Assembly (NCBI GenBank): GCA_024698705.1
Contig: JAILQX010000047.1
Location: 1 to 64,000, forward strand
DNA: 64,000 bases
Origin: Lachnospiraceae bacterium
GTDB lineage: Bacteria > Bacillota > Clostridia > Lachnospirales > Lachnospiraceae
Direction of reading: 5' to 3'
Shown: piece by piece, positions 1-64,000 of the stretch
Layout: every line of letters starts with the position of its first letter
Position numbering within the stretch: the first letter of the stretch is position 1
Notes under the pieces: generated by a model
What the model was told of the DNA's origin: nothing
The model's database searches: none
The model's input: the letters and a program-made list of their open reading frames with translations, nothing else
Translations under genes and position numbers: made by a program

Positions 1-1
1 A

Positions 2-2818
2 GCAGGTACAAACGGTACAAATATTGACATGGGCAAGCTTAGTCTCGAAGCTGTCAACGGTTCGATAGCAGACCTCGATATCAATGAGAGGATCTGGGAA
101 GACAAGATGATAGCCAATATCCTCGGTGAGGATAAGGCAGACGCAGCTACGATGCCTGCAGAAGGAAACACATTCAGCATTAAGAAGAATCCTGTTACAG
201 GCAAGTATGAGATGACAGTCAATGTCGGCTATGCTCAGATCAAGTTTAAGAACGATGAAGAAGCAACAGAAGTTGATGCCAAGGCTAAAGGCGATGCTGA
301 TATCACAGAAGTAAGCGGTGACGCAGGTATTAAGACTATAGAAAGTACGAACGGTGACATCACGCTTACAGTTGCAGATACCGAATCAGGTAACCTGATC
401 AATAAGAATGATTCTCAGGATACACCTGTGATAGTAGCAGCTAATGCCGGAAATGATGGTCATGGCAATGTAACGATCAACGTTCCTGCCGGTGAAGTCG
501 GAGAAGACGGAACAGGCGAAAATGAAAAGAGAATAGTTGTTAACGCAGGCGGAACTGTTAAGGTAACGGATAAGGATGACATCTATGTAGATTCAGATGA
601 AAACCTTACGATAATTACAAACTCTGCGGAAGGAAAGACATACATCAGAGGCGAGAAGGATGTAAATGCTTCCAACGTATCAGGTGATTATGCTCTTGAA
701 GTTCTTACAGCAGGCGGAAACGGAACAGTTACAGCAGCCGGAACACTCAATACCGAAGATATCGAGATAGGCGGCAATGCAGTAGTTACAGCCGGCGGTG
801 ATGTAAATGTTAACAACATGGAAGCTGGCGGAGATTCAACCATTACAGCTAATGACGGCGTTGATATCAATAACCTTGAAGTAGGTAAAGATTCAAGTAC
901 AACAGCAAAGAACGGTGATATCGATGTTGACACTCTTAAGGTTGTCGGAACACTTTCAATGGATGCTTCCGAAGATATCACGGTTGATAAGACCGTAGGC
1001 GATCTGACAGTTGATACGATCAAGGCAGGCAATGATGTTGATATCAGGATCGATGACAGCATCAAAGATAATAAGCCTGACACTGTTAAGGATCTGATGG
1101 ATGCAGCTCAGGAAGTTGTTGAAGCAGAAAAGAAGATCGAAGAACTCCAGAAAGAGATCGATGACAGCAACAAGGTAATAACCAATATTACAAATGCTCA
1201 GACAGAACTTAATAACCGGAATGAGGTTACTGATGCACAGCTTCAGGTAGCAAAGACCAAAGCAGCTGACGATACTCTTACAAAGGAAGATAAGAAGCAG
1301 GCAGAAAAAGAACTTAAGGAACTCGAAGATAAGTTTGAAGCACTCAAGAAGGATATAGCTGATAAGGCAGTTGCAGACGACATCAAGAAACAGATTGAGA
1401 ATGCAACGACCATAGCTGAAATTGGACAGATCCTTAATGATTCGCTTACAGCTGAGCAGACAAAAAATAATGATCTTACAAATGAACTCGGAACACCTGC
1501 AAACGGTACAACACCTGCAACCGGCGCTTACCAGAAGCTTGAAAATGCTAAGACAGATCTTAGCAACAAGACGAATGCAGCAGGTTCAACTACAGCAATA
1601 ACAGCAGGCGGTGATGTAAAATTGACAGGCGATGACGGAGCTAAGATCGGTGATGGTGATAACAATAATTCACTTTCGATCGATGCAGGCGGAAAAGTTA
1701 CATTGCAGACCGAGAGCGGAAGTTCTTTGGGCGATGTTGATATCGAAAGCAACGGTGATCTGAACCTTGGCAACATCAAGTCAAACGGTGATGTAAGGGT
1801 CGATGCAAACGGTGATATCACAAACGCAGGCGACAACAATAAGCCTCTTATCGATGCCGGCAACAACAAGGCTGAGATAAATGCAACAGGTACGGTAGGA
1901 ACCAAAGATACACCTATTGATATCATTGCGGGCGAACTCGAAGCGATCGGCGATGAAGTAGCACTCATCGTTGAAGGAAGCACAAAGATCGATTCGGTTA
2001 TAGCTGTTAAGGATCCTCAAGATACTGAAAGCGGAAATGTAAGCATTAACGTTAAGGGTGATATCACAGCCGGCAATAATAACGGTGACAGCAATGTTAT
2101 CGGTAGTGAGGTTGATATCAACGCAGGCAAGAACATCGGCGACGATACCAATAAGCTTACAGTCGATGCGGACGAACTTAATGTTAACGCAGGCGGAAAC
2201 ATTGATCTTATTACAAACGGTGATACTAAGGTCGGAAGGATAACCGCAGGCGGAGATATCGATATTGAAGCTAAGGGCGATATAACAGCTAAGGATAACA
2301 GTTCTCTTATTTCAGGCAGAGACGTAACGATCAAGGCTGACGGTAAGATCGGTGATTCTGTTAACAAGTTGAATATTTACTCAAGAGGTAATGTAAACCT
2401 GTCAGCAAGGACAGAAGAGCCTCATGTAAACGTAACGATCATCAGACCGAGTACAAATCCTGAGACTGATGACGACAGCTACGATGATGACGACAGTTAT
2501 ATTTATCCTGTATTTGCCAAGAAGCAGCTGGTTGTAATACCTGAGAGAAAGATCGCAAGAAATGCTCGTCCTTCATTGGATGATGACATCATCGACGAAG
2601 TTCTTACAGATGATGACGATACTCAGAAGCCGGCAGTTACGGCAGATGATGATAACAAGAACAAGACTGATAAACCTGCTGTTATCGATGAGTCGATTGA
2701 TGAAGAACATAACAATATGATATTATTTATTATCATAGCTGTACTGCTTCTCTTATTGATCGCAGCAGCGGTTGTCATCATCAACAACAAAAAGAAAAAC
2801 GGTATGAAGACCGAATGA
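2..2818 (+). CDS. Giant repeat-rich surface protein, 3' part, C-terminal membrane anchor
   Basis: The reading frame is open to the left window edge, so only the C-terminal 938 residues are present. The visible part is built of short degenerate repeats rich in G, D, N, T and V (GGDVxI, NGDI, AGGKV types), as in beta-helical filamentous haemagglutinin-like adhesins. They are interrupted at about residues 360-470 by a Lys/Glu-rich alpha-helical, probably coiled-coil segment. After about residue 830 comes an acidic Asp-rich linker, then one hydrophobic span of about 22 residues and a positively charged tail (NKKKNGMKTE). I see no LPXTG, so anchoring appears to be by the transmembrane helix. Role: probably adhesion or envelope structure (inference). 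Sequence similarity to a named family was not established. Confidence 0.75.
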   Translation, partial: AGTNGTNIDMGKLSLEAVNGSIADLDINERIWEDKMIANILGEDKADAATMPAEGNTFSIKKNPVTGKYEMTVNVGYAQIKFKNDEEATEVDAKAKGDADITEVSGDAGIKTIESTNGDITLTVADTESGNLINKNDSQDTPVIVAANAGNDGHGNVTINVPAGEVGEDGTGENEKRIVVNAGGTVKVTDKDDIYVDSDENLTIITNSAEGKTYIRGEKDVNASNVSGDYALEVLTAGGNGTVTAAGTLNTEDIEIGGNAVVTAGGDVNVNNMEAGGDSTITANDGVDINNLEVGKDSSTTAKNGDIDVDTLKVVGTLSMDASEDITVDKTVGDLTVDTIKAGNDVDIRIDDSIKDNKPDTVKDLMDAAQEVVEAEKKIEELQKEIDDSNKVITNITNAQTELNNRNEVTDAQLQVAKTKAADDTLTKEDKKQAEKELKELEDKFEALKKDIADKAVADDIKKQIENATTIAEIGQILNDSLTAEQTKNNDLTNELGTPANGTTPATGAYQKLENAKTDLSNKTNAAGSTTAITAGGDVKLTGDDGAKIGDGDNNNSLSIDAGGKVTLQTESGSSLGDVDIESNGDLNLGNIKSNGDVRVDANGDITNAGDNNKPLIDAGNNKAEINATGTVGTKDTPIDIIAGELEAIGDEVALIVEGSTKIDSVIAVKDPQDTESGNVSINVKGDITAGNNNGDSNVIGSEVDINAGKNIGDDTNKLTVDADELNVNAGGNIDLITNGDTKVGRITAGGDIDIEAKGDITAKDNSSLISGRDVTIKADGKIGDSVNKLNIYSRGNVNLSARTEEPHVNVTIIRPSTNPETDDDSYDDDDSYIYPVFAKKQLVVIPERKIARNARPSLDDDIIDEVLTDDDDTQKPAVTADDDNKNKTDKPAVIDESIDEEHNNMILFIIIAVLLLLLIAAAVVIINNKKKNGMKTE

Positions 2819-2844
2819 TAATTTAATCTACCAGAGGAGATCTG

Positions 2845-3138
2845 ATGCGCGTATATACGGTTATTGCAATTTATCTGGCCATAATTAATCTCATTGGTTT
2901 CGTGGTAATGGGGATTGATAAGAACAGAGCCAAGAAACGCGCATTCAGGATTCCCGAGGCTACGCTCTTCACCATGGCGATCATCGGTGGAAGCATCGGA
3001 ACGATCTTAGGGATGCATATCTTCAGACACAAGACGCGACATTGGTATTTCCTGTATGGGATGCCTGTGATCCTCATATTGCAGATCATAATCGTCATAG
3101 TGCTTGTGATGGGACCGTTCCGGATCAGTATTATCTGA
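2845..3138 (+). CDS. DUF1294 family small membrane protein
   Basis: A 97-residue protein with an N-terminal helix (residues 4-24), the DUF1294-like motif GIDKNRAKKRAFRIPE, a second hydrophobic segment with GGSIGTILGM, the conserved HIFRHKTRH basic stretch and a last helix (about 71-91). The length is normal for the family. Function is unknown; members are integral membrane proteins, sometimes fused to cold-shock domains. A good Shine-Dalgarno (AGAGGAG) lies 7 bases before the ATG. It begins 26 bases after the surface protein gene and is followed by a hairpin terminator, so the two may be co-transcribed. Confidence 0.8.
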   Translation: MRVYTVIAIYLAIINLIGFVVMGIDKNRAKKRAFRIPEATLFTMAIIGGSIGTILGMHIFRHKTRHWYFLYGMPVILILQIIIVIVLVMGPFRISII

Positions 3139-3144
3139 CATGTT

Positions 3145-3181
3145 ATTTACCCTCGATACGTGAGTATTGGGGGTAAATTTT
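3145..3181 (+). terminator. Rho-independent terminator after the DUF1294 gene
   Basis: ATTTACCC (3145-3152) pairs with GGGTAAAT (3171-3178), with a smaller internal GATAC/GTAT pairing, followed by a short T run. Confidence 0.65.
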
Positions 3182-3190
3182 TGGATTCAT

Positions 3191-3239
3191 TCGGGATATA
3201 TAGTGGGTGTATTTATTTGGTTTTGTCGGGATATATAGT
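3191..3239. repeat. 35-bp direct repeat, two partial copies
   Basis: TCGGGATATATAGT occurs at 3191-3204 and again at 3226-3239, exactly 35 bp apart, in the gap before the DegV gene. Confidence 0.6.
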
Positions 3240-3272
3240 AGAATGGTTAAATTTATTGATTTTTTTGGAATT

Positions 3273-3307
3273 ATGGTATTTACAAGGCTTGTAAAAGGTG
3301 TTACCAT
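3273..3307. promoter_or_regulatory. Nested palindrome upstream of degV, candidate operator
   Basis: TTTACAAG-G-CTTGTAAA (3279-3295) is a perfect dyad with 8-bp arms. It is enclosed by ATGGTA (3273-3278) and TACCAT (3302-3307). It sits about 90 bp before the DegV start, a usual place for a repressor site. The regulator is unknown. Confidence 0.5.
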
Positions 3308-3395
3308 ATGTATGTAGTAAAGAAAACTACATGTAAAGTTTATCAAAATCCAGAGAAAAAAGAGTTGTATTTTGATTAAATGAAGGGAGGACTTT

Positions 3396-4241
3396 ATGGC
3401 AGATTATAAGATTATAGCGGACAGCAGCTGTGAACTGCCTGAACAGTATCTGAATGACGAGCGTTTTGATCTTGTTCCCTTCAGGCTTGAGATAGATGGT
3501 GTTCCGATCCGTGACACAAAGGGGATCAATACCAAGTGGTTGCTTGAGAAGATCGTCAGCTCCAAGACTTTTACTTCTTCAGCGTGTCCGTCACCGGACG
3601 TTTTCTACAACAGTATTGCAAGGGCAGAGGCTGAGCGTATTTATCTTATTACTATTTCGTCGGCTATCAGCGGTTGTTATCTTTCAGCCATGATCGCCAA
3701 GAAGTTTTACGAGGACGCACATGATGACAAGAAGATATTTGTTATCGATTCGAAGAGCGTGTCCGGTGCGGAGAGCCAGTTGGCGATGCTCGCCTACGAC
3801 CTTGAGGAACAGCAGCTCGAGTGGGAAGAGATCAAGAAGAGACTGGTCCAGAGCAGGGACAATATGCACACATTTATGATGTTTGACAACTTCTCTGCAG
3901 TGTGCAAGAACATCAAGTTCCCGAAACTCAAGGAAGTTGTGTCCAAAGCCGGCAATATCAAATCCATTTTCGTCGGTGACAAGGGTGCGAGATTCAGCGC
4001 AGAACTTACATGTATCAAGGAGAGCTGGAACCAGCTCGTTGACAACATCGCTTCAAGCGTCAAGGGTGCAACGGAGCAAACAAGGATCGTCATCACGCAT
4101 TGCAACAACCTGATCGGCGCCGAGAAACTCAGAGATATGCTTATGGAGAAGACCGGTATAAAGAACTTTGTCATCATGAGCATGTCGGGACTGAGCAGCA
4201 TATTTACGGACAACGGCGGTATCATCGTATCGGTGATGTAG
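3396..4241 (+). CDS. DegV family fatty-acid-binding protein
   Basis: 281 residues, the usual DegV length. The N-terminal lobe starts with KIIADSSCELP, followed by the fatty-acid-contact motif TSSACPSP (60-67), ISSAISG (87-93) and DSKSVSGAE in the middle, matching the EDD/DegV fold. In Firmicutes such proteins (FakB) bind fatty acids and present them to the kinase FakA for phosphorylation. No FakA gene is in the window, so the exact role is inferred. The start has a strong SD (AAGGGAGG) 6 bases upstream. It appears monocistronic between a palindrome and a terminator. Confidence 0.9.
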   Translation: MADYKIIADSSCELPEQYLNDERFDLVPFRLEIDGVPIRDTKGINTKWLLEKIVSSKTFTSSACPSPDVFYNSIARAEAERIYLITISSAISGCYLSAMIAKKFYEDAHDDKKIFVIDSKSVSGAESQLAMLAYDLEEQQLEWEEIKKRLVQSRDNMHTFMMFDNFSAVCKNIKFPKLKEVVSKAGNIKSIFVGDKGARFSAELTCIKESWNQLVDNIASSVKGATEQTRIVITHCNNLIGAEKLRDMLMEKTGIKNFVIMSMSGLSSIFTDNGGIIVSVM

Positions 4242-4310
4242 ACAAAGGGCATGGATCTGTCGGTGATGCAGACGACGGCAGGAATTTAAAGATATTGATA
4301 AAGTCGATAA

Positions 4311-4345
4311 GAAAGCCGGACCTGATATTGGTCCGGCTTTCTTTT
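4311..4345 (+). terminator. Strong terminator after degV
   Basis: Perfect 12-bp stem GAAAGCCGGACC/GGTCCGGCTTTC with a 7-base loop, followed by TTTT. Confidence 0.85.
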
Positions 4346-4381
4346 GGGTTTCTGCAGGGGCTTGGAGGGGGTGCTTTTCGT

Positions 4382-4490
4382 CTTTTAGGGTATTTTGTTT
4401 TCGCCTTTTAGGTATTTGGTTTTCGCCTTTTAGGGTATTTGGTTTTCGCCTTTTAGGGTATTTGGTTTTCAACTTTTAGGGTATTGGATT
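4382..4490. repeat. 22-23-bp tandem repeat, five units
   Basis: CTTTTAGGG-type units begin at 4382, 4404, 4427, 4450 and 4473 (period 22-23 bp), each containing TATTTGGTTTTC or a close variant. The array follows the degV terminator and shows no coding character. Confidence 0.8.
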
Positions 4491-4724
4491 TTCAACTAAT
4501 TTGCCGGTCGAGAAGTGTATTTAAGATACATTGTCTGATATAGAGGAAATTATCTTAAGTTTTTGAGGGTTTTATGTCGGAAATACGCAAATTTAAGCGC
4601 TGATCCCGGAAATCATATCATTTATCTTAACTTGTTAACCGGGTTCCCTGTAGTGAGAGTCAAAATTAAGATATATGAGGGAAATATCAGAAATGTATCT
4701 TATTTCACTGTGTCGAAAATGATC

Positions 4725-4805
4725 CTGAATGAAATTGATTCTGTATAGAAATTGATTCTGAATGAAATTGATGCTGTATAGAAATATATCCTGAATGAAA
4801 TTGTT
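4725..4805. repeat. 33-bp tandem repeat, three units
   Basis: Units beginning CTGAATGAAATTG start at 4725, 4758 and 4791; the first two continue with a (T/G)CTGTATAGAAAT stretch. Confidence 0.75.
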
Positions 4806-4860
4806 TTATACCGGTGAATTTTTAATGGTAACACAGGGGCTTTTATGGTAATATATATAA

Positions 4861-4953
4861 GGCTCGGGCAGCAGCTTATGGGATCCGGACGGAAGGCTCG
4901 GGCAGCAGCTTATGGGATCCGGGCGGAAGGCTCGGGCAGCAGCCGATGAGGCC
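4861..4953. repeat. 34-bp tandem repeat upstream of ridA
   Basis: GGCTCGGGCAGCAGC starts units at 4861, 4895 and 4929 (period 34). The first two units are nearly identical and the third is truncated. This G+C-rich array contrasts with the AT-rich DNA around it. Confidence 0.85.
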
Positions 4954-5002
4954 AAGTTACGACCTGACCGATGTAGATTATATGATTAAGGAGATAAGGA
5001 TC

Positions 5003-5380
5003 ATGATCAAGAAAGTTTCCACAGATAAAGCACCTGCAGCTATAGGACCTTATTCACAGGCTATTATTGCCGATAAGTTTTTATTTGCTTCGGGACAGAT
5101 ACCGATAAATCCCGCCACAGGCAATGTTGAGGCGGTTACCATAGAGGAGCAGACAGAGCAGGTCTGCAAGAACATAGGAGCCATCCTTATCGAGGCAGGA
5201 TGCGGATATGAGAACGTTGTCAAGACAACCTGTTTCCTGGCCGATATGGGCGATTTCGCGGCCTTTAACGGTGTGTATGAGAAATATTTCACCCAGAAGC
5301 CCGCAAGGAGCTGTGTGGCCGTTAAACAGCTTCCTAAGAACGTCCTGTGTGAGGTTGAGGTGATTGCCAGCCTCTATTAG
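5003..5380 (+). CDS. ridA: RidA family enamine/imine deaminase
   Basis: 125 residues with the family signatures GPYSQA, SGQIPINPATG, a KTTCFLADM-type segment and the substrate-binding arginine in KPARSCVAV. RidA proteins hydrolyse reactive enamine/imine intermediates released by PLP enzymes (for example 2-aminoacrylate) in the cytosol as trimers. The frame is open further upstream (a possible ATG at 4946), but I choose the ATG at 5003 because AAGGAG lies 10 bases before it and the protein then starts MIKKVSTDKAPAAIGPYSQ as in the family. The last codons and stop are duplicated in the spacer (5402-5418). Confidence 0.9.
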   Translation: MIKKVSTDKAPAAIGPYSQAIIADKFLFASGQIPINPATGNVEAVTIEEQTEQVCKNIGAILIEAGCGYENVVKTTCFLADMGDFAAFNGVYEKYFTQKPARSCVAVKQLPKNVLCEVEVIASLY

Positions 5381-5435
5381 GCATCCGGTGGGTTTTACCG
5401 GCAGCCTCTATTAGGCATATTCGGCGGTTTTATCG
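5368..5435. repeat. 34-bp direct repeat containing the ridA stop codon
   Basis: CAGCCTCTATTAGGCAT occurs at 5368-5384, including the ridA stop TAG, and identically at 5402-5418. Similarity continues through the following GGTTTTA-type stretch. Confidence 0.85.
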
Positions 5436-5470
5436 GGCGTATGAGCTTGTAAACTGATAATGATGATCGG

Positions 5471-5510
5471 ATCCCTGTGGAGATGCATGAGACTCTGCAG
5501 GGATTATTTT
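5471..5510 (+). terminator. Probable terminator after ridA
   Basis: ATCCCTGTGGAG pairs with CTCTGCAGGGAT (one mismatch) around a 10-base loop, followed by TATTTT. Confidence 0.6.
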
Positions 5511-5517
5511 GGGAAAT

Positions 5518-5622
5518 ATAAACAAACGTGTTGAAGGTATAATCAGACTTTCATAAACAAACGTGTTAAAGGTATAATTTGACTTTCATGAACAAACGTG
5601 TTAAAGGTACAATTCAACTCTC
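5518..5622. repeat. 35-bp tandem repeat that includes the start of the EamA gene
   Basis: Three 35-bp units at 5518-5552, 5553-5587 and 5588-5622. Each contains AACAAACGTGTT(A/G)AAGGTA. The third unit is the first 12 codons of the transporter gene; the two upstream units have ATA where the gene has its ATG start codon. Confidence 0.85.
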
Positions 5623-6502
5623 GCTCACAGCGCTCATTTGGGGCGTTGCTTTTGTTGCACAAAGTGTGGGTATGGATTACGTGGGACCGTGGACATTCAA
5701 CTGTGTGAGATATTTTATCGGTGGTACGGTCCTTATTCCCGTCGTATGCTTTATTGCGTTAATGGAGAGAAAGGGTGCGCAGACCGCAAGCGAACACGAT
5801 CATTCCAAGATTAAAAATACAGTGATCGGAGGATGCATAAGCGGTTTATTTCTTGCGGTGGCATCATTATTCCAGCAGTATGGCATAATTGAGACGAGTG
5901 TAGGCAAGGCGGGCTTTATCACGGCACTGTACATTATCATAGTGCCGTTTTTCAGCGTATTGCTGCATAAGAAGGTTGCCCTGAATCAATGGATCGCGGC
6001 CGGTATAGCTGTAGTAGGTTTTTATATCATGAGCATGCACGGAATCGAAGGGATCAACAGGGGAGATCTGCTTTTGCTCATTTGCGCAGTGCTGTTTTCA
6101 TGTCAGATCCTCGTGATCGATCATTTTGTTGAAAAGGTCAACACCGTGGCAATGAGCATGGTCCAGTTCTACGTGTGCGGCTTTATATGCCTGATAGGGA
6201 CGATGGCGCTGGAGAGGCCGACATTTGCCATGATAACAGCGGCTTACATACCGATACTGTACGCCGGCGTGATGTCCTGTGGTGTTGCCTATACGCTTCA
6301 GATAGTCGGACAAAAGAATCTGGAGCCGGCATATGCATCGCTGCTGATGTCATTGGAGAGCGTATTTTCGGCTCTGGCCGGTTTTATCATACTGGGGCAG
6401 AGGTTGTCAGCAGCTGAATTGACCGGATGTGCCCTGGTATTTATTGCGGTATTGATCGCACAGGGATGCGTAAATATACGTAAGATCAGGAAGGAAGCGT
6501 GA
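5588..6502 (+). CDS. DMT superfamily (EamA) transporter
   Basis: 304 residues with about ten hydrophobic helices in two EamA repeats. The first starts GTIQLSLTALIWGVAFVAQS and the second includes LLLICAVLFSCQIL and the conserved late EPAYASLLMSLESVFSALAGFIILGQ, typical of drug/metabolite exporters. It probably exports a small metabolite; the substrate is unknown. A TTG nine bases upstream could also open the frame, but the ATG at 5588 starts the natural MNKRVKG. No good Shine-Dalgarno precedes it: the DNA immediately upstream is the duplicated 35-bp unit. Confidence 0.88.
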   Translation: MNKRVKGTIQLSLTALIWGVAFVAQSVGMDYVGPWTFNCVRYFIGGTVLIPVVCFIALMERKGAQTASEHDHSKIKNTVIGGCISGLFLAVASLFQQYGIIETSVGKAGFITALYIIIVPFFSVLLHKKVALNQWIAAGIAVVGFYIMSMHGIEGINRGDLLLLICAVLFSCQILVIDHFVEKVNTVAMSMVQFYVCGFICLIGTMALERPTFAMITAAYIPILYAGVMSCGVAYTLQIVGQKNLEPAYASLLMSLESVFSALAGFIILGQRLSAAELTGCALVFIAVLIAQGCVNIRKIRKEA

Positions 6503-6614
6503 GCTTATACGGATTGTATGAGATGAACGGCCTGTATTAAAATGCAAAGGGATGTATAAAAATACATAAAATGCATCAATATACATTTATATATGAATAT
6601 TTCCCATGTATAGA

Positions 6615-6643
6615 TTGCATAATATACGCTTTAAGAGTATAAT
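6615..6643 (+). promoter_or_regulatory. Sigma-A-type promoter of the GNAT-arg operon
   Basis: TTGCAT (6615-6620), 17-bp spacer, TATAAT (6638-6643), 50 bp upstream of the GNAT start. Confidence 0.75.
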
Positions 6644-6693
6644 CGGCAGGTATAAACCATCGGGTAGGGTAAAGCAAATCAAGGAGAAAACTT

Positions 6694-7137
6694 ATGGTTA
6701 GAGTGATGACCATGGATGATTATGATGAAGTATTTGCGTTGTGGAGCAAGATAAAGGGCTTCGCAATGCGGAGTATAGATGATTCCGCCAAGGGTGTGGA
6801 GCGTTTTCTGAAGAGGAATCCGACGACCAGCGTTGTGGCTGTTGAGAGCGGGCATATCGTTGGCGCCATTTTGTGCGGACATGACGGCCGAAGAGGCTGC
6901 CTCTACCATGTGTGCGTGGATCCTGAGTATCGAAGACGGGGGATCGGCAAATCAATGGTCGTTATGTGCATGCAGCAGCTCAAGAAAGAGCAGATAAGCA
7001 AGGTTTCGCTTATCGCATTTTCGGAAAATGACATAGGAAATGCATTCTGGCACACGATCGGCTGGACGGAGAGACTTGACCTGAATTATTATGACTTCGT
7101 ACTGAACCAGGATAACATCATAGAATTTAACAAATAA
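6694..7137 (+). CDS. GNAT family N-acetyltransferase
   Basis: 147 residues. Acetyl-CoA-binding motif A is clear: VCVDPEYRRRGIGKSMV (about 73-89), preceded by the beta4 strand and followed by NAFWHTIGWTERLDL, typical of GNAT motif B. It is first in a cluster with argJ, argB and argD. It could therefore act on an arginine-pathway amine or simply share the promoter; the substrate cannot be read from sequence. SD AAGGAG lies 8 bases upstream. Its last nine codons and stop are tandemly duplicated before argJ. Confidence 0.85.
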   Translation: MVRVMTMDDYDEVFALWSKIKGFAMRSIDDSAKGVERFLKRNPTTSVVAVESGHIVGAILCGHDGRRGCLYHVCVDPEYRRRGIGKSMVVMCMQQLKKEQISKVSLIAFSENDIGNAFWHTIGWTERLDLNYYDFVLNQDNIIEFNK

Positions 7138-7166
7138 GGATAACATCACAGAATTTAACAAATAAG
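7111..7166. repeat. 28-bp tandem duplication of a gene end
   Basis: 7111-7138 (last codons, stop TAA and one base of the GNAT gene) is repeated directly at 7139-7166 with one mismatch, filling most of the spacer before argJ. Confidence 0.95.
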
Positions 7167-7176
7167 AGGTGATACC

Positions 7177-8400
7177 ATGAAAATATTGGACGGAGGGATC
7201 ACAGCCCCCATAGGTTTTGAAGCGGCAGGCGTTGAAGCCGGTGTAAAATACGCCAACAGGAAGGATATGGCGATCATATATTCGCAGAAGCCCTGCGTGA
7301 CAGCCGGTACCTTTACATCAAATGTAGTAAAAGCTGCCCCTGTAAAATGGGACATGAACATAGTTGAAAATTCCGAATATGCACAGGCGGTCATCGTCAA
7401 TACGGGTATAGCGAATGCAGGAACCGGCAAAGAAGGCATGGAATACTGCAAAAAGACTGCAAAGAAGACGGCCGAGGTGCTGGGAATACCCGAAAATGCG
7501 GTATTTGTTGGCTCTACGGGGGTTATAGGCGCACAGCTTCCGATGGATAAAATAACAGCAGGTATAGATAAGCTTGTGGCTGCCAAAGCCCATACAAAGG
7601 AAGCGGGAACAGATGCCTCCAAGGCCATAATGACCACAGATACGGTGAACAAGGAACTGGCCGTAAGCGTTGAAATAGGCGGAAAAACGGTCACGATAGG
7701 TGCCATGAGCAAGGGCTCAGGCATGATACATCCCAATATGTGTACCATGCTCGGATATGTCACCACGGATGCGGTCATAGGTAAAGAAGCATTGACTAAG
7801 ATAGTCAAAGAGGATGTGGTCGATACCTACAACATGATCTCGGTTGACGGAGACACGTCCACCAATGATACATTGCTGATCATGGCCAACGGAATGGCGG
7901 GAAATGATGAGATCAGGATCGGTACTTCCGAATTTGATATATTTAAAGAGGCTATCCACTATGTAAATGAAACTCAGGCCAAGAGACTTGCAGGTGACGG
8001 CGAGGGTGCTACAGCGCTTGTGGAATGCACGGTTTGCGGAGCAGATACAAAAGATAACGCGCGTATCCTTGCAAAATCGGTCATATGTTCAAGCCTTACC
8101 AAGGCTGCGGTATACGGACATGATGCCAACTGGGGAAGGATATTGTGTGCTCTGGGTTATTCGGGTGCTAAGTTCGATCCGGAGAATATGGAACTCTACT
8201 ATGCCGCGGGCGATAAAAAGATGCTCATATACCGTGACGGTGCTGACGCGGGCTACAGTGAGGAAGAGGCAAGTGAGATATTGTCGCAGAAGGAAGTACG
8301 TATCATCGCCGATATGAAGATGGGTAATGCCAAAGCTACAGCCTGGGGCTGTGACCTCACTTATGACTATGTTAAGATAAACGCGGACTACAGATCATAA
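7177..8400 (+). CDS. argJ: Bifunctional ornithine acetyltransferase/N-acetylglutamate synthase
   Basis: 407 residues, full family length. ArgJ transfers the acetyl group from N-acetylornithine to glutamate, recycling acetate in cyclic arginine biosynthesis, and in bifunctional forms also makes N-acetylglutamate from acetyl-CoA. The self-cleavage region is plain: KGSGMIHPNMCTMLGYVTTDA, with the nucleophilic Thr at 190. The residue just before the cleavage point is Cys rather than the more usual Ala. The C-terminal GHDANWGRI and TAWGCDLTYDYV motifs are present. SD AGAGGTGATACC precedes the ATG. No argC is present nearby. The 22-bp array after its stop reaches to the argB start. Confidence 0.95.
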   Translation: MKILDGGITAPIGFEAAGVEAGVKYANRKDMAIIYSQKPCVTAGTFTSNVVKAAPVKWDMNIVENSEYAQAVIVNTGIANAGTGKEGMEYCKKTAKKTAEVLGIPENAVFVGSTGVIGAQLPMDKITAGIDKLVAAKAHTKEAGTDASKAIMTTDTVNKELAVSVEIGGKTVTIGAMSKGSGMIHPNMCTMLGYVTTDAVIGKEALTKIVKEDVVDTYNMISVDGDTSTNDTLLIMANGMAGNDEIRIGTSEFDIFKEAIHYVNETQAKRLAGDGEGATALVECTVCGADTKDNARILAKSVICSSLTKAAVYGHDANWGRILCALGYSGAKFDPENMELYYAAGDKKMLIYRDGADAGYSEEEASEILSQKEVRIIADMKMGNAKATAWGCDLTYDYVKINADYRS

Positions 8401-8510
8401 ACAATGGCGCAACAGATCATAAACAATGGCGCAACAGATCATAAACAGTGACGATACAGGCTGTAAACAGGAAAGGACAGATCCTAAAACAGGAAAGGAC
8501 AGATCATGGA
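8390..8510. repeat. 22-bp tandem array from the argJ stop to the argB start
   Basis: ACAGATCATAAACA-type units start at 8390, 8412 and 8434, with diverged units near 8456 and 8477. The array ends in ACAGATCATGG, whose ATG is the argB start (8506). The first unit carries the argJ stop TAA and a late unit carries the argB ribosome site (GGAAAGG). Confidence 0.85.
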
Positions 8511-9390
8511 AAACAAGGAACTCAGCAAGATCACAGAGAAGGCGGAAGTCCTTATAGAGGCACTTCCTTATATACAAAAATTCAATCGTAAGATAATAGT
8601 TGTCAAATACGGCGGCTCTGCAATGAGCAATGAGGAACTGCAGAAAAACGTAATTAAGGACGTTACATTGCTTAAGCTTGTCGGCTTCAAGCCTATCATT
8701 GTTCACGGCGGCGGCAAGGAAATAAGCAAATGGGTCGGCAAGGTCGGCAAGGAAGCTCAGTTCGTCAACGGACTCAGAGTTACCGACGAGGAGACTATGG
8801 AAATAGCAGAAATGGTCCTTGGCAGAGTCAATAAGAACCTTGTACGTATGGTCGAGGAGCTCGGAGTTAAAGCGGTCGGTATTTCCGGTAAGGACGGCAA
8901 ACTGCTGACCGTTGAGAAGAAACTCTCGGACGGCAAGGACATAGGCTTTGTCGGAAATGTTACAGAGGTAACGCCGGGTATCATTTACGATCTTCTCGAC
9001 AACGACTTCCTGCCTATCATAAGTCCTATCGGTCTGGGAGCCGATTACGAGACCTACAACGTAAATGCCGATGATGCGGCTTGCGCGATCGCGAAGGCGG
9101 TCGGCGCGGATAAGCTCGTATTTCTTACAGATATCGAAGGCTTGTACAGAGATATCAATGACAAGGATTCATTCATCAGCAGGATAACCGCTACGGATGC
9201 GGATGCGCTGATCAGCGAAGGACTGATCGGGGGAGGAATGCTCCCGAAGCTGAACAATTGCACCGATGCGGTCAAGAACGGCGTTAACCGCGTGCATATA
9301 CTTGACGGACGTATACCGCACTGCCTGCTGCTTGAGATATTTACCAACGAAGGAATCGGTACTGCTATAATAAGTGACACCGACGCCTGA
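8506..9390 (+). CDS. argB: Acetylglutamate kinase
   Basis: 294 residues. Phosphorylates N-acetylglutamate, the second step of arginine synthesis and the usual arginine-feedback point. Visible motifs: KYGGSAM (nucleotide phosphate binding, about 35), HGGGKEIS (substrate), [10 protein letters not shown] and the [10 protein letters not shown] segment of amino-acid kinases, and a C-terminal [10 protein letters not shown]. The N-terminal helix ahead of KYGGSAM is the kind found in arginine-sensitive, hexameric ArgB, so feedback inhibition is likely (inference). It ends 22 bases before the argD start. Confidence 0.95.
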
Positions 9391-9412
9391 AAGGATATTG
9401 GGAGGACGGACC

Positions 9413-10597
9413 ATGAACAGTAAAGAATATATAGAACTTGCGGAAAATAAGCTTCTTCACACGTATAACAGGTATCAGATCGTATTTGACCATGGTGACG
9501 GAGTTTACCTGTATGACCTGGAGGGCAGGAAATATCTGGATTTCGTGTGCGGCATAGGCGTGTATGCGCTGGGCTACAATGTAAAGGAATACAATGATGC
9601 GCTTAAGGACCAGATCGACAAGATCCTGCACACATCCAATTATTATTACAACGTGCCGGCTATCAAGGCAGCCGACAAGCTCACAAAGTTTGCGGGGATG
9701 GACAGGGTGTTCTTCACGAACAGCGGCGCCGAAGCCATTGAAGGTGCGCTGAAGGCGGCGCTCAAGTATGCTTACAATAAGGATGGTTGCAATGATCATG
9801 AGATAATCGCATTTGACCATTCATTCCACGGCAGGACCTGCGGCGCTCTGGCGGTGACCGGAAAGAAGGCTTACAGGGAAGCATTTGAGCCATTGATCAG
9901 CAAGGTAAATTTCGCCGAATTCAACGATCTTGAGAGCGTTAAGAAACTGATAAATAAAAAAACATGCGCTATTATAATGGAAACGGTCCAGGGTGAAGGT
10001 GGTATTTACCCTGCTAAGAAGGAGTTTATCGAGGGTGTATACAGGCTGTGTAAGGAAAATGATATCCTGCTCATCCTTGATGAGATCCAGTGCGGTATGG
10101 GCAGATGCGGAAGTGCTTACGCATGGCACGCATTCGATGTCCGGCCCGATATAATGACCACGGCAAAGGCTGTCGGAGGAGGCGTTCCGGTCGGAGCATT
10201 TCTTCTTACGGAGCGTGTGGCAGAAAATTCACTGGTTGCGGGAGACCACGGCACGACCTATGGCGGAAATGCACTTGCGGGTGCTGCGATCGATAAAACA
10301 CTTGATTTGTTTGAATCAAAACATATAATAGATAATGTGAATAAAGTGGGAGAGTATCTGTATGCCGAGCTCGACAAGATCGCCGGAGAATACGCAGATA
10401 TCGTGGATCACCGCGGAAAAGGACTCATGCAGGGACTTGAATTCGATCATCCCGTTGCGGATATCATAAACAGGGCACTGGAGAAGGGACTTGTTCTTAT
10501 CAATGCGGGAACCAATATCGTTCGTTTCTTACCGCCTCTTGTTATCACAAAGGAAAATGTCGACGAGATGACCGCTATCCTGCGTGAATGCATCTGA
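9413..10597 (+). CDS. argD: Acetylornithine aminotransferase
   Basis: 394-residue class III PLP aminotransferase. Converts N-acetylglutamate semialdehyde to N-acetylornithine. Features: NSGAEAIEGALKAA, FDHSFHGRT, ILDEIQCGMGR with the PLP-binding Asp, TTAKAVGGGVPVGA with the Schiff-base Lys, and GTTYGGNALA. The open frame could start at 9374 inside argB, but the ATG at 9413 has GGAGG 8 bases before it and matches family N-termini. Succinyldiaminopimelate/lysine activity is possible in this family; position beside argJ and argB supports the arginine role. Confidence 0.94.
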   Translation: MNSKEYIELAENKLLHTYNRYQIVFDHGDGVYLYDLEGRKYLDFVCGIGVYALGYNVKEYNDALKDQIDKILHTSNYYYNVPAIKAADKLTKFAGMDRVFFTNSGAEAIEGALKAALKYAYNKDGCNDHEIIAFDHSFHGRTCGALAVTGKKAYREAFEPLISKVNFAEFNDLESVKKLINKKTCAIIMETVQGEGGIYPAKKEFIEGVYRLCKENDILLILDEIQCGMGRCGSAYAWHAFDVRPDIMTTAKAVGGGVPVGAFLLTERVAENSLVAGDHGTTYGGNALAGAAIDKTLDLFESKHIIDNVNKVGEYLYAELDKIAGEYADIVDHRGKGLMQGLEFDHPVADIINRALEKGLVLINAGTNIVRFLPPLVITKENVDEMTAILRECI

Positions 10598-10629
10598 GTA
10601 TGGCATACTATTGAAAATCTGAGGTTTTT

Positions 10630-12156
10630 ATGAGTTTAACAAAAAGGGTTCTGGCCGCACTTGTCTGTCTTATGCTGCTTTGCTGGGGAATACTGGTGGC
10701 GATGACAGGAAATATGACTGTTGTCAATGCCGCACCGGAAGAAGTTGATAATGACAGTCTTGTAGTGTGGTATACGGACGAAGCACTGACGGATTATATC
10801 AATGCCGCCTGCGTGTCCTACAATGAGAAATACGGCACCAGAGTCGTTCCGAGACTTCAGTCCGGCGACGAATATCTGGAGCATATCAATAAAGCATCGG
10901 TGGCCGACGAGGGAACACCGGATGTTTACATAGTGACCAATGACGTGCTTGAGCGTGCATTTTTGTGCGGTCTTGCAACGGTTGTGAATGATGAATCGCA
11001 GATCGTGACCGCGGAATACTTCCCGCCCGCAGCGCTTCATGCGGTTACTTATAAGGACAGACCGGTCGCTTATCCTTTCTATTTTGAGACCAGCGCACTG
11101 CTCTACAACAGGACTTATCTCTACGAAATGGCCAAGAACCAGATCATGGCCGAGGAGAGCAGTGAACCTGAGGAAGCGGGTTCGGCTGAGGGCGAGGACG
11201 CCGAGGCGGTCGAAGATCCCTACGAAGGTCTTACCGAAGAAGAGAAGATCGAACTCAAACTCGAGGAATCCATTCCGAATAACTTTGACGAATTTCTTGA
11301 ATTTGCAAATACCTGCGATGCCCCTCCGGACGTTGAAGCCATCTTCAAATGGGACGTTAAGGATGTATTTTACAATTATTTCTTTGTAGGTAATTATATC
11401 AATGTCGGCGGTCCGAACGGTGATGACACATCTGTCATTGATATTTATAATATGAACGCGATCACGGCTATGAGCGTGTATCAGAGTCTGAACCAGTTCT
11501 TCTCATTTGATTATGAGGATATTTCGTACGACAGCGTTATCGATGAATTCATGAGCGGTAAGCTGGTATTTACGACGGCTACCACCGATATCGTCAACAA
11601 GCTCGAGAAAGCTACGGCTGACGGAGAATTTGCATTTGAATACGGTATCGCCGAGTTGCCCGATACGACAGAGGTGCTCGAGAGCAAGAGCATGTCGGTC
11701 ACAAATGTGGCTGTGGTAAACTGGTACAGCGACAAGAAGAAGCAGGCAAATTCATTTGCCAGATACCTGACGGTCGAGTATGCTGGCAATCTCTATGATA
11801 AAGCAGGCAAGCTGCCGGCTACGAACAAGGTCACATTTGAAAATGAGGCTATCAAACAGTTCGTGCTTGAATATGCCGATTCCGTGCCGGTTCCGAAAAT
11901 GATGGCGGCCTCAAACTACTGGCTTCAGGCGGAGATCACATTTGCAAATATCTGGAGCGGAAAGAATGTCAGCGAGGAACTCAAGGACCTGTCCGAGCAG
12001 ATCAAGGCGCAGGTAACGGGTATGGATATCTCCGAGGATTACATCAATGTTCCGGTTGAGGATCAGGGCGAGACCGAGTACTACGATGAGGAGGCTCTGA
12101 AGCAGGAGGCTCAGGAAGAGGATTCCGAGGAAGATAACGGCGAGAATTTTGAATAG
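10630..12156 (+). CDS. Extracellular solute-binding protein, family 1-like, orphan
   Basis: 508 residues with an N-terminal signal sequence (about 1-36, ending near VNAAPEE). No cysteine follows in lipobox position, so it is secreted or retained by its uncleaved helix. The body resembles carbohydrate ABC-transporter binding proteins (LVVWYTDEALTDYINAACVSYNEKYG; PDVYIVTNDVLERAFLCG; FARYLTVEYAGNLYDKAGKLPA). Two acidic Glu-rich inserts, around residues 177-205 and at the C-terminus, are unusual. No permease or ATPase gene is adjacent, so its transporter must be elsewhere or it acts as a sensor partner. The ligand is unknown. Confidence 0.78.
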   Translation: MSLTKRVLAALVCLMLLCWGILVAMTGNMTVVNAAPEEVDNDSLVVWYTDEALTDYINAACVSYNEKYGTRVVPRLQSGDEYLEHINKASVADEGTPDVYIVTNDVLERAFLCGLATVVNDESQIVTAEYFPPAALHAVTYKDRPVAYPFYFETSALLYNRTYLYEMAKNQIMAEESSEPEEAGSAEGEDAEAVEDPYEGLTEEEKIELKLEESIPNNFDEFLEFANTCDAPPDVEAIFKWDVKDVFYNYFFVGNYINVGGPNGDDTSVIDIYNMNAITAMSVYQSLNQFFSFDYEDISYDSVIDEFMSGKLVFTTATTDIVNKLEKATADGEFAFEYGIAELPDTTEVLESKSMSVTNVAVVNWYSDKKKQANSFARYLTVEYAGNLYDKAGKLPATNKVTFENEAIKQFVLEYADSVPVPKMMAASNYWLQAEITFANIWSGKNVSEELKDLSEQIKAQVTGMDISEDYINVPVEDQGETEYYDEEALKQEAQEEDSEEDNGENFE

Positions 12157-12168
12157 TAAAATTTTCTG

Positions 12169-12197
12169 TTGTTTTATACGCCGAATGACTGTATAAT
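12169..12197 (+). promoter_or_regulatory. Promoter of comEA-comEC
   Basis: TTGTTT (12169-12174), 17-bp spacer, TATAAT (12192-12197), about 57 bp before the comEA start. Confidence 0.65.
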
Positions 12198-12253
12198 CAT
12201 TTCATCGTCAATATACGGATCATTTCTTTGCAACGCGAAGTAAAGGAGTGATC

Positions 12254-13078
12254 ATGATAAATAAAATAAAGAACCTTAAGGTCTTCGGACTGTTACGTAT
12301 GAAATCAGGCGAGGGTAATGCTTTATGGCATTTACCTTCGCTTTTATTGTGCTCTTTGGCAGTGATCGCAGCGCTTATGACAGGATGCGCAGACGAGGTA
12401 GAGATGTATGATGCAGCCGGTAAAGATGAGGCGGAGATGTACGATGCAGCCGGTAAAGATGAGGCAGAGATGTACGATGCAGCCGGTAAAGACGAGGCGG
12501 AGATGCGCAGTGCAGACGGAAAAGCGGGTGAAGTAGGAGCAGGTGTAAAAGGTGAAGTCGAGGCCGACGGAACAGGTGAAGTCGAGGAAGGCAAAGCCGG
12601 TGAGGTCGAGTTCGACGGAACCATTATGGTCCATATGTGCGGAGCAGTCGTCAATCCCGGCGTATATGAGCTTGAAAAAGGGAGCAGGATAGTGGACGGA
12701 GTAAGGTGTGCGGGCGGATTTACGGAGGAAGCCGATGAAGATGCCATCAATCTGTCCAGAGTTCTGGATGATCAGGTGAGGGTTTATATTCCGACCAAGG
12801 CGGAAACGGAAAGCTATGCCGCCGCATATGAACTGACAGGAACTTACAGTGAGCAGCCCGACGCGGGAGGCGGTGAAGGCTCCGGCCTTATCAACATCAA
12901 TACCGCAAATATCGAAAAACTCGAGCAGATCCCGGGTATCGGCGCATCCAAGGCAAAGAGTATAGTGGCCTATCGCGAGAAAAACGGCGCATTTAAGAAC
13001 ATCGAGGACATAAAAAAGGTCTCAGGGATAGGAGATGCGACCTTTGAAAATATGAAAGATATGATCACGGTGAACTGA
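12254..13078 (+). CDS. comEA: ComEA-type competence DNA receptor, lipoprotein-like
   Basis: 274 residues. The C-terminus has the two helix-hairpin-helix motifs of ComEA (LININTANIEKLEQIPGIG...; IKKVSGIGDATFENM), which bind incoming DNA at the cell surface. Before it lies an SLBB-like domain (VHMCGAVVNPGVYELEKGSR). The N-terminus ends in LMTGC, a lipobox, so this ComEA is probably lipid-anchored rather than held by a helix. It is followed by three 11-residue repeats (DEAEMYDAAGK) and more acidic repeats. Start ATG at 12254 chosen because AAAGGAG ends 6 bases before it; a GTG at 12248 overlaps that site. It overlaps comEC by one base (TGATG). Confidence 0.9.
   Translation: MINKIKNLKVFGLLRMKSGEGNALWHLPSLLLCSLAVIAALMTGCADEVEMYDAAGKDEAEMYDAAGKDEAEMYDAAGKDEAEMRSADGKAGEVGAGVKGEVEADGTGEVEEGKAGEVEFDGTIMVHMCGAVVNPGVYELEKGSRIVDGVRCAGGFTEEADEDAINLSRVLDDQVRVYIPTKAETESYAAAYELTGTYSEQPDAGGGEGSGLININTANIEKLEQIPGIGASKAKSIVAYREKNGAFKNIEDIKKVSGIGDATFENMKDMITVN
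12399..12510. repeat. 33-bp in-frame tandem repeat inside comEA
   Basis: Nearly identical 33-bp units encode repeated AEMYDAAGKDE just behind the lipidated cysteine; the last copy has diverged. Confidence 0.9.
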
Positions 13079-15357
13079 TGCGAAGAGATGATATACTTGC
13101 CCGACCGGTGTGTCTCATCGCGATATTGCTTGTCATCGGTATCCTGCTGGCAGATCTTTTATTTCCCGACATACGTGACAAAGGTTACGACCCTGATGAT
13201 CCTCATAATCCCATGGGTGATACAGGCGGAAGTGAATTTGAGTGGGTCGGAAAGGTTGCAGCCATAAAGCACAAAGCAAGCTACGGTGACACCTATATCC
13301 TCGAACTTAAGGATGTAAGCGTGGTCACGGATACGGGCGAAATGAAGCTCACGGGCTTCGGACAGTCGGTTCAGGCTATGACAGATGAGCCGCGTGGGAT
13401 CAGGATCGGAAGCTATGTGGCGGTCAAAGGGCGTTTGTCTTATTACGAACATGCAAGAAATGACGGGGAGTTTGATGCCTACAGCTTCTACAACAACCGC
13501 GGTGTTTTATTTGCGATAAGTAACGGGGAGATCACATGGAACGGTGATGAGTATTCATTTGTCGGGCAGGCCATGTACGAGACAGGGCAATATTATGCGG
13601 ACAGGCTGGAAAATACGTATGATGAGGAAGATGCCTCGATACTGAAAGCCATGCTTTTGGGTGTCAAAGAAGATATGGATTATGAAGTGAAGGAATCATT
13701 TCAGAAATGCGGTGTTGCACATATCCTTGCCATATCGGGACTCCATATCACATTTTTGTGCATGACGCTTTACAATCTGCTGATCAGGACCGGGCTGCGA
13801 AAGCAGATCTGTGTTGCTTTGAGTGAGTGCTTTCTCATATTGTACGTGATCATGGTCGGAGCGACCGCATCCGCACTAAGGGCAGGATGCATGTTTACTT
13901 TGTTTCTTTCTGCAAAGGTGATGAAGCGGAGTTACGACATGCTGACAGCAGTGTCATTTGCTTCGATAATGCTTCTTTTGAGGAACCCGGGAGTACTGTG
14001 GGATGTTTCATTTCAATTGTCGTTTGCCGCCGTACTCGGCGTAGGACTGTTTTACAAGCTCTTTATGAATAACACCGTTTATCTTAAGGAAAAGCTGAAG
14101 ATGAGACATGACGATCTGTTGAAAAACAGGTTATTCAACATATTTGTCCACGGAACCTGCTCAAATGCGCTTGTATCATTTTTCGTATATGCAGTGACGC
14201 TTCCGGTACTTTTAAGCTGTTATTACGAGACTGCGATCTACTCCATACTGCTCAATATCATCATAGTACCGCTCATGTCTGTGCTCCTTGTCGCAGCGAT
14301 CCTCGGCCTGATATTTGGAGATGCGATCGGCCTTCCGGCGATAGTGATAGTTAAATCCATATTATATTTTTACAAGAATAGCTGCTCATGGTTTGAAGCT
14401 TCGGGCATGGGCAGGGTCAACCTCGGGGCGCCTGAAATATGGAAGGTCGTACTGTATTATCTGCTGCTCTTATGCTTATGTATTTACGCAGGAAGATTCG
14501 GGATACCGGTAAGACTTGGATGTCTGATAACGTGTGTGATGCTCATGCTGCCTTATCCCGTAAACGGATTGCAGGTGCATGTACTGGATGTGGGACAGGG
14601 AGACGGACTGGTAATGTTCTGCGGTGATAAGGTATTTTTGTTTGACGGAGGGAGCACTTCGGTACAAAAACTCGGAAAAAAGAGGCTCATCCCCTTTTTG
14701 AAATATCATGGCGTCAATAAGGTAGATGCGGTGTTTTTGTCACATGCGGATAAGGATCATATCTCGGGCATATTTGAACTTCTGGACAGTGAGATAAGGG
14801 AATGTATAGATGTCAAAAAAATCTATGTATATGACGGCGCACTTGATAACGGGGGCTTTGATGATATAAGATCGGAGGCCGCGGAGCATGACTGCGGGCT
14901 AATCGGGATATCCGCCGGTGATATGTATTGTTATAAAAACCTGAGTATTGCCTGCATATATCCGCACGAGGGCAGATATACGGAGCCGAACAATTCATCG
15001 CTGGTCATGAAGATAGATTACGGTGAATTCTGCATGATCGAAACGGGTGATGTTGAAAATGAAGGCGAATGTGTCATTGATGAAGAGTACGATATGACAA
15101 GCTGGGATACGGATGTACTGAAGGTCGCCCATCACGGCTCCGTCAGTTCTTCGGGGGAGGCTTTCCTCGAGGAAATGAAACCACTCGTTTCTGTGATCTC
15201 GGTTGCCGAATACAATCCCTACGGACATCCGCACAGGGAGACCATGCAGCGGTTATCAAAAAATACAGGTGATATTTATATGACTTCGACCTGTGGATGC
15301 ATAAGTATATACGTCGATAAAAGGGGCAGATTCAGGGTCAAAAGCAAAATTGCATAA
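13078..15357 (+). CDS. comEC: ComEC/Rec2 DNA uptake channel
   Basis: 759 residues, the full-length family. It carries single-stranded DNA across the cytoplasmic membrane during transformation. Order: N-terminal helix (about 7-26), OB-like domain (about 55-160), the Competence channel domain with many helices containing CGVAHILAISGLHITF (about 210-225), and a C-terminal metallo-beta-lactamase-like nuclease domain. The last shows VLDVGQGDGL, SHADKDH and VAHHGS, so the metal ligands appear intact. The start overlaps the comEA stop, so the two are translationally coupled. Confidence 0.93.
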   Translation: MRRDDILARPVCLIAILLVIGILLADLLFPDIRDKGYDPDDPHNPMGDTGGSEFEWVGKVAAIKHKASYGDTYILELKDVSVVTDTGEMKLTGFGQSVQAMTDEPRGIRIGSYVAVKGRLSYYEHARNDGEFDAYSFYNNRGVLFAISNGEITWNGDEYSFVGQAMYETGQYYADRLENTYDEEDASILKAMLLGVKEDMDYEVKESFQKCGVAHILAISGLHITFLCMTLYNLLIRTGLRKQICVALSECFLILYVIMVGATASALRAGCMFTLFLSAKVMKRSYDMLTAVSFASIMLLLRNPGVLWDVSFQLSFAAVLGVGLFYKLFMNNTVYLKEKLKMRHDDLLKNRLFNIFVHGTCSNALVSFFVYAVTLPVLLSCYYETAIYSILLNIIIVPLMSVLLVAAILGLIFGDAIGLPAIVIVKSILYFYKNSCSWFEASGMGRVNLGAPEIWKVVLYYLLLLCLCIYAGRFGIPVRLGCLITCVMLMLPYPVNGLQVHVLDVGQGDGLVMFCGDKVFLFDGGSTSVQKLGKKRLIPFLKYHGVNKVDAVFLSHADKDHISGIFELLDSEIRECIDVKKIYVYDGALDNGGFDDIRSEAAEHDCGLIGISAGDMYCYKNLSIACIYPHEGRYTEPNNSSLVMKIDYGEFCMIETGDVENEGECVIDEEYDMTSWDTDVLKVAHHGSVSSSGEAFLEEMKPLVSVISVAEYNPYGHPHRETMQRLSKNTGDIYMTSTCGCISIYVDKRGRFRVKSKIA

Positions 15358-15390
15358 GTTAATCGGATGTTTTTTGGGCATATTAGCGGT

Positions 15391-15418
15391 TTGACACTTT
15401 GGCAGATATGTATATAAT
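15391..15418 (+). promoter_or_regulatory. Promoter of trxB
   Basis: Consensus TTGACA (15391-15396), 16-bp spacer, TATAAT (15413-15418). The transcript leader then contains the dyad at 15435-15468. Confidence 0.85.
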
Positions 15419-15434
15419 AGGACTTGGGTACAAC

Positions 15435-15468
15435 ATATTGGAATTGACCGCATAGGTCAACACAATAT
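15435..15468. promoter_or_regulatory. Dyad operator downstream of the trxB promoter
   Basis: ATATTG-3-TTGACC-GCATA-GGTCAA-2-CAATAT: inner arms of 6 bp with a 5-bp centre and outer arms of 6 bp. It starts about 10 bp after the expected transcription start, so bound protein would block trxB. It could instead form an RNA hairpin. TTGACC/GGTCAA recurs at 19610-19636. Confidence 0.65.
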
Positions 15469-15536
15469 ATCGTATTTCCTATCTTTGAAGGAGAATGAAA
15501 CTGACGATCAGGATTTATTGAAAAGGAATGATGAAT

Positions 15537-16451
15537 ATGAGAGATTTGATCATTATCGGTTCGGGGCCTGCAGGATTAACGGCAGCCATTTATGGTAAGA
15601 GAGCGGGACTGGATACTCTTGTTATAGACGAGTCGGGCGTAGGCGGCGGACAGGTCGTGACTACTTACGAGGTTGATAATTATCCGGGACTTCCGGGTAT
15701 AGGAGGCTTTGAACTCGGTGAGAAGTTTAAGGAGCATGCAAAGAATGCCGGAGCGGAATTTCTTGATGCCAAGGTTACTGCGGCATTTAAGAACGATGAT
15801 GTGTTCAATGTCACCACATCCGATGGCCTTCAGCAGGCAAGAGCGTTGATAATCGCTACCGGAGCACAGCATAACCGTTTGAATGTTCCGGGTGAAGGTG
15901 AACTTCTGGGGATGGGTGTGTCTTATTGCGCAACCTGTGACGGAGCATTTTTCAAAAACCGTGTGACCGCTGTTGTCGGCGGCGGAGACGTTGCTCTTGA
16001 GGATGCACTGTTCTTAGCCAGAAGCTGTACAAAAGTTTACCTTATTCATAGAAGAGATTCCTTCAGGGGAGCAAAGAAGCTTGTCGATCTTGTCAAGGCT
16101 ACACACAATATCGAGATAGTTTACGACAGCATAGTTACCGAGATATACGGCGAGTACCAGGTTGAAGGTATCAAGGTGGATAATGTCAAGAGCGGTGAGA
16201 ATTCCACCATAACGATAGACGGCATATTTATAGCCGTTGGTATGCATCCCACCACGGAAGCATTTTCGGGACTTGTTGAACTGGATGACAAGGGTTACGT
16301 GATCGCGGGAGAAGACGGCGTGACAAGTACACCGGGTGTATTTGCGGCAGGCGACTCAAGGACCAAGAAGGTGAGACAGATAGTCACGGCTGCGGCGGAC
16401 GGCGCAAATGCAGTCCAGTCCGTAACGGATTATTTCAACAGCATGCATTGA
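15537..16451 (+). CDS. trxB: Thioredoxin reductase
   Basis: 304 residues. FAD-binding GSGPAG (9-13), redox-active CATC (Cys131 and Cys134), NAD(P)H-binding VVGGGDVALEDA (about 145-156) and the late GVFAAGDSR FAD motif. It reduces thioredoxin, or a related partner, with NAD(P)H in the cytosol. Four Met codons are possible at the start. The ATG at 15537 is favoured because AAAAGGA ends 9 bases before it, whereas 15528 directly abuts that site. The preceding promoter and dyad suggest dedicated, perhaps redox, control. It is not next to a thioredoxin gene. Confidence 0.93.
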   Translation: MRDLIIIGSGPAGLTAAIYGKRAGLDTLVIDESGVGGGQVVTTYEVDNYPGLPGIGGFELGEKFKEHAKNAGAEFLDAKVTAAFKNDDVFNVTTSDGLQQARALIIATGAQHNRLNVPGEGELLGMGVSYCATCDGAFFKNRVTAVVGGGDVALEDALFLARSCTKVYLIHRRDSFRGAKKLVDLVKATHNIEIVYDSIVTEIYGEYQVEGIKVDNVKSGENSTITIDGIFIAVGMHPTTEAFSGLVELDDKGYVIAGEDGVTSTPGVFAAGDSRTKKVRQIVTAAADGANAVQSVTDYFNSMH

Positions 16452-16526
16452 CCGGCGGCTGTCGGATCTCCAAACATGAGATTTGGGTGAGTACAGGCAC
16501 CAAGTTTACATAACATGGCACTGTGG

Positions 16527-16556
16527 TTGACAATAATACGGCACATGTGGTAAAGT
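16527..16556 (+). promoter_or_regulatory. Promoter of the NlpC/P60 gene
   Basis: TTGACA (16527-16532), 18-bp spacer, TAAAGT (16551-16556). Confidence 0.65.
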
Positions 16557-16604
16557 ATTATGGAATTCGCACATAAGTAGAAGTTATTCAGACAAAGGTG
16601 AATC

Positions 16605-17936
16605 ATGAAACTACGATTGTTAAGGGCTTCTGCCTTGATAGCGATATTCGGATTAACCGTGGGAATGAGCAATGTTGCATCATTTGCCGAGAACGGTTTA
16701 TCGGAATCATTGCCGGCGGCGGGATTTGGCATCACCATTTCAGAGGGTGTCACCGTCAAGGAAGTCAAGGAAGAAGTAAAAACACTGGTCAAGGTTGAGA
16801 TGGCCTCAACGACCGGTACCGAAATAGCGACTCATAATGCAGTTGTGCTTGAAGCCACATTGACTCCGGACAAGGAGATCATAGAGACCAAGTTCCCCAA
16901 ATTGCCGGAGCAAACGGATAAGAATGCTACCAGCGATACGATGGGAGATGAACTGAGAGAGGATTTCTCAAACCTTGTCATCGCACAGGTTGACCATTAT
17001 GTGAATGTCAGAGATATTCCAAGTGAAGAAGGTCAGATAGTCGGTAAATTATATGATAATTCGGTCGGCAACTTTATTGAAGAAGTTGACGGCTGGTACA
17101 AGATCCAGTCAGGTAACTGTACGGGTTACGTAAAAGGCGAGTATTGTGTAACGGGTGAAGATGCCGTTGATGTGGCAAAGGAAGTCGGAAAGCTCATCGC
17201 CACAGTCAATACGACAACGCTTTTCGTAAGAGAGGAGGCAACGACCGAGTCAGCCTGCCTCGGTATGGTAGGACTTGAGGATGACCTCATCGTTACGGAA
17301 GAACTTGAAGACTGGGTAAAGGTTGATATAGAAGAAGGTTTCGGATATGTTTCAAAGGATTATGTCACATTGAAGACCGAATTCGTAACAGCCGAATCTA
17401 AAGAAGAAGAGGAAGCACGTCTCAAGAAAGAAAAGGAAGAGCGTGATAAAGCCATAGCGGCAGCAGAAGCGGCCGAGGCAGCAAGAGCAGCCAAGGAAGC
17501 AGCTAAAGCTGCACAGGCGGAGGCAGCACAGAACGGTGAAGCAGCACCCGCACCGGTACAGGCACCTGCGACATATCAGGCATCAGGAAGCGGAACGGGA
17601 GCCGATGTAGCGAACTACGCATTACAGTTTGTCGGCAATCCTTATGTGTTCGGTGGTTCATCACTCACGAACGGAACCGATTGTTCCGGATTCGTTATGA
17701 GCGTATATGCAAACTTTGGTGTAAGCCTTCCGCATTCTTCATCGGGAGACAGAAGCGTCGGTTATGACGTAGGCGGTCTTGAGAATGCTCAGGCAGGCGA
17801 TATAATCTGCTATTCCGGACATGTAGGTATCTACATCGGCAACGGACAGATCGTGCATGCTTCAACCAGCAAGACAGGTATCGTTGTGGGCAATGCAACA
17901 TATCGTACACCTCTTTGTGTAAGAAGAATATTCTAA
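16605..17936 (+). CDS. Secreted SH3-domain NlpC/P60 peptidoglycan endopeptidase
   Basis: 443 residues. Signal peptide to about residue 29 (SNVASFAEN), two bacterial SH3 domains (around 125-180 and 195-260), an Ala/Glu/Lys-rich helical linker (about 265-320) and a C-terminal NlpC/P60 domain. The catalytic Cys is in DCSGFV (about 360), with His in GHVGIYIG (about 405) and VHAST. Such enzymes cut cell-wall stem peptides, typically D-Glu-DAP bonds. The SH3 domains probably bind the wall. The linker resembles those of daughter-cell separation hydrolases. A strong terminator follows. Confidence 0.92.
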   Translation: MKLRLLRASALIAIFGLTVGMSNVASFAENGLSESLPAAGFGITISEGVTVKEVKEEVKTLVKVEMASTTGTEIATHNAVVLEATLTPDKEIIETKFPKLPEQTDKNATSDTMGDELREDFSNLVIAQVDHYVNVRDIPSEEGQIVGKLYDNSVGNFIEEVDGWYKIQSGNCTGYVKGEYCVTGEDAVDVAKEVGKLIATVNTTTLFVREEATTESACLGMVGLEDDLIVTEELEDWVKVDIEEGFGYVSKDYVTLKTEFVTAESKEEEEARLKKEKEERDKAIAAAEAAEAARAAKEAAKAAQAEAAQNGEAAPAPVQAPATYQASGSGTGADVANYALQFVGNPYVFGGSSLTNGTDCSGFVMSVYANFGVSLPHSSSGDRSVGYDVGGLENAQAGDIICYSGHVGIYIGNGQIVHASTSKTGIVVGNATYRTPLCVRRIF

Positions 17937-17945
17937 ACGTTAATC

Positions 17946-17974
17946 AAGGACCCGACTCATATCGGGTCCTTTTT
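17946..17974 (+). terminator. Terminator after the NlpC/P60 gene
   Basis: AAGGACCCGA/TCGGGTCCTT stem with a CTCATA loop and a T run. Confidence 0.9.
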
Positions 17975-18033
17975 GTATACATTTTGTATTTTCACTGCAG
18001 AAAATGCGATCGAACCAAACGTAACGAGGAAGA

Positions 18034-19260
18034 GTGCCGGTGATCGATGATAATGTATTTAAAGAAAAGTACATATTGCTTATTCCGGCGATGCTCGATG
18101 CGCATTTCCCCATCTTAAAGTACGCGTTTTATTCGCGCAACTACCATCCCGTCATCCTGGAAAATGAAGAAAATGTTATCGATACGGGCTTGAAGTACGT
18201 CAATAACGACATGTGCTTTCCGTGTATCCTGAATACGGGGCAAATGATAGATGCCCTAAGATCCGGCAAATATGACCCTTCCAGAACGCTTCTTCTCATG
18301 CCTACGGCAGGAGATGCCTGCAGGGGAGCCAATTATTTTGCTGTGGTCAGACGTGCGGTCGCCGGTGCCGGATTTGATGTAAAGGTAATGTCGCTCAATC
18401 TTAAGGGACTTGAAAAGGACAGCATGCTCAAATTGAATTACCGTATGGTAAAAAGGGCCCTTCTGGCGGCTTATTACGGGGATATCCTCATGATACTTTT
18501 AAACCAGACCAGGCCATACGAGTGTGTGGAAGGCGCTGCCAATGCTCTCCGGCAAAAGTGGATAGATATCATAGCCGACGACCTGAAACGCTACAGGCAT
18601 ATGTCCATCGGTCACATGATAAAGAACTTTGACAGGATCGCAGAGGACTTTTCGCTCCTTGCGAGGAAGGACATAAAAAAACAGCGCGTCGGTATAGTAG
18701 GTGAACTCTATATCAAATATTGCCACATGGGTAATTGTGACATGATAAGATTTCTTGAGGAACACGGCTGTGAAAGCCATACCAACGGCCTCAGCTGGTA
18801 CGCGATGTACTACATGGATTCCCATATGACAGGTTCGGCGGATTTCGAGAGTATGATGTATCGTATCGGACTGAAGCTGTTTGCCCGTATCCAGAATAAG
18901 ATGATCGCAGCCATAAGAAAATACGGCTTCTATACCATGGAAGGCTTCGAGATCATGAAGAAAGAAGCCGAAGGATATGTAAATCCAAATGACTGCATAG
19001 GTGACGGATGGCTCATCGGAGCGGAAGCGGTCGGACATGTTCTTCATGACTGTCCCAAGGTCGTTGCGATTCAGCCGTTTGGGTGCATGCCCAACCATGT
19101 TTGCGGCAGAGGGCTATATCCTTCGCTTCAGCGCAAGCTGCCGCAGGGGCATATCGTGAGTGTGGATACGGATTCGGGAGCATCCAGACTGAATATATAT
19201 AACAGGGTATCGGTACTCATACACGGGTCAATGAAAATTGGTGACAACGCTGACAAGTGA
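18034..19260 (+). CDS. 2-hydroxyacyl-CoA dehydratase-related (CoA activase-like) protein
   Basis: 408 residues. The sequence resembles the dehydratase-like portion (DUF2229 region) of large BadF/HgdC-type CoA-activase proteins: YVNNDMCFPCILNTGQMIDALRSGKY, LLMPTAGDACRGANYFAVVRRA and a late VAIQPFGCMPNHVCGRGL with several conserved Cys. These cysteines could hold a 4Fe-4S cluster. It stands alone, without the ATPase activase half or a dehydratase partner. Its role is therefore unclear; a redox or electron-activation function is only an inference. Start is GTG (18034, SD GAGGA), with a second GTG two codons later equally possible. Confidence 0.75.
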   Translation: MPVIDDNVFKEKYILLIPAMLDAHFPILKYAFYSRNYHPVILENEENVIDTGLKYVNNDMCFPCILNTGQMIDALRSGKYDPSRTLLLMPTAGDACRGANYFAVVRRAVAGAGFDVKVMSLNLKGLEKDSMLKLNYRMVKRALLAAYYGDILMILLNQTRPYECVEGAANALRQKWIDIIADDLKRYRHMSIGHMIKNFDRIAEDFSLLARKDIKKQRVGIVGELYIKYCHMGNCDMIRFLEEHGCESHTNGLSWYAMYYMDSHMTGSADFESMMYRIGLKLFARIQNKMIAAIRKYGFYTMEGFEIMKKEAEGYVNPNDCIGDGWLIGAEAVGHVLHDCPKVVAIQPFGCMPNHVCGRGLYPSLQRKLPQGHIVSVDTDSGASRLNIYNRVSVLIHGSMKIGDNADK

Positions 19261-19358
19261 AAAGGGCAGCTTAAGGAAAATTCTTATTTTACAAGGCATA
19301 TAAGCCGGTGACACACTGTGATGACAATGGTGTCATATGACTTTTTGCTTGATTGTTT

Positions 19359-19416
19359 CCGGTCAATATAAAAAAATACGATGACCCTCAGGGTCACATT
19401 AATTGAACCGGTTTTT
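19359..19416. terminator. Large hairpin, candidate terminator
   Basis: CCGGTCAAT (19359-19367) pairs imperfectly with ATTGAACCGG (19402-19411). Inside it lies the perfect TGACCCT-C-AGGGTCA (19382-19396). T5 follows on the + strand and an A7 run precedes the inner stem, so it could also end minus-strand transcripts. Confidence 0.5.
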
Positions 19417-19520
19417 ATCTGACGAGATGGGTGAATTGTCTGAAAATATTTTTTTTGAATTTTGTTGTTGACAGGATAGTCCATGTACATAATTAACAAA
19501 AATGATCCGAGTCAAACGAT

Positions 19521-19604
19521 TTATCCACACGAGGATGTCGGTACTTATCCACAATAAAAGCCCCAAAAACCTATTTATTCACGTAGATATCCACTTTATT
19601 CGCA
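19521..19604. promoter_or_regulatory. DnaA-box cluster
   Basis: TTATCCACA at 19521-19529 and 19545-19553 are perfect DnaA boxes. TTATTCACG (19575-19583) and TTATTCGCA (19596-19604) each differ from TTATNCACA at one position, and ATATCCACT (19587-19595) differs at two. All are on the + strand within 84 bp, followed by AT-rich DNA. Gene orientation does not flip here and no dnaA or dnaN is near, so this may be a regulatory or titration cluster rather than oriC. Confidence 0.7.
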
Positions 19605-19609
19605 AAAAA

Positions 19610-19636
19610 TTGACCAAAACGGTTACAAACGGTCAA
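19610..19636. promoter_or_regulatory. TTGACC-N15-GGTCAA dyad
   Basis: Same half-sites as in the trxB leader (15444-15460) but one helical turn further apart; overlaps direct repeats of GACCAAAACGG. Confidence 0.4.
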
Positions 19637-19765
19637 GACCAAAACGGGGGTGACTCTTTTGGCAAGAATGTCAAAATTGAACAAAATCGATCCTAAATCT
19701 TTACAAATCAAATTATAGACAATTTGTTAACAAATTATTAAATTGTCAGAATAAAGCAATCCACA

Positions 19766-19795
19766 TAGACAAATGATGCGAAAATGTGATAAAAT
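19766..19795 (+). promoter_or_regulatory. Possible hpf promoter
   Basis: TAGACA (19766-19771), 18-bp spacer, TAAAAT (19790-19795), about 70 bp before the hpf start. Confidence 0.45.
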
Positions 19796-19866
19796 AAATG
19801 CATGTTAGGCGGATGACACACCAATGTCCGATTTGACAAATAACCAGACAGAAGGGATTGATGTAT

Positions 19867-20394
19867 ATGAAGTTTATCATTAGCGGTAAGAACATCGACA
19901 TTACAGAAGGGTTAAGGAGTGCTGTAGAAGACAAGATCGGAAAACTTGAGAAGTATTTTGCACCGGATACAGAAGTTCACGTTACATTGAGCGTAGAAAA
20001 GGAGAGACAGAAAATCGAAGTAACCATCCCGGTTAAGGGAACGGTCATAAGATCCGAACAGATCAGCAACGATATGTATGTATCAATCGACCTGGTAGAG
20101 GAGATAATCGAGAGACAACTTAAAAAATATAAGAACAAACTCATAGAGAAACAACAGAATAAGGATTATTTCAGACCTGAATTTATCGAGAAGGATTATG
20201 TTGAAGATGAAGAGATACAGATAGTAAGAAGCAAGAAATTTGACATCAAGCCCATGTATCCCGAGGATGCATGTATCCAGATGGAACTTACGGGACACGG
20301 TTTCTTCGTATTTGTTAATGCTGAGACAGATCAGGTCAACGTGGTTTATAAGAGAAAAGGAAACACATACGGATTGATCGAGCCCGAGTACTAA
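19867..20394 (+). CDS. hpf: Long-form ribosome hibernation promoting factor
   Basis: 175 residues. The N-terminal S30AE/HPF domain (MKFIISGKNIDITEGLRSAV, about 1-100) is followed by a charged linker and the C-terminal dimerisation domain (about 120-175, KPMYPEDACIQMELTGHGFFVFVNAET). Long HPF dimerises 70S ribosomes into inactive 100S particles under starvation. The frame opens at a TTG at 19858, but the ATG at 19867 has AAGGGA nine bases upstream and gives the family N-terminus. Single gene with its own terminator, as usual for a stress-regulated HPF. Confidence 0.95.
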   Translation: MKFIISGKNIDITEGLRSAVEDKIGKLEKYFAPDTEVHVTLSVEKERQKIEVTIPVKGTVIRSEQISNDMYVSIDLVEEIIERQLKKYKNKLIEKQQNKDYFRPEFIEKDYVEDEEIQIVRSKKFDIKPMYPEDACIQMELTGHGFFVFVNAETDQVNVVYKRKGNTYGLIEPEY

Positions 20395-20438
20395 AACAGG
20401 TTGCGATCTGACATAAACCACCGCTTTATGGCGGATAT

Positions 20439-20470
20439 AAAAAGCACATCATTGCATGTGCTTTTTATAT
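20439..20470 (+). terminator. Terminator after hpf
   Basis: AAAAAGCACAT/ATGTGCTTTTT stem with a CATTGC loop; a short CCGC/GCGG hairpin precedes it. Confidence 0.9.
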
Positions 20471-20556
20471 TTTAAAAAATTTTTTTAATATTTTGAATAA
20501 AAAGCAAAACGTGATACGTTATTATAAACAGAGATGACAAACGATACGAAAGGGGA

Positions 20557-21084
20557 GTGGGGAAGATAGAATCGAAAGAAAGATTGTCCGGACTGATCGA
20601 TCAATATCAGAATTTGATCTTCTCTATATGTTATCGTATGACATCCGATTATTTTGCATCGCAGGATCTTGCGCAGGATACATTTCTTGAAGCATGGAAG
20701 CATTTGGATGAGATTGAAAAGGGGCGCGAAAAAGGATGGCTGGCCACGACGGCGAGCAACAAATGCATTGATTATCTGAGAAGATCAGAGAGAAAGAACA
20801 TGCCGATGGAGGAAATGGCACAAGAGCAGGCGAAGGATGATATTGAACAGGCCTATATTGATAAAGATGTAAGAAAGCAGCTCGAGCAGAATTGCAGAAG
20901 ATTAAAGGAACCGTACGGTACCGTTGCTTACATGTATTTTTATATGGAGAAGACGCCGAAGGAGATCGCCGGGCAGCTGGGCGAGAAGGAGGCGTCGGTC
21001 AGAAGCAGGATATACAGAGCGCGGGAACACTTGAGAGTCATTTACGGGCAGGAGGCCCGGGAAAGGAGAGACCGGAGTGGATGA
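20557..21084 (+). CDS. ECF-type RNA polymerase sigma factor
   Basis: 175 residues. Region 2 is clear (LIDQYQNLIFSICYRMTSDYFASQDLAQDTFLEAWKH) and region 4 carries the helix-turn-helix (TPKEIAGQLGEKEASVRSRIYRAREHL). Regions 1.1 and 3 are missing, as in extracytoplasmic-function sigma factors. The proposed GTG start lies almost on the ribosome site (AAAGGGGA), so a start a few codons later cannot be excluded. The next gene overlaps it and encodes a one-helix membrane protein, probably its anti-sigma factor. Confidence 0.88.
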   Translation: MGKIESKERLSGLIDQYQNLIFSICYRMTSDYFASQDLAQDTFLEAWKHLDEIEKGREKGWLATTASNKCIDYLRRSERKNMPMEEMAQEQAKDDIEQAYIDKDVRKQLEQNCRRLKEPYGTVAYMYFYMEKTPKEIAGQLGEKEASVRSRIYRAREHLRVIYGQEARERRDRSG

Positions 21085-21469
21085 GAAAGAATTACAGCGC
21101 ATGATAGAAGAGATAGAACAGGGCGAGATGGTTAAGGCACCCGGTTATCTCAAGCAGGAAATATTTGACAGGATCGATGAGCAGGAAAAAGAAAAGGTGC
21201 GTAAGATCCGCAATAAGAAACTGAATTTCGTTCTGTATACCATAGAAGTGGCTGCGGTAAGCATAGCGGCGGTGATACTGGTATTCATGGTTCCGATGTT
21301 ACACAGAGATGACAACATCGGCAAAAGTAACAATTACTATACCGAACAGATCCATAAGACACTGGACGAAGATGTGGCAAAGTACACGGACAGATTTGTG
21401 AACTGGATGGATTATGTCGGACCTGTGATCGATGATATAAAGGAGGAATATATAAATGAAAGGTTCTAG
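21077..21469 (+). CDS. Putative anti-sigma factor, single-pass membrane protein
   Basis: 130 residues: a cytoplasmic N-terminal part (about 1-52, acidic then Lys-rich), one transmembrane helix (about 54-76, FVLYTIEVAAVSIAAVILVFMV) and a short outer domain. No ZAS zinc motif is visible, so the anti-sigma role rests on operon position and topology. GTG start with AAGGAG nine bases upstream; it overlaps the sigma gene by 8 bases and the next gene by 14, pointing to coupled translation. Confidence 0.7.
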   Translation: MDEKELQRMIEEIEQGEMVKAPGYLKQEIFDRIDEQEKEKVRKIRNKKLNFVLYTIEVAAVSIAAVILVFMVPMLHRDDNIGKSNNYYTEQIHKTLDEDVAKYTDRFVNWMDYVGPVIDDIKEEYINERF

Positions 21470-22127
21470 AAGAAACGCATTTTGGACATTTTTATTTTCT
21501 TTTGTACCGGGATGCGCGGAAATGTACTGGGGATTTATGAAAATGGGAGTCAGCCTGCTGATCCCGTTTGTCGGAATAATATTTTTGGGGGTTATCTGTA
21601 ACATAGATGCGATCATCTGCCTGGATATAATCGTTTACATATACGCATTTTTCCATGCAAGAAATATGGCACACATGACTGATGAAGAGGTCAGGGATTG
21701 CAAGGACGAGCCGGTGGTTATCCTGGAAAATATCAAATGGGATAAGATCGTTTCAAAGTCCGGTGTGGCAAAAGTCGGAGGGATCCTGCTCGTATTGGTA
21801 GGTCTGTACAGCCTCGCATGGGTGGTATTCGAATTCTTACCGGACGGTCTGGGCATCGGTGAAGCTTATATACGTATATTGAGAGAGTGCCCGAGAGTAG
21901 TGACTGCGGTCCTGATAATCGCACTCGGTATATATCTTATATCAGGCAAGAAAAAAGACATGTTTTCCGATGAAGAGAATGCCGTTTCTGTACTTGCTTC
22001 CATGGATACGGAAAAGATCAAAGCCGATACGGATACAGTGATCGACACAGAACTTGTAAAGAAAGAGATCGCGGAAGAGAGCAAAGCCGAAACCGCAGAA
22101 GAGACAAAGGAGGAAACCAATGAATAA
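21456..22127 (+). CDS. Multi-helix membrane protein of the sigma operon
   Basis: 223 residues. The N-terminus resembles a TM2-type module (two helices with FVPGCAEMYWGFMKMGVSLL and a second helix, about 8-65). Two further helices follow (about 108-125 and 146-165), then an acidic Glu-rich tail (about 190-223). Perfect SD AAAGGAGG. No function known; its place behind an ECF sigma/anti-sigma pair suggests an envelope-stress role. It overlaps the next gene by 8 bases. Confidence 0.72.
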   Translation: MKGSRRNAFWTFLFSFVPGCAEMYWGFMKMGVSLLIPFVGIIFLGVICNIDAIICLDIIVYIYAFFHARNMAHMTDEEVRDCKDEPVVILENIKWDKIVSKSGVAKVGGILLVLVGLYSLAWVVFEFLPDGLGIGEAYIRILRECPRVVTAVLIIALGIYLISGKKKDMFSDEENAVSVLASMDTEKIKADTDTVIDTELVKKEIAEESKAETAEETKEETNE

Positions 22128-22434
22128 TGAGGTATTGCCTGAGGTCAGACCAAGACGCGTTGGGACGATATCGCTGGGGATCTCATTGGTCGGATTTGGG
22201 ATAGTTTATCTTCTGAGGATATTCTGGAGTGCATTTTCTGTGGTTGAAGTCATCAGATTCTGGCCTGTACTTCTGATCTTACTCGGAACAGAGATCCTGC
22301 TGGCGGGTATCGGAAAAAAAGAATTTGTGATCGACAAGGCGTCCGTGATACTTTTATTCTTATCGATAGGATTTGTGTATTGCCTGGCGGTCGTACAATA
22401 CGCGATAGAGATGGATCTGTGGTCTTCGATCTAG
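22120..22434 (+). CDS. LiaI/LiaF-like small membrane protein (DUF5668 type)
   Basis: 104 residues with three or four short helices. The pattern RRVGTISLGISLVGFGIVYLL followed by VIRFWPVLLILLGTEIL is the hallmark of the LiaF-TM/DUF5668 membrane module. In Bacillus, Lia proteins respond to lipid II antibiotics and membrane stress. As last gene of the sigma operon it supports an envelope-stress function (inference). Confidence 0.75.
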   Translation: MNNEVLPEVRPRRVGTISLGISLVGFGIVYLLRIFWSAFSVVEVIRFWPVLLILLGTEILLAGIGKKEFVIDKASVILLFLSIGFVYCLAVVQYAIEMDLWSSI

Positions 22435-22440
22435 ACTGTT

Positions 22441-22478
22441 AAGCCGAGAGTCCGGTAATTTCCGGATTTTCGGCTTTT
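22441..22478 (+). terminator. Terminator of the sigma operon
   Basis: AAGCCGA/TCGGCTT outer stem with inner TCCGG/CCGGA and a T run. Confidence 0.85.
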
Positions 22479-22539
22479 GTATTTCACCCTACGAAAAATA
22501 TCATTTATCAGTTATAATGGTCTGTGTGAGAGGTGTGAT

Positions 22540-24174
22540 ATGAAAATAATACTGACGAGGCTTTCTATCGGGATCATTATATTTCTTTTGTGCATGACAG
22601 GGATCGTGGCATGTTCAAAGTTCGGAAAAGATAAAAACGACGGTACGCTGACCGACGAGACTGACGGTAAGGGTGCGGATGGGAAAGGCAAAAAGAACAC
22701 CAAAAAGGGAAATAAGATGGATCAGGGCCCGTATATCGAATGGAATGCAACTGAAAAGCTCGCCGATAAGAAGCCCGAAAAGCTGAGCATCGATGCGGAT
22801 GATGCGAAGTATGTTCCGATTTCATTTGTCTGTGAAAAAGGGAAGGATGAAAACTACAACGGAAGTGACGGCGGTGCCGACTACGAATCCGTGAAGATAA
22901 GTGTATGCTATGATACGGTCGATGATCCCGCCGGATTAAAGGCAGAGGCGGAAGCAGGTGCGATACCCGCGATCATGGATGATTACAACGCGTGGGTCGA
23001 TGATACGGTGAAGAGCGAACTGGCGCGCGCCGTGGACGACTGGAATAAGTACAGAAAAAAGAATCCGGACAGTTATATAAACCTGACTCCCCATATCGGT
23101 CTGTATCTTACAAGGAGCGACACAAGAGTGATCAGCTTCATCTCGAGCGTTGACAGATACAACCGTGGATTTGCGGGCAATGATTATGTGTTCCATGGTC
23201 ATACATATGATGCAAAAAGCGGAAGGGAACTGTCACTCGCCGACTTCTTTACCGATACGGATAAGCTGGCTGAGCTTGTCTGCGTTGCAATGAGCGGCAA
23301 CTACGACGGATCAAAGGAGAAGCCGAAGTTTCAAACCGATGAGTACAAGGATTATATCAAAGCAAATATAGACGGCTGTCGTGATGACGGTAATTTCGCA
23401 TGGGCCGTGGATCCCGTGGGAGTGGAATTTGTTATAGTTTTCCTACAAAAGGACGATGATCTCACCAATAAGTACAGATACAGGGTATATGTTCCGTTTG
23501 CGATGTGCGACGGCATATTAAGAGACGACGCTTACCTGGTCGGATATGACAATATGACTTATATCAACAGCGATACGATCCCGATATTGTGGGAAAACGC
23601 AGTTGCCGTGAATAAAGCTGACTATTATGATACATTTCTTGTAAGAAAGGATGGCAAGGAGTATCTTTACCTGTGCAATGACAAAGAAACGGTCGTTTAC
23701 GCAAAAGGAAATGATTCACCGATCGGCAGGATGAACGGAGTAGCGACAAGTTTTTCCAACAGACCGTACAGTGCCGATCCCGATCCGAATCGATTTACCG
23801 TAAAGATGTTCGCCAATATCGTAAGGGAAGAGGATTTAAAGTCTGTTGCAAAGGTCGGGGATGACGGAGTGCCTGTTCTGCTGGAACCCTATCATCTTGA
23901 CGAATGGAATTTTGAACCGTTTATGGCCACAGAGGATTTTGAAGCCGAGATATTTGCCGATGAAAATGCCACCGAGCCCGAAATGGGGATCGTGAAGAAA
24001 CATACGATGCTCATGTTCTTTAGGACAGACGGTAAGACATACATCGACATGTGGATCGGGGACGAGTCGAAGATCGTCCGCCTTTACATCGGAGGTGATG
24101 ACGAAAAGGGCTGGACCGTGAACGGACATAAAATAGAAGATATAATCAAATTAAACACATGGATCGAGGAATGA
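22540..24174 (+). CDS. Lipoprotein with DUF3298-like domain
   Basis: 544 residues. Signal peptide with lipobox GIVAC (Cys near 26), a charged Lys/Asp-rich linker, then a domain resembling the DUF3298 region of RsiV-like proteins (TRSDTRVISFISSVDRYNRG, HTYDAKSGRELSLADFF, YRYRVYVPFAMCDG). The C-terminal third is unassigned. Such domains occur in extracellular sensors and lysozyme-binding anti-sigma factors, so it may sense something at the surface; this is inferred. The start is ATG 22540 with TATAAT at 22513-22518; earlier in-frame ATGs would spoil the signal peptide. Confidence 0.7.
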   Translation: MKIILTRLSIGIIIFLLCMTGIVACSKFGKDKNDGTLTDETDGKGADGKGKKNTKKGNKMDQGPYIEWNATEKLADKKPEKLSIDADDAKYVPISFVCEKGKDENYNGSDGGADYESVKISVCYDTVDDPAGLKAEAEAGAIPAIMDDYNAWVDDTVKSELARAVDDWNKYRKKNPDSYINLTPHIGLYLTRSDTRVISFISSVDRYNRGFAGNDYVFHGHTYDAKSGRELSLADFFTDTDKLAELVCVAMSGNYDGSKEKPKFQTDEYKDYIKANIDGCRDDGNFAWAVDPVGVEFVIVFLQKDDDLTNKYRYRVYVPFAMCDGILRDDAYLVGYDNMTYINSDTIPILWENAVAVNKADYYDTFLVRKDGKEYLYLCNDKETVVYAKGNDSPIGRMNGVATSFSNRPYSADPDPNRFTVKMFANIVREEDLKSVAKVGDDGVPVLLEPYHLDEWNFEPFMATEDFEAEIFADENATEPEMGIVKKHTMLMFFRTDGKTYIDMWIGDESKIVRLYIGGDDEKGWTVNGHKIEDIIKLNTWIEE

Positions 24175-24177
24175 CAG

Positions 24178-24459
24178 ATGAGTGAGATAAAAGAATACAA
24201 TATAGATCTGAAGAGTGTATTTTCGGTGGACGAACTGCACGAACTTTTGGCGGAGGTACTGCCGCTTCCGGATTACTACGGCGGTACATTGGATGCATTG
24301 TATGATGTACTTACGGATGAAGGGATGAACTGGAGCATTCATTTTACCGGAACGGACGAGGCGGAGGCCATACTCGGCAAATATATGCGGAACTTTAAGA
24401 AAATGTGCCGCAAAGCCGCAGAGTTCAATGAAGAGAGAGAGATAACCTTTGAGGACTGA
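24178..24459 (+). CDS. Barstar-family protein (RNase inhibitor-like)
   Basis: 93 residues with the barstar signature LPDYYGGTLDALYDVLTD in the middle and the pattern IHFTGTDEAE later. Barstar proteins bind and block small secreted ribonucleases of the barnase type. No barnase-like gene is beside it, so it may be an orphan immunity protein. It begins 3 bases after the lipoprotein stop and may share its transcript. Confidence 0.85.
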   Translation: MSEIKEYNIDLKSVFSVDELHELLAEVLPLPDYYGGTLDALYDVLTDEGMNWSIHFTGTDEAEAILGKYMRNFKKMCRKAAEFNEEREITFED

Positions 24460-24466
24460 ATCACAT

Positions 24467-25840
24467 ATGGATACAAAAAAACTGGGAATATACATACATA
24501 TTCCCTTTTGTGTGAAAAAATGCAATTACTGCGACTTTCTTTCGGATGTCGGAAGTGCGTCGCTTCAAAAAGAATATGTGGATGCGATGCTCAATGAGAT
24601 CGTCCTCTGGAACAGAGATGATGACACATTGAACGCACATGAGGTGTCTACGATATTCATAGGCGGTGGTACGCCTTCCGTCATAAAGGCTTCTTATATT
24701 GCGGACATACTGGATGCGATAAGACAGCGGTTTAATGTGAAAGTTGATGCGGAGATAACCATAGAGTGCAATCCCGGAAGTGCCGACAGGGAAAAACTGG
24801 CAGCCTACAGGGATGCAGGCATAAACAGGATAAGCATCGGTCTGCAATCCGCCAATGATGAAGAACTTAAGATATTGGGAAGAGTGCATGATCTTGCAAG
24901 ATTCGAGGAGACCTACAGACTGGCAAAAGAGGTCGGATTTGACAATATCAATGTCGATCTTATGAGTGCGATACCCGGACAGACTCTTGAGTCTTATCGT
25001 AATACTCTCGAAAAGGTCATCGCGCTCGGGCCGCAGCATATATCTGCTTACAGCCTTATCATCGAAGAAGGAACTCCCTTTTACGATATCTACGGGGAAG
25101 GCGGTACCGGGGAAGGCCATATCGGGGAAGGCGGTACCGTAAACGATAGTGCGAAGTTATATCCGCCGTTGCCGGATGAGGACCAGGAACGCGAGATGTA
25201 TTATCTGACGGAGGAGTTGCTTGCGGCAGCAGGCTACCACAGATATGAGATATCAAATTACAGTCTTGAAGGATATGAGTGCAGGCACAACAAAAGCTAT
25301 TGGGACGGCACCGAATACCTTGGTTTCGGACTGGGATCCGCAGGTTACATCTATGGAGTCAGATACAGCAATACATCCGATCTCGATATCTATATCAATG
25401 CATGCAATAATCTGAATGCGCCGCAGAGTGAGAGCTATTTTGAGTATTATACGGGTGTTGATGAGTATGACGAGCCCGATGAGGATGAGGCTAAAGAAGC
25501 ATCCGATGAAACCGGTAACGGTGAAAGCTTTGCAACGGCCGAAAGCGATCATCGCGACTTCTTAGAACTTCTCAAAAACGATGGTTTTCATGAAGGCGTA
25601 CACAGACTTTCCGTAAATGATAAGATGGAAGAATTTATGTTCCTGGGCCTCAGGATGATGAACGGCATATCGATGTCGGAATTCAAAAAGCGTTTTAACA
25701 GAGATATAAGAGAGGTTTACGGCAACTCTATAGACAAGCTTAAGGACGAAGGGCTGCTTGAAGAGAGTGAGGACATATTAAGACTGACACACAGAGGGAT
25801 AGATGTGAGCAATATCGCATTGGCCAATTTTTTGTTGTAG
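24467..25840 (+). CDS. hemW: Radical SAM haem chaperone HemW (coproporphyrinogen oxidase-like)
   Basis: 457 residues. Radical SAM motif CVKKCNYC (Cys15, 19, 22), with GGGTPS, ECNPGS, NRISIGLQS and NVDLMSAIPGQT following. HemW binds haem and is often misnamed oxygen-independent CPO. Two insertions are unusual: Gly/Glu repeats GEGGTGEGHIGEGGT near residue 212 and an acidic stretch (about 325-355, DEYDEPDEDEAKEAS type). An earlier TTG at 24449 would open the frame inside the previous gene; the ATG at 24467 gives the normal MDTKKLGIYIHIPFC. Confidence 0.92.
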   Translation: MDTKKLGIYIHIPFCVKKCNYCDFLSDVGSASLQKEYVDAMLNEIVLWNRDDDTLNAHEVSTIFIGGGTPSVIKASYIADILDAIRQRFNVKVDAEITIECNPGSADREKLAAYRDAGINRISIGLQSANDEELKILGRVHDLARFEETYRLAKEVGFDNINVDLMSAIPGQTLESYRNTLEKVIALGPQHISAYSLIIEEGTPFYDIYGEGGTGEGHIGEGGTVNDSAKLYPPLPDEDQEREMYYLTEELLAAAGYHRYEISNYSLEGYECRHNKSYWDGTEYLGFGLGSAGYIYGVRYSNTSDLDIYINACNNLNAPQSESYFEYYTGVDEYDEPDEDEAKEASDETGNGESFATAESDHRDFLELLKNDGFHEGVHRLSVNDKMEEFMFLGLRMMNGISMSEFKKRFNRDIREVYGNSIDKLKDEGLLEESEDILRLTHRGIDVSNIALANFLL

Positions 25841-25888
25841 TGCTTCCTGTTAAAGATATTTTGTGTTACGGATAATTCGTGTAAAAAA

Positions 25889-25915
25889 AGGATGGCGGGT
25901 TAATCCCACCATCCT
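25889..25915 (-). terminator. Terminator of the minus-strand lipoprotein gene
   Basis: AGGATGG/CCATCCT stem with inner CGGG/CCCA. The A7 run to its left is the T tract on the minus strand. Part of the stem is the last codons and stop of the gene. Confidence 0.8.
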
Positions 25916-27186
25916 ATTGATTTTACTTCTATGATGTTGTTATTGTAAGGATTTATGATGATCGACCACACATCGCCCATTGCGAAGCCGTTCGGTATCT
26001 CCGAATCATCGTTCAGATAGTGATCGATCCAGTCCATGGCTTTGTCGCCGTCTTCATAATTCGGAAGATCAGGACTGATGATCGTACCGTAACCAAAGAC
26101 GTACATTTCACCCGAATAGGCATCCGTGATATTTACCTGGGTAGGAGTTATCATGTCAAAGTTGTCAAGGACTTGCGGATTTATGATTATTTCCCGACGG
26201 GGTTCTTCCTTCGGATACTCCGAAAAGAATCCGCTAAAAACGGCTCCGTTGCCGATAAAAGGAGAGGGTGAATGGATCACATCAAGTTCATATCTGTCAC
26301 CTTTAAGTGAAAATTCCGCAACGAATTCATATACATCCTCGGAAGCGTCGCTGATGCCTCTGAAAACAAGCTTGTCACCGTCCATTACACCGTTTCCGCG
26401 GAATGTGTCCTGTCTGTAGAAACTTACTGTCATCTTGGCAACAGTGAGATCCTCGGACCATTCGGCTGAGATATAGTTCATATCTTCGGTCCGGAATTCA
26501 CCCTCAATGAGGTCGGGATGTTTGACAAATGAGATCATGTTACCGTCGGCATCTCTTCCGTAGTCGGTAAATGCAAGCTTCCCTTGGTCAACAAATGCGT
26601 CACTGCCATAGTAGTCGGTGTCTTCGACGAGTTTCAGGACCCCGTCGTCATCCATTTTATACAGGCAGTAGGTGCAGAATTTGTCGCTGATATTATTGCC
26701 AAATACTTCCGTACCGAAAAGCACTTCATTTACACCGTCGCCATCCTTATCGAAAAGAAGATAATCGTCGGCAAGTATGCCGTCACCATCCGTATCACCG
26801 AGTACATATGAATCGATCTCAAGCCATTCGGGCTCGAAATAAACTTCGGGAACCAGTTCCTTTTCTTCACCGAGAGAGGTGTAGACGAATCTCAGATCAT
26901 CATTTTCAAATGTAAGACTGATCGGTGACCATTCGGATAAAGGAGGCAGTTCTTTGGGCTCGGGTATCTTTGTGAGTTTGGCGTCTTTGTCCTTATCTTT
27001 GTCATCGTCTTTCTTTTTCTTCTTTTTCTTTTTGGTTTCTTTTTCTTCCTCTTCGTCCTCTTCCTCGTCGTCTTCATCTTCTTCGTATGAATCGTCACGG
27101 TCACGACCGGGAGTATTGCAGCCTGTCATGCAGACCGAAAGTGCGGCAGCAGCCAGCAGGCATGTAAGCAGATATTTTTTCTTCAT
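25900..27186 (-). CDS. Lipoprotein with acid/lysine-rich linker and Asp-rich repeat motif
   Basis: 428 residues. Signal peptide with lipobox CMTGC (Cys near 23), then an extreme low-complexity linker (about 34-68) of Asp/Glu followed by Lys and Asp runs. The ordered part holds two calcium-loop-like stretches, DTDGDGILADDYLLFDKDGDGVNEV (about 132-156), as in VCBS/EF-hand-like repeats. Three AMP-style Tyr/Phe-rich beta segments follow. No family was recognised. It is the only minus-strand gene in the first 44 kb and probably forms a single transcription unit. Confidence 0.75.
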   Translation of the reverse strand: MKKKYLLTCLLAAAALSVCMTGCNTPGRDRDDSYEEDEDDEEEDEEEEKETKKKKKKKKDDDKDKDKDAKLTKIPEPKELPPLSEWSPISLTFENDDLRFVYTSLGEEKELVPEVYFEPEWLEIDSYVLGDTDGDGILADDYLLFDKDGDGVNEVLFGTEVFGNNISDKFCTYCLYKMDDDGVLKLVEDTDYYGSDAFVDQGKLAFTDYGRDADGNMISFVKHPDLIEGEFRTEDMNYISAEWSEDLTVAKMTVSFYRQDTFRGNGVMDGDKLVFRGISDASEDVYEFVAEFSLKGDRYELDVIHSPSPFIGNGAVFSGFFSEYPKEEPRREIIINPQVLDNFDMITPTQVNITDAYSGEMYVFGYGTIISPDLPNYEDGDKAMDWIDHYLNDDSEIPNGFAMGDVWSIIINPYNNNIIEVKSIGWWD

Positions 27187-27369
27187 GGTCTTATTTCCTC
27201 TTATACACTTATCATCCGAAACCGAATGATGTATCCATTAAATTGAGCCAATATATCGTTTGACTCACCTTCATACCCATAATACAATATAAAAGATGGA
27301 TTTTGTATCCTTGAAAGACAGGTAATAAGACAAGAAAAATATGCAAAATTGCAGGAATAAGAGGCGGTT

Positions 27370-28182
27370 ATGGAAAAATTGACTTTGGAAAAGGCAAAAG
27401 AGATCAATGCAACGATGGTCACAGAGGAGCATTTGCTGCTTCATGCGGCCAATGTATCAGCGGCAATGGAAGCGATGGCGGAGCATTTCGGAGAGGATAA
27501 AGAGCATTGGGCGGCAGTCGGATGGCTGCATGATTATGATTATGAGAAATATCCGGAGGAGCATTTGCTGCACACCGAAGAACCGCTCCGCGAACTCGGT
27601 GTTCCCGAAGAGGATATACGGGCGATCATGGCGCACGGCTACTCGATCTGCACCGATACGGAGCCTCTTACCGATATGGAAAAGAGTCTGTTCGCGGTCG
27701 ATGAACTCACGGGTATCGTTCAGGCTGCAGCAAGAATGCGTCCTGCAGGAATAACCGATATGGAAGTCAAAAGCTTCATGAAAAAATGGAAGGACAAGAG
27801 ATTTGCCGCAAAATGCAACCGCGAGCTCATCCTCAAGGGTTGTGAGATGCTCGGAATGGACATAAGAGACGTGGCTGAGATCGTCATCCGCGGTATGAAA
27901 GCACATGCGGAAGAATTGCAGCTTGCAGGTATTTCCGGTATGTACAGACTGAATCTTGGCAATGCGGGTTTCAGATCCGAAAGAACGGCTTACAATGCCG
28001 GGGAAAAGGTGACAGTATATTTCGACATGATAGCAAGCGATACGGATTATCATTTCTACACTGATGATGTCGAGCTGCAGAGGGTTTACGGCAATTCGAA
28101 CGGATATGAATTCACATTTGAGATGCCGGAACATGATGTGACGATAAGCGTAGAGTCACGCAACACCATGACATGTCTGTAG
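27370..28182 (+). CDS. HD-domain hydrolase with extra C-terminal beta domain
   Basis: 270 residues. The N-terminal about 190 residues are an HDIG-type phosphohydrolase: LLHAANVSAAM, VGWLHDYDYEKYPE with the HD pair, IMAHG and a late DELTG. The last about 75 residues (from SGMYRLNLGNAGF) look like a separate beta-rich module ending in FTFEMPEHDVTISV, a pattern familiar from MPxxDVT repeats of secreted clostridial proteins. That is odd on an enzyme without signal peptide. Substrate unknown. Confidence 0.75.
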   Translation: MEKLTLEKAKEINATMVTEEHLLLHAANVSAAMEAMAEHFGEDKEHWAAVGWLHDYDYEKYPEEHLLHTEEPLRELGVPEEDIRAIMAHGYSICTDTEPLTDMEKSLFAVDELTGIVQAAARMRPAGITDMEVKSFMKKWKDKRFAAKCNRELILKGCEMLGMDIRDVAEIVIRGMKAHAEELQLAGISGMYRLNLGNAGFRSERTAYNAGEKVTVYFDMIASDTDYHFYTDDVELQRVYGNSNGYEFTFEMPEHDVTISVESRNTMTCL

Positions 28183-28209
28183 TAGTATGCGTTACGGAAG
28201 GATGGAAAA

Positions 28210-28758
28210 ATGGATATACAAAAAGGAAGACCGGAGAATACAGAGGGACGGACGGAAAAAGAGATCAGAGTATATGATCTTCTTGATAAACTGGGCATAG
28301 AGTATGAGAGGGTAGATCACGAACCGGCAGAAACAATGGAGGCATGCGCCGAGATCGATGAGGTCCTTGCACCGGCGGTTATCTGCAAGAACCTCCTGCT
28401 GTGCAACAGACAACAGGATAGGTTTTATCTGCTTATGATCAAGGAGGACAAAAAGTTCAAGACCAAGGAAATATCACAGCAGATCAATTCTGCCAGACTC
28501 TCTTTTGCACCGTCGGAGTATATGGAAAGATTCCTCGATATAACACCGGGCTCTGTAAGTGTTATGGGCCTTATGAATGATGAGGAGAACAATGTGCAGC
28601 TGCTTGTTGATGAAGATGTGATCAACGCGGAATATGTGGGCTGCCATCCGTGCATCAATACTTCAAGCATGAGGCTGAAGACGGCGGATGTATTCGGAAC
28701 CTTTCTGAAAGCAGTGCATCATGACTATAAAACTGTGGTGCTGAAGGGCGAGGAGTAG
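28210..28758 (+). CDS. YbaK/ProX-type aminoacyl-tRNA editing deacylase
   Basis: 182 residues. The INS-like editing fold: IEYERVDHEPAETM, the conserved Lys in CKNLLLCN, LSFAPSEYMERFL, TPGSVSVMGLMND and GCHPCINTSSM. This set is typical of PrdX/ProXp proteins, which hydrolyse mischarged Ala-tRNA(Pro) or free similar tRNAs. Function inferred from family. It starts 27 bases after the HD gene and is followed after 11 bases by the ATPase. Confidence 0.88.
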   Translation: MDIQKGRPENTEGRTEKEIRVYDLLDKLGIEYERVDHEPAETMEACAEIDEVLAPAVICKNLLLCNRQQDRFYLLMIKEDKKFKTKEISQQINSARLSFAPSEYMERFLDITPGSVSVMGLMNDEENNVQLLVDEDVINAEYVGCHPCINTSSMRLKTADVFGTFLKAVHHDYKTVVLKGEE

Positions 28759-28769
28759 GGGGAAATATC

Positions 28770-29513
28770 TTGCAAAACAACATGATCGATCTGCCGATCC
28801 GCGGAGTAAGCATAAACTGGGATAAAATAGACAGGCAAAGCTATCTTAGGAACATAGATGCAATAAAGAATATGGAGCATCTGGATTTCAATAAGCGAAT
28901 TACGATGTTTGTCGGCGAGAACGGCAGCGGAAAGTCAACATTGCTTGAAGCAATCGCCGTGAACTATGGTTTTAATCCCGAGGGCGGGACCAGAAATTAT
29001 AATTTTTCGACGTATGATTCGCATTCCGGATTATGTGATGCGATAAGACTGACAAAAGGTATCAGTAAGCCGGGATGGGGTTATTTTTTGCGTGCGGAAA
29101 GCTTTTATAATGTTGCGACAGCTGAAGAGATATACAGCAGGGAGGATCCGTACGGACGCAGACAAATGTTTCATGAGCATTCTCATGGGGAAAGTTTTTT
29201 GCAACTTGCTCAGACATCTTTCAAAGGACATGGAATCTATCTGTTGGACGAGCCTGAGGCGGCGCTTTCACCGCAAAGGCAGCTCACTTTGCTTTTGGAA
29301 ATAGTTAATTGCGCGAAGGAAGATTCACAGTTCATCATGGTCACGCATTCGCCGATCCTGCTTGGGATACCCGATGCCGAGATCTTAAGTTTTGACGACG
29401 GACCGATTCATGCGATTGACTATGAAGATACACAGAGTTATCAGATCACAAAGATGTTTCTGGATAATAAAGATGAACTTCTCAGACGACTTTTAACTGA
29501 AGACGGAGAGTAA
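28770..29513 (+). CDS. AAA family ATPase, RecF/ABC-like
   Basis: 247 residues. Walker A GENGSGKST (49-57), signature-like SHGESFLQL, Walker B IYLLDEPEAALSPQRQ and switch histidine TVTHSPILL-type segment. The compact form without coiled coil matches small stand-alone AAA_21/AAA_23 ATPases of unknown function (YhfW-like), not a transporter ATPase. It probably starts with TTG at 28770 (SD GGGGGA); the ATG at 28782 is an alternative. It lies between two YbaK-type editing genes, which may be chance or a translation-quality link. Confidence 0.82.
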   Translation: MQNNMIDLPIRGVSINWDKIDRQSYLRNIDAIKNMEHLDFNKRITMFVGENGSGKSTLLEAIAVNYGFNPEGGTRNYNFSTYDSHSGLCDAIRLTKGISKPGWGYFLRAESFYNVATAEEIYSREDPYGRRQMFHEHSHGESFLQLAQTSFKGHGIYLLDEPEAALSPQRQLTLLLEIVNCAKEDSQFIMVTHSPILLGIPDAEILSFDDGPIHAIDYEDTQSYQITKMFLDNKDELLRRLLTEDGE

Positions 29514-29524
29514 GGGGAACGAAA

Positions 29525-30004
29525 ATGTTGAATGAAAATGTATACAAATGGCTCGAGAATAAAGGGTTTGCGGATCGCATAACGGAACATACCGAAACTA
29601 TCGACACAGTAGAACATGCTGCACAGCAGATCGGCTGTACGGAAGCAGAGATAGCAAAGACTTTGTCATTCATAGTGGATGAAAAGCCTGTGATCATTGT
29701 AATGGCCGGAGACGGAAGAGTAAACAGTTCAAAGTTCAAGGCTGCGTTTCATACAAAACCGAGTATGATACCGAGAGATCGGGTAGAGGAAATGACAGGA
29801 TTCGCACCCGGAGGAGTGTGTCCCTTTGGGGTGCCGGATGGTATACCGATATGGCTTGATATCTCGATGAAACGTTTTGAGTACATCCATCCGGCCGGTG
29901 GAAATGAATTTGTTTCTGTGAAGCTTACACCTTATGAACTCGAAAAGGCAAGCGGAGCAGTCGGATGGTGTAATGTATGTAAAGGCTGGGAAAGCGAGAA
30001 TTAA
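29525..30004 (+). CDS. YbaK/EbsC-type aminoacyl-tRNA deacylase
   Basis: 159 residues. Motifs: catalytic-type Lys in IAKTLSFIVDEKP, RVNSSKFKAAF, EEMTGFAPGGVCPFG and HPAGGNEFVSV, as in YbaK/EbsC proteins that deacylate Cys-tRNA(Pro) or related tRNAs. It is a distant paralogue of the ProX-type gene two genes upstream. SD AAGGGGA. Together with its neighbours it looks like one transcription unit from 27370. Confidence 0.88.
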   Translation: MLNENVYKWLENKGFADRITEHTETIDTVEHAAQQIGCTEAEIAKTLSFIVDEKPVIIVMAGDGRVNSSKFKAAFHTKPSMIPRDRVEEMTGFAPGGVCPFGVPDGIPIWLDISMKRFEYIHPAGGNEFVSVKLTPYELEKASGAVGWCNVCKGWESEN

Positions 30005-30035
30005 CCCGGATATTGTCGTGATAAGGAGGATTAAC

Positions 30036-31031
30036 ATGTTTTGCCCAAACTGTGGAAAAGAAATAAGTGATAAGTCAAAATTTTGTATCGCATGCGGAAG
30101 TAAAATAGAGGATTATTCCAAGGATGTCAAATCTGAAAGCAATAATTCGGCAAGTCCTCAAATTATGGGTAACGATACAAAAAACAATGAGAGGACTAAT
30201 GTATGGCCGGCTGAAAGTGATGGATATAAAAGTACTGGTGATCCGGAAAGTATTTCAGGCAGCGAGCGTCTTGAGGCTGAGAAAAAGCGCCGGGAAGAAG
30301 CGGCCTTGCTGGCCGGAGATGGTAAAAAGACGAATCAATCCATAGGCAAAATTATAAGAAAGAAAAGGTTTAAGGCAATGCTTCCAATAAGGATTGTAAG
30401 CTTATTGCTGATCGCAGCTATTTTCTTTTTTTATCTGTACACGCATTCATATACTCTGAAAGATGTTGGTCATACAATAAAGATCAGAACCGAACAGGCG
30501 TTGGGAGTTATTTCTCCGAAATTCACAGTTATGGCTTTCTTTGATGCACTTAAGTATTATGACGAAAACAGAGAGATATCTCTGATTTCAGATGATGCAT
30601 TAAATGAAATAACTACACAGGAAGAAAGCAATGAATACTATAATGATCTGCTTGAATACATAACCGAACTATATGGTGAAATGGATTATGTCATTACAGA
30701 TACGAAATTCACTAATAATTCTGCTGAAGTGACGGTAGAGGTGGAATACAAAGATGCCACTAATGTGTATTTGGAAATAATAAGTGAATTATTTAATCAG
30801 TCTCTCTCATTGGCATTTTCAAATCCGAATATAACGGAAAGCGAAATGGATGAGATCCTTGAAGAAATAGTTAATGATAAGAAGGAAACTGTCAAGCCTA
30901 AAAACTCTGATGCCACAATAAGTTTTACGTGCAAGAGAAACGGGATAAGATGGATCATTGATGATATATCACCTAATATAATTTATGTTATGACATGTAC
31001 ATCCGAATCATATGATTGGGGACAATGGTGA
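30036..31031 (+). CDS. Zinc-ribbon membrane protein
   Basis: 331 residues. N-terminal zinc ribbon (Cys3, Cys6, Cys17, Cys20; MFCPNCGKE...FCIACGSKI), a long polar charged stretch, one transmembrane helix (about 113-136, IRIVSLLLIAAIFFFYLYTH) and an outer domain of about 190 residues of unknown fold rich in Asn, Glu and Tyr. Clostridial genomes hold many such proteins; function unknown. I choose the ATG at 30036 because AAGGAGG lies 7 bases upstream; the frame is open earlier but would hide the ribbon. Confidence 0.78.
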   Translation: MFCPNCGKEISDKSKFCIACGSKIEDYSKDVKSESNNSASPQIMGNDTKNNERTNVWPAESDGYKSTGDPESISGSERLEAEKKRREEAALLAGDGKKTNQSIGKIIRKKRFKAMLPIRIVSLLLIAAIFFFYLYTHSYTLKDVGHTIKIRTEQALGVISPKFTVMAFFDALKYYDENREISLISDDALNEITTQEESNEYYNDLLEYITELYGEMDYVITDTKFTNNSAEVTVEVEYKDATNVYLEIISELFNQSLSLAFSNPNITESEMDEILEEIVNDKKETVKPKNSDATISFTCKRNGIRWIIDDISPNIIYVMTCTSESYDWGQW

Positions 31032-31058
31032 AAAAATATATTTCGAAAGGATTTTAGA

Positions 31059-31694
31059 TTGAAAACTGTATTATGCTATGGCGATTCAAATACATACGGA
31101 TACGATCCGTCCAACGGTTTCAGATATCCGGAGGATATCAGATGGACGGGAAGATTGCAGAAACTGCTGGGTGTGGATCATCGTGTCATTGAAGAAGGCT
31201 GCAACGGCAGGACCACTGTGTTTGACGATCCTTTTGAAGGATGGAAGAACGGCCTTTCGTATCTGAGACCGTGCCTGAATTCACACAAACCCGTAGACAT
31301 TGTCGTTCTCATGCTGGGAAGCAATGATCTGAAGGAAACATTTCATGCGAGTGCCGCCCGTATCGCTGACGGAGCGGGAACTCTTGTTAAGGAGATACAG
31401 GATTTTACTTCGGAGAAACAGGGCTTCGTACCGCAGATAATATTGGTCTCTCCTCCCGAGATAGGTGAAGGGATCGCCGGTTCTCCGTTCTATGGAGCAT
31501 TTTATGAAAATGCCATACAAAGATCGAGGGAGTTTCCGAAAGAGTATAAAAGAGTGGCCGATGAATACGGCTGCATATTTTTTAATGCAGCAGAATATAT
31601 AAAACCCTCCGCAGAGGATTCGCTTCATCTTACACCGGAAGCACATGCCGTATTGGCAGAGAAACTCAGTGAAGTTATATCGGGGATTGAGTAA
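31059..31694 (+). CDS. SGNH/GDSL hydrolase
   Basis: 211 residues. Block I YGDSNTYGYDP with the catalytic Ser, block III LMLGSNDLK, and DSLHLTPEAHAVLAE with the catalytic Asp and His. This fits the arylesterase-like branch of the family. It is cytosolic (no signal peptide), with ester substrates. Start is TTG with GAAAGGA eight bases before; no ATG fits. Confidence 0.9.
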   Translation: MKTVLCYGDSNTYGYDPSNGFRYPEDIRWTGRLQKLLGVDHRVIEEGCNGRTTVFDDPFEGWKNGLSYLRPCLNSHKPVDIVVLMLGSNDLKETFHASAARIADGAGTLVKEIQDFTSEKQGFVPQIILVSPPEIGEGIAGSPFYGAFYENAIQRSREFPKEYKRVADEYGCIFFNAAEYIKPSAEDSLHLTPEAHAVLAEKLSEVISGIE

Positions 31695-31742
31695 GCGGAC
31701 CGCGGTTGACTGAAATATTATAGGAAAAGGAAAGATCAACAT

Positions 31743-31913
31743 ATGGAAACATTTTATTATGAAGTGGTCAGCATTGACGGTGACTACGCAAATCTGAAAA
31801 GAACAGATATCGAATCGGACGATCTCAAGCTTGTTGCAAGAGCATTGCTCCCGCCGGAGACCGACACCGGAACCGGGCTGAAATACGAGTTTCTGCAGTA
31901 CAGTATCATTTGA
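31743..31913 (+). CDS. Small conserved-looking protein, DUF3006-like pattern
   Basis: 56 residues, too short for most gene finders. The sequence begins METFYYEVVSIDGDYANL and ends LKYEFLQYSII, with VARALLPPE in the middle. The order I-x-G-DYA-L, LLP and G-x-x-LKYE resembles DUF3006-type small proteins, so I believe it is real. GGAAAGGA-like ribosome site about 9 bases before the ATG. Spacing of 48 bases after the SGNH gene suggests the same transcript. Function unknown. Confidence 0.65.
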   Translation: METFYYEVVSIDGDYANLKRTDIESDDLKLVARALLPPETDTGTGLKYEFLQYSII

Positions 31914-31940
31914 GAAACTGTGGGCATAAACCGTCATATT

Positions 31941-31950
31941 ATGGTATAAT
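31941..31950 (+). promoter_or_regulatory. Extended -10 promoter of the surface-decoration locus
   Basis: ATGGTATAAT contains an extended -10 (TGGTATAAT). A weak -35 (TGGGCA, 31921) lies 18 bp upstream. The expected start of transcription is only about 5-6 bases from the first ATG of the next gene. Confidence 0.6.
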
Positions 31951-31962
31951 ATTTGCCGACAA

Positions 31963-32802
31963 ATGAAAAAGAGGGACAGGGTATTTTCAAATATGCTTCT
32001 ACGGGAATTTGCTGATATATTTGATATAAATAAGGGAGACCGGCTCTATATCGCTTCGGAACTGATGAAGCTTGCTGTCTTATGCAGAAAAGCACATGAG
32101 AAGTTTGATATGGACGAGCTGATCGATATTATCAAGGAAAAGGTCGGAGAAGAAGGAACGATACTTATTCCGACTTTTACATTTGTGTTCAGCAATGAGA
32201 AGCATTACGATTACCTTCATTCGCCGTCCACTGTCGGAGCGCTCGGCAATGCTGCACTTGCGAGGGATGATTTTAAGAGGACAAAGCATCCGATGCATTC
32301 ATTTGCCGTATGGGGAGCGGATAAGGATCTACTGTGCGGAATGGACAATAAGCATTCGTTCGGCAATGATTCGCCGTTTGAATATTGCAGGGCAAATCAT
32401 GTTAAACAGATCATCCTCGGAACGGATTACAAACACGGCATGACATTCTGCCATTATGCGGAGACGGCATGCAATGTTCCTTACAGGTTTGCCAAGACGT
32501 TTACCGGAGAATATACGGATGAAAACGGTATCACGGAGACCAGGACCTATGATTATGCTGCGAGGAAACTGGAGATCGAACCTGTGGAAAAGATCAATCG
32601 CATCGGTGCCGTATTTGAAGAGAAAGGACTGTCGCGGAGCCTGGATTTCAGGGGCTGTGTCAGTGTTCAGATCGATGACCTCGGAGCAGTCTGGGATACG
32701 CTGTGCGATGATATAATGAATAACGAGTGCAGAAATATCTATGATTTCAATATACCCAGAGAGCAGATATTTGAGGGCTGGAAGCCTGTAAAGCCTTTCT
32801 GA
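31963..32802 (+). CDS. AAC(3)-family N-acyltransferase
   Basis: 279 residues. Resembles aminoglycoside 3-N-acetyltransferase/FrbF/YokD enzymes: GTILIPTFTF, PSTVGALGNAALARDDFKRTKHPMHSFAVWG, HSFGNDSPFEY and a later CHYAETACNVPYR. Some family members acetylate biosynthetic amines, not antibiotics, and its place before an adenylation enzyme and carrier protein suggests transfer of an acyl or aminoacyl group onto an amino sugar (inference). There is no ribosome site at 31963; Met11 (31993) with AGAGGGACAGGG upstream is a plausible true start. Resistance is unlikely from context. Confidence 0.75.
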   Translation: MKKRDRVFSNMLLREFADIFDINKGDRLYIASELMKLAVLCRKAHEKFDMDELIDIIKEKVGEEGTILIPTFTFVFSNEKHYDYLHSPSTVGALGNAALARDDFKRTKHPMHSFAVWGADKDLLCGMDNKHSFGNDSPFEYCRANHVKQIILGTDYKHGMTFCHYAETACNVPYRFAKTFTGEYTDENGITETRTYDYAARKLEIEPVEKINRIGAVFEEKGLSRSLDFRGCVSVQIDDLGAVWDTLCDDIMNNECRNIYDFNIPREQIFEGWKPVKPF

Positions 32803-32823
32803 GGGCCGGAGGCCTGTAAAGCC
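32772..32823. repeat. Duplicated gene end, 28-bp period
   Basis: TGAGGGCTGGAAGCCTGTAA (32772 onward) recurs as TGAGGGCCGGAGGCCTGTAA at 32800, where its TGA is the stop codon of the AAC(3)-like gene. Confidence 0.8.
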
Positions 32824-32860
32824 GCAATACAGATAAAATATTTTACAAAAGGAAACACAG

Positions 32861-34399
32861 ATGCAAAAAGATGTACTTAAATGGCTTGACGATACAGCCG
32901 TACGATATAGCGATAAAACAGCTGTGACAGATGAAAACGGCAGCATAACATGGGGCGGGTTCAGGGACAAGAGCCGTGCCATCGCATATGAGATATTGAA
33001 GATCCAGAAAGAGAGCGGGTATGACTGCAAACAGCCGGTTGCCGTTTATATGGAGAAATGCAAGGAAGTGCTTGTATCATTTATGGGTATCGCATATTGC
33101 GGTGATTTTTATTCGCCCATAGACGTTGATATGCCGGGACCGAGAGCGGCCAAGATCATCGAAACACTGAAGCCGCGTATAGTGATCACCACAGCTGCGT
33201 TAAAAGAGCAGTTCGATTCATTCGGATATGACGGGAATTATGTGATATATGAAACAGCCGGAGATGATCCGGACTCACGGTCAGAGGAAACACGGAAGGC
33301 GATCGATCTTAAGACATATGAGATAATAGATACCGATATCCTGTATGTGCTGTTCACATCGGGTTCCACGGGAACACCGAAGGGCGTATCGATCACTCAC
33401 AGGGGTGTCATCGATTACATCGACTGGGTTACGGAACAGTTTTCCATAACAAGCGAGGATTCCTTCGGAAACCAGGCGCCGTTTTATTTTGACAATTCGA
33501 TCCTTGATATTTACTCATGCATGAAGATGGGAGCGGAGCTCCATATCATACCGCATAAGCTGTTTTTCCAGCCTGTGAGATTGCTTGAATATCTGCAGGA
33601 GAACCGTATCAGTACCATTTTCTGGGTTCCGTCGGCGATGATCGTCGTATCAAAGCTTAAGGCACTAAAAAAAGTAGATCTGAGCGCGACATTAAAACGC
33701 ATACTTTTCTGCGGAGAGGTCATGCCGAACAAACAGTTAAATATCTGGAGAAGCTTTCTGCCGGATGCATTGTATGCCAATCTTTACGGACCTACCGAGA
33801 TCACGGATGCGTGTACATTTTATATAGTCGACAGGGAATTCTCGGATGAGGAAGCGCTTCCGATAGGCAAGCCGATGCCAAATACCGAGATACTCGTGCT
33901 TGACGATGACGATAAACTCGTTACGGGTACGGACAGGACCGGAGAACTCTGCGTCAGAGGAACGGGACTTGCGAAGGGTTATTACAACAACCCTGAAAAG
34001 ACCGCTGCCGCATTTGTCCAGAATCCGCTGAACACGGCCGTGCCGGATGTGATATACAGGACGGGTGATGTTGTAAGATACAATGAATACGGAGAGATAA
34101 TGTATCTTTCAAGAAAAGATTTCCAGATAAAGCATCTCGGCCACAGGATAGAGCTCGGTGAGATAGAAACAGCGGTGGATTCGCTTGACGGCATTTCATC
34201 ATGCTGCTGTCTGTATGATGAGAAGATGCAGAAGATCGTGCTTTTCCTCGACGTTCCCATGGAATTGCAGGATCTCCGGGATAAACTTGCCGGCATGATA
34301 CCCGAGTACATGATACCCGGCAGGGTTATTTGCACGGACAGTCTTCCGTTGAATGCCAACGGAAAGATAGACCGCGTCAAACTTAAGGAATTACTGTAA
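32861..34399 (+). CDS. Stand-alone amino-acid adenylation enzyme (DltA-like)
   Basis: 512 residues. ANL-superfamily A domain: LFTSGSTGTPKGVSITH (P-loop, A3), NLYGPTEITDACTFY (A5), YRTGDVVRYNEYGEIMYLSRKDFQIKHLGHRIELGEIE (A7-A8) and catalytic Lys in NANGKIDR (A10). Length matches D-alanine-carrier ligase DltA. It would activate an amino acid as adenylate and load it on the carrier protein encoded next. No DltB or DltD is adjacent, so it is not a standard teichoic-acid D-alanylation operon. Substrate cannot be set by eye. Confidence 0.88.
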   Translation: MQKDVLKWLDDTAVRYSDKTAVTDENGSITWGGFRDKSRAIAYEILKIQKESGYDCKQPVAVYMEKCKEVLVSFMGIAYCGDFYSPIDVDMPGPRAAKIIETLKPRIVITTAALKEQFDSFGYDGNYVIYETAGDDPDSRSEETRKAIDLKTYEIIDTDILYVLFTSGSTGTPKGVSITHRGVIDYIDWVTEQFSITSEDSFGNQAPFYFDNSILDIYSCMKMGAELHIIPHKLFFQPVRLLEYLQENRISTIFWVPSAMIVVSKLKALKKVDLSATLKRILFCGEVMPNKQLNIWRSFLPDALYANLYGPTEITDACTFYIVDREFSDEEALPIGKPMPNTEILVLDDDDKLVTGTDRTGELCVRGTGLAKGYYNNPEKTAAAFVQNPLNTAVPDVIYRTGDVVRYNEYGEIMYLSRKDFQIKHLGHRIELGEIETAVDSLDGISSCCCLYDEKMQKIVLFLDVPMELQDLRDKLAGMIPEYMIPGRVICTDSLPLNANGKIDRVKLKELL

Positions 34400-34451
34400 A
34401 ATAGTTTAAAAGAGTCAAGCTTAAGGAATTACTGTAAAATAATATAAAAGA
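34376..34451. repeat. 38-bp tandem duplication of a gene end
   Basis: 34376-34413 (last eight codons, stop TAA and 14 bases) is repeated at 34414-34451 with three mismatches. The second copy carries the ribosome site of the next gene. Confidence 0.93.
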
Positions 34452-34461
34452 GGTTTGAGTT

Positions 34462-34695
34462 TTGGAAGAGAAGATAAAAGCACTCATGAATGAGATCGCA
34501 CCGGGCAGCGGTGACTATGAAGGAGACAACGTACTGGAATCGGGGATCATGGATTCCTTGCAGGTCGTTGAACTCGTTGTGACACTTGAAGAGGAATTCG
34601 ACATTGAGATCGATCCCGAGCTTGTTACCGAAGAGAACTTCAAAAATCTGAAAGCGGTGGTTTCCATGATGGAAAACCTTCTTGGAGGAAACTGA
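34462..34695 (+). CDS. Acyl/peptidyl carrier protein
   Basis: 77 residues. The phosphopantetheine attachment motif is LESGIMDSLQVVELV with Ser at about 34, and helix III follows (EENFKNLKAVVSMM). The variant DSLQ and overall size resemble DltC-type carriers. Starts with TTG (AAAGAGG nine bases before). It ends 3 bases before the DUF4910 gene. Expected partner of the adenylation enzyme. Confidence 0.9.
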   Translation: MEEKIKALMNEIAPGSGDYEGDNVLESGIMDSLQVVELVVTLEEEFDIEIDPELVTEENFKNLKAVVSMMENLLGGN

Positions 34696-34698
34696 GAT

Positions 34699-36009
34699 AT
34701 GGCGGAAAACGGATTTGCCGAAGGCAGGAAAATGTATGACCTGGCTGCCGAGATGTTTCCTTGGTGCAGAAGTATCACCGGTGAAGGGATAAGAAAGACA
34801 CTGAGAAGGATACAGCAGGAAATACCCGAGATGACCATCCATGAAGTGCCAACCGGGACAAAGGTCTTTGACTGGAATGTTCCGAAGGAGTGGGAGATCA
34901 ATGAAGCCTGGGTGGAAGACGAAGACGGTAACAGAGTGATCGATTTTGCGGATTGCAATCTTCATATCCTCGGTTATTCGATCCCGGTCGACAAGGTCGT
35001 ATCGCTGGATGAACTGCAGGAGCATCTGTATTCATCACCCGAACAGCCCGATTATATCCCTTATGTCACAAGCTATTATAAAGAACGCTGGGGCTTTTGC
35101 ATGGCAGACAGCAAAAGAAAGCAGCTTAAGTCGGGCAATTATCATGTCCATATAGATTCGAGGCTTTTTGACGGCAGCCTTACATACGGAGAAGTGCTGA
35201 TACCGGGCGAAACAGAGGATGAAGTATTTTTCTCCACTTATTGCTGCCATCCGTCAATGGCCAACAACGAATTAAGCGGCCCCGTGGTAGTGACCGAAGT
35301 GGTCAACTATATAAAAAGCTTCAAAAACAGAAGACTGAGTTATCGTATCGTATTTATTCCGGAGACTATAGGCTCCATAACATACATGTCAAAGAATCTT
35401 CCCGAAATGAAGAAGCATATCATCGCAGGCTTCAATATAAGCTGTGTAGGTGATGACCGCGAATACGGATTCATGCCGAGCAAAGAGGGAGATACACTTG
35501 CTGACAGGGTTGCAATAAACATACTCGGAAGCGAGCATCCCGAATATCGCACTTATACTTTTCACGACAGGGGAAGTGACGAGAGAGAGTATTGTTCGGT
35601 CGGAGCGGACCTTCCAGTAGTATTGCTCACAAGATCCAAATACAATGAATATCCGGAGTATCACACATCTGCCGATGATATGAGTCTTATTTCCCCGAAG
35701 GGACTTCAGGGGACATACGATCTGATAACAGATATCATAAAGACACTGGAATTCAACAGATATTACCGTATCAATACGATAGGTGAGCCGCAGCTCGGAA
35801 AGAGGGGACTGTATCCCGACCTGAGCCGTAAGGATGCGTACACCGATGCATTCTGGGCGATGAAGGATGTGCTGGCTTACTCCGACGGAAAAAGAGACCT
35901 GATAGGACTTAGTGATAAGATAGGTGCGCCTGTCAAAACCATCATGCCTATCATTGAAAAAATGATCAAAGCGGGGCTCATGGATGTATCAAATGAGCCT
36001 GTGAGATAA
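34699..36009 (+). CDS. DUF4910/aminopeptidase-like enzyme of glycan loci
   Basis: 436 residues. The N-terminus (MFPWCRSITGEGIRKTLRRIQ and TKVFDWNVPKEWEINEAWV) and the middle (FFSTYCCHPSMANNELSGPVV, with a metal-binding-like His and Asp/Asn; IPETIGSITY; YHTSADD) match the DUF4910 proteins annotated as polysaccharide-biosynthesis, aminopeptidase-like M28-type. A C-terminal winged-helix-like part follows. It may cut an amide or peptide on a glycan precursor; the reaction is not known. SD GGAGG. Its stop lies in a duplicated GC-rich block. Confidence 0.85.
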   Translation: MAENGFAEGRKMYDLAAEMFPWCRSITGEGIRKTLRRIQQEIPEMTIHEVPTGTKVFDWNVPKEWEINEAWVEDEDGNRVIDFADCNLHILGYSIPVDKVVSLDELQEHLYSSPEQPDYIPYVTSYYKERWGFCMADSKRKQLKSGNYHVHIDSRLFDGSLTYGEVLIPGETEDEVFFSTYCCHPSMANNELSGPVVVTEVVNYIKSFKNRRLSYRIVFIPETIGSITYMSKNLPEMKKHIIAGFNISCVGDDREYGFMPSKEGDTLADRVAINILGSEHPEYRTYTFHDRGSDEREYCSVGADLPVVLLTRSKYNEYPEYHTSADDMSLISPKGLQGTYDLITDIIKTLEFNRYYRINTIGEPQLGKRGLYPDLSRKDAYTDAFWAMKDVLAYSDGKRDLIGLSDKIGAPVKTIMPIIEKMIKAGLMDVSNEPVR

Positions 36010-36072
36010 AATGACCGATACCGGTCCATGGCCCGAGCGGCCGGATAAAATGATCCATGGCCCGAGCGGCCG
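36005..36072. repeat. GC-rich duplication containing a stop codon
   Basis: GATAAAATGA (36005, with the TAA stop) followed by CCATGGCCCGAGCGGCCG (36026-36043); both parts recur at 36044 and 36055-36072. The second copy lacks about 11 bases of spacer. Confidence 0.88.
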
Positions 36073-36088
36073 ACTAGTGAGGATTTTC

Positions 36089-37201
36089 TTGAAAGACAGG
36101 ATTTATATTTGCCATACATACTATCATGCATATATCGCCTTCCTTAAAGAACTGGCCCTTCCCTCTGCGCAGCGCGGTCATGCGACTCTCATGCTTTCCA
36201 TGATGTCCAATGATTTTGAATCATTTCCTGAGAGAGCCGCAAAAACAGGGCTGTGGGAGAATGTCATTGCATTTGATGAGAAGGAGCCCGAGTATTTTCC
36301 CGAGATCATGGAGTACAAGAAGGACAGGGGAAACATCGTTCTCAATATGTTCCAGAGGATAAGATTTACCAAACTCCTTGCAGCAAAGGAAGCGTCCTTC
36401 ATCCCTGTAAATCTCAGAGAATATAAGGACATATATGTGTTCTGTGACTCAGATCCGATAGGATATTATCTCAACAAAGAGAAGATATATTATCACGCGG
36501 TCGAAGACGGGCTGGATACGCTGGTCCACAGTGACGATGCAAGGATCGACAACCGTGGGGCATTCGGACTGAAGGTATTTTTATCGAAAAAACTCAATCT
36601 GATATTTATAGAGAACGGATACGGCAGATATTGTATCGATATGGAAGTAAATGACATCGGTGCCATAGAGATGCCATGCCCGTATTACAAAGAGATTCCG
36701 AGGAAGCAGCTGACTGACAGACTGACGGATGAAGACAGGGAAATACTTCTTGACGCATTTGTCAGAAATAAAGCGGAGATCGAAAACGGACTTGCAAATG
36801 CTTCGCAGGCGGATGAGAGAAGGCAGAAGATCCTTGTATTGACGGATCCTTTGTGCGACCTTGAGACAAGAGAAAGACTCTTTAAGGATATAATAGATTT
36901 TTACGCAGCCAAAGGACAGGTATTTATAAAGCCGCATCCAAGGGACCGCCTTGATTATCATAAGGCGTTTTCGGAATATCCGATCATTGATGCATCGGTT
37001 CCGATGGAACTTCTGGGCTTCATAAAGGATGTGAGATTTGATGTTGTCGTTACGGTTTATACAGATCTCGGAGCCATAGATTTTGCCGAAAGAAAGGTGA
37101 GACTCGGCAATACATTTATGGACAAATACGAGGATCCCGAGATACACAACAAGCATATGGCTGCGGGCTTATCACAGGAGAAGGACGACCCGCTGGAGTA
37201 A
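36089..37201 (+). CDS. GT52-like glycosyltransferase (sialyltransferase family)
   Basis: 370 residues from the TTG at 36089 (TGAGGA five bases before). Starting there gives MKDRIYICHTYYHAYIAFLKEL, as in family 52 (lipooligosaccharide sialyltransferase-like) proteins; the upstream open stretch to 36011 is the GC-rich duplication and not likely translated. Further landmarks: FCDSDPIGYYLN, YHAVEDGLDTL, ILVLTDPLCDLETR, IKPHPRDRLDY and VVTVYTDLGAIDFA. It probably adds a sugar to a surface glycan. Donor and acceptor are unknown. Confidence 0.78.
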   Translation: MKDRIYICHTYYHAYIAFLKELALPSAQRGHATLMLSMMSNDFESFPERAAKTGLWENVIAFDEKEPEYFPEIMEYKKDRGNIVLNMFQRIRFTKLLAAKEASFIPVNLREYKDIYVFCDSDPIGYYLNKEKIYYHAVEDGLDTLVHSDDARIDNRGAFGLKVFLSKKLNLIFIENGYGRYCIDMEVNDIGAIEMPCPYYKEIPRKQLTDRLTDEDREILLDAFVRNKAEIENGLANASQADERRQKILVLTDPLCDLETRERLFKDIIDFYAAKGQVFIKPHPRDRLDYHKAFSEYPIIDASVPMELLGFIKDVRFDVVVTVYTDLGAIDFAERKVRLGNTFMDKYEDPEIHNKHMAAGLSQEKDDPLE

Positions 37202-37205
37202 AGAT

Positions 37206-38378
37206 ATGAGTACTGGTAAAAAAAGAGAAGCCAATTTTGAATTATTGCGGATAATAGCTGTATTTATGGTGCTCATTCTGCATTATCTGAGTCATTCGGG
37301 AAGCCTCATCGTTAGCGATGCCCCCATGACCGGAAGGCAGATCACGGGGCAGTTTATCGACTCAATGTGTATCGTTGCCGTAAATGTCTGGGTACTTATC
37401 AGCGGTTATTTTCTTTCAAAGAAGAGTTTTAAACTTACCAGGATCTTGAAACTGCTTGCGGAAGTTATGTTTTATACGATCGTGATCTATCTGATCATGC
37501 TCATCGTATGTCCCGATGCGGTCGCTGAGATCGGAGGGGCATATCAGACAGTATTGTTCTTTTTCCCGGTTTCTTCGGCGCAGTTTAACTTTGTGACATT
37601 TTATCTGCTTCTGTACGTGATAGCACCCGTACTCAATGCGGGTATAGAGCATCTGAGTGAAAAGCAGTTAAAGACGGTCATATTTGGACTTTTGTTCTGG
37701 CTCTGCTTCATAAAGAGCATAGTACCCGTGCAGTTTGCACTCGACAAAAACGGATACAGCCTTGACTGGTATATCTGTCTGTATCTTATTGCCGCATATA
37801 TCGGAAGATACGATATCAAAGTACTTAAGTCAAAGCGCTCGGGTGCTGTGGTCTATATCATTTCCGTATTGATCCTGTTCGCCGTTGATACAGGTTTCCA
37901 TGAGATAATCTACAATACAGGAAGATTCAGAACCTGTGAAAACATAACCTCGGATTATAATTATATCTTCTGCCTGACGGGAGCTTTGGGACTCTTTACG
38001 GCATTCAGATATATGAAGATAAAAGAAGGATTTATCGCCGATACGGCAAGAAGGCTCGCGCCCTTCAGCCTTGGCATTTATCTTATCCATGAGCACGGGC
38101 TCATAAGGGGCAGATGGCTTACATGGATGTGCGCCATATTCGGTGATGTGCCGGAAAATCCGGCTTTATTTGCCGGCCATCTTATGGCCTGCGTCGCAGT
38201 ATTGTTCATATGCTGTGCCATTGCGGACTGGCTGCGAAGCCTGTTATTTGACGGCGTCGGCAGGGTATGTGCGGATACGAAGCTTGCGGGCCGGTTAAAA
38301 AAAGCTGACACGGAGTTGGCAGGTTGCTTAAATAAATCTGACACGGAGCCGGCAAAACCGGATTCTGATAAAATATAG
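37206..38378 (+). CDS. Acyltransferase-3 family membrane protein
   Basis: 390 residues with about ten helices. Starts KREANFELLRIIAVFMVLILHYLSHSG, with the catalytic-type His of membrane O-acyltransferases, followed by INVWVLISGYFLSKKSF-like pattern (VNVWVLISGYF). Such proteins acetylate or succinylate surface glycans. The C-terminal tail has in-frame repeats (ADTELAGCLNKSDTEPA). It begins 4 bases after the GT52-like gene. Confidence 0.88.
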   Translation: MSTGKKREANFELLRIIAVFMVLILHYLSHSGSLIVSDAPMTGRQITGQFIDSMCIVAVNVWVLISGYFLSKKSFKLTRILKLLAEVMFYTIVIYLIMLIVCPDAVAEIGGAYQTVLFFFPVSSAQFNFVTFYLLLYVIAPVLNAGIEHLSEKQLKTVIFGLLFWLCFIKSIVPVQFALDKNGYSLDWYICLYLIAAYIGRYDIKVLKSKRSGAVVYIISVLILFAVDTGFHEIIYNTGRFRTCENITSDYNYIFCLTGALGLFTAFRYMKIKEGFIADTARRLAPFSLGIYLIHEHGLIRGRWLTWMCAIFGDVPENPALFAGHLMACVAVLFICCAIADWLRSLLFDGVGRVCADTKLAGRLKKADTELAGCLNKSDTEPAKPDSDKI

Positions 38379-38383
38379 TGAGA

Positions 38384-38458
38384 TCATGCGTTTAGCAGGG
38401 AAGGATCATGCCTCTAACGTGAAGGCGGATAGGGTGATACATGCTTCTGAGCGTAATA
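38384..38458. repeat. Partial repeats before the GT2 gene
   Basis: GATCATGC occurs at two places (near 38384 and 38406) and GATACATGCTTCTGAG follows at the gene start (ATG 38441). The copies are diverged. Confidence 0.4.
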
Positions 38459-39505
38459 GTGCCGGTATATAATATGGCGGCGGATGATAAACTTAAATGG
38501 TGTCTCGACAGTCTCGTTAATCAGACTGTTGCGGGAAATGATTACGAGATCATTGCTGTTGACGATGCTTCAACAGACGGGTCTTTTGAGATCATGCAAC
38601 AGTATGAGGCTGAATACGGGGCATTTTTTCATGCGATCCGGTCGACAGTGAACCACCATCAGGGAGGTGCCAAGAACATCGGTCTTTCCGTGGCCAAAGG
38701 GGAATGGATAGGCTTCATAGATGCGGACGACTGGGTCACTCCGGATTATTATGAAAGACTGCTTAAAAAAGCCGAAGAGACCGGTGCAGACATGGTCGGC
38801 TGCGATTACAGCATGACGCCGGAGCACGGCTGGAACATAGGAGTCATTGACCACAATAACGATCCGGCCCAGACCGGAGTACTCGATCATGAAAAATACA
38901 GACAGCTGGTTCTTGAACCGGGCAGTCTGGTCGTAAAGATATACAAAAGAGAGATCATCTTCGGAGACGGCAGCAGCCCGGTATTTCCGGAGGACATCTT
39001 CTACGAGGACAATGCGGTTGCCAACACATGGATGTTGCGTGCGAAGCATTTCGAGTATATTGATGAGCCTTTGTATTTTTACTACCAGCACGGCAATTCA
39101 ACAGTTCACACTCTGTCCATGAAAAATCTGGAGGACAGGAAGACAGCCGGAAGGCTCATGCTCTCGGAAGCAAAGAAATACGGCTACTTTGATACATACA
39201 GAGACGAACTTGAATTCAAGTTCACGGTTCTTTTTTACAGCAACACACTCTTTTCCGCGATGCAATGCAGACCGTTTCTGAAGGGCTGCTACAGATTCAC
39301 CGCCGACCTCGGAAAAGAGATGAAGGAAACATTTCCGGATTTTCAGGCAAATGCATATTATCTGGAAAAACTCCATCCGGAAGAGAGGAAACTGATCGCG
39401 ATGCAGATGAAGTCCCAGCTGCATTTCTACGTTTATTACAGAGCCCTATGGGCTTACAGGGACCTGAAAAAGATGCTAAAGGGGAGTGGAAACTGTCAGG
39501 GGTGA
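38441..39505 (+). CDS. Family 2 glycosyltransferase
   Basis: 354 residues. GT-A fold: LLSVIVPVYNMAADDKLKWCLDSLVNQTV, IIAVDDASTDGSFEIM, GGAKNIGLSVAKGEWIGFIDADDWV with the DXD motif, and a later FYEDNAVANTWML. Cytosolic transferase of surface polysaccharide or teichoic-acid decoration. Last gene of the locus; a terminator stem covers its stop codon. Confidence 0.92.
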   Translation: MLLSVIVPVYNMAADDKLKWCLDSLVNQTVAGNDYEIIAVDDASTDGSFEIMQQYEAEYGAFFHAIRSTVNHHQGGAKNIGLSVAKGEWIGFIDADDWVTPDYYERLLKKAEETGADMVGCDYSMTPEHGWNIGVIDHNNDPAQTGVLDHEKYRQLVLEPGSLVVKIYKREIIFGDGSSPVFPEDIFYEDNAVANTWMLRAKHFEYIDEPLYFYYQHGNSTVHTLSMKNLEDRKTAGRLMLSEAKKYGYFDTYRDELEFKFTVLFYSNTLFSAMQCRPFLKGCYRFTADLGKEMKETFPDFQANAYYLEKLHPEERKLIAMQMKSQLHFYVYYRALWAYRDLKKMLKGSGNCQG

Positions 39506-39538
39506 TCGGCCGTTCGGCCGGTCACCTCTTATATTTTT
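39501..39538 (+). terminator. Terminator overlapping the GT2 stop codon
   Basis: GGTGATCGGCC/GGCCGGTCACC stem with GTTC loop; the T-rich tail reads TCTTATATTTTT. The stop TGA (39503-39505) lies in the stem. Confidence 0.8.
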
Positions 39539-39568
39539 GATGACCGGAAAAAAATTTTATTTCCTCTA

Positions 39569-39597
39569 TTGACAATGGAAAAAGGGTGATATATATT
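39569..39597 (+). promoter_or_regulatory. Promoter of the YtrA-type/ABC operon
   Basis: Perfect TTGACA (39569-39574), 17-bp spacer, TATATT (39592-39597), with TG at 39587 as an extended -10. Confidence 0.9.
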
Positions 39598-39629
39598 TTA
39601 AGTGTACTAACGGTACTAGTACACTTAAA
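39597..39629. promoter_or_regulatory. Perfect 13-bp inverted-repeat operator
   Basis: TTTAAGTGTACTA-N7-TAGTACACTTAAA (33 bp) begins on the last base of the -10 box and covers the transcription start, so binding would repress. The regulator encoded next is the obvious ligand, as in YtrA autoregulation. Confidence 0.88.
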
Positions 39630-39666
39630 TTGCATGCAAAAGACACAACAAAAAAAGGAGGAGTTC

Positions 39667-40038
39667 ATGATTTGGATAGATTATAAAGACTCGACACCAA
39701 TTTATGAACAGATAGTCAACAGGTTTAAGAATCTGATCGTCAGGGGGATACTGAAGGCTGATGATAAGATGCCGTCGGTAAGGAATCTTGCTATTGAACT
39801 GTCTATAAATCCCAATACGATCCAGAAAGCGTATATGATGCTGGAGCAGCAGGGATTTATATACACAGTCAAAGGCAGGGGGAATTTTGTCGCAGCGGGG
39901 AGCGAACTGATGGATATCAAAAAACGTGAGATCATCGATAAACTTGAGGCTGTTGCCAATGAGGCCAAAGAGGCCGGACTGGACATTCGTAAACTGGTAG
40001 ATGAAATGCTGAATAATAAAGAAGGGGAGAGAGTATGA
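39667..40038 (+). CDS. GntR family regulator, YtrA subfamily
   Basis: 123 residues. N-terminal winged helix (IDYKDSTPIYEQIVNRFKNLIVRGIL; MPSVRNLAIELSINPNTIQKAYMMLEQQGFI) and a short C-terminal helical tail, as in YtrA-type regulators of ABC operons. The frame opens at 39586, but the ATG at 39667 has AAAGGAGG 6 bases upstream. It probably represses its own operon through the operator at 39597-39629. In Bacillus, YtrA-type operons respond to cell-wall antibiotics; here the inducer is unknown. It overlaps the next gene by 4 bases (ATGA). Confidence 0.93.
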   Translation: MIWIDYKDSTPIYEQIVNRFKNLIVRGILKADDKMPSVRNLAIELSINPNTIQKAYMMLEQQGFIYTVKGRGNFVAAGSELMDIKKREIIDKLEAVANEAKEAGLDIRKLVDEMLNNKEGERV

Positions 40039-40943
40039 TAGACATTAAAAATGTTACAAAAAGATTTAATGGATACGAAGCCATTTCGTCCATGGATCTT
40101 ACGATCAATAACGGAATTGTCTATGGCCTTCTGGGAACAAACGGTGCAGGTAAATCAACCCTGTTGCGTATGATCTCCGGAGTTATCAAGCCTGACGAAG
40201 GAGTTATCTTGGTCGATAATGAGAATTCATATGACAATCCGAATGTCAAAAAGAAACTGTTCTTTGTATCGGATGACCAGTATTTCTTTGCACACAGTAC
40301 AGGCGCCGATATGGCAGCATATCTGCAGAGTATATACGAAAATTTTGACATGGAGCAGTTCAATAAGATAACAGAACAGCTGGCATTGGATAAGGACAGA
40401 AAGGTCGACACCTTCTCAAAGGGTATGAAAAAGCAGATGGCTATCGTTCTGGGATTATGTGCCAAGACGGATTATCTTCTGTGCGATGAAACATTTGACG
40501 GTCTGGATCCGGTCATGCGTCAGGCGATAAAGAGTTTATTTGCAAAAGAAATGTCCGAGAGATCCTTCGCGCCGGTCTTGGCTTCACACAACCTGCGTGA
40601 ACTGGAAGATATATGTGATACGATCGGTTTACTGCACAAGGGCGGTGTATTGCTTGCCAAGGATCTTGATGAGGCAAAATGCGGACTGCAGAAGGTTCAG
40701 GTTGTATTTGAGAGCGATGCGGATCGTGAGAGATTCACTGATGCGGTCAAGATCGTTACATCCAATAATTCAGGATCGATGTATATTTACACGGTAAGCG
40801 GAACAAGGGATGAGATCATCACTGTTCTCGGATCGGTCAATACCGTATTTACCGAGATGCTGCCGCTTTCTTTGGAAGAAATATTTATAAGTGAAACGGA
40901 GGTAGTCGGATATGACGTCAAAAAGCTCATTCTGGAAGATTAG
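40035..40943 (+). CDS. ABC transporter ATP-binding protein
   Basis: 302 residues. Walker A GTNGAGKST (about 35-43), Q-loop region FFVSDDQYFF, signature FSKGMKKQM, Walker B LLCDETFDGLD and H-loop SHNLRE. The C-terminal extension is like that of YtrB/NatA-type exporters' ATPases. It should pair with the membrane protein encoded next, which overlaps it by 32 bases. Confidence 0.93.
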   Translation: MIDIKNVTKRFNGYEAISSMDLTINNGIVYGLLGTNGAGKSTLLRMISGVIKPDEGVILVDNENSYDNPNVKKKLFFVSDDQYFFAHSTGADMAAYLQSIYENFDMEQFNKITEQLALDKDRKVDTFSKGMKKQMAIVLGLCAKTDYLLCDETFDGLDPVMRQAIKSLFAKEMSERSFAPVLASHNLRELEDICDTIGLLHKGGVLLAKDLDEAKCGLQKVQVVFESDADRERFTDAVKIVTSNNSGSMYIYTVSGTRDEIITVLGSVNTVFTEMLPLSLEEIFISETEVVGYDVKKLILED

Positions 40944-43065
40944 TCGTCTTAATTCAAAAAAGCGTTTTCCGTTTTTTATCATATGTTTTCTGGTATGCTT
41001 TTTCATTATGCCGGTAATCACCTATGTGGACGTTATGAACGCCAAAGCAATACTGGAAAGGTACGGACCGATCGCACTTAACGAGACGTTTTATAATATG
41101 AGACTTATTTCATTGCCGCCTTTTTCGGGATTCCATGGAATCCTTACGGCAGCGCTCGCATTGCTGCTCGCGATAACGGGGTGGTCGTGGAATAATCAGA
41201 TCAAAAAGGTTGATTTCTATAAGGCGCTTCCGGTCAAGGAATCTGTCAGATGGTGGTATATCAATCTCAACAATCTGTTCATATTCATGATATGCTACGG
41301 TATCAATCTGATCCTCAGTAACATCGTGCTTGCCTGCGGGGGTTTTTATTCACCTACGGCTCTTAAGGTAAGTCTGGTCGGATTTCTGGTACACACACTG
41401 CTTTTCATTGCGGTTTACATGATCATCTGTATAGCACAGCTGCTTACAGGCAATTTTATCCTGGCGGCGCTGGGGGGATGCTATCTGGTAGTATTGGAAC
41501 CGCTTATCAGATTTATGATCTATGCATTGAGTGATTCATTTTTTAAGACATACAGTCATTTGGCATATTTACATGACGGAATATATATTCTGGAAAAGGG
41601 GATACTGACTCCGATCGCGCCATATATAAATGCAGTGGGCTATAGATTCAACACCAATAAGGTGTATTTTGCGGATAACGCGGGTCTTGTAAAAGGGATA
41701 GTGATACTGTGCATACAAATCGCAGTATACGGTTTTATAGCATATAAGCTCTACAGAGCAAGAGCAAGTTATGCAGGCAATAACAATATAGCATTCGGCT
41801 TTGCCAAGCCGATCATCAAATGTATCATCATGATACCGGCAATCGTATTTGCGGCGCTGGGCTTCCATACGATCAACGGTGACGGAGACGGCTTTATGAT
41901 ATTCGGCTTCATCAGCGGAGTTATCATTTCACAGATACTACTGCAGTATCTTATCGAAGGCGATTTCAAATGTGTCGTTAAAGGCATTCGTTCGGCTGTT
42001 GTTTCAACGGTCATTGCCGCAGTGATAGTGATCATATTTACGGCGGATGTTTTCGGGTATGACAGGTACATCCCTGAGGCAGATGAGGTAGAGAGTTTCG
42101 CTGTTATATATGACAGTGATATCTACAGTGATTATTTAGAGGACGATGGAGAATATGTACCCTACGGACAGTATCTTATGAATCATATGAAATTAACCGA
42201 TAAGCAATTGCTTTCAAAGCTTACCGGATATATTTCGGAGTCATTGAGTGAAGATAAATACAATGAGAATAATTATGATGGACGGTCATATGGTGTAGGC
42301 GTTACGGTCAAATATGAAACAACGAGCGGAAAAACGATCACAAGATCATATGTCATGGCGAACGGCAGAGGAAAGGAACTATACAGGGACCTGTACAACA
42401 ACAGGGAATATGTTGATGTACACAATCCTCTTAAAAATGAGTCGATAGCTGAAAAACTCAGTGACAAGAATGCATATATAAGCGCTTTTTACGATTCTTT
42501 TGTGGATTTTGATTACAATAGCGTGCACTTCGAAGAGGGGGATATACTACCTTTATTTGATGCCATCCAGAAGGATATGGACGCAAGAAAAGCAGATGAT
42601 GTGACAGACGGTAATATGATAGGAGAGGTGTGTGTATACATAGAACCGCGCGTGGAGCGCTATGATTACTACGGCGGATCGTATTCAACCAACCTTTCAT
42701 TTGCGGTATATGATTGTGATGCATATATGCTGAAACTTCTTGAAAAATACGAATATGATATTACCGAGCCCAACTGGGATGAGGTTGAGAGATTTGAGGT
42801 TACCAGATATGACTATGACAGCGGTCAGTCATACAGCGGTAATATCGAGAAGGATGACCCGATGTTTGAAACACTCAAGGGTATGGTGATCATATCCGGC
42901 AATTACGGTACTTCATCGGTGCCCAATTTCGATGTTTACAACAATGATCTGAATGTCTCGGCTGTAAGCAACAACAGATATCTGCATTTCTATCTCAGGG
43001 AAGGAGAATATCCGGAAGGTCTTGATGACAAGCTTAAACCGGATCAAAACGGATTATATTACTGA
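40912..43065 (+). CDS. ABC-2-like permease with large soluble C-terminal domain (DUF6449 type)
   Basis: 717 residues. About ten helices lie in residues 20-385 (including LTAALALLLAITGWSWNNQIKKVDFYKALPVKESVRWWYINLNN), and a soluble domain of about 330 residues rich in Tyr and Asp follows, which fits the clostridial YtrC/DUF6449 permease layout. SD GGAGGT inside the ATPase gene. Likely exports or senses an envelope-active compound together with the preceding ATPase. Confidence 0.82.
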   Translation: MTSKSSFWKISRLNSKKRFPFFIICFLVCFFIMPVITYVDVMNAKAILERYGPIALNETFYNMRLISLPPFSGFHGILTAALALLLAITGWSWNNQIKKVDFYKALPVKESVRWWYINLNNLFIFMICYGINLILSNIVLACGGFYSPTALKVSLVGFLVHTLLFIAVYMIICIAQLLTGNFILAALGGCYLVVLEPLIRFMIYALSDSFFKTYSHLAYLHDGIYILEKGILTPIAPYINAVGYRFNTNKVYFADNAGLVKGIVILCIQIAVYGFIAYKLYRARASYAGNNNIAFGFAKPIIKCIIMIPAIVFAALGFHTINGDGDGFMIFGFISGVIISQILLQYLIEGDFKCVVKGIRSAVVSTVIAAVIVIIFTADVFGYDRYIPEADEVESFAVIYDSDIYSDYLEDDGEYVPYGQYLMNHMKLTDKQLLSKLTGYISESLSEDKYNENNYDGRSYGVGVTVKYETTSGKTITRSYVMANGRGKELYRDLYNNREYVDVHNPLKNESIAEKLSDKNAYISAFYDSFVDFDYNSVHFEEGDILPLFDAIQKDMDARKADDVTDGNMIGEVCVYIEPRVERYDYYGGSYSTNLSFAVYDCDAYMLKLLEKYEYDITEPNWDEVERFEVTRYDYDSGQSYSGNIEKDDPMFETLKGMVIISGNYGTSSVPNFDVYNNDLNVSAVSNNRYLHFYLREGEYPEGLDDKLKPDQNGLYY

Positions 43066-43083
43066 CCTGTTCAGCTGCGGGAG

Positions 43084-43205
43084 ACTTATGTGAGATAAGC
43101 TTCTTAAGGAGCGCAGACACTTATGTGAGATAAGCTTCTGAAGTAGAACGAACACTTATGTGAAATAAGCTTCTGAAGTAGAACGAACACTTATGTGAAA
43201 TAAGG
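43084..43205. repeat. 35-bp tandem repeat, four units
   Basis: ACTTATGTGA(G/A)ATAAG begins units at 43084, 43119, 43154 and 43189, exactly 35 bp apart. The array ends at the terminator stem. Confidence 0.95.
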
Positions 43206-43233
43206 GAAGACCACCACGTGTGGTCTTCTTTTT
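43206..43233 (+). terminator. Terminator of the ABC operon
   Basis: GAAGACCAC/GTGGTCTTC stem, CACGT loop and T5; located right after the 35-bp array. Confidence 0.9.
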
Positions 43234-43932
43234 GTGTCATTACAGGAGATTTCAGGAGTGCTCATGTTTTGAAGATATCCCGAAGGTTGAAAAGTCTTTA
43301 TTTAGTGGTTGAAAGGCTGTATTCAGAGGCTTTGTTGACAGAGATAGGCATGCAATGCTATCATCAGAGCACTTAAAGGTTATAAGCGTGACGGGATATG
43401 GTATCTCGTATGATTGGAATCAGTAAGATATGACGTGTCATATGCTTCCGTGGCTTAAATGCGGATGCTTACAGGCACAAAAGACAAGTTGGACAGATAA
43501 AATGAGCCTTCAGGACAATTTATCTGTTTTATTTCAAATCAAATAGAAGTATTTCATTTCGCGAACAGATAATATCAGGAATTCAGTTGGATTATCTGTT
43601 GAAATTCCCTATGTGACAAAATTTTATAAAAATATAACAGATAATATTTCATATTTTAGGATATTATCTGTTGAAGGACATTAAAAACACACTGATAATG
43701 GCATTTTATACAGATAAATTGACGTTTTACAGGGAATTATCTGTATGGCAGAAATTGTCTGTTTGTAAGCTGAATAAGGTCTCAAAACAGATCAAAAGTG
43801 ATCGTGTATATAGCAGTTTAAAACGATTAAAGTCAAAACAGATCATATGTTTTCGGATCAGGTTTCAGCCAAGCAGAGATCACCGAAGATCAATATGCCT
43901 ACAAGTACATTGGAAAATATAAGGAGACGATT
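43234..43932. other. Intergenic region with dyad array before the nuclease-like gene
   Basis: About 700 bases with no convincing gene. The main feature is the four-unit dyad array (43493-43744). A frame without a start codon (43831 onward) runs in phase with the good ribosome site and ATG at 43933, and may be remnant coding DNA. Confidence 0.65.
43493..43744. repeat. Regular array of four 35-bp dyads ACAGATAA-N19-TTATCTGT
   Basis: Copies at 43493-43527, 43565-43599, 43637-43671 and 43710-43744. Each is exactly 35 bp with identical 8-bp inverted ends; starts are 72, 72 and 73 bp apart. The 19 inner bases vary but often have AGGA or GGAA before the right arm. The 37-38-bp spacers are unrelated. 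Two more copies lie at 46830 and 46903, 73 bp apart. Confidence 0.95.
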
Positions 43933-43970
43933 ATGGATCTGAAAAGCATGATAAAAAGAAACAAAAAGAA

Positions 43971-44726
43971 TTGCAGGAATTACAGGAGACGATCAAAACA
44001 GACGAACGTCGCTGCCCGAAGGGTATCCTCAGGGCATACAGGTATAAGAACGGGTATCAGTATTATATCCAGAAAGACAAGAAGGATATTTGCGGAAAAT
44101 ATGTGCCGAAAAAAGATATTCGCAAAGCGCAGCTGCTGGCACAGAAGGAATATGATCGTTTGCTGAGCAAATGCATTGATGAGGAAATAAAAAAACTTGA
44201 TGAAACAGTGGAACTGTTGGAAAAGGAGCCATGGGAAAAGGCAGAAGAAATGCTTCCGCTCCCAAAACTTGTTCTTATCAACAGACCGGTTATGTCGGAT
44301 GAGGATTTTGTATGCGGGTGGAAAAATCAGATATATACCGGATTGGCATTCAGGGAGGGAAGTCCGGAATTCCATACGAAAAGGGGCGAAAGGGTAAGAT
44401 CCAAAACCGAGGTGATAATAGCAAATCTGCTTGATGAGGCGCAAATCCCGTACCTTTACGAAAAACCGCTGAATCTTGGAAAATACGGAGAAATCCATCC
44501 CGATTTTACACTTTTGGATATAAAAGATAAGAAAGAAATAATATGGGAACATTTCGGGATGATGGATGACACGGAATATCGAAACAACGCGTTTCAGAAA
44601 TTGCGTGAATATGAAGCAAACGGATACTTTGTGGGATCTAATCTGATAATAACATTTGAAACCGTAAAACTGCCGATCGATACAAAAAACATCAAGAGGG
44701 TGATAGATACAATAATCCGGAAATAA
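43971..44726 (+). CDS. PD-(D/E)XK nuclease-like protein, reading frame disturbed at the start
   Basis: 251 residues from a weak TTG. The second half matches a family common in Firmicutes: RSKTEVIIANLLDEAQIPYLYEKPL, then HPDFTLLDIKDKKEIIWEHFGMMDD, with the E/PD/ExK-type spacing of restriction-endonuclease folds. The first half (QLLAQKEYDRLL and YQYYIQKDKKD) also fits. However, the only ATG with a good ribosome site (AAGGAG, ATG 43933) is in another frame. A one-base shift in the A-rich stretch 43951-43970 would join it: MDLKSMIKRNKK to ELQELQETIK. Function unknown; a mobile or defence role is possible. Confidence 0.7.
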   Translation: MQELQETIKTDERRCPKGILRAYRYKNGYQYYIQKDKKDICGKYVPKKDIRKAQLLAQKEYDRLLSKCIDEEIKKLDETVELLEKEPWEKAEEMLPLPKLVLINRPVMSDEDFVCGWKNQIYTGLAFREGSPEFHTKRGERVRSKTEVIIANLLDEAQIPYLYEKPLNLGKYGEIHPDFTLLDIKDKKEIIWEHFGMMDDTEYRNNAFQKLREYEANGYFVGSNLIITFETVKLPIDTKNIKRVIDTIIRK

Positions 44727-44862
44727 AGCATCACGAGATAATGGATATGATGATAGGAAAATAAAAAGCATCACAAGATGCCAGATATGATGATCGGAAA
44801 ATAAAGCATAATGAGATGAAGATGCTATGATCCGGAAGTTAAATTCTATGAGATGTGGAGGA
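44715..44862. repeat. Diverged repeats of the nuclease gene end
   Basis: The end of the gene, CCGGAAATAAAGCATCA with its TAA stop, is echoed by diverged copies such as CGGAAAATAAAGCAT (near 44794) and CCGGAAGTTAAATTC (near 44831). Confidence 0.7.
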
Positions 44863-44863
44863 C

Positions 44864-45736
44864 CTATGATGCAAATGTATCCCGGCTGCTATTTTCAGGA
44901 GCGGTTCTGTCCTTTACGGATATACCGCAATGCAAAGCTCCTTCGGGACAGGCTTTGACACAGTCACCGCAGCGTATGCATTCACCGCTGTCGGGTGTGA
45001 GAGTGGGATCAACGCACATTTTGCAGACTGAAGAACATTTGCCGCAGGAGATGCATTTTGAAGTGTCACATGTAAGCCTGACGAGTGCAAATCTGTTGAA
45101 TATCGCATAGAAAGCGCCAAGGGGACAGAGGTATTTGCAAAAAGGTCTGAAAATGATAAGCGAGCCGATAACGATCGCAAGCAGTATGATCAGTTTCCAT
45201 GTAAACAGTCTGCCGAGCTTGCCTGCGAGGACACTGTTTGAAATGGCCAGCAAAATTCCGGAGACAGTGCCGGAGGGGCAGATATATTTGCAAAAGACAG
45301 GCGTAAGCTTGATGGATGCCGGCAATATGACTACACATAAAAGCAGGATGATGTATTTGATCCGGCGCATCGGCCTGTCTGCTTTGAAGCGGTTCTTTTT
45401 AATGGGAAACGGTATCAGCGCCAGAAGTTCCTGAAGCAGCCCGAAGGGGCAGAGAAATCCGCAGACAACGCGCCCGAGGATAGCGCCGAAAAATATCAAA
45501 AGTCCCAGAACATAATATGGAAATTTAAATGTCATTTTCGACAAAAATGTCTGTAACGATCCTATGGGACACGCGCCGACGGCCCCCGGACATGAATAGC
45601 AATTAAGCCCCGGAACGCAGATCTGCTTAACGGGGCCTGAATATATCCTGCCTTCAAAAAATCCTTTGAAGTTTGCATTTGTTATGAGGGACCAGAGCCC
45701 CTGTACAGCAACACGTTTCTTTGTATTATCAGCCAA
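44864..45736 (-). CDS. Polyferredoxin-type membrane protein (NapH-like, 4Fe-4S)
   Basis: About 290 residues from a TTG at 45736 that overlaps the preceding miniprotein gene (the frame stays open to 45811). Six helices alternate with cysteine groups: CVPGLNCYSCPGAVGACPIG, CGFLCPFG, CKYICPSG, CKYLCPLG, then two ferredoxin motifs CISCGKCSSVC and CIRCGDCVKACPEG. This architecture moves electrons across or along the membrane. With the CXXC miniprotein and the TlpA-like lipoprotein it forms a conserved-looking clostridial module, perhaps supplying reductant outside the cell (inference). Confidence 0.88.
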   Translation of the reverse strand: MADNTKKRVAVQGLWSLITNANFKGFFEGRIYSGPVKQICVPGLNCYSCPGAVGACPIGSLQTFLSKMTFKFPYYVLGLLIFFGAILGRVVCGFLCPFGLLQELLALIPFPIKKNRFKADRPMRRIKYIILLLCVVILPASIKLTPVFCKYICPSGTVSGILLAISNSVLAGKLGRLFTWKLIILLAIVIGSLIIFRPFCKYLCPLGAFYAIFNRFALVRLTCDTSKCISCGKCSSVCKMCVDPTLTPDSGECIRCGDCVKACPEGALHCGISVKDRTAPENSSRDTFAS

Positions 45737-45878
45737 TTCCGATACACTCCATACAGATCTTTGCGGCTTTTTCGAACACAGCGGAAGCCTGCCCTTCGAC
45801 CAGTCCGGCAAATATAAGGATGATCGCCGCTGTTAAAGTGATCATTAGAATTATTCTTTTTTTATCCGGTGCTTTCAT
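45729..45878 (-). CDS. CD1871A-type CXXC miniprotein
   Basis: 49 residues: a basic start (MKAPDKKR), one helix (about 9-27) and AAKICMECIGIG with a CXXC. Perfect ribosome site AGGAGG, 4 bases before the ATG. It matches the small CXXC proteins (CD1871A family) found beside 4Fe-4S membrane proteins in Clostridia. It overlaps the next gene by 8 bases. Probably a redox carrier or assembly partner; the family role is unproven. Confidence 0.85.
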   Translation of the reverse strand: MKAPDKKRIILMITLTAAIILIFAGLVEGQASAVFEKAAKICMECIGIG

Positions 45879-45925
45879 AAGACCTCCTTGGATCACTGCG
45901 TGCCGTTATCAAGCATAAACGGGGA

Positions 45926-45988
45926 TCATTGCGTACTCAGCGTTTCCATGATGTTTTCCGGTTACTGCGCACTCAGCGTTTCCATGAT
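45926..45988. repeat. Duplicated gene end of the TlpA-like gene
   Basis: The last nine codons with stop (45962-45988 on the minus strand) recur at 45926-45952 with three mismatches; a third partial copy (GGATCACTGCG) is at 45890. Confidence 0.85.
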
Positions 45989-46666
45989 ATTTTTCCAATC
46001 ATCATAGCTTCTGCTTCCGATAAATATGAAATCGTCCTGATCTGCCATTTTGCTTTTGATAATATGACCGTTTTGATCGAAGAAAACCGTATTTGGCACA
46101 TAATCTGACAGAAGCGGCATGAATTCCGGGACAAATCTGAGGACCGGATATGTGGTCCCGACATTTTTGAGGGTTGCCATGGCATCTTCCTCGGTTCCGT
46201 ATACACCGATTACGGCGAAATCACCGCTTCCCGCACCGAGATCGACATACAGCTTTTCTATATCCGGCATCTCACTGACACACGGACCGCACCAGGGCTC
46301 CCAGAAATTCACCATCGTGACTTTATGATCCTTGAAGATCGTTTCATCCACATCGGTCTCATTGATCACATCATAGGTTGAAAATGTGATGTCAGGGTTA
46401 TAAGGTTCAGCGTTTGATGTCTGATCGGAAGAAGATTTTTGGGCATCAGCGCCTTCGACCACAATGTCCTCAGTGTCAACGCCCTCGACCTTTATATCCA
46501 CATCATCAACGCCTTCGACCACAATGTCTTCGACATCAACACCTTCGACATCGATGTCCTCTTCGAATCCAACATCAGGATGCTCCACGGTTTCAGTCAA
46601 AACACATGCATTCATGATCGAAGCAAGTATAAGAACGGTAAGTAAAAAAGGTAATCTTTTCTTCAT
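45962..46666 (-). CDS. TlpA-like thioredoxin-fold lipoprotein
   Basis: 234 residues. Signal peptide with lipobox MNAC (Cys21), then acidic tandem repeats (DVEDIVVEGVD type, about 35-75) and a thioredoxin domain with WEPWCGPCVSEMP (CXXC). It would reduce or make disulfides or support haem/redox maturation outside the membrane. It lies upstream of the CXXC miniprotein and polyferredoxin gene in the same direction, which could feed it electrons. Confidence 0.9.
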   Translation of the reverse strand: MKKRLPFLLTVLILASIMNACVLTETVEHPDVGFEEDIDVEGVDVEDIVVEGVDDVDIKVEGVDTEDIVVEGADAQKSSSDQTSNAEPYNPDITFSTYDVINETDVDETIFKDHKVTMVNFWEPWCGPCVSEMPDIEKLYVDLGAGSGDFAVIGVYGTEEDAMATLKNVGTTYPVLRFVPEFMPLLSDYVPNTVFFDQNGHIIKSKMADQDDFIFIGSRSYDDWKNIMETLSAQ

Positions 46667-46829
46667 AACACTCCTTTTAGGGCAAATGTCACTCTTTTTA
46701 GGGGTGAATGCCTCTTTTGAAATCTGATCTCAATAATACATCATTATTATATATTACGCAGATCGGCTATACCATATGAAATTCACAGAATTACCGTTTG
46801 ATGGCAAGATGGCATCAGAAGGGGCTCGG

Positions 46830-46937
46830 ACAGATAAAACAGCCAATCCGGAGGAAATATCTGTCGAAAACATTGGAAAAGCAGCTGATCAGCGGGTTTG
46901 AGACAGATAAAATGTCCAATTCCAAGGAATTATCTGT
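46830..46937. repeat. Second cluster of the 35-bp dyad, two copies
   Basis: 46830-46864 (right arm ATATCTGT, one change) and 46903-46937, 73 bp apart. Same architecture as 43493-43744. The inner bases resemble each other (CCAATCCGGAGGAA, CCAATTCCAAGGAA). Confidence 0.95.
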
Positions 46938-46941
46938 TTTC

Positions 46942-47034
46942 CCCCACAAACGCACGTCCCCACAAACGCACGTCCCCACAAACACACCAAAACCCCACAA
47001 ACACACAAAAAATCCCACAAACACACTAAAAACC
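46942..47034. repeat. A/C-only tandem repeat, possible G-quadruplex on the minus strand
   Basis: Five units starting CCC(C)ACAAAC at 46942, 46958, 46974, 46993 and 47014. The strand has almost no G or T. The minus strand carries four G4 runs and one G3 run with 12-17-base loops. Confidence 0.88.
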
Positions 47035-47036
47035 TG

Positions 47037-47065
47037 TTGACAACGGGAAACACTTGATTTATCAT
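47037..47065 (+). promoter_or_regulatory. Promoter of rpsT
   Basis: TTGACA (47037-47042), 17-bp spacer, TATCAT (47060-47065). Confidence 0.8.
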
Positions 47066-47152
47066 AATTAAGCGTGTTTACATCGAATCGTCCGTGTCCG
47101 GCTTAGATGTATCACCGGTAAACGTAGATTATTCGAGCAGGAGGTAATAAGC

Positions 47153-47416
47153 GTGGCTAATATTAAATCAGCTAAGAAAAGAATTCTTGTTAGTGAGAGA
47201 AACGCTGAGAGAAATAAGTCTGTAAAATCTGCAGTAAAGACTTCAATCAAGAAGGTTTACGCAGCGATCGATGCAGAAGACAAGGCAGCAGCACAGAGCG
47301 CCCTGACAGATGCTACAAAGGCGATCGATATGGCAACTTCCAAGGGAGTATATCATAAGAATACTTCTTCAAGAAAGGTTTCTCGTATGGCTAAAGCTGT
47401 CAACAAGATGGCATAG
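47153..47416 (+). CDS. rpsT: 30S ribosomal protein S20
   Basis: 87 residues, highly basic, starting (M)ANIKSAKKRILVSERNAERN and ending SRKVSRMAKAVNKMA, as S20 does. Binds 16S rRNA in the small subunit. GTG start with AGGAGGTAATAAGC before it. Single gene with its own promoter and terminator, as usual. Confidence 0.97.
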   Translation: MANIKSAKKRILVSERNAERNKSVKSAVKTSIKKVYAAIDAEDKAAAQSALTDATKAIDMATSKGVYHKNTSSRKVSRMAKAVNKMA

Positions 47417-47449
47417 ATCGTATTTTGATACAAAAATGAAACGTTAAGA

Positions 47450-47481
47450 AGACCTCGTACCGTCATGCGAGGTCTTTTTTT
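47450..47481 (+). terminator. Terminator of rpsT
   Basis: AGACCTCG/CGAGGTCT stem, 10-base loop, T7. Confidence 0.92.
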
Positions 47482-47635
47482 ACAAATAAACAGCTTTTTT
47501 TCCACCTTTTATAAAGGGAATTTGTTAAAATAGCATAACTTGTCAATTATTTGAAATTTAGGGTAGTCGCTCGACGGAAAACGTGTTAGAATATTAAACG
47601 AAGGAAAAAAAATAAAACTATAGGGGTGTGTAGCT

Positions 47636-48697
47636 ATGAATGAAATTGATGAGATCCTCATAAAAGCGGTAGATACGGGCGCATCCGACGTTCATATCAC
47701 AGTGGGATTACCGCCAAAGATGCGTGTACACGGCAGACTGGTTCCTATCGATCCAAGTTATAAGATATTGATGCCGGCTGATACACAGAGACTTTTGGAC
47801 AGTATAATGAATGAGTGGCAGAAGAGAGCTTATGAGCAGCATGGTGAGCATGACTTCTCATATTCGATTCCCGAGCATGGCCGTTTCCGTGTCAATGCAT
47901 TTAAGCAGAGAGGTACGGCAGCTATGGCATTGCGTCTGGTTAATTCAGAGGTTCCTTCTCCCGCAGTTTTGGGTGTACCGGATTCGGTCATCGATCTTTG
48001 GAGCAGAAAGCGTGGACTGATCCTTGTTACGGGACCTACAGGTAGTGGTAAATCTACAACCCTGGCTTCGATCATCAACACGATAAACCATAGAAGAGAT
48101 GCACATATCATCACATTGGAAGATCCTATCGAGTACTTACACAGACATGATCTTTCGATCGTTAACCAGAGAGAGATCGGTCTTGATACAGAGACATATG
48201 CAAATGCTCTTAGAGCTGCACTCCGTGAAGACCCCGATGTTATCCTTGTTGGTGAGATGCGTGACTATGAGACTATTTCAGTTGCCATAACAGCAGCAGA
48301 AACAGGCCACCTGGTTCTTTCGACATTGCATACTATCGGCGCAGCAAGTACCGTAGACCGTGTAATCGACGTATTCCCGCCGCATCAGCAGCAGCAGATC
48401 AGAGTTCAGTTTGCATCCGTTCTTGAAGCTGTTATCTCACAGCAGTTGATGCCTACACTTGAAGGTGATGGCCGAGTAGCTGCTTTCGAAGTACTTCATA
48501 CAACGAACGCTGTTAAGAACATGATCCGTGAAGGTAAATCGCATCAGTTGAATTCAGTAATGCAGACAAACCGTAAGATGGGTATGATCACCATGGATGA
48601 CTCTATCAAGGAATTGTACGATGCATTCAAGATTGATAGAGAAACAGCAATTCAGTTTGCGGTTGATCCTGATGGAATGGAGCAGAAGCTTCTGTAA
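47636..48697 (+). CDS. pilT: Type IV pilus retraction ATPase PilT
   Basis: 353 residues. Walker A GPTGSGKS (133-140), Asp box ITLEDPIEYLH, Walker B-like DVILVGEMRD, His box TGHLVLSTLHT, and the PilT-type C-terminus rather than a PilB extension. Hexameric ATPase that disassembles pili and pulls them back, driving twitching and DNA uptake. No pilin or assembly gene is next to it, so the other parts lie elsewhere. It is plausible company for comEA, comEC, dprA and comM. Codon usage looks like that of a well-expressed gene. Confidence 0.93.
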   Translation: MNEIDEILIKAVDTGASDVHITVGLPPKMRVHGRLVPIDPSYKILMPADTQRLLDSIMNEWQKRAYEQHGEHDFSYSIPEHGRFRVNAFKQRGTAAMALRLVNSEVPSPAVLGVPDSVIDLWSRKRGLILVTGPTGSGKSTTLASIINTINHRRDAHIITLEDPIEYLHRHDLSIVNQREIGLDTETYANALRAALREDPDVILVGEMRDYETISVAITAAETGHLVLSTLHTIGAASTVDRVIDVFPPHQQQQIRVQFASVLEAVISQQLMPTLEGDGRVAAFEVLHTTNAVKNMIREGKSHQLNSVMQTNRKMGMITMDDSIKELYDAFKIDRETAIQFAVDPDGMEQKLL

Positions 48698-48720
48698 TCA
48701 TACAACGTGGATTTATTATA

Positions 48721-48750
48721 AAAAGGACCCGCAGAGGTCCTTTTTATTTT
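48721..48750 (+). terminator. Terminator of pilT
   Basis: AAAAGGACC/GGTCCTTTT stem with a CGCAGA-type loop and T-rich tail. Confidence 0.9.
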
Positions 48751-48767
48751 TTCGATAAGGAGAGGCT

Positions 48768-51014
48768 ATGTACAAATTTCTTATCATAAACGGGCCAAAT
48801 ATCAATCTTCTCGGAAAGAGACAGCCGAAAATATACGGAACGGGTACTTATGAAGATCTGGTGGAATTCTGCAAGCAGGTCGCTGCGGACAAGAAGGTAA
48901 AGGTGGATTTCGTGATAAGCAATATGGAGGGCGAATTGATCGAAGCCGTCCAGAAGGCCGATATGAAATATGACGGCATCATTATCAATCCGTCAGCCTA
49001 TGCACACACAAGCATAGCTCTTATGGATGCCATAAAGGCCATATCCGTACCCGCTGTGGAGGTCCATCTGACAGATATATATAACCGTGAGGATTACAGG
49101 AAGGTTTCATATGTGAAGGAGGCCTGTATACGTTCTGTTTACGGACAGGGATTCGAAGGATACAGAGTTGCCATGGCGGCGCTCATCAATCATTTGACAC
49201 CGTTGCCTGAGCCGGGTGTTATCAAGGATGACGAATACAGATTTGATGCATTTGATAACGGCAGGGTCCTGCTTGGCAAGAAGCAGGGCAGACTTCCCGC
49301 AATGGGCTGGAACAGTTGGAATGCATTCGGTACCGGAAATAATGAGGAACTGACCAGAGCCATGGCTGATGAGATGACAGAGCTCGGCCTGGACAAGTGC
49401 GGCTATAAATATGTCGTATTGGATGACGGCTGCTACAAGCCGGAGAGAAAAGGCAGATATCTCACCTCCGATCCGACAAGATTCCCCTCGGGATTCAAGG
49501 CAATGGCCGATTACATACACGGTAAAGGCCTGAAGTTCGGTATGTATAACGATATAGGGACCAATCTCTGCAGCGGCGCAGAGGTGGGAACCTTCGGACA
49601 TGAAAAGGATGATGCTGCCAAATATGCCGAATGGGATATTGATTATCTCAAAGTGGACAATTGCTATTACATGTGGGATGATGCCACATTTTCGGACAAG
49701 GAAAGGGTGAGATACGTATATACACCAAATATCAGAGGTGTTCGTATAGAAGGAAAAAAATTCAAACTTGAACTTGATGCGGTCAAAGACGGTATCTGCG
49801 GCAAGGGAGTCATAAAACACGAGGATCATGTATCACATATCGGTACATTTGACGGAACCGGCCCGGAACAGACACCTATCGGGGACGAAAGCGGAGAATT
49901 GACTTTTGCAGTCAACACAACCCTGCCGGGTGAATATAAGATGTATATAACTTATGCGACCGGAACAGAGATCGGTACGGGACAGTGGTTACAGGCGGCT
50001 TTGAAGCATAATGACACCAGTGTCATATATTATGATGATAACCTTCCGGCTACTGACGGACCGACATGTTTCGTAACCAGCGAACCGATAACAATAGAAT
50101 TAAAAGAAGGAAAGAATATCCTTCGTATCATGAACCACAGACGTCAGGAAAATACACTCGGTTCCTATGCGACCATGCTTAGGGAACTGAAAAAAGCAGC
50201 CGGTGATAAGGATATTATCTATTCTCTGTGCGAGTGGGGAAAGAATCAGCCTCAGAACTGGGCATATAAAGTCGGAGATTCATGGAGGATACTAAATGAT
50301 ATAACTTTCCGTGTGGGAAGCGACGGAGATTCCGGATATGCCGCGTGGTATGACGATTACACACCCAGTATAACCACACAATACAATAAAGCAGTCATAA
50401 TGGATGAATTTTCGGGACTTGATAAGGGATGGAACGATCCGGACATGCTAGTCATAGGAATGAACGGACTGGACAGGAACATGAACCGTACGCATATGGC
50501 CATGTGGTGCATGCTCAATGCCCCGCTGATGCTGGGGCTCGATCTCAGACGTGTCAAAAAGGATGATGAGATATGGCGGATCATTTCCAATAAGGAACTT
50601 ATAGCACTCAATCAGGACAAACTGGGAGTTCAGGCCAAAAGGATAATCTGCCGCATCGAGGATATGGACAAAGAAGGCGAAAGATACAGATTTGCGGATG
50701 AACCCGATAAAGAATACATAAGGGATAAGCACCGTGTGGATGTCCTTGCCAAGCCTTTGAGTGACGGAAGCGTGGCTGTTTCATTTGTCAATATCAGCGA
50801 CAGGGCATGCAGGGACAGGATAGAAGTTTCGGTCCACGACATCATAGAAGCGATAGGACATAAGATGCCGGATGTCGATATATGGAAGCAGGCGACACAG
50901 TTTGAGATCACCGATCTCTGGACCGGCAATAAAACTACCGGCAATTCACGCGTATTTCATGTCGATTCCATGGAAGCCTGCGGCAATGTTACATGGAAGA
51001 TAACGGTACAATGA
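48768..51014 (+). CDS. Fusion: type II 3-dehydroquinase (AroQ) + GH27 alpha-galactosidase-like
   Basis: 748 residues in one open frame. Residues 1-145 are a complete AroQ: INGPNINLLGKRQPKIYG, NPSAYAHTSIALMDAI with the catalytic-site His and Asn, and EVHLTDIYNREDYRKVS. AroQ dehydrates 3-dehydroquinate in the shikimate pathway. After a linker, residues 178-748 are a family 27 glycosidase: MGWNSWNAFG, VLDDGC, DYLKVDNC with nucleophile Asp297, SLCEWG and WNDPDMLVIG. A beta-rich insert (about 325-465, CBM-like) splits the barrel. No signal peptide, so cytoplasmic. The fusion is unexpected; a lost stop codon between two genes is the simple alternative. Confidence 0.88.
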   Translation: MYKFLIINGPNINLLGKRQPKIYGTGTYEDLVEFCKQVAADKKVKVDFVISNMEGELIEAVQKADMKYDGIIINPSAYAHTSIALMDAIKAISVPAVEVHLTDIYNREDYRKVSYVKEACIRSVYGQGFEGYRVAMAALINHLTPLPEPGVIKDDEYRFDAFDNGRVLLGKKQGRLPAMGWNSWNAFGTGNNEELTRAMADEMTELGLDKCGYKYVVLDDGCYKPERKGRYLTSDPTRFPSGFKAMADYIHGKGLKFGMYNDIGTNLCSGAEVGTFGHEKDDAAKYAEWDIDYLKVDNCYYMWDDATFSDKERVRYVYTPNIRGVRIEGKKFKLELDAVKDGICGKGVIKHEDHVSHIGTFDGTGPEQTPIGDESGELTFAVNTTLPGEYKMYITYATGTEIGTGQWLQAALKHNDTSVIYYDDNLPATDGPTCFVTSEPITIELKEGKNILRIMNHRRQENTLGSYATMLRELKKAAGDKDIIYSLCEWGKNQPQNWAYKVGDSWRILNDITFRVGSDGDSGYAAWYDDYTPSITTQYNKAVIMDEFSGLDKGWNDPDMLVIGMNGLDRNMNRTHMAMWCMLNAPLMLGLDLRRVKKDDEIWRIISNKELIALNQDKLGVQAKRIICRIEDMDKEGERYRFADEPDKEYIRDKHRVDVLAKPLSDGSVAVSFVNISDRACRDRIEVSVHDIIEAIGHKMPDVDIWKQATQFEITDLWTGNKTTGNSRVFHVDSMEACGNVTWKITVQ

Positions 51015-51090
51015 CCGCGGCCTCGCCCGAGGCAATGTCACACGGAAGACACGGAAGATAACGGTACAATGACCGCAGCATTGCCTGCGG
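50982..51090. repeat. Duplicated 3' end of the fusion gene
   Basis: A 24-base block with the TGA stop (50995-51018) recurs identically at 51053-51076. The preceding GGCAATGT(T/C)ACA(T/C)GGAAGA also recurs, at 51031. Confidence 0.93.
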
Positions 51091-51108
51091 ATGATTTGGA
51101 GACTATTC

Positions 51109-52011
51109 ATGCAGATAATACGAGGGACGACAGTATTTGAACTGGACGGACGATATGCTGTTGCCATAGGAAAATTTGACGGTATACATCGGGGCCACAG
51201 ACGTCTGATAGATGATATCATCGATCGCAAAGATAAGGGACTTAAGTCGGCGGTATTTACATTTGATCCCAGTCCGGCCATGTTTTTCGGGGACGGCAGT
51301 TACAAAGGCCTGACGACGGTTATCGAGAAGCGCAGGATACTTGAGAAACTGGGGGTGGATGTTCTGGTCGAATATCCGCTGAACCGGGAAAGCGCTGCGA
51401 CAGCGCCGGAAGAATTTGTACAGGAAATACTGCTGAAACAGATGCATACTTCCGTTCTTGTATGCGGACCGGATCTTACATTCGGAGGGAAAGGCCTTGG
51501 AAATGTCGATCTGCTTAGAAAGCTCAGTGTGCAACAGGGCTTTGAACTGAGAGTGCACGAAAAGGTCAGACTGGACGGGCAGGAGATCAGTTCATCCTAT
51601 GTAAGACAGGAACTGAGTGAAGGACACATGGAAAATGTGGCGGAGCTCATAGGAGCGCCTTACAGCGTGACGGGAACCGTGATGCAGGGCAGGAGGATAG
51701 GAAGAACGATCGGAAGGCCTACCGTCAACATCATACCCGAAGAGGATAAGATGCTCCCGCCTTTCGGAGTTTACAGTGCTGAGATATCCTATAAGGGAGA
51801 GCATTACAGGGGCATAACAAATATAGGTGTCAAGCCTACCGTCACCGATGAAAACAAGATCACGGTCGAGACCTTCATACTGGATTTTGACAGAGATATA
51901 TACGGTGAGGAGATAATCGTCAATCTGATGCATTTTATACGGCCGGAGAGAAGGTTTGATTCCGTAGAAAAACTGAAAGAACAGATAGCAAAGGATATGA
52001 AGTGCATATGA
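51109..52011 (+). CDS. ribF: Bifunctional riboflavin kinase/FAD synthetase
   Basis: 300 residues from the ATG at 51109 (SD TTGGAGA, 5 bases before); an ATG at 51091 lies upstream of that site. N-terminal FMN adenylyltransferase: AIGKFDGIHRGHRRLI (nucleotidyl HxGH-type) and CGPDLTFGGKGLG. C-terminal flavokinase: GRRIGRTIGRPTVNI. Makes FMN then FAD from riboflavin. In Firmicutes it often follows truB; here it follows the fusion gene and is convergent with dprA. Confidence 0.95.
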   Translation: MQIIRGTTVFELDGRYAVAIGKFDGIHRGHRRLIDDIIDRKDKGLKSAVFTFDPSPAMFFGDGSYKGLTTVIEKRRILEKLGVDVLVEYPLNRESAATAPEEFVQEILLKQMHTSVLVCGPDLTFGGKGLGNVDLLRKLSVQQGFELRVHEKVRLDGQEISSSYVRQELSEGHMENVAELIGAPYSVTGTVMQGRRIGRTIGRPTVNIIPEEDKMLPPFGVYSAEISYKGEHYRGITNIGVKPTVTDENKITVETFILDFDRDIYGEEIIVNLMHFIRPERRFDSVEKLKEQIAKDMKCI

Positions 52012-52028
52012 ACTTCATATCCTTTTTT
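51991..52028 (+). terminator. Terminator formed by the last codons of ribF
   Basis: AAGGATATGAAGT (51991-52003) pairs perfectly with ACTTCATATCCTT (52012-52024), with the ribF stop in the 8-base loop and a T run after it. It separates the converging ribF and dprA genes. Confidence 0.9.
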
Positions 52029-52031
52029 ATC

Positions 52032-53219
52032 TCACACCTTGCGCCTGTAATTGGTACCGCTTATATTTTCGACGAGTCCCTTCATGCACAGACCGGTGAG
52101 ACGCTGCAATACTATGGGCAGTGGCATCGGGATCGAGGAATTTACTGCAGATACTATCTGATCCATCGATTTCGGATTGAAATCGAGGATGTCGTATACG
52201 CATTTTTCTTCAGGGGAGCTGAAGCTTATCCTGAGCTCCGATCCGTTTTTATGCTCCGTCAAAGGAGTCCGGACAAGGGAACTTTTGGCTTTAAGAAAGC
52301 CTGAGTATGCTCCGACTGAAGACAGGGTGTGAAGGAATTCACCCAGGAATTCTTCGGGATCGATCAGGATGCCGGCTCCCTGGCGGATGAGATTGTTACA
52401 GCCGCTGCTGAGCTTGTCACAGGTCCGACCGGGAAGCGCATAGATATCACGTCCCTGCTCGAGAGCCGAATCAACTGTGATGAGCGTTCCGCTCTTTTCC
52501 TTGGCTTCCATAACGAGCAGAGCATCGGAAAGTCCTGATATTATGCGGTTCCGTACCGGGAAATGCCACGGCAGACCGCTGCTTCCGAGGCAGTATTCGG
52601 AAATGATACCGCCGTTTAGAAGAAGCCTGCGATAAAGAGATTCATTGCTCCGGGGATAGCAGACATCGGGACCGTTTCCGAGGACCGCAAACGATCTTCC
52701 GCCTGCTGACAGGGCAGAAGTCTGTGCGATCCCATCAATGCCCGCAGCCATGCCGCTGATTATCTGTATACCTGCGCCTGACAGTGCGGAAGCATATTCC
52801 CGGGCCATATAATTTCCGTATTCGCTGCAACTTCTTGCACCTATGATCGCCACAGAGGGAACAAGCGGATTGGGAAGACTGCCTGCAACAAGAAGTGCGA
52901 TAGGTGCGTCCGGGATCCCTCTTAATTTTTCCGGATAATCATCATCTTCAATGTAAATGTGACGAATGTTTTTCTGCCTGACTTTGTCATATTCAAGCAC
53001 GATATCCTTTTTGCTTCTCTCTGCAAGCATTTTCTCAAGAGTGTTTTGGTTAAGTACCGATCTCAGTTCGTTTTCGCCCGCAGAGTATGCTTCTTCAAAT
53101 GAACCGAAATGGTTGAAAAGTCTTTTGATGGTTGCATTTCCAATATACTCACATCCCTGAAAAAAATAGAGACAGCATTTTTCACGAAATGAGAGTTTCG
53201 ATCCGATCATATTTTCCAT
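52032..53219 (-). CDS. dprA: DNA processing protein DprA
   Basis: 395 residues. Rossmann core: SVAIIGARSCSEYGNYMA, IISGMAAGIDGIAQTSAL, AVLGNGPDVCYPRSN and the late GTLITVDSALEQGRDIYALPG. The N-terminal SAM-like helices and a C-terminal winged helix (KSMDQIVSAVNSS) are both present. It loads RecA on incoming single-stranded DNA. It is second in an operon behind comM. Ribosome site AAAGGA is 12 bases from the ATG, a little far. Confidence 0.95.
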   Translation of the reverse strand: MENMIGSKLSFREKCCLYFFQGCEYIGNATIKRLFNHFGSFEEAYSAGENELRSVLNQNTLEKMLAERSKKDIVLEYDKVRQKNIRHIYIEDDDYPEKLRGIPDAPIALLVAGSLPNPLVPSVAIIGARSCSEYGNYMAREYASALSGAGIQIISGMAAGIDGIAQTSALSAGGRSFAVLGNGPDVCYPRSNESLYRRLLLNGGIISEYCLGSSGLPWHFPVRNRIISGLSDALLVMEAKEKSGTLITVDSALEQGRDIYALPGRTCDKLSSGCNNLIRQGAGILIDPEEFLGEFLHTLSSVGAYSGFLKAKSSLVRTPLTEHKNGSELRISFSSPEEKCVYDILDFNPKSMDQIVSAVNSSIPMPLPIVLQRLTGLCMKGLVENISGTNYRRKV

Positions 53220-53249
53220 TTGTCTCGTTTATCCTTTCTGCATATCATG

Positions 53250-54761
53250 TCATGTTCTGTAACATACCGCTTCTGCCAGATCGCTGATGCGTATGTGTTC
53301 ACTTTCCTCAAGGTCCGCAATCGTGCGTGCCACACGCAGAAGCTTATGATAGGAGCGGGCACTCAGGTTCATGGAACGGTATACTTCTTCGGCGTAATGC
53401 ATTGACTCTTCATCGAGAGGGCAGAAGTGACCGATATCGGCGGCACGTATATGACTGTTGTACCGGTAGGGAGTATTTTTGAATCGTTCTTCCTGGATGC
53501 TTCTTGCTTTAAGGACCAGCCCTCGCATATGTTCCGAGGATCCGTTCGGATCACTGCTTCCCGTAAGACCGGAGATATCCATTTTTTCGGATGAAACGAT
53601 GATATCTATCCTGTCCCTTATGGGACCCGATATGCGGCTGTTGTAGCGGCGTATCTCATGTTCGGTACAATTGCAGCGGTTCCTGTCGGGATAAAAACCG
53701 CAAGGGCAGGGATTGGCGGCTGCCACAAGAAGGAAATCGGCCGGATAGGATACGCTGCCGGAGACACGAGACATCTGGATCTGCTTATTTTCAAGAGGTT
53801 CCCTGAGGGCTTCGATGCATTCCCTTGAAAATTCCGGAAGTTCGTCCAGAAACAGGATGCCTCTGTGGCAAAGTGAAAGTATGCCGGGATGCAGGTCATA
53901 TCCGCCGCCTGTCAGTGATGAAAGTGTTGCCGCGTGGTGCGGGCTCTGATAGGGACGCCTTGTGATTATGGGATCATCACAGGTCAGTTTGCCTGCGATA
54001 CTGTAGATGCCCGATACCTCGATGCATTCGTCGACTGTAAGAGGTGGCATGATGGTCCTCAGTCTTTTGGCTATCATGGTCTTGCCCGAACCGGGTGGAC
54101 CGCTGATGAACATGTGGTGGAAGCCGGCCGCAGCGATAAGGGCTGCCCTTTTACATACGGCCTGACCGGAGACATCGCTGAAATCCTCTTCAAAATCCTG
54201 AGTCGCTATCATTTGCGCTATGTTACGCGGAGTGACATATGAAGCATCGGACAGATCGGTTATCGTGTGCATGGCTTCTTCGAAGCAGGAAACTCCGATC
54301 ACATTGATACCGGAGGCATATGAGGCTTCGGCTGCATTTTCGTTGGGGACAATACAGGTCTTAAAGCCATGTGCCGCTGCAGCCGAAACAATGGGAAGAA
54401 TGCCTTTTACCGGGGCAACACTTCCGTCAAGACCGAGCTCACCTATGACAAGGATCCCCTCGAGGATATCTTCGGGAATGAAGCCCAGAGCGGTAACGAT
54501 ACCGAGGGCGATCGGAAGATCGTAGCCTGTTCCGGATTTGCGGATATTTGCGGGGGATATGTTGATGGTAATGTGAAGCGGCGGAATGACGATACCGGCG
54601 TTTTTCAGGGCGACCTTAACACGCTCCTTTGCCTCGATCACTTCGTGCGAAAGCTTACCCACCATGTCCCAGGCGGGAAGAGCGCGACTCAGATCGATCT
54701 CAACCTTTGCCATATAGCAGCCGATACCGTTGATCCCACCGGAATAAACGGTAGAATACAT
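53250..54761 (-). CDS. comM: YifB/ComM family Mg-chelatase-like helicase
   Basis: 503 residues. N-terminal Lon-protease-like fold (GIGCYMAKVEIDLSRALPAWDMVG, LPIALGIVTALG), then an AAA+ core with Walker A GPPGSGKT, Walker B GILFLDELPEF, and the zinc-type ANPCPCGFYPDRNRCNC. ComM is a branch-migration helicase that helps integrate transforming DNA. SD AAGGAGA. The dprA gene follows after 30 bases in the same direction. Confidence 0.95.
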   Translation of the reverse strand: MYSTVYSGGINGIGCYMAKVEIDLSRALPAWDMVGKLSHEVIEAKERVKVALKNAGIVIPPLHITINISPANIRKSGTGYDLPIALGIVTALGFIPEDILEGILVIGELGLDGSVAPVKGILPIVSAAAAHGFKTCIVPNENAAEASYASGINVIGVSCFEEAMHTITDLSDASYVTPRNIAQMIATQDFEEDFSDVSGQAVCKRAALIAAAGFHHMFISGPPGSGKTMIAKRLRTIMPPLTVDECIEVSGIYSIAGKLTCDDPIITRRPYQSPHHAATLSSLTGGGYDLHPGILSLCHRGILFLDELPEFSRECIEALREPLENKQIQMSRVSGSVSYPADFLLVAAANPCPCGFYPDRNRCNCTEHEIRRYNSRISGPIRDRIDIIVSSEKMDISGLTGSSDPNGSSEHMRGLVLKARSIQEERFKNTPYRYNSHIRAADIGHFCPLDEESMHYAEEVYRSMNLSARSYHKLLRVARTIADLEESEHIRISDLAEAVCYRT

Positions 54762-55005
54762 AGAAAATCTCCTTATACGGTAAATAAAGTTAACAGTCTT
54801 AAGATAAAAACAAATTCGTGGTCAAAGGCTGAACAAGCCGGTGATAAGCCACAGAAAAGAAATATATGTTTTTCGGAATACGGCTATATTATCATTTGTC
54901 CCGGTAAAATGCAACCACATTCGCGCAAAACCGGCCGCTTCGACAGAAATAAATACCGTATTCGCGTAAAATGTTTATTTCATTGCATCCATGCAAAATG
55001 TTCAC

Positions 55006-55034
55006 TTCACAATTAAAGGTGATTGTGCTAAAAT
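55006..55034 (+). promoter_or_regulatory. Promoter of the ior operon
   Basis: TTCACA (55006-55011), 17-bp spacer, TAAAAT (55029-55034). Confidence 0.6.
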
Positions 55035-55043
55035 TTTGTTGAT

Positions 55044-55082
55044 ATTGCGGAACTGCGCCCAGAAGAGGGCAGAACGGGCAAT
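55044..55082 (+). promoter_or_regulatory. Hairpin in the iorA leader
   Basis: ATTGC and GCAAT form the outer stem, GCCC-AGAAGA-GGGC the inner one. It lies in the 5' untranslated region and might regulate expression. No known riboswitch was recognised. Confidence 0.35.
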
Positions 55083-55111
55083 AAACATGTGAAAAAGAAT
55101 CGAGGAACATT

Positions 55112-56851
55112 ATGGCAGAATCAAAGATTATGCTGGGCAATGAAGCAATCGCCCGAGGAGCTTATGAGGCCGGAGTAAAGGTATCGGCGGCATATCCGGG
55201 AACACCGAGTACCGAGATCAGTGAAAACCTTGTGCAGTATGAGGATATATATTGCGAGTGGTCACCGAATGAGAAGGTAGCCGTTGAGGTGGCAAGCGGT
55301 GCTTCGATCGTGGGAGTCAGGAGCATGGCATGCATGAAGCATGTCGGACTCAATGTAGCCAGCGACCCGCTGTATACCATGAGTTATATTGGTGTCAAAG
55401 GAGGTATGGTCATTGTTGTTGCGGACGATCCGGGTATGTACAGCTCACAGAATGAGCAGGATACACGTATGATCGGAAGGGCGAGCATGGTACCTGTTGT
55501 GGAGCCTTCAGACTCACAGGAAGCCAAGGACTTTATGAAATATGCCTTTGATCTGTCTGAAAAATATGACACACCGGTCATCTTAAGGACAACAACGAGA
55601 CTGGCTCACAGCCAGGGGCTTGTAACTCTTGAAGACAGGTTTGAGCCGGTGGATGTGCCTTATGAAAGAGATATAAAAAAGCATGTTATGATGCCGGCAA
55701 TGGCTATCGGAAGACACGTTGCAGTTGAGAAGAGATTGAACGACATGATAGCCGACGGTGCGGACATGCCCATCAACAGAGTTGAGCTTAACGATACGAG
55801 CATAGGTTTTATCACCTGCGGTATCGCTTATCAGTATGTAAAGGAAGTCATGCCTGAGGCAAGCGTGCTAAAGCTCGGCCTTGTAAATCCGCTTCCGAGA
55901 AAGATGATAGAAGATTTTGCCGCAAAGGTTGACAGGCTCATCATTTTTGAAGAGCTTGAGCCCGTTATAGAAGAGCAGGTAAAGAGCTGGGGTATCAAAT
56001 GTGAAGGTAAGGAAATCTTTACCAGACAGGGTGAATACTCAGCCAACATGATAAGAGAGAAACTTCTCAAACAGGATCTGAAACTCGATACAAAGAAGGA
56101 GGTGCCTGCACGTCCTCCGATACTGTGCCCGGGATGCCCTCACAGAAGCGTTTACACGGTCCTCAACAAACTGAAGATACATGCGGCCGGAGATATCGGT
56201 TGTTATACATTGGGTGCACTCGCACCGTTAAGTGTCATAGATACCACGATATGCATGGGATCGAGCATTTCCAGTCTGCATGGTATGGAAAAGGCCATGG
56301 GCAAGGATTACATTAAGAACTGGGTGGCTGTCATAGGAGATTCCACATTCATGCATACCGGTGTCAATTCACTCATGAACATGTCATACAACAAGGCAAC
56401 CGGAACCGTTATCATCCTTGACAATTCGACAACGGGTATGACGGGACATCAGGATCATGCCGCTACGGGCAAGACATTGATGGGTGAGCCCACATATGCG
56501 ATAAATATCTATAACCTCGTAAAGAGTCTCGGTATCGAGAATGTATATGAGGTAAATGCATACGATATAAAAGCTCTTGAAGAGACCATAAAGAGAGAGG
56601 TTGCAAAGGATGAGATCTCCGTGATCATCACCAAGTCACCCTGCGTGCTTCTCAAGGGCAATGTATTTCCGGATAAATGCGTACCGGTTCCGGAAAAGTG
56701 CAAGAAATGCGGAGCTTGCTTAAAGCCCGGCTGTCCCGCTCTTACAAGAAATGAAGACGGAACGATAAGCATTGACGAAACAATGTGTAATGCCTGCGGT
56801 TTATGTATGCAGCTGTGCAGATTTGAAGCAATAGTAAAGGAGGCAAAATAA
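55112..56851 (+). CDS. iorA: Indolepyruvate ferredoxin oxidoreductase, alpha subunit
   Basis: 579 residues. Pyrimidine-binding N-terminal domain (GVKVSAAYPGTPSTEISENL), TPP-binding domain (GDIGCYTLGALAPL, AVIGDSTFMHTGVNSL) and a C-terminal two-cluster ferredoxin domain (CKKCGACLKPGCPAL, CNACGLCMQLC). Decarboxylates aryl pyruvates to aryl-acetyl-CoA with reduction of ferredoxin. SD CGAGGA. It overlaps iorB by one base (TAATG). Confidence 0.96.
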   Translation: MAESKIMLGNEAIARGAYEAGVKVSAAYPGTPSTEISENLVQYEDIYCEWSPNEKVAVEVASGASIVGVRSMACMKHVGLNVASDPLYTMSYIGVKGGMVIVVADDPGMYSSQNEQDTRMIGRASMVPVVEPSDSQEAKDFMKYAFDLSEKYDTPVILRTTTRLAHSQGLVTLEDRFEPVDVPYERDIKKHVMMPAMAIGRHVAVEKRLNDMIADGADMPINRVELNDTSIGFITCGIAYQYVKEVMPEASVLKLGLVNPLPRKMIEDFAAKVDRLIIFEELEPVIEEQVKSWGIKCEGKEIFTRQGEYSANMIREKLLKQDLKLDTKKEVPARPPILCPGCPHRSVYTVLNKLKIHAAGDIGCYTLGALAPLSVIDTTICMGSSISSLHGMEKAMGKDYIKNWVAVIGDSTFMHTGVNSLMNMSYNKATGTVIILDNSTTGMTGHQDHAATGKTLMGEPTYAINIYNLVKSLGIENVYEVNAYDIKALEETIKREVAKDEISVIITKSPCVLLKGNVFPDKCVPVPEKCKKCGACLKPGCPALTRNEDGTISIDETMCNACGLCMQLCRFEAIVKEAK

Positions 56852-57426
56852 TGGCAACGACCAATATCATGATAGTAGGTGTCGGCGGTCAGGGAACCCT
56901 CCTCACCAGCAGGATCTTAGGCAAGATGGCTACCGGAGCGGGCTATGATGTAAAACTCAGTGAGGTTCACGGGATGGCACAGCGAGGCGGCAGCGTGGTA
57001 ACATATGTAAGATACGGCGAAAATGTTGCGGAACCCATTGTGGAAGAGGGACAGGTGGATGTCCTCATAGCATTCGAAAAGCTTGAGGCTCTCAGATATC
57101 TTCATTTCGTCAAGAAGGACGGAGTCATAATCGTCAACGATCTCCGCATGGATCCGATAACCGTTGTTACGGGGCAGGCGACATATCCTTCGGATATACT
57201 TGAGACGCTTGAAAAAAATCGTAAGACCATAGTTGTGGACGCAACTAAAAAGAGTAAGGAAATAGGATCACCGAAATCCTTTAATGTTATAGTTTTGGGA
57301 GCAGCGGCAAGACATATGTCATTTGCAAAGGAAGACTGGTTAAAGGTCATAGAGACCACAGTACCGCCCAAGACGATACAGAAAAATATCGAAGCCTTCG
57401 AGGCCGGATATGCTATGTCGGTATAG
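56851..57426 (+). CDS. iorB: Indolepyruvate ferredoxin oxidoreductase, beta subunit
   Basis: 191 residues, the gamma-type domain of 2-oxoacid ferredoxin oxidoreductases: IMIVGVGGQGTLLTSRILG, SEVHGMAQRGGSVVTYVRYG and VIVNDLRM. Partners with IorA. SD AAAGGAGG in the end of iorA. Confidence 0.95.
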   Translation: MATTNIMIVGVGGQGTLLTSRILGKMATGAGYDVKLSEVHGMAQRGGSVVTYVRYGENVAEPIVEEGQVDVLIAFEKLEALRYLHFVKKDGVIIVNDLRMDPITVVTGQATYPSDILETLEKNRKTIVVDATKKSKEIGSPKSFNVIVLGAAARHMSFAKEDWLKVIETTVPPKTIQKNIEAFEAGYAMSV

Positions 57427-57491
57427 GGAACCAACAGTCACGATCATCCTGCGACCGTCGGGATGTGGACCGCAAAGAAAGGGAAAAGCAC

Positions 57492-58790
57492 ATGATTTGG
57501 AATGAAACAAAAGAGTGCATGAGCAGGGATGAGATGACTGCTCTTCAGAGTGCAAGACTTGTAAAGCTTGTAAACAGAGTTTATCACAACGTGGAATACT
57601 ACAGAAAGAAAATGCAGCAGGTTGGTCTTGAGCCCGGTGACATCAAGGGCATCGAAGACATAACAAAGCTTCCCTTCACGACCAAAAACGACCTCAGGGA
57701 CAATTATCCCTTCGGGCTTTTTGCAGTGCCGAAAACAGAGATAGTACGTGTTCATGCGAGCAGCGGTACTACAGGTAAGGCTACTGTTGTCGGATATACA
57801 AGAAGAGATATAGAGGTTTGGCAGGAATGTGTTGCAAGGACAATTTCCATGGCAGATCTCGGAAAAGACGACATCATTCAGATAGCATACGGATACGGAC
57901 TTTTCACGGGTGGTCTCGGTGCTCATTACGGAGCCGAGAACCTTGGCGCAACAGTCGTTCCCATGTCTACGGGAAATACCAAGAAGCTTGTGACCATGAT
58001 GGTTGATTTCGGTGTAACGGGTATCATGTGTACACCGTCATATCTGCTTCATATTGCCGAAGTCATAGATGAGATGGGGCAGATGGACAATATAAAGCTT
58101 AAAGCAGCAATCTGCGGTGCAGAGCCCTGGACAGAGAAGATGCGACTGCAAATAGAAGAGAAACTTCACATAAGAGCTCATGACATCTACGGACTCAGTG
58201 AGGTTATGGGACCCGGTGTTGCATGTGACTGCAAATATCATAAGGGCCTTCATATCGCAGAGGATCATTTTCTTCCCGAGATAGTTGATGCAGATACTCT
58301 CGAGCCCGTGGCTGACGGAGTGACGGGAGAACTTGTATTTTCAACGCTTACAAAAGAGGGTATCCCTCTTATCAGATACAGGACAAAGGATCTTACCAGC
58401 ATAACTCACGAAACCTGTGAATGCGGACGTACAACCGCACGTCTTTCCCGTTTCAAGGGCAGAAGCGATGATATGCTCATCATCCGCGGTGTCAATGTAT
58501 TCCCGAGCCAGATCGAAGCAGCGCTTCTTGAACTCGGTGAGACAACACCTCATTATCTGATGATAGTTGACAGAGTCAATAATCTTGACAGCCTCGAGGT
58601 ACAGGTTGAGGTTGAGGAGAGATTCTTCTCCGATGAGATCAAGGAACTTGAAAAGCTGACAAAGAAGATCGCAACAGCCATACAGCATGCGATAGGTCTG
58701 GCGGTAAAGGTTAAACTTGTCGCACCGAAGACTATCGAGAGAAGTATGGGTAAATCGGTACATGTAATAGATAATCGTAAGTTTGACTGA
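57492..58790 (+). CDS. paaK: Phenylacetate-CoA ligase family enzyme
   Basis: 432 residues. AMP-binding motif SSGTTGKATVVGYT (90-103), YGAENLGATVVPMS, YGLSEVMGPGVA, RTKDLTS and the C-terminal domain beginning RSDDMLIIRGVNVFPSQIE. It forms or uses aryl-CoA; behind iorAB it probably interconverts aryl-acetyl-CoA and aryl-acetate, conserving ATP. The frame opens at 57465, but the ATG at 57492 with AAAGGGA is preferred. Confidence 0.93.
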   Translation: MIWNETKECMSRDEMTALQSARLVKLVNRVYHNVEYYRKKMQQVGLEPGDIKGIEDITKLPFTTKNDLRDNYPFGLFAVPKTEIVRVHASSGTTGKATVVGYTRRDIEVWQECVARTISMADLGKDDIIQIAYGYGLFTGGLGAHYGAENLGATVVPMSTGNTKKLVTMMVDFGVTGIMCTPSYLLHIAEVIDEMGQMDNIKLKAAICGAEPWTEKMRLQIEEKLHIRAHDIYGLSEVMGPGVACDCKYHKGLHIAEDHFLPEIVDADTLEPVADGVTGELVFSTLTKEGIPLIRYRTKDLTSITHETCECGRTTARLSRFKGRSDDMLIIRGVNVFPSQIEAALLELGETTPHYLMIVDRVNNLDSLEVQVEVEERFFSDEIKELEKLTKKIATAIQHAIGLAVKVKLVAPKTIERSMGKSVHVIDNRKFD

Positions 58791-58831
58791 TCCGGTTCAG
58801 GATAACGATCGGAGGAAAAGGAGGTTACTAT

Positions 58832-59260
58832 ATGTTTGTAAAACAATTGACGGTATTTCTTGAGAACAAGGTGGGAAGTCTGCAGGAGATAACAGACATA
58901 CTCAGAGAGAACAATATAAATGTATTTTCCATTTCACTTGCGGATACGAGTGAATACGGACTTTTGCGTATGATAGTATCAAATCCGGAACTTGGCAGGG
59001 AACAGCTTTGTAATGCCGGCATAAGCGCAAGACTTACGGATGTCATTGCGGTAAGACTTGAGAACAGGGTCGGGACACTTGCGGAATTGTTCAATGTCAT
59101 AGCAGGTGCGGATATCGGCATAGAGTATATGTATGCCATGGCAACATCAAAGACGGGCGCGATGATCTTAAAGACAAACAATCAGGAAAAGACCATAGCT
59201 GCTCTTCAGGCTGCACGTATCCACATCCTTGATGAGAACACCATGTATCATCTCCAGTAA
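58832..59260 (+). CDS. ACT-domain protein (aryl-acid operon)
   Basis: 142 residues made of two ACT domains (FVKQLTVFLENKVGSLQEITDILREN and TDVIAVRLENRVGTLAELFNVIA). ACT proteins of this kind usually follow iorAB-paaK and are thought to sense aromatic amino acids. Strong SD AAAGGAGG. Ends 70 bases before the NusG-II gene. Confidence 0.92.
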   Translation: MFVKQLTVFLENKVGSLQEITDILRENNINVFSISLADTSEYGLLRMIVSNPELGREQLCNAGISARLTDVIAVRLENRVGTLAELFNVIAGADIGIEYMYAMATSKTGAMILKTNNQEKTIAALQAARIHILDENTMYHLQ

Positions 59261-59288
59261 ACCGGTTAAAACATAAGGAACACAAAAC

Positions 59289-59314
59289 GGGCAGATAGTG
59301 GATGCTATCTGCCC
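59289..59314 (+). terminator. Hairpin after the ACT gene, possible terminator
   Basis: GGGCAGATAG/CTATCTGCCC, a perfect 10-bp stem with a 6-base loop, but followed by TTAATTC rather than a T run. Confidence 0.5.
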
Positions 59315-59330
59315 TTAATTCAATAAAAAC

Positions 59331-59693
59331 ATGGGATCTAACAGTGAAGAAAAAGACCAAAGGAAGATTGGCGCAAATGACATAAAACTGCTTGTCATGA
59401 TCCTTGCGATCGGCATAGCGTGCATGCTCGCTTTGCATTTTTTTAAAGGTGATACGGGCCAAACGGTCCGCATAACCGCCAACGGTACGGAATACATATA
59501 TGATATTGACAATGACAGGGAGATAGATGTCGAGACCGATCTCGGGACCAATATCGTCGTCATTGAGGGAGGTTCAGTATACGTAAGAGAAGCGGATTGC
59601 CCGGATCGGATCTGCGTGCATCATGTCCGTATAAACAGGACAGGAGAAACCATCGTCTGTCTTCCTCACAGACTTGTGGTCGAGATAATCTGA
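59331..59693 (+). CDS. NusG domain II-containing membrane-anchored protein
   Basis: 120 residues. One helix (about 18-41, LLVMILAIGIACMLALHFF), then an outer beta domain: VRITANGTEYIYDIDNDREIDV, SVYVREADCPDRICVHHVRI and ETIVCLPHRLVVEI (DUF1312/NusG domain II). The two or three Cys suggest metal or redox contact. It typically sits beside Gx transporter or Rnf-related genes. No ribosome site is visible in the 16 bases between the hairpin and the ATG, which is odd. Confidence 0.85.
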   Translation: MGSNSEEKDQRKIGANDIKLLVMILAIGIACMLALHFFKGDTGQTVRITANGTEYIYDIDNDREIDVETDLGTNIVVIEGGSVYVREADCPDRICVHHVRINRTGETIVCLPHRLVVEII

Positions 59694-59723
59694 GAAAGGT
59701 CACGGGGAAAGAAAAGGTCTTAT

Positions 59724-60230
59724 ATGCCGGATAAAACACACGTAAAAGCGGTAGTTGTCTGCGGGCTTATGATCGCGGCTGCCATGATATGTTCATATTT
59801 GGAATCGTTTATACCGATCGGACTTCCGGGAGTAAAGCCCGGGCTGGCCAATCTGGTTGTGCTTGACTGTATCTGGCTCATGGATCCTCTGTGGGTCGTT
59901 ATGATCATGACGGTTAGGATCGTGCTCTCCGGATTCATGTTTTCGGGTATGAGTGCCATGTTATACAGTCTCGCGGGAGGGATCGTAAGCCTGACTGTCA
60001 TGCTTATTGCTAAGAAGCATACGAAACTGTCAATGCTCGGGGTGAGCATAATGGGAGGAGTATCCCACAATATCGCACAGCTGATCGTAGCTGCGTCGGT
60101 GGTCCGCACATTGGCGGTATTGTCTTATCTTCCGGTACTTCTGACAGCGGGAGCGGTTGCGGGAACGATAGTGGGACTTGCAGGCAGGCAGATCCTGCCG
60201 TTACTTAAAAAGAGTGGTATTGATTTTTGA
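59724..60230 (+). CDS. Gx transporter family protein (HepS/ECF S-like)
   Basis: 168 residues with five or six helices. Motifs: VVVCGLMIAAAMICSYLESFIPIGLPGVKPGLANLVVL and VSIMGGVSHNIAQLIVA, as in proteins once called heptaprenyl diphosphate synthase component I and now Gx transporter. Probably a substrate-binding membrane component, with an unknown ligand. SD AAAAGG. Pairs with the preceding NusG-II gene in many Clostridia. Confidence 0.88.
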   Translation: MPDKTHVKAVVVCGLMIAAAMICSYLESFIPIGLPGVKPGLANLVVLDCIWLMDPLWVVMIMTVRIVLSGFMFSGMSAMLYSLAGGIVSLTVMLIAKKHTKLSMLGVSIMGGVSHNIAQLIVAASVVRTLAVLSYLPVLLTAGAVAGTIVGLAGRQILPLLKKSGIDF

Positions 60231-60253
60231 TATAAAAAGGGAAGGGGCCGTAC

Positions 60254-61306
60254 ATGCGAAAGATCGTTAAAGCGGTTACAGCTTTTTTTCTGGCTTTTAC
60301 CCTGGTTTTTGCTGCGGGATGCGGTATAGACAGGGACACTAAGGTGGTACTGACCACCGGATTTGCCAAAGATGAGATATTCAAGATAGATGATGTTTCC
60401 TGTACCGTACCGGAGATGATGGTCTATCTGACCAATATCCAGAACCAGTATGAACAGGTCTATGGACGGGAAATATGGGACAAGGACATAGAAGGCGTTT
60501 CGCTTGAAAGCAATGTTAAGGACAACGCTCTCTCGAAGCTTGCCCAGATAAAGACGATCGTACTGCTCGCAAAGCAGAGAGGTATAGTCCTTGATGAAAA
60601 GGAGACTGAGGTCGTAGCTAAGGCCACGGATATGTACTACGATTCACTTAACAGCGTGGAAATATCCGAGATGGGGATAACGAGGGATACGATATACACT
60701 CTCTACAGTGATTATGCGCTGGCTCAGAAAACCTACAGGGATATGATCAGGGATGTCAATCCGGAGATAAGCGATGATGAGGCAAGGACCATAACGGTGC
60801 AGCACATAGTATTCAAGACCTACGCTGTGGATGACGACGGCATAAGGGTTTCCTATCCGGACAAGCAGAAGCAGGAGATCAGAAAGACTGCGGAAAATAT
60901 AGCCGAACGGGCCAAAGCGGGAGAGGATATGACAGCGCTCGCTACGGAACTCGGTATCGAAGAGAACATAACGGTTTCTTTCGGAAAAGGCGAGGTGGAT
61001 CCGGTCCTTGAGACGGCAGGCTTCGATCTGGGTACAGATGAAGTCAGCGATGTCATCGAGACCGAATTCGGATATCATGTATTAAAATGCATCTCGACCT
61101 TCAACAGGGAAGAGACCGATGAGAACAAATTAAAGATAGCGGATAAGAGAAAACAGGAGGCCTTCAGCGAAGAATATGAGGTATTTGTCAAAACCCTTAC
61201 CAAGGCTTTGAATGAACCTCTGTGGGATGAGATAAGCTTTATACATGACCCAAATGTGACCACATCCGATTTTTTTGAAGTATATGATGAAATAAGCAGT
61301 TTATAA
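60254..61306 (+). CDS. Parvulin-type peptidyl-prolyl isomerase lipoprotein (foldase)
   Basis: 350 residues. Signal peptide with lipobox FAAGC (Cys near 24), a SurA/PrsA-like N-terminal part, and a parvulin PpiC domain (ITVQHIVFKTY, FGKGEVDPVLETAGFDLGTDEVSDVIETEFGYHVLKC). Helps secreted proteins fold outside the membrane. SD AAGGGAAGGGG. No clear terminator follows; the CIRCE element for htpG begins 52 bases downstream. Confidence 0.88.
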   Translation: MRKIVKAVTAFFLAFTLVFAAGCGIDRDTKVVLTTGFAKDEIFKIDDVSCTVPEMMVYLTNIQNQYEQVYGREIWDKDIEGVSLESNVKDNALSKLAQIKTIVLLAKQRGIVLDEKETEVVAKATDMYYDSLNSVEISEMGITRDTIYTLYSDYALAQKTYRDMIRDVNPEISDDEARTITVQHIVFKTYAVDDDGIRVSYPDKQKQEIRKTAENIAERAKAGEDMTALATELGIEENITVSFGKGEVDPVLETAGFDLGTDEVSDVIETEFGYHVLKCISTFNREETDENKLKIADKRKQEAFSEEYEVFVKTLTKALNEPLWDEISFIHDPNVTTSDFFEVYDEISSL

Positions 61307-61357
61307 AAATTTTATAATCTCGAAAATACAGTAAAATCAAGGGTTTCGAAGCATTTA

Positions 61358-61384
61358 TTGGCACTCGCCGTCAGTGAGTGCCAA
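61358..61384. promoter_or_regulatory. CIRCE element (HrcA operator) upstream of htpG
   Basis: TTGGCACTC-N9-GAGTGCCAA, a perfect inverted repeat with the 9-base spacing of CIRCE (consensus TTAGCACTC-N9-GAGTGCTAA, one change in each arm). HrcA would repress htpG until heat shock. Confidence 0.9.
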
Positions 61385-61391
61385 TTTTCTC

Positions 61392-61420
61392 TTGATTTTC
61401 TCTTTTTTTGAGACTAAAAT
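61392..61420 (+). promoter_or_regulatory. Promoter of htpG
   Basis: TTGATT (61392-61397), 17-bp spacer, TAAAAT (61415-61420). CIRCE ends 7 bp before its -35. Confidence 0.6.
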
Positions 61421-61455
61421 ACGGGAAGAATACATAAGAAAGGACAGTGATAACT

Positions 61456-63492
61456 ATGGCAGAGAGACAGGGCAGTCTTTCGATAAACAGTGAAAACATA
61501 TTTCCGATAATCAAAAAATGGTTATACAGTGACCATGATATTTTCTACAGAGAGCTCATATCCAACGGTTGTGATGCGATCACAAAGCTCAAAAAACTGG
61601 ATATGATGGGTGAATACACATTACCCGCCGATTACAAGGCGAGGATAGATATCGTAGTTGATCCCGCAAAGAAGACGATAAAGGTTAAGGATAACGGTCT
61701 CGGAATGACTGCGGACGAGGTTGACGAATACATCAACCAGATCGCATTTTCCGGAGCTACGGATTTTATAGAAAAGTACAAGGATAAGGCAAATGATGAC
61801 CAGATCATAGGTCATTTCGGACTCGGTTTTTATTCGGCATTCATGGTTGCCGACGAGGTTCATATCGATACGCTTTCCTATAAGGACGGCGCAGAACCGG
61901 TTCACTGGGAGTGCGACGGCGGTACCGAGTTTACGATGGACAAGGGTGACAAGACGACCGTAGGTACAGAGATCACATTGTTCCTAAACGAAGAAGTCCT
62001 CAAGTTCTGTAACGAATATGAGGCACGTGAGGTCATAAAGAAGTACTGTTCGTTCATGCCTACCGAGATATATCTCAGCAAGGAAGGCGATGACAGCACA
62101 CAGACAATAAAGGAAGATGAGAAGCTTGACACTGATGAGATAATCGAGACCATCGTTCCCGAGAAGGACGGCGATCCGATCAAACTCAAGATAAAGAAAA
62201 GACCGGAACTCATCAATGAGACAAATCCCCTGTGGACACGTCATCCCAATGAGTGTACGAAGGATGATTACCTGGATTTCTACAGGAAGGTATTTCACGA
62301 TTATAAGGAGCCCCTGTTCTGGATACATCTCAACATGGATTATCCGTTCAACTTAAAGGGCATACTCTATTTCCCGAAGATCGATATGGAATACGAATCC
62401 ATCGAGGGTGTTATCAAACTTTACAATAATCAGGTATTCATAGCCGATAACATCAAGGAAGTCATACCTGAATTCCTGATGCTCTTGAAGGGCGTTATAG
62501 ACTGTCCCGATCTTCCGCTCAACGTATCGCGTTCGGCGCTGCAGAATGACGGTTTTGTCAAGAAGATCAGTGAGTACATCACGAAGAAGGTTGCCGACAA
62601 GCTGTCAGGCATGTGCAAGACCGAGAAGGAAGAATACGAGAAATACTGGGAAGACATCAGCCCGTTCATCAAGTATGGCTGCTTAAGGGATGACAAGTTC
62701 TGTGAGAAGATGAATGATTATATCCTCTTTAAGGACCTTGACGGCAAATACATGACATTGCCCGAGTGTCTTGAGACCAAACCGACAGATGTGGAAGAGG
62801 ATGAGGATAAGGAGGATACCGGATCCAAAGAAGATGCCGAAGGTTCAGACGATGGTGAAAAGGAAGAAGAAAAGAAGGAAAAGATCATCTACTATGTGAC
62901 CGATGAGCAGCAGCAGAGCCAGTATATCAACATGTTCAAGGCCGCAAAGAAGAATGCCGTCATCCTTAAGCACAAGATCGACCAGCCTTTTGTGTCACAG
63001 CTTGAAAGCAAGAACGAAGGTGTTAAGTTCATGAGGATAGATGCGGACCTGACCGATGATTTCCTCGGAAAGACATCAAAGAAGGCCCGTGAGGAGATGG
63101 ATGCTCAGGCAGAAGAACTTGGCAAGATCTTCAAGAAGGCTCTCAAGAAGGAGAAGATCAGCGTCAAGGTTGAGAAGCTGAAGAACAAGAAGATATCTTC
63201 AATGATCACATTGTCAGAGGAAACACGCCGTATGCAGGATATGATGAAGATGTACGGCATGAGCGGCATGAACATGCCGGGCAATGACAATGAAGGAGAA
63301 ACGCTGGTACTCAATGCGGGACATCCTCTTGTAAAATACATACTTGAGAACAGGGACAATGAAAATGTCACCATGATGTGCGAGCAGCTTTACGATCTTG
63401 CAAAGCTTGCTTACGAACCGCTTTCACCGGAAGCCATGACAAGATTCATACAAAGAAGCAACGATATCATGTGCATCCTTTCAGAGAAATAA
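61456..63492 (+). CDS. htpG: Hsp90 family chaperone HtpG
   Basis: 678 residues. ATP-binding N-domain: YRELISNGCDAITKL, DNGLGMTADEVDEYINQIAFSGATDF and GHFGLGFYSAFMVAD. The middle domain has LNVSRSALQND and a C-terminal dimerisation domain ends in the usual manner. A highly charged insert (about 444-475, Glu/Asp/Lys) is present as in related Clostridia. GTG at 61447 would lie directly on the ribosome site, so the ATG at 61456 is chosen. Controlled by a CIRCE element. Confidence 0.96.
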   Translation: MAERQGSLSINSENIFPIIKKWLYSDHDIFYRELISNGCDAITKLKKLDMMGEYTLPADYKARIDIVVDPAKKTIKVKDNGLGMTADEVDEYINQIAFSGATDFIEKYKDKANDDQIIGHFGLGFYSAFMVADEVHIDTLSYKDGAEPVHWECDGGTEFTMDKGDKTTVGTEITLFLNEEVLKFCNEYEAREVIKKYCSFMPTEIYLSKEGDDSTQTIKEDEKLDTDEIIETIVPEKDGDPIKLKIKKRPELINETNPLWTRHPNECTKDDYLDFYRKVFHDYKEPLFWIHLNMDYPFNLKGILYFPKIDMEYESIEGVIKLYNNQVFIADNIKEVIPEFLMLLKGVIDCPDLPLNVSRSALQNDGFVKKISEYITKKVADKLSGMCKTEKEEYEKYWEDISPFIKYGCLRDDKFCEKMNDYILFKDLDGKYMTLPECLETKPTDVEEDEDKEDTGSKEDAEGSDDGEKEEEKKEKIIYYVTDEQQQSQYINMFKAAKKNAVILKHKIDQPFVSQLESKNEGVKFMRIDADLTDDFLGKTSKKAREEMDAQAEELGKIFKKALKKEKISVKVEKLKNKKISSMITLSEETRRMQDMMKMYGMSGMNMPGNDNEGETLVLNAGHPLVKYILENRDNENVTMMCEQLYDLAKLAYEPLSPEAMTRFIQRSNDIMCILSEK

Positions 63493-63502
63493 ATACATCC
63501 AT

Positions 63503-63544
63503 AAAAAACGTCCGGATTGGATATACCAGGTCCGGACGTTTTTT
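63503..63544 (+). terminator. Terminator of htpG
   Basis: AAAAAACGTCCGGA/TCCGGACGTTTTTT stem, 14 bp, with T run. Confidence 0.93.
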
Positions 63545-63895
63545 ATGCCATGCGATATCGGTATCACATCGCAAAGAAATAAACCATTGGTGAAATTGCA
63601 CAAAAAATTTTCAAAAGGCAAAAAATTTTTTATGTTGTCTGCATTTCGTGCTCGAATTTCTGCATTTCGTGCCAAAATCCGTTTGGAAAACCCCTTTTGT
63701 GATAAGTTATCAGCGTAATAAAAAACCGTTTGGAAAAAAGCAAGAAGAATAACGAAAAAGGGAACGCCCGTAACATCTGAGCCCTGTCATCTGTTGATGA
63801 TGAGGCTTTTTATATTGGAAAGACTAATCACAACAGACAAACGAATATGGACCGGACGGTAAAAGGTATCAGATTTTATTCAAAGGGAGAAAAAA
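63545..63895. other. Intergenic leader before the last gene
   Basis: About 350 bases without a gene. Short direct repeats occur: CTGCATTTCGTGC near 63640 and 63661, and CCGTTTGGAAAA near 63679 and 63726. An imperfect hairpin ending in T5 (63780-63811) might act as attenuator. Confidence 0.5.
63780..63811 (+). terminator. Possible attenuator hairpin
   Basis: AGCC/GGCT outer and TCATC/GATGA inner pairing, then TTTTT; it lies 85 bases before the final gene. Stability is modest. Confidence 0.35.
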
Positions 63896-64000
63896 ATGAG
63901 AAAGAACACCAAGAATCCAATTGTAACAAAAGCAGTTGCATTAGCTATGACAACAATGATAGCCACATCTACTGTATCGATCCCCACATTGGCGGATGAA
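63896..64000 (+). CDS. Secreted protein, 5' end only
   Basis: The first 35 codons are present: a signal peptide with basic start (MRKNTKNP), hydrophobic core and a possible cleavage after TLA, before DE. AAAGGGAGA is 5 bases before the ATG. The rest is beyond the window. It may be a surface or exported protein similar in anchoring to the one at the left edge, but that cannot be judged. Confidence 0.75.
   Translation, partial: MRKNTKNPIVTKAVALAMTTMIATSTVSIPTLADE

Follow-up and report, generated by a model that had tools for sequence, protein, structure and literature searches.

A nuclease-like gene of Clostridia that appears to be flanked by its own helically phased palindromic arrays

Results

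Dyad arrays in the window and the source genome

Sequence comparison suggests that in many Clostridia a nuclease-like gene is flanked by its own phased palindromic array, which also recurs elsewhere in the genome, and gene and arrays together resemble a repeat-plus-enzyme element of a kind not yet named. The open-access PMC text that we searched with a few terms did not describe the system. The sequence analysed was a 64,000-nucleotide stretch of a Lachnospiraceae genome (contig JAILQX010000047.1; the window), for which an earlier note had reported six 35-bp dyad copies. All six were recovered, five exact and that at 46830 with one mismatch, at steps of 72, 72, 73 and 73 bp.

43493..43527, no strand, dyad 1 of array 1, ACAGATAA-N19-TTATCTGT, exact match
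43565..43599, no strand, dyad 2 of array 1, exact, starting 72 bp past dyad 1
43637..43671, no strand, dyad 3 of array 1, exact, starting 72 bp past dyad 2
43710..43744, no strand, dyad 4 of array 1, exact, starting 73 bp past dyad 3
43971..44726, + strand, predicted cognate PD-(D/E)XK nuclease-like gene, 251 aa from TTG, with homologues that adjoin arrays
46830..46864, no strand, dyad 1 of array 2, one mismatch in the right arm
46903..46937, no strand, dyad 2 of array 2, exact, about 215 bp upstream of rpsT

This number is above chance: dinucleotide shuffles of the window, searched at up to three mismatches, held a mean of 0.42 and a maximum of 3 copies, and six were reached in 0 of 100. The two clusters bracket the nuclease-like gene and redox genes (Fer4_5 and Redoxin/Thioredoxin by Pfam), as the earlier note had said; it had named the gene correctly as a bracketed neighbour and had missed what appears to be its key role. 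The frame of this gene is open from 43923, with no in-frame ATG. Fer4, Redoxin and S20 genes (the last being rpsT, by Pfam) and a large membrane-protein ORF are the neighbours of the arrays in the window.

Across the source genome (2.54 Mb, 54 contigs) we found 58 copies at up to two mismatches and none of the reversed pattern. Ten genome stretches and the window together show thirteen array sites, each of 1 to 8 copies, with steps of 71-73 bp (mostly 72 or 73) and, twice within one array, of 61 bp. The arrays are intergenic, and in several of them the arms and the step are the sole common features, while the units of several are near-copies of one another, as in tandem duplication. No common function of the neighbouring genes was visible from the starts of their translations. 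A partition site, one of the candidates proposed earlier, is unsupported, given arrays that are scattered over the genome and vary from one close species to another.

The same genome holds a second arm family, represented in the window by two dyads.

4522..4557, no strand, second-family dyad, TAAGATA-N22-TATCTTA; the same arms flank the second gene copy on contig C10
4667..4702, no strand, second dyad of the second-family array, 145 bp on, equal to two steps

A stretch similar to this array lies inverted on contig C32 (81% over 262 bp), and the reversed-pattern control for the second family gave 3 matches. The genome has two nuclease-like genes corresponding to two arm families, both dispersed.

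Association of arrays with the nuclease-like gene

Chains of at least three dyads were observed at 49 of 91 gene loci, though L114, counted among the 49, is a 26-bp tandem repeat. None of 20 offset stretches and none of 273 Markov sequences had such a chain. At 28 of the 91 loci fewer than two dyads were chained. The 91 loci comprise the 90 best-scoring of a longer match list, excluding the window's own, plus L023, with L028 and L029 being the same place. Nine of ten loci from other Clostridia families carried at least three chained dyads. Where three or more dyads are present, the array is mostly found upstream of the gene (39 of 52 loci). At one locus a 365-bp inverted repeat, 90% complementary, surrounds the gene and a neighbour, and the G213 modules hold a second repeat type with no evident dyad.

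The nuclease-like protein

The gene family was present in 97 of 299 sampled Lachnospiraceae genomes. The fold of the source genome's second homologue, 48% identical to the window protein, was predicted with a pLDDT of 93.5, and Foldseek placed Bax1, R2 retrotransposon and DrdV entries at ranks 1-14 and also matched MunI, all of which we take to be PD-(D/E)XK enzymes. Seven residues (R167, S168, K169, E171, D202, E217 and H218), within RSK.E, DF and EH motifs, are invariant in an alignment of 80 proteins, made up of 78 of 89 proteins, the L028 protein and the window protein. By predicted fold and conserved acidic residues the protein qualifies as a putative PD-(D/E)XK superfamily member, but its Foldseek matches score poorly (best E 2.4e-3, TM 0.25, with V-ATPase and prefoldin chains at lower ranks), so the assignment is at superfamily level only and the putative DNA-reading half is left with no known relative.

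PADLOC PD-DEXK profiles match the protein, including PDC-S68 over window protein residues 135-249 (E 1.8e-29); the window protein has this C-terminal domain in common with the PDC-S68 candidate defence proteins, whose profiles span 1202-1273 positions, of which only the last ~115 are common. A PHROG named Holliday junction resolvase was matched by 1 of 3 members tested (8e-6), and Pfam gave no match near its cut-off. Three unannotated records of faecal phages encode relatives of the protein; the best shows 31% identity across 90% of the query, and its record has no dyad chain. Nine plasmid records match 32-45% of the protein's length, and most of the genes concerned are annotated as AAA ATPases or helicases. 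No viral contig had the two-unit dyad pattern, and none was confirmed for the nuclease-like protein. A phage or plasmid origin of the arrays was considered and rejected, the array region having no match in the phage collection.

Helical phasing of the dyads

The array steps are quantised near 53, 63, 73 and 84 bp, corresponding to 5-8 helical turns. The best period was 10.35 bp (R 0.774; 61 of 105 loci, those with chains), and 0 of 5000 uniform simulations were as high; re-fetched locus copies (L168, L169, L173-L175 and L177) are left out of this set. Three loci were off-peak, two being medians of single and double steps and one a median of mixed steps. Forty-five of 51 loci had arm starts 26-31 bp apart. 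A general tandem-repeat comparison of 174,577 bases gave only three arrays with periods of 40-110, too few to serve as a control for the quantisation, one of them a 63-bp repeat without dyads. The earlier suggestion of binding sites for a dimeric protein on even helical turns gains support from this comparison, in which the steps of 61 array loci cluster at multiples of ~10.4 bp.

The earlier note had also offered a structured RNA family, which is unsupported because there is no Rfam match at gathering score within the window and because helical quantisation is a DNA feature. More broadly, the arrays might be transcribed into structured or guide RNAs in a CRISPR- or TIGR-like manner, which we regard as highly improbable. 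An array adjoining a nuclease-like gene, arms that could pair as a hairpin and variable inserts would suit such a role, and in the portions of PMC12045711 bearing on them TIGR arrays likewise lie up- or downstream of a gene, sometimes one with a nuclease domain, and have a repeat that is constant at any one locus and varies from locus to locus. Against it, the steps shift by ~10.4 bp with no fixed unit, where the TIGR unit described in that source is 36 nt; the arms are inverted rather than edge/loop repeats; Pfam, NCBIfam, PHROGs and Foldseek gave no Nop domain for the nuclease-like proteins, and no Cas-like domain was found; the array region matches nothing in the phage collection; and units that are near-copies of each other in several arrays suggest tandem duplication.

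Arm specificity

Arms differ among lineages, and closely related proteins share arms even in different genera. Seven protein pairs with at least 0.6 identity, derived from three groups, had a mean arm similarity of 7.71 versus 2.97 over 1275 pairs (0 of 5000 permutations), although common descent of the linked locus could also produce this link. The link is visible at high identity only; over the whole set of 51 loci with at least three members, L023 having been set by hand, a Mantel test gave no significant correlation of arm with protein similarity (r 0.04, 308 of 2000).

The window arm itself is close to species-specific. The search in relatives proposed earlier did recover the exact dyad in 5 of 299 family genomes, but as a single copy in four of them. 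Within the genus, at up to one mismatch, the arm occurred in 4 of 20 genomes (three single-copy, and one genome with a control match), and the two-unit pattern matched one record in the genome collection. A search by the window arm alone would therefore overlook a widespread architecture with other arms.

Another factor, such as a host nucleoid protein, a recombinase or another transposase, might read the arms while the nuclease-like gene hitch-hikes or regulates. This is an improbable account, to which some room is given by the second, not evidently dyadic repeat type of the G213 modules and by arm binding being a property that we infer for the nuclease-like protein. Under a constant host factor the two loci of one genome would not have different arms, nor would closely related proteins of different genera have common arms of their own.

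Dispersal and turnover

A congener held 168 copies of its own arm, with a control of 0. Thirteen array sites were aligned between two Butyrivibrio genomes (L230, with no counterpart in the sequence fetched, lies outside these): five were wholly absent in one genome, two were down to one dyad and six were shared, with unit number changed in five of the six. Presence and absence are unpolarised for gain versus loss, as outgroup flanks stop matching before the site, and no target-site duplication was evident at the five absent sites. Modules were also observed copied to unrelated genome places.

Arms differed between the pair at 4 of 432 positions, compared with 286 of 1618 other array positions, making the arms ~19-fold less changed (the sixth pair, L191/L198, contributed no arm positions). 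Such constancy counts against a neutral tandem repeat. Some units read TDK...ELSV in one frame, and the earlier note had asked that a degenerate peptide repeat be excluded; it is, because 73-bp steps shift the frame and some unit types contain an in-frame stop. A decayed peptide-coding or neutral repeat is thus scarcely credible.

The arrays may instead be operators or architecture sites, at which the PD-(D/E)XK-type protein, whether or not it is active, represses its own gene, terminates or insulates transcription or bends DNA, with slow recombination behind the dispersal. Helical phasing fits cooperative binding or looping, the predominantly upstream position of the arrays would suit an operator, and some dispersed arrays follow a stop codon and precede a terminator-like hairpin. 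We nevertheless consider this rather unlikely given the fast turnover described above (whole arrays missing from a close genome, the high copy number of the congener and modules at unrelated places), array neighbours with no visible common function in the source genome, and catalytic-type residues invariant in 80 proteins.

Discussion

We think it reasonably likely that the dyads are DNA sites for the cognate nuclease-like protein, in a system resembling REPIN/RAYT with an unrelated enzyme. We infer arm binding, nicking or cutting, and enzyme-driven spread of the arrays by this protein. The dyads would be double-strand sites for the protein of the adjacent PD-(D/E)XK-type gene family, each 7-9-bp arm being read by one protomer and one dyad spanned by a dimer. 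Adjacent dimers would occupy the same helix face, because linkers change by whole helical turns only. Arm specificity would be proper to each gene lineage. The gene and its flanking arrays would form a master locus from which same-arm arrays are seeded elsewhere between genes, to gain or lose whole units and later vanish, gene and arrays acting as an enzyme/repeat pair. A nuclease that cut its own genome at dozens of sites would harm the cell unless it were regulated or only nicked.

CRISPR arrays combine regular spacing, variable inserts and a nearby nuclease-like gene, and the dyad arrays resemble them in all three. The earlier view that the arrays are not CRISPR is borne out: several are constant at the 8+8 arm bases only, where CRISPR has near-identical direct repeats, their inserts appear to evolve by duplication and substitution, and no cas-like gene was found among the identified neighbours. 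FokI-type nucleases and the half-sites of ZFNs and TALENs join a DNA-reading part to a PD-(D/E)XK-type part, with inverted half-sites flanking a variable spacer. The dyads and their protein, with a putative DNA-reading part, resemble these in layout only, and FokI was absent among the 50 Foldseek matches listed. It is possible, if doubtful, that the protein is a natural equivalent of engineered dimeric nucleases, with an N-terminal arm reader and a C-terminal PD-(D/E)XK-type part that together bind inverted half-sites and cut or nick the ~19-bp middle, the breaks driving array copying, expansion and loss. If true, specificity would have changed many times across Clostridia while geometry was kept (a constant dyad and linkers of whole helical turns), and the system would be selfish intergenic DNA of a new enzyme class.

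The closest likeness is to REPIN/RAYT (REPtrons; REP palindromes with TnpA-REP). As outlined in the relevant portions of PMC3116915 and PMC8266576, these are dispersed intergenic palindromes, each distinct enzyme gene is adjoined by clusters of its own repeat type, and the apparently non-autonomous repeats co-diversify with the enzyme. Here too the repeat type is found both at the cognate gene and dispersed. Their enzyme, as those portions have it, is an HuH/Y1 transposase acting on hairpins processed single-stranded, whereas ours has a predicted PD-(D/E)XK-like fold (best structural matches Bax1, R2 and DrdV; invariant E171, D202 and E217), and the repeats are phased arrays of split dyads whose ~19-bp middle varies.

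Helical quantisation is a case of genome comparison alone pointing to cooperative packing of protein on DNA. The dozens of gene/arm pairs amount to a natural code relating protein to 8-bp half-site, possibly useful for new DNA binders. The repeat-plus-enzyme view accounts for one class of intergenic repeats in these genomes, and a PD-(D/E)XK-type pair would be a second, independent invention of the REPIN/RAYT role, in a class of bacteria, the Clostridia, common in guts and rumens.

Dyads in the window and their genome

All six dyads reported in the earlier note, 35-bp elements with 8-bp inverted arms around N19, were recovered at its coordinates, five as exact matches and one with a single mismatch, with steps between neighbouring starts of 72, 72, 73 and 73 bp. 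At least six matches at ≤3 mismatches occurred in 0 of 100 dinucleotide shuffles, and the whole genome held 58 copies at ≤2 mismatches compared to 0 for the pattern read backwards.

43493-43744: first cluster, four dyads
43971-44726 (+): nuclease-like gene
46830-46937: second cluster, two dyads

In the fetched stretches of this genome, the dyads were grouped into 13 sites, each holding 1 to 8 copies and located in intergenic gaps save for small open frames that we took as spurious. Units of the arrays on contigs C14, C15 and C16 were near-copies of one another, and those on C8, C17 and C21 had little in common beyond arms and spacing. Because some arrays keep little else between units, we consider the arms and step to be the conserved part.

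Other short repeats were also observed. A 35-bp tandem repeat (43084-43204, 3.5 copies) containing a CTTAT...ATAAG dyad lies between a permease-like gene and a terminator-like hairpin, and differs from the main family in arm and step. The nuclease-like gene is followed by an approximately 40-bp tandem repeat (44721-44823) that begins at its stop codon.

Association with a nuclease-like gene

A scan for two adjacent main-family units, using one genome per species and possibly leaving this genome outside the set, matched only Butyrivibrio hungatei NK4A153. The array in that genome lies directly upstream of a gene encoding a protein with 33% identity to the product of window ORF 43971-44726, an ORF that in turn comes after the first dyad cluster. 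A second homologue, on another contig of the window's genome and approximately 49% identical to the window protein, has dyads with different arms (TAAGATA-N22-TATCTTA) on its flanks, suggesting a separate array for each gene. A profile built from three proteins detected the protein family in 97 of the 299 genomes sampled from the window's taxonomic family and, class-wide, in 31 of 343.

Chained dyads were then counted, with no arm sequence as input, at 91 loci of the gene family (L029-L118, the 90 top-scoring matches listed once the window's own is set aside, and L023). At least three were found at 49 loci and at least two at 63, while two chained dyads occurred in 0 of 273 Markov sequences and in 2 of 20 stretches located 14-20 kb from the genes, none of which had three. 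The 49 include L114, where a 26-bp tandem repeat satisfies the rule; a stricter exact-arm count gave three or more at 45 of 91 loci (Markov 0/91, offset 0/20). Chains of three or more were also observed at nine of ten fetched loci from outside the window's own family. Among the 52 loci with at least three dyads in a relaxed count, placement was mainly upstream in 39, on both sides in 10 and mainly downstream in 3.

Many gene copies lie within approximately 1 kb of a contig end (L031, L051, L053, L058, L069, L073, L081, L082, L089, L105 and others), as if arrays break assemblies, and draft genomes may under-count the family.

Arm and protein relatedness

Protein pairs of at least 0.6 identity (n = 7) had a mean arm similarity of 7.71 versus 2.97 across all 1275 pairs, a value equalled in 0 of 5000 label permutations. 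These pairs form three groups, L089/L099/L111 and L080/L083/L090 (three genera each) and L076/L109 (one genome). The outcome was the same at ≥0.5 identity (41 pairs, mean 4.70). No correlation was found over the whole identity range, as expected if arm specificity changes fast. This co-occurrence at high identity supports recognition of the arms by the protein without proving it, since linked descent could yield the same pattern.

Array geometry

Chains were present at 61 of 105 loci, and the median steps of these loci clustered at 52-54, 61-64, 71-75 and 83-86 bp, with three exceptions. The best period in a circular test was 10.35 bp (R 0.774; maximum 0.43 in 5000 uniform simulations, which overstate the significance because kinship makes the loci non-independent). 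The distance between arm starts was 26-31 bp at 45 of 51 loci. Changes of approximately one turn were observed within single loci, with steps of 73/83 (L029, L080), 74/85 (L179) and 54/63 (L167), and L185 (48 and 61) fitted less well. The arm AAGCATCA was common to proteins with 62- or 73-bp arrays (L083, L090 versus L080). Such a pattern is what same-face packing along double-stranded DNA gives, and the helical-turn changes speak against an RNA unit, the structured-RNA family having been one candidate of the earlier note.

Dispersal and turnover

For the second arm family (TAAGATA-N22-TATCTTA), 30 copies at ≤1 mismatch were found in the window's genome (reversed control 3), two of them in the window:

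4522: second-family dyad
4667: second-family dyad

These two are surrounded by short tandem repeats of several unrelated kinds (23, 16/33, 34 and 35 bp; 4375-5613). Modules with two or three dyads reappear at unrelated locations; of three module pairs compared, two lose their similarity within approximately 30 bp of the outer dyads, and in the third it continues. In the congener G213, that genome's own arm occurred 168 times (control 0), and the internal spacing 51-63-63-63-62 recurs in several of the modules, which are present in both orientations. G213 modules at L149, L150, L153, L154 and L156 combine, as mosaics, TACATCGG dyads with a second, CCCGCG/GCGCGG-type repeat, which has 63-64-bp steps in L078.

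Two Butyrivibrio genomes, G207 and G486, with 84-96% identity in aligned flanks, contained 67 and 32 copies, respectively, of TACCTGCA-N19-TGCAGGTA (control 0). Fourteen G207 array sites were fetched and 13 had an aligned G486 counterpart, in which the array was wholly absent in five, represented by one remaining dyad in two and shared in six, with unit number differing in five of these six; as sites were picked for a G207 array, the differences may be gain in one genome or loss in the other. A G207 counterpart was found for all six fetched G486 clusters. No target duplication was evident at the G207/G486 array sites. Within shared arrays, arms differed at 4 of 432 positions (picked in G207 at ≤3 mismatches, G486 unconditioned) and other positions at 286 of 1618, a figure partly raised by unit turnover.

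A 466-bp segment that is not a repeat array (L188 858-1324, compared with L195) was present in G207 and absent from G486. At one Butyrivibrio site (L190, L197), stretches surrounding the nuclease-like gene share 88-96% identity with a third genome (L218) and the flanks 71-81%, which suggests horizontal exchange of the gene island.

The protein

A Pfam search of the nuclease-like protein gave no match close to the cut-off, and its overlap with PADLOC PDC-S68 was limited to the C-terminal domain. The AlphaFold2 model of the second homologue (L028; pLDDT 93.5) consists of a helix, a two-stranded hairpin, a long helix and short helices, followed by an alpha/beta domain. Foldseek scores for this model were weak, with none below 0.001; ranks 1-14 were Bax1, R2 retrotransposon and DrdV entries and MunI was at rank 29, all of them PD-(D/E)XK enzymes. 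Invariant residues in an 80-member alignment (L028 numbering) were W141, R167, S168, K169, E171, Y187, E188, D202, F203, E217, H218, G220, Y227 and E254. Conserved and variable columns alternate in the hairpin, which would fit a DNA-reading ribbon.

The conserved frame of the window copy lacks an ATG (region 43923-43971) and could start from the TTG at 43971; the ATG at 43933, which is well placed and has a good ribosome site, lies in a different frame. The gene may contain a frameshift near its start, an assembly error or a TTG start. A relative of the nuclease-like protein with 31% identity was observed in MT839528.1 (L187 3168-3824), an unannotated 4.2-kb faecal phage record in which no dyad chain was found.

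Proposed model and known systems

In our proposed model, inverted half-sites at near-constant distance around a free middle, with neighbouring dyads in helical phase, would be bound by a cognate protein in which a putative DNA-reading part is combined with a nuclease-like fold; most simply, one dimer would sit on each dyad, in cooperative rows. The main rival has this protein acting in regulation or in chromosome folding instead. If the nuclease acts, nicks or breaks within arrays would lead to gain and loss of units, and subsequent repair could seed arrays at other places.

The nearest system in behaviour is REPIN/RAYT, with dispersed palindromes and an adjoining enzyme gene, each palindrome type clustering beside its own transposase gene (PMC3116915; PMC8266576). 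The nuclease-like gene does not encode the defining HuH/Y1 enzyme, and the system is therefore not a member. TIGR-Tas likewise has arrays adjoining a gene but depends on a Nop protein and on units of 36 nt (PMC12045711), neither of which was found in the nuclease-like gene and its arrays. A narrow set of search terms found no account of this gene-plus-array system in the open-access literature. On this basis, the system seems new in composition, with a way of life similar to that of REPtrons.
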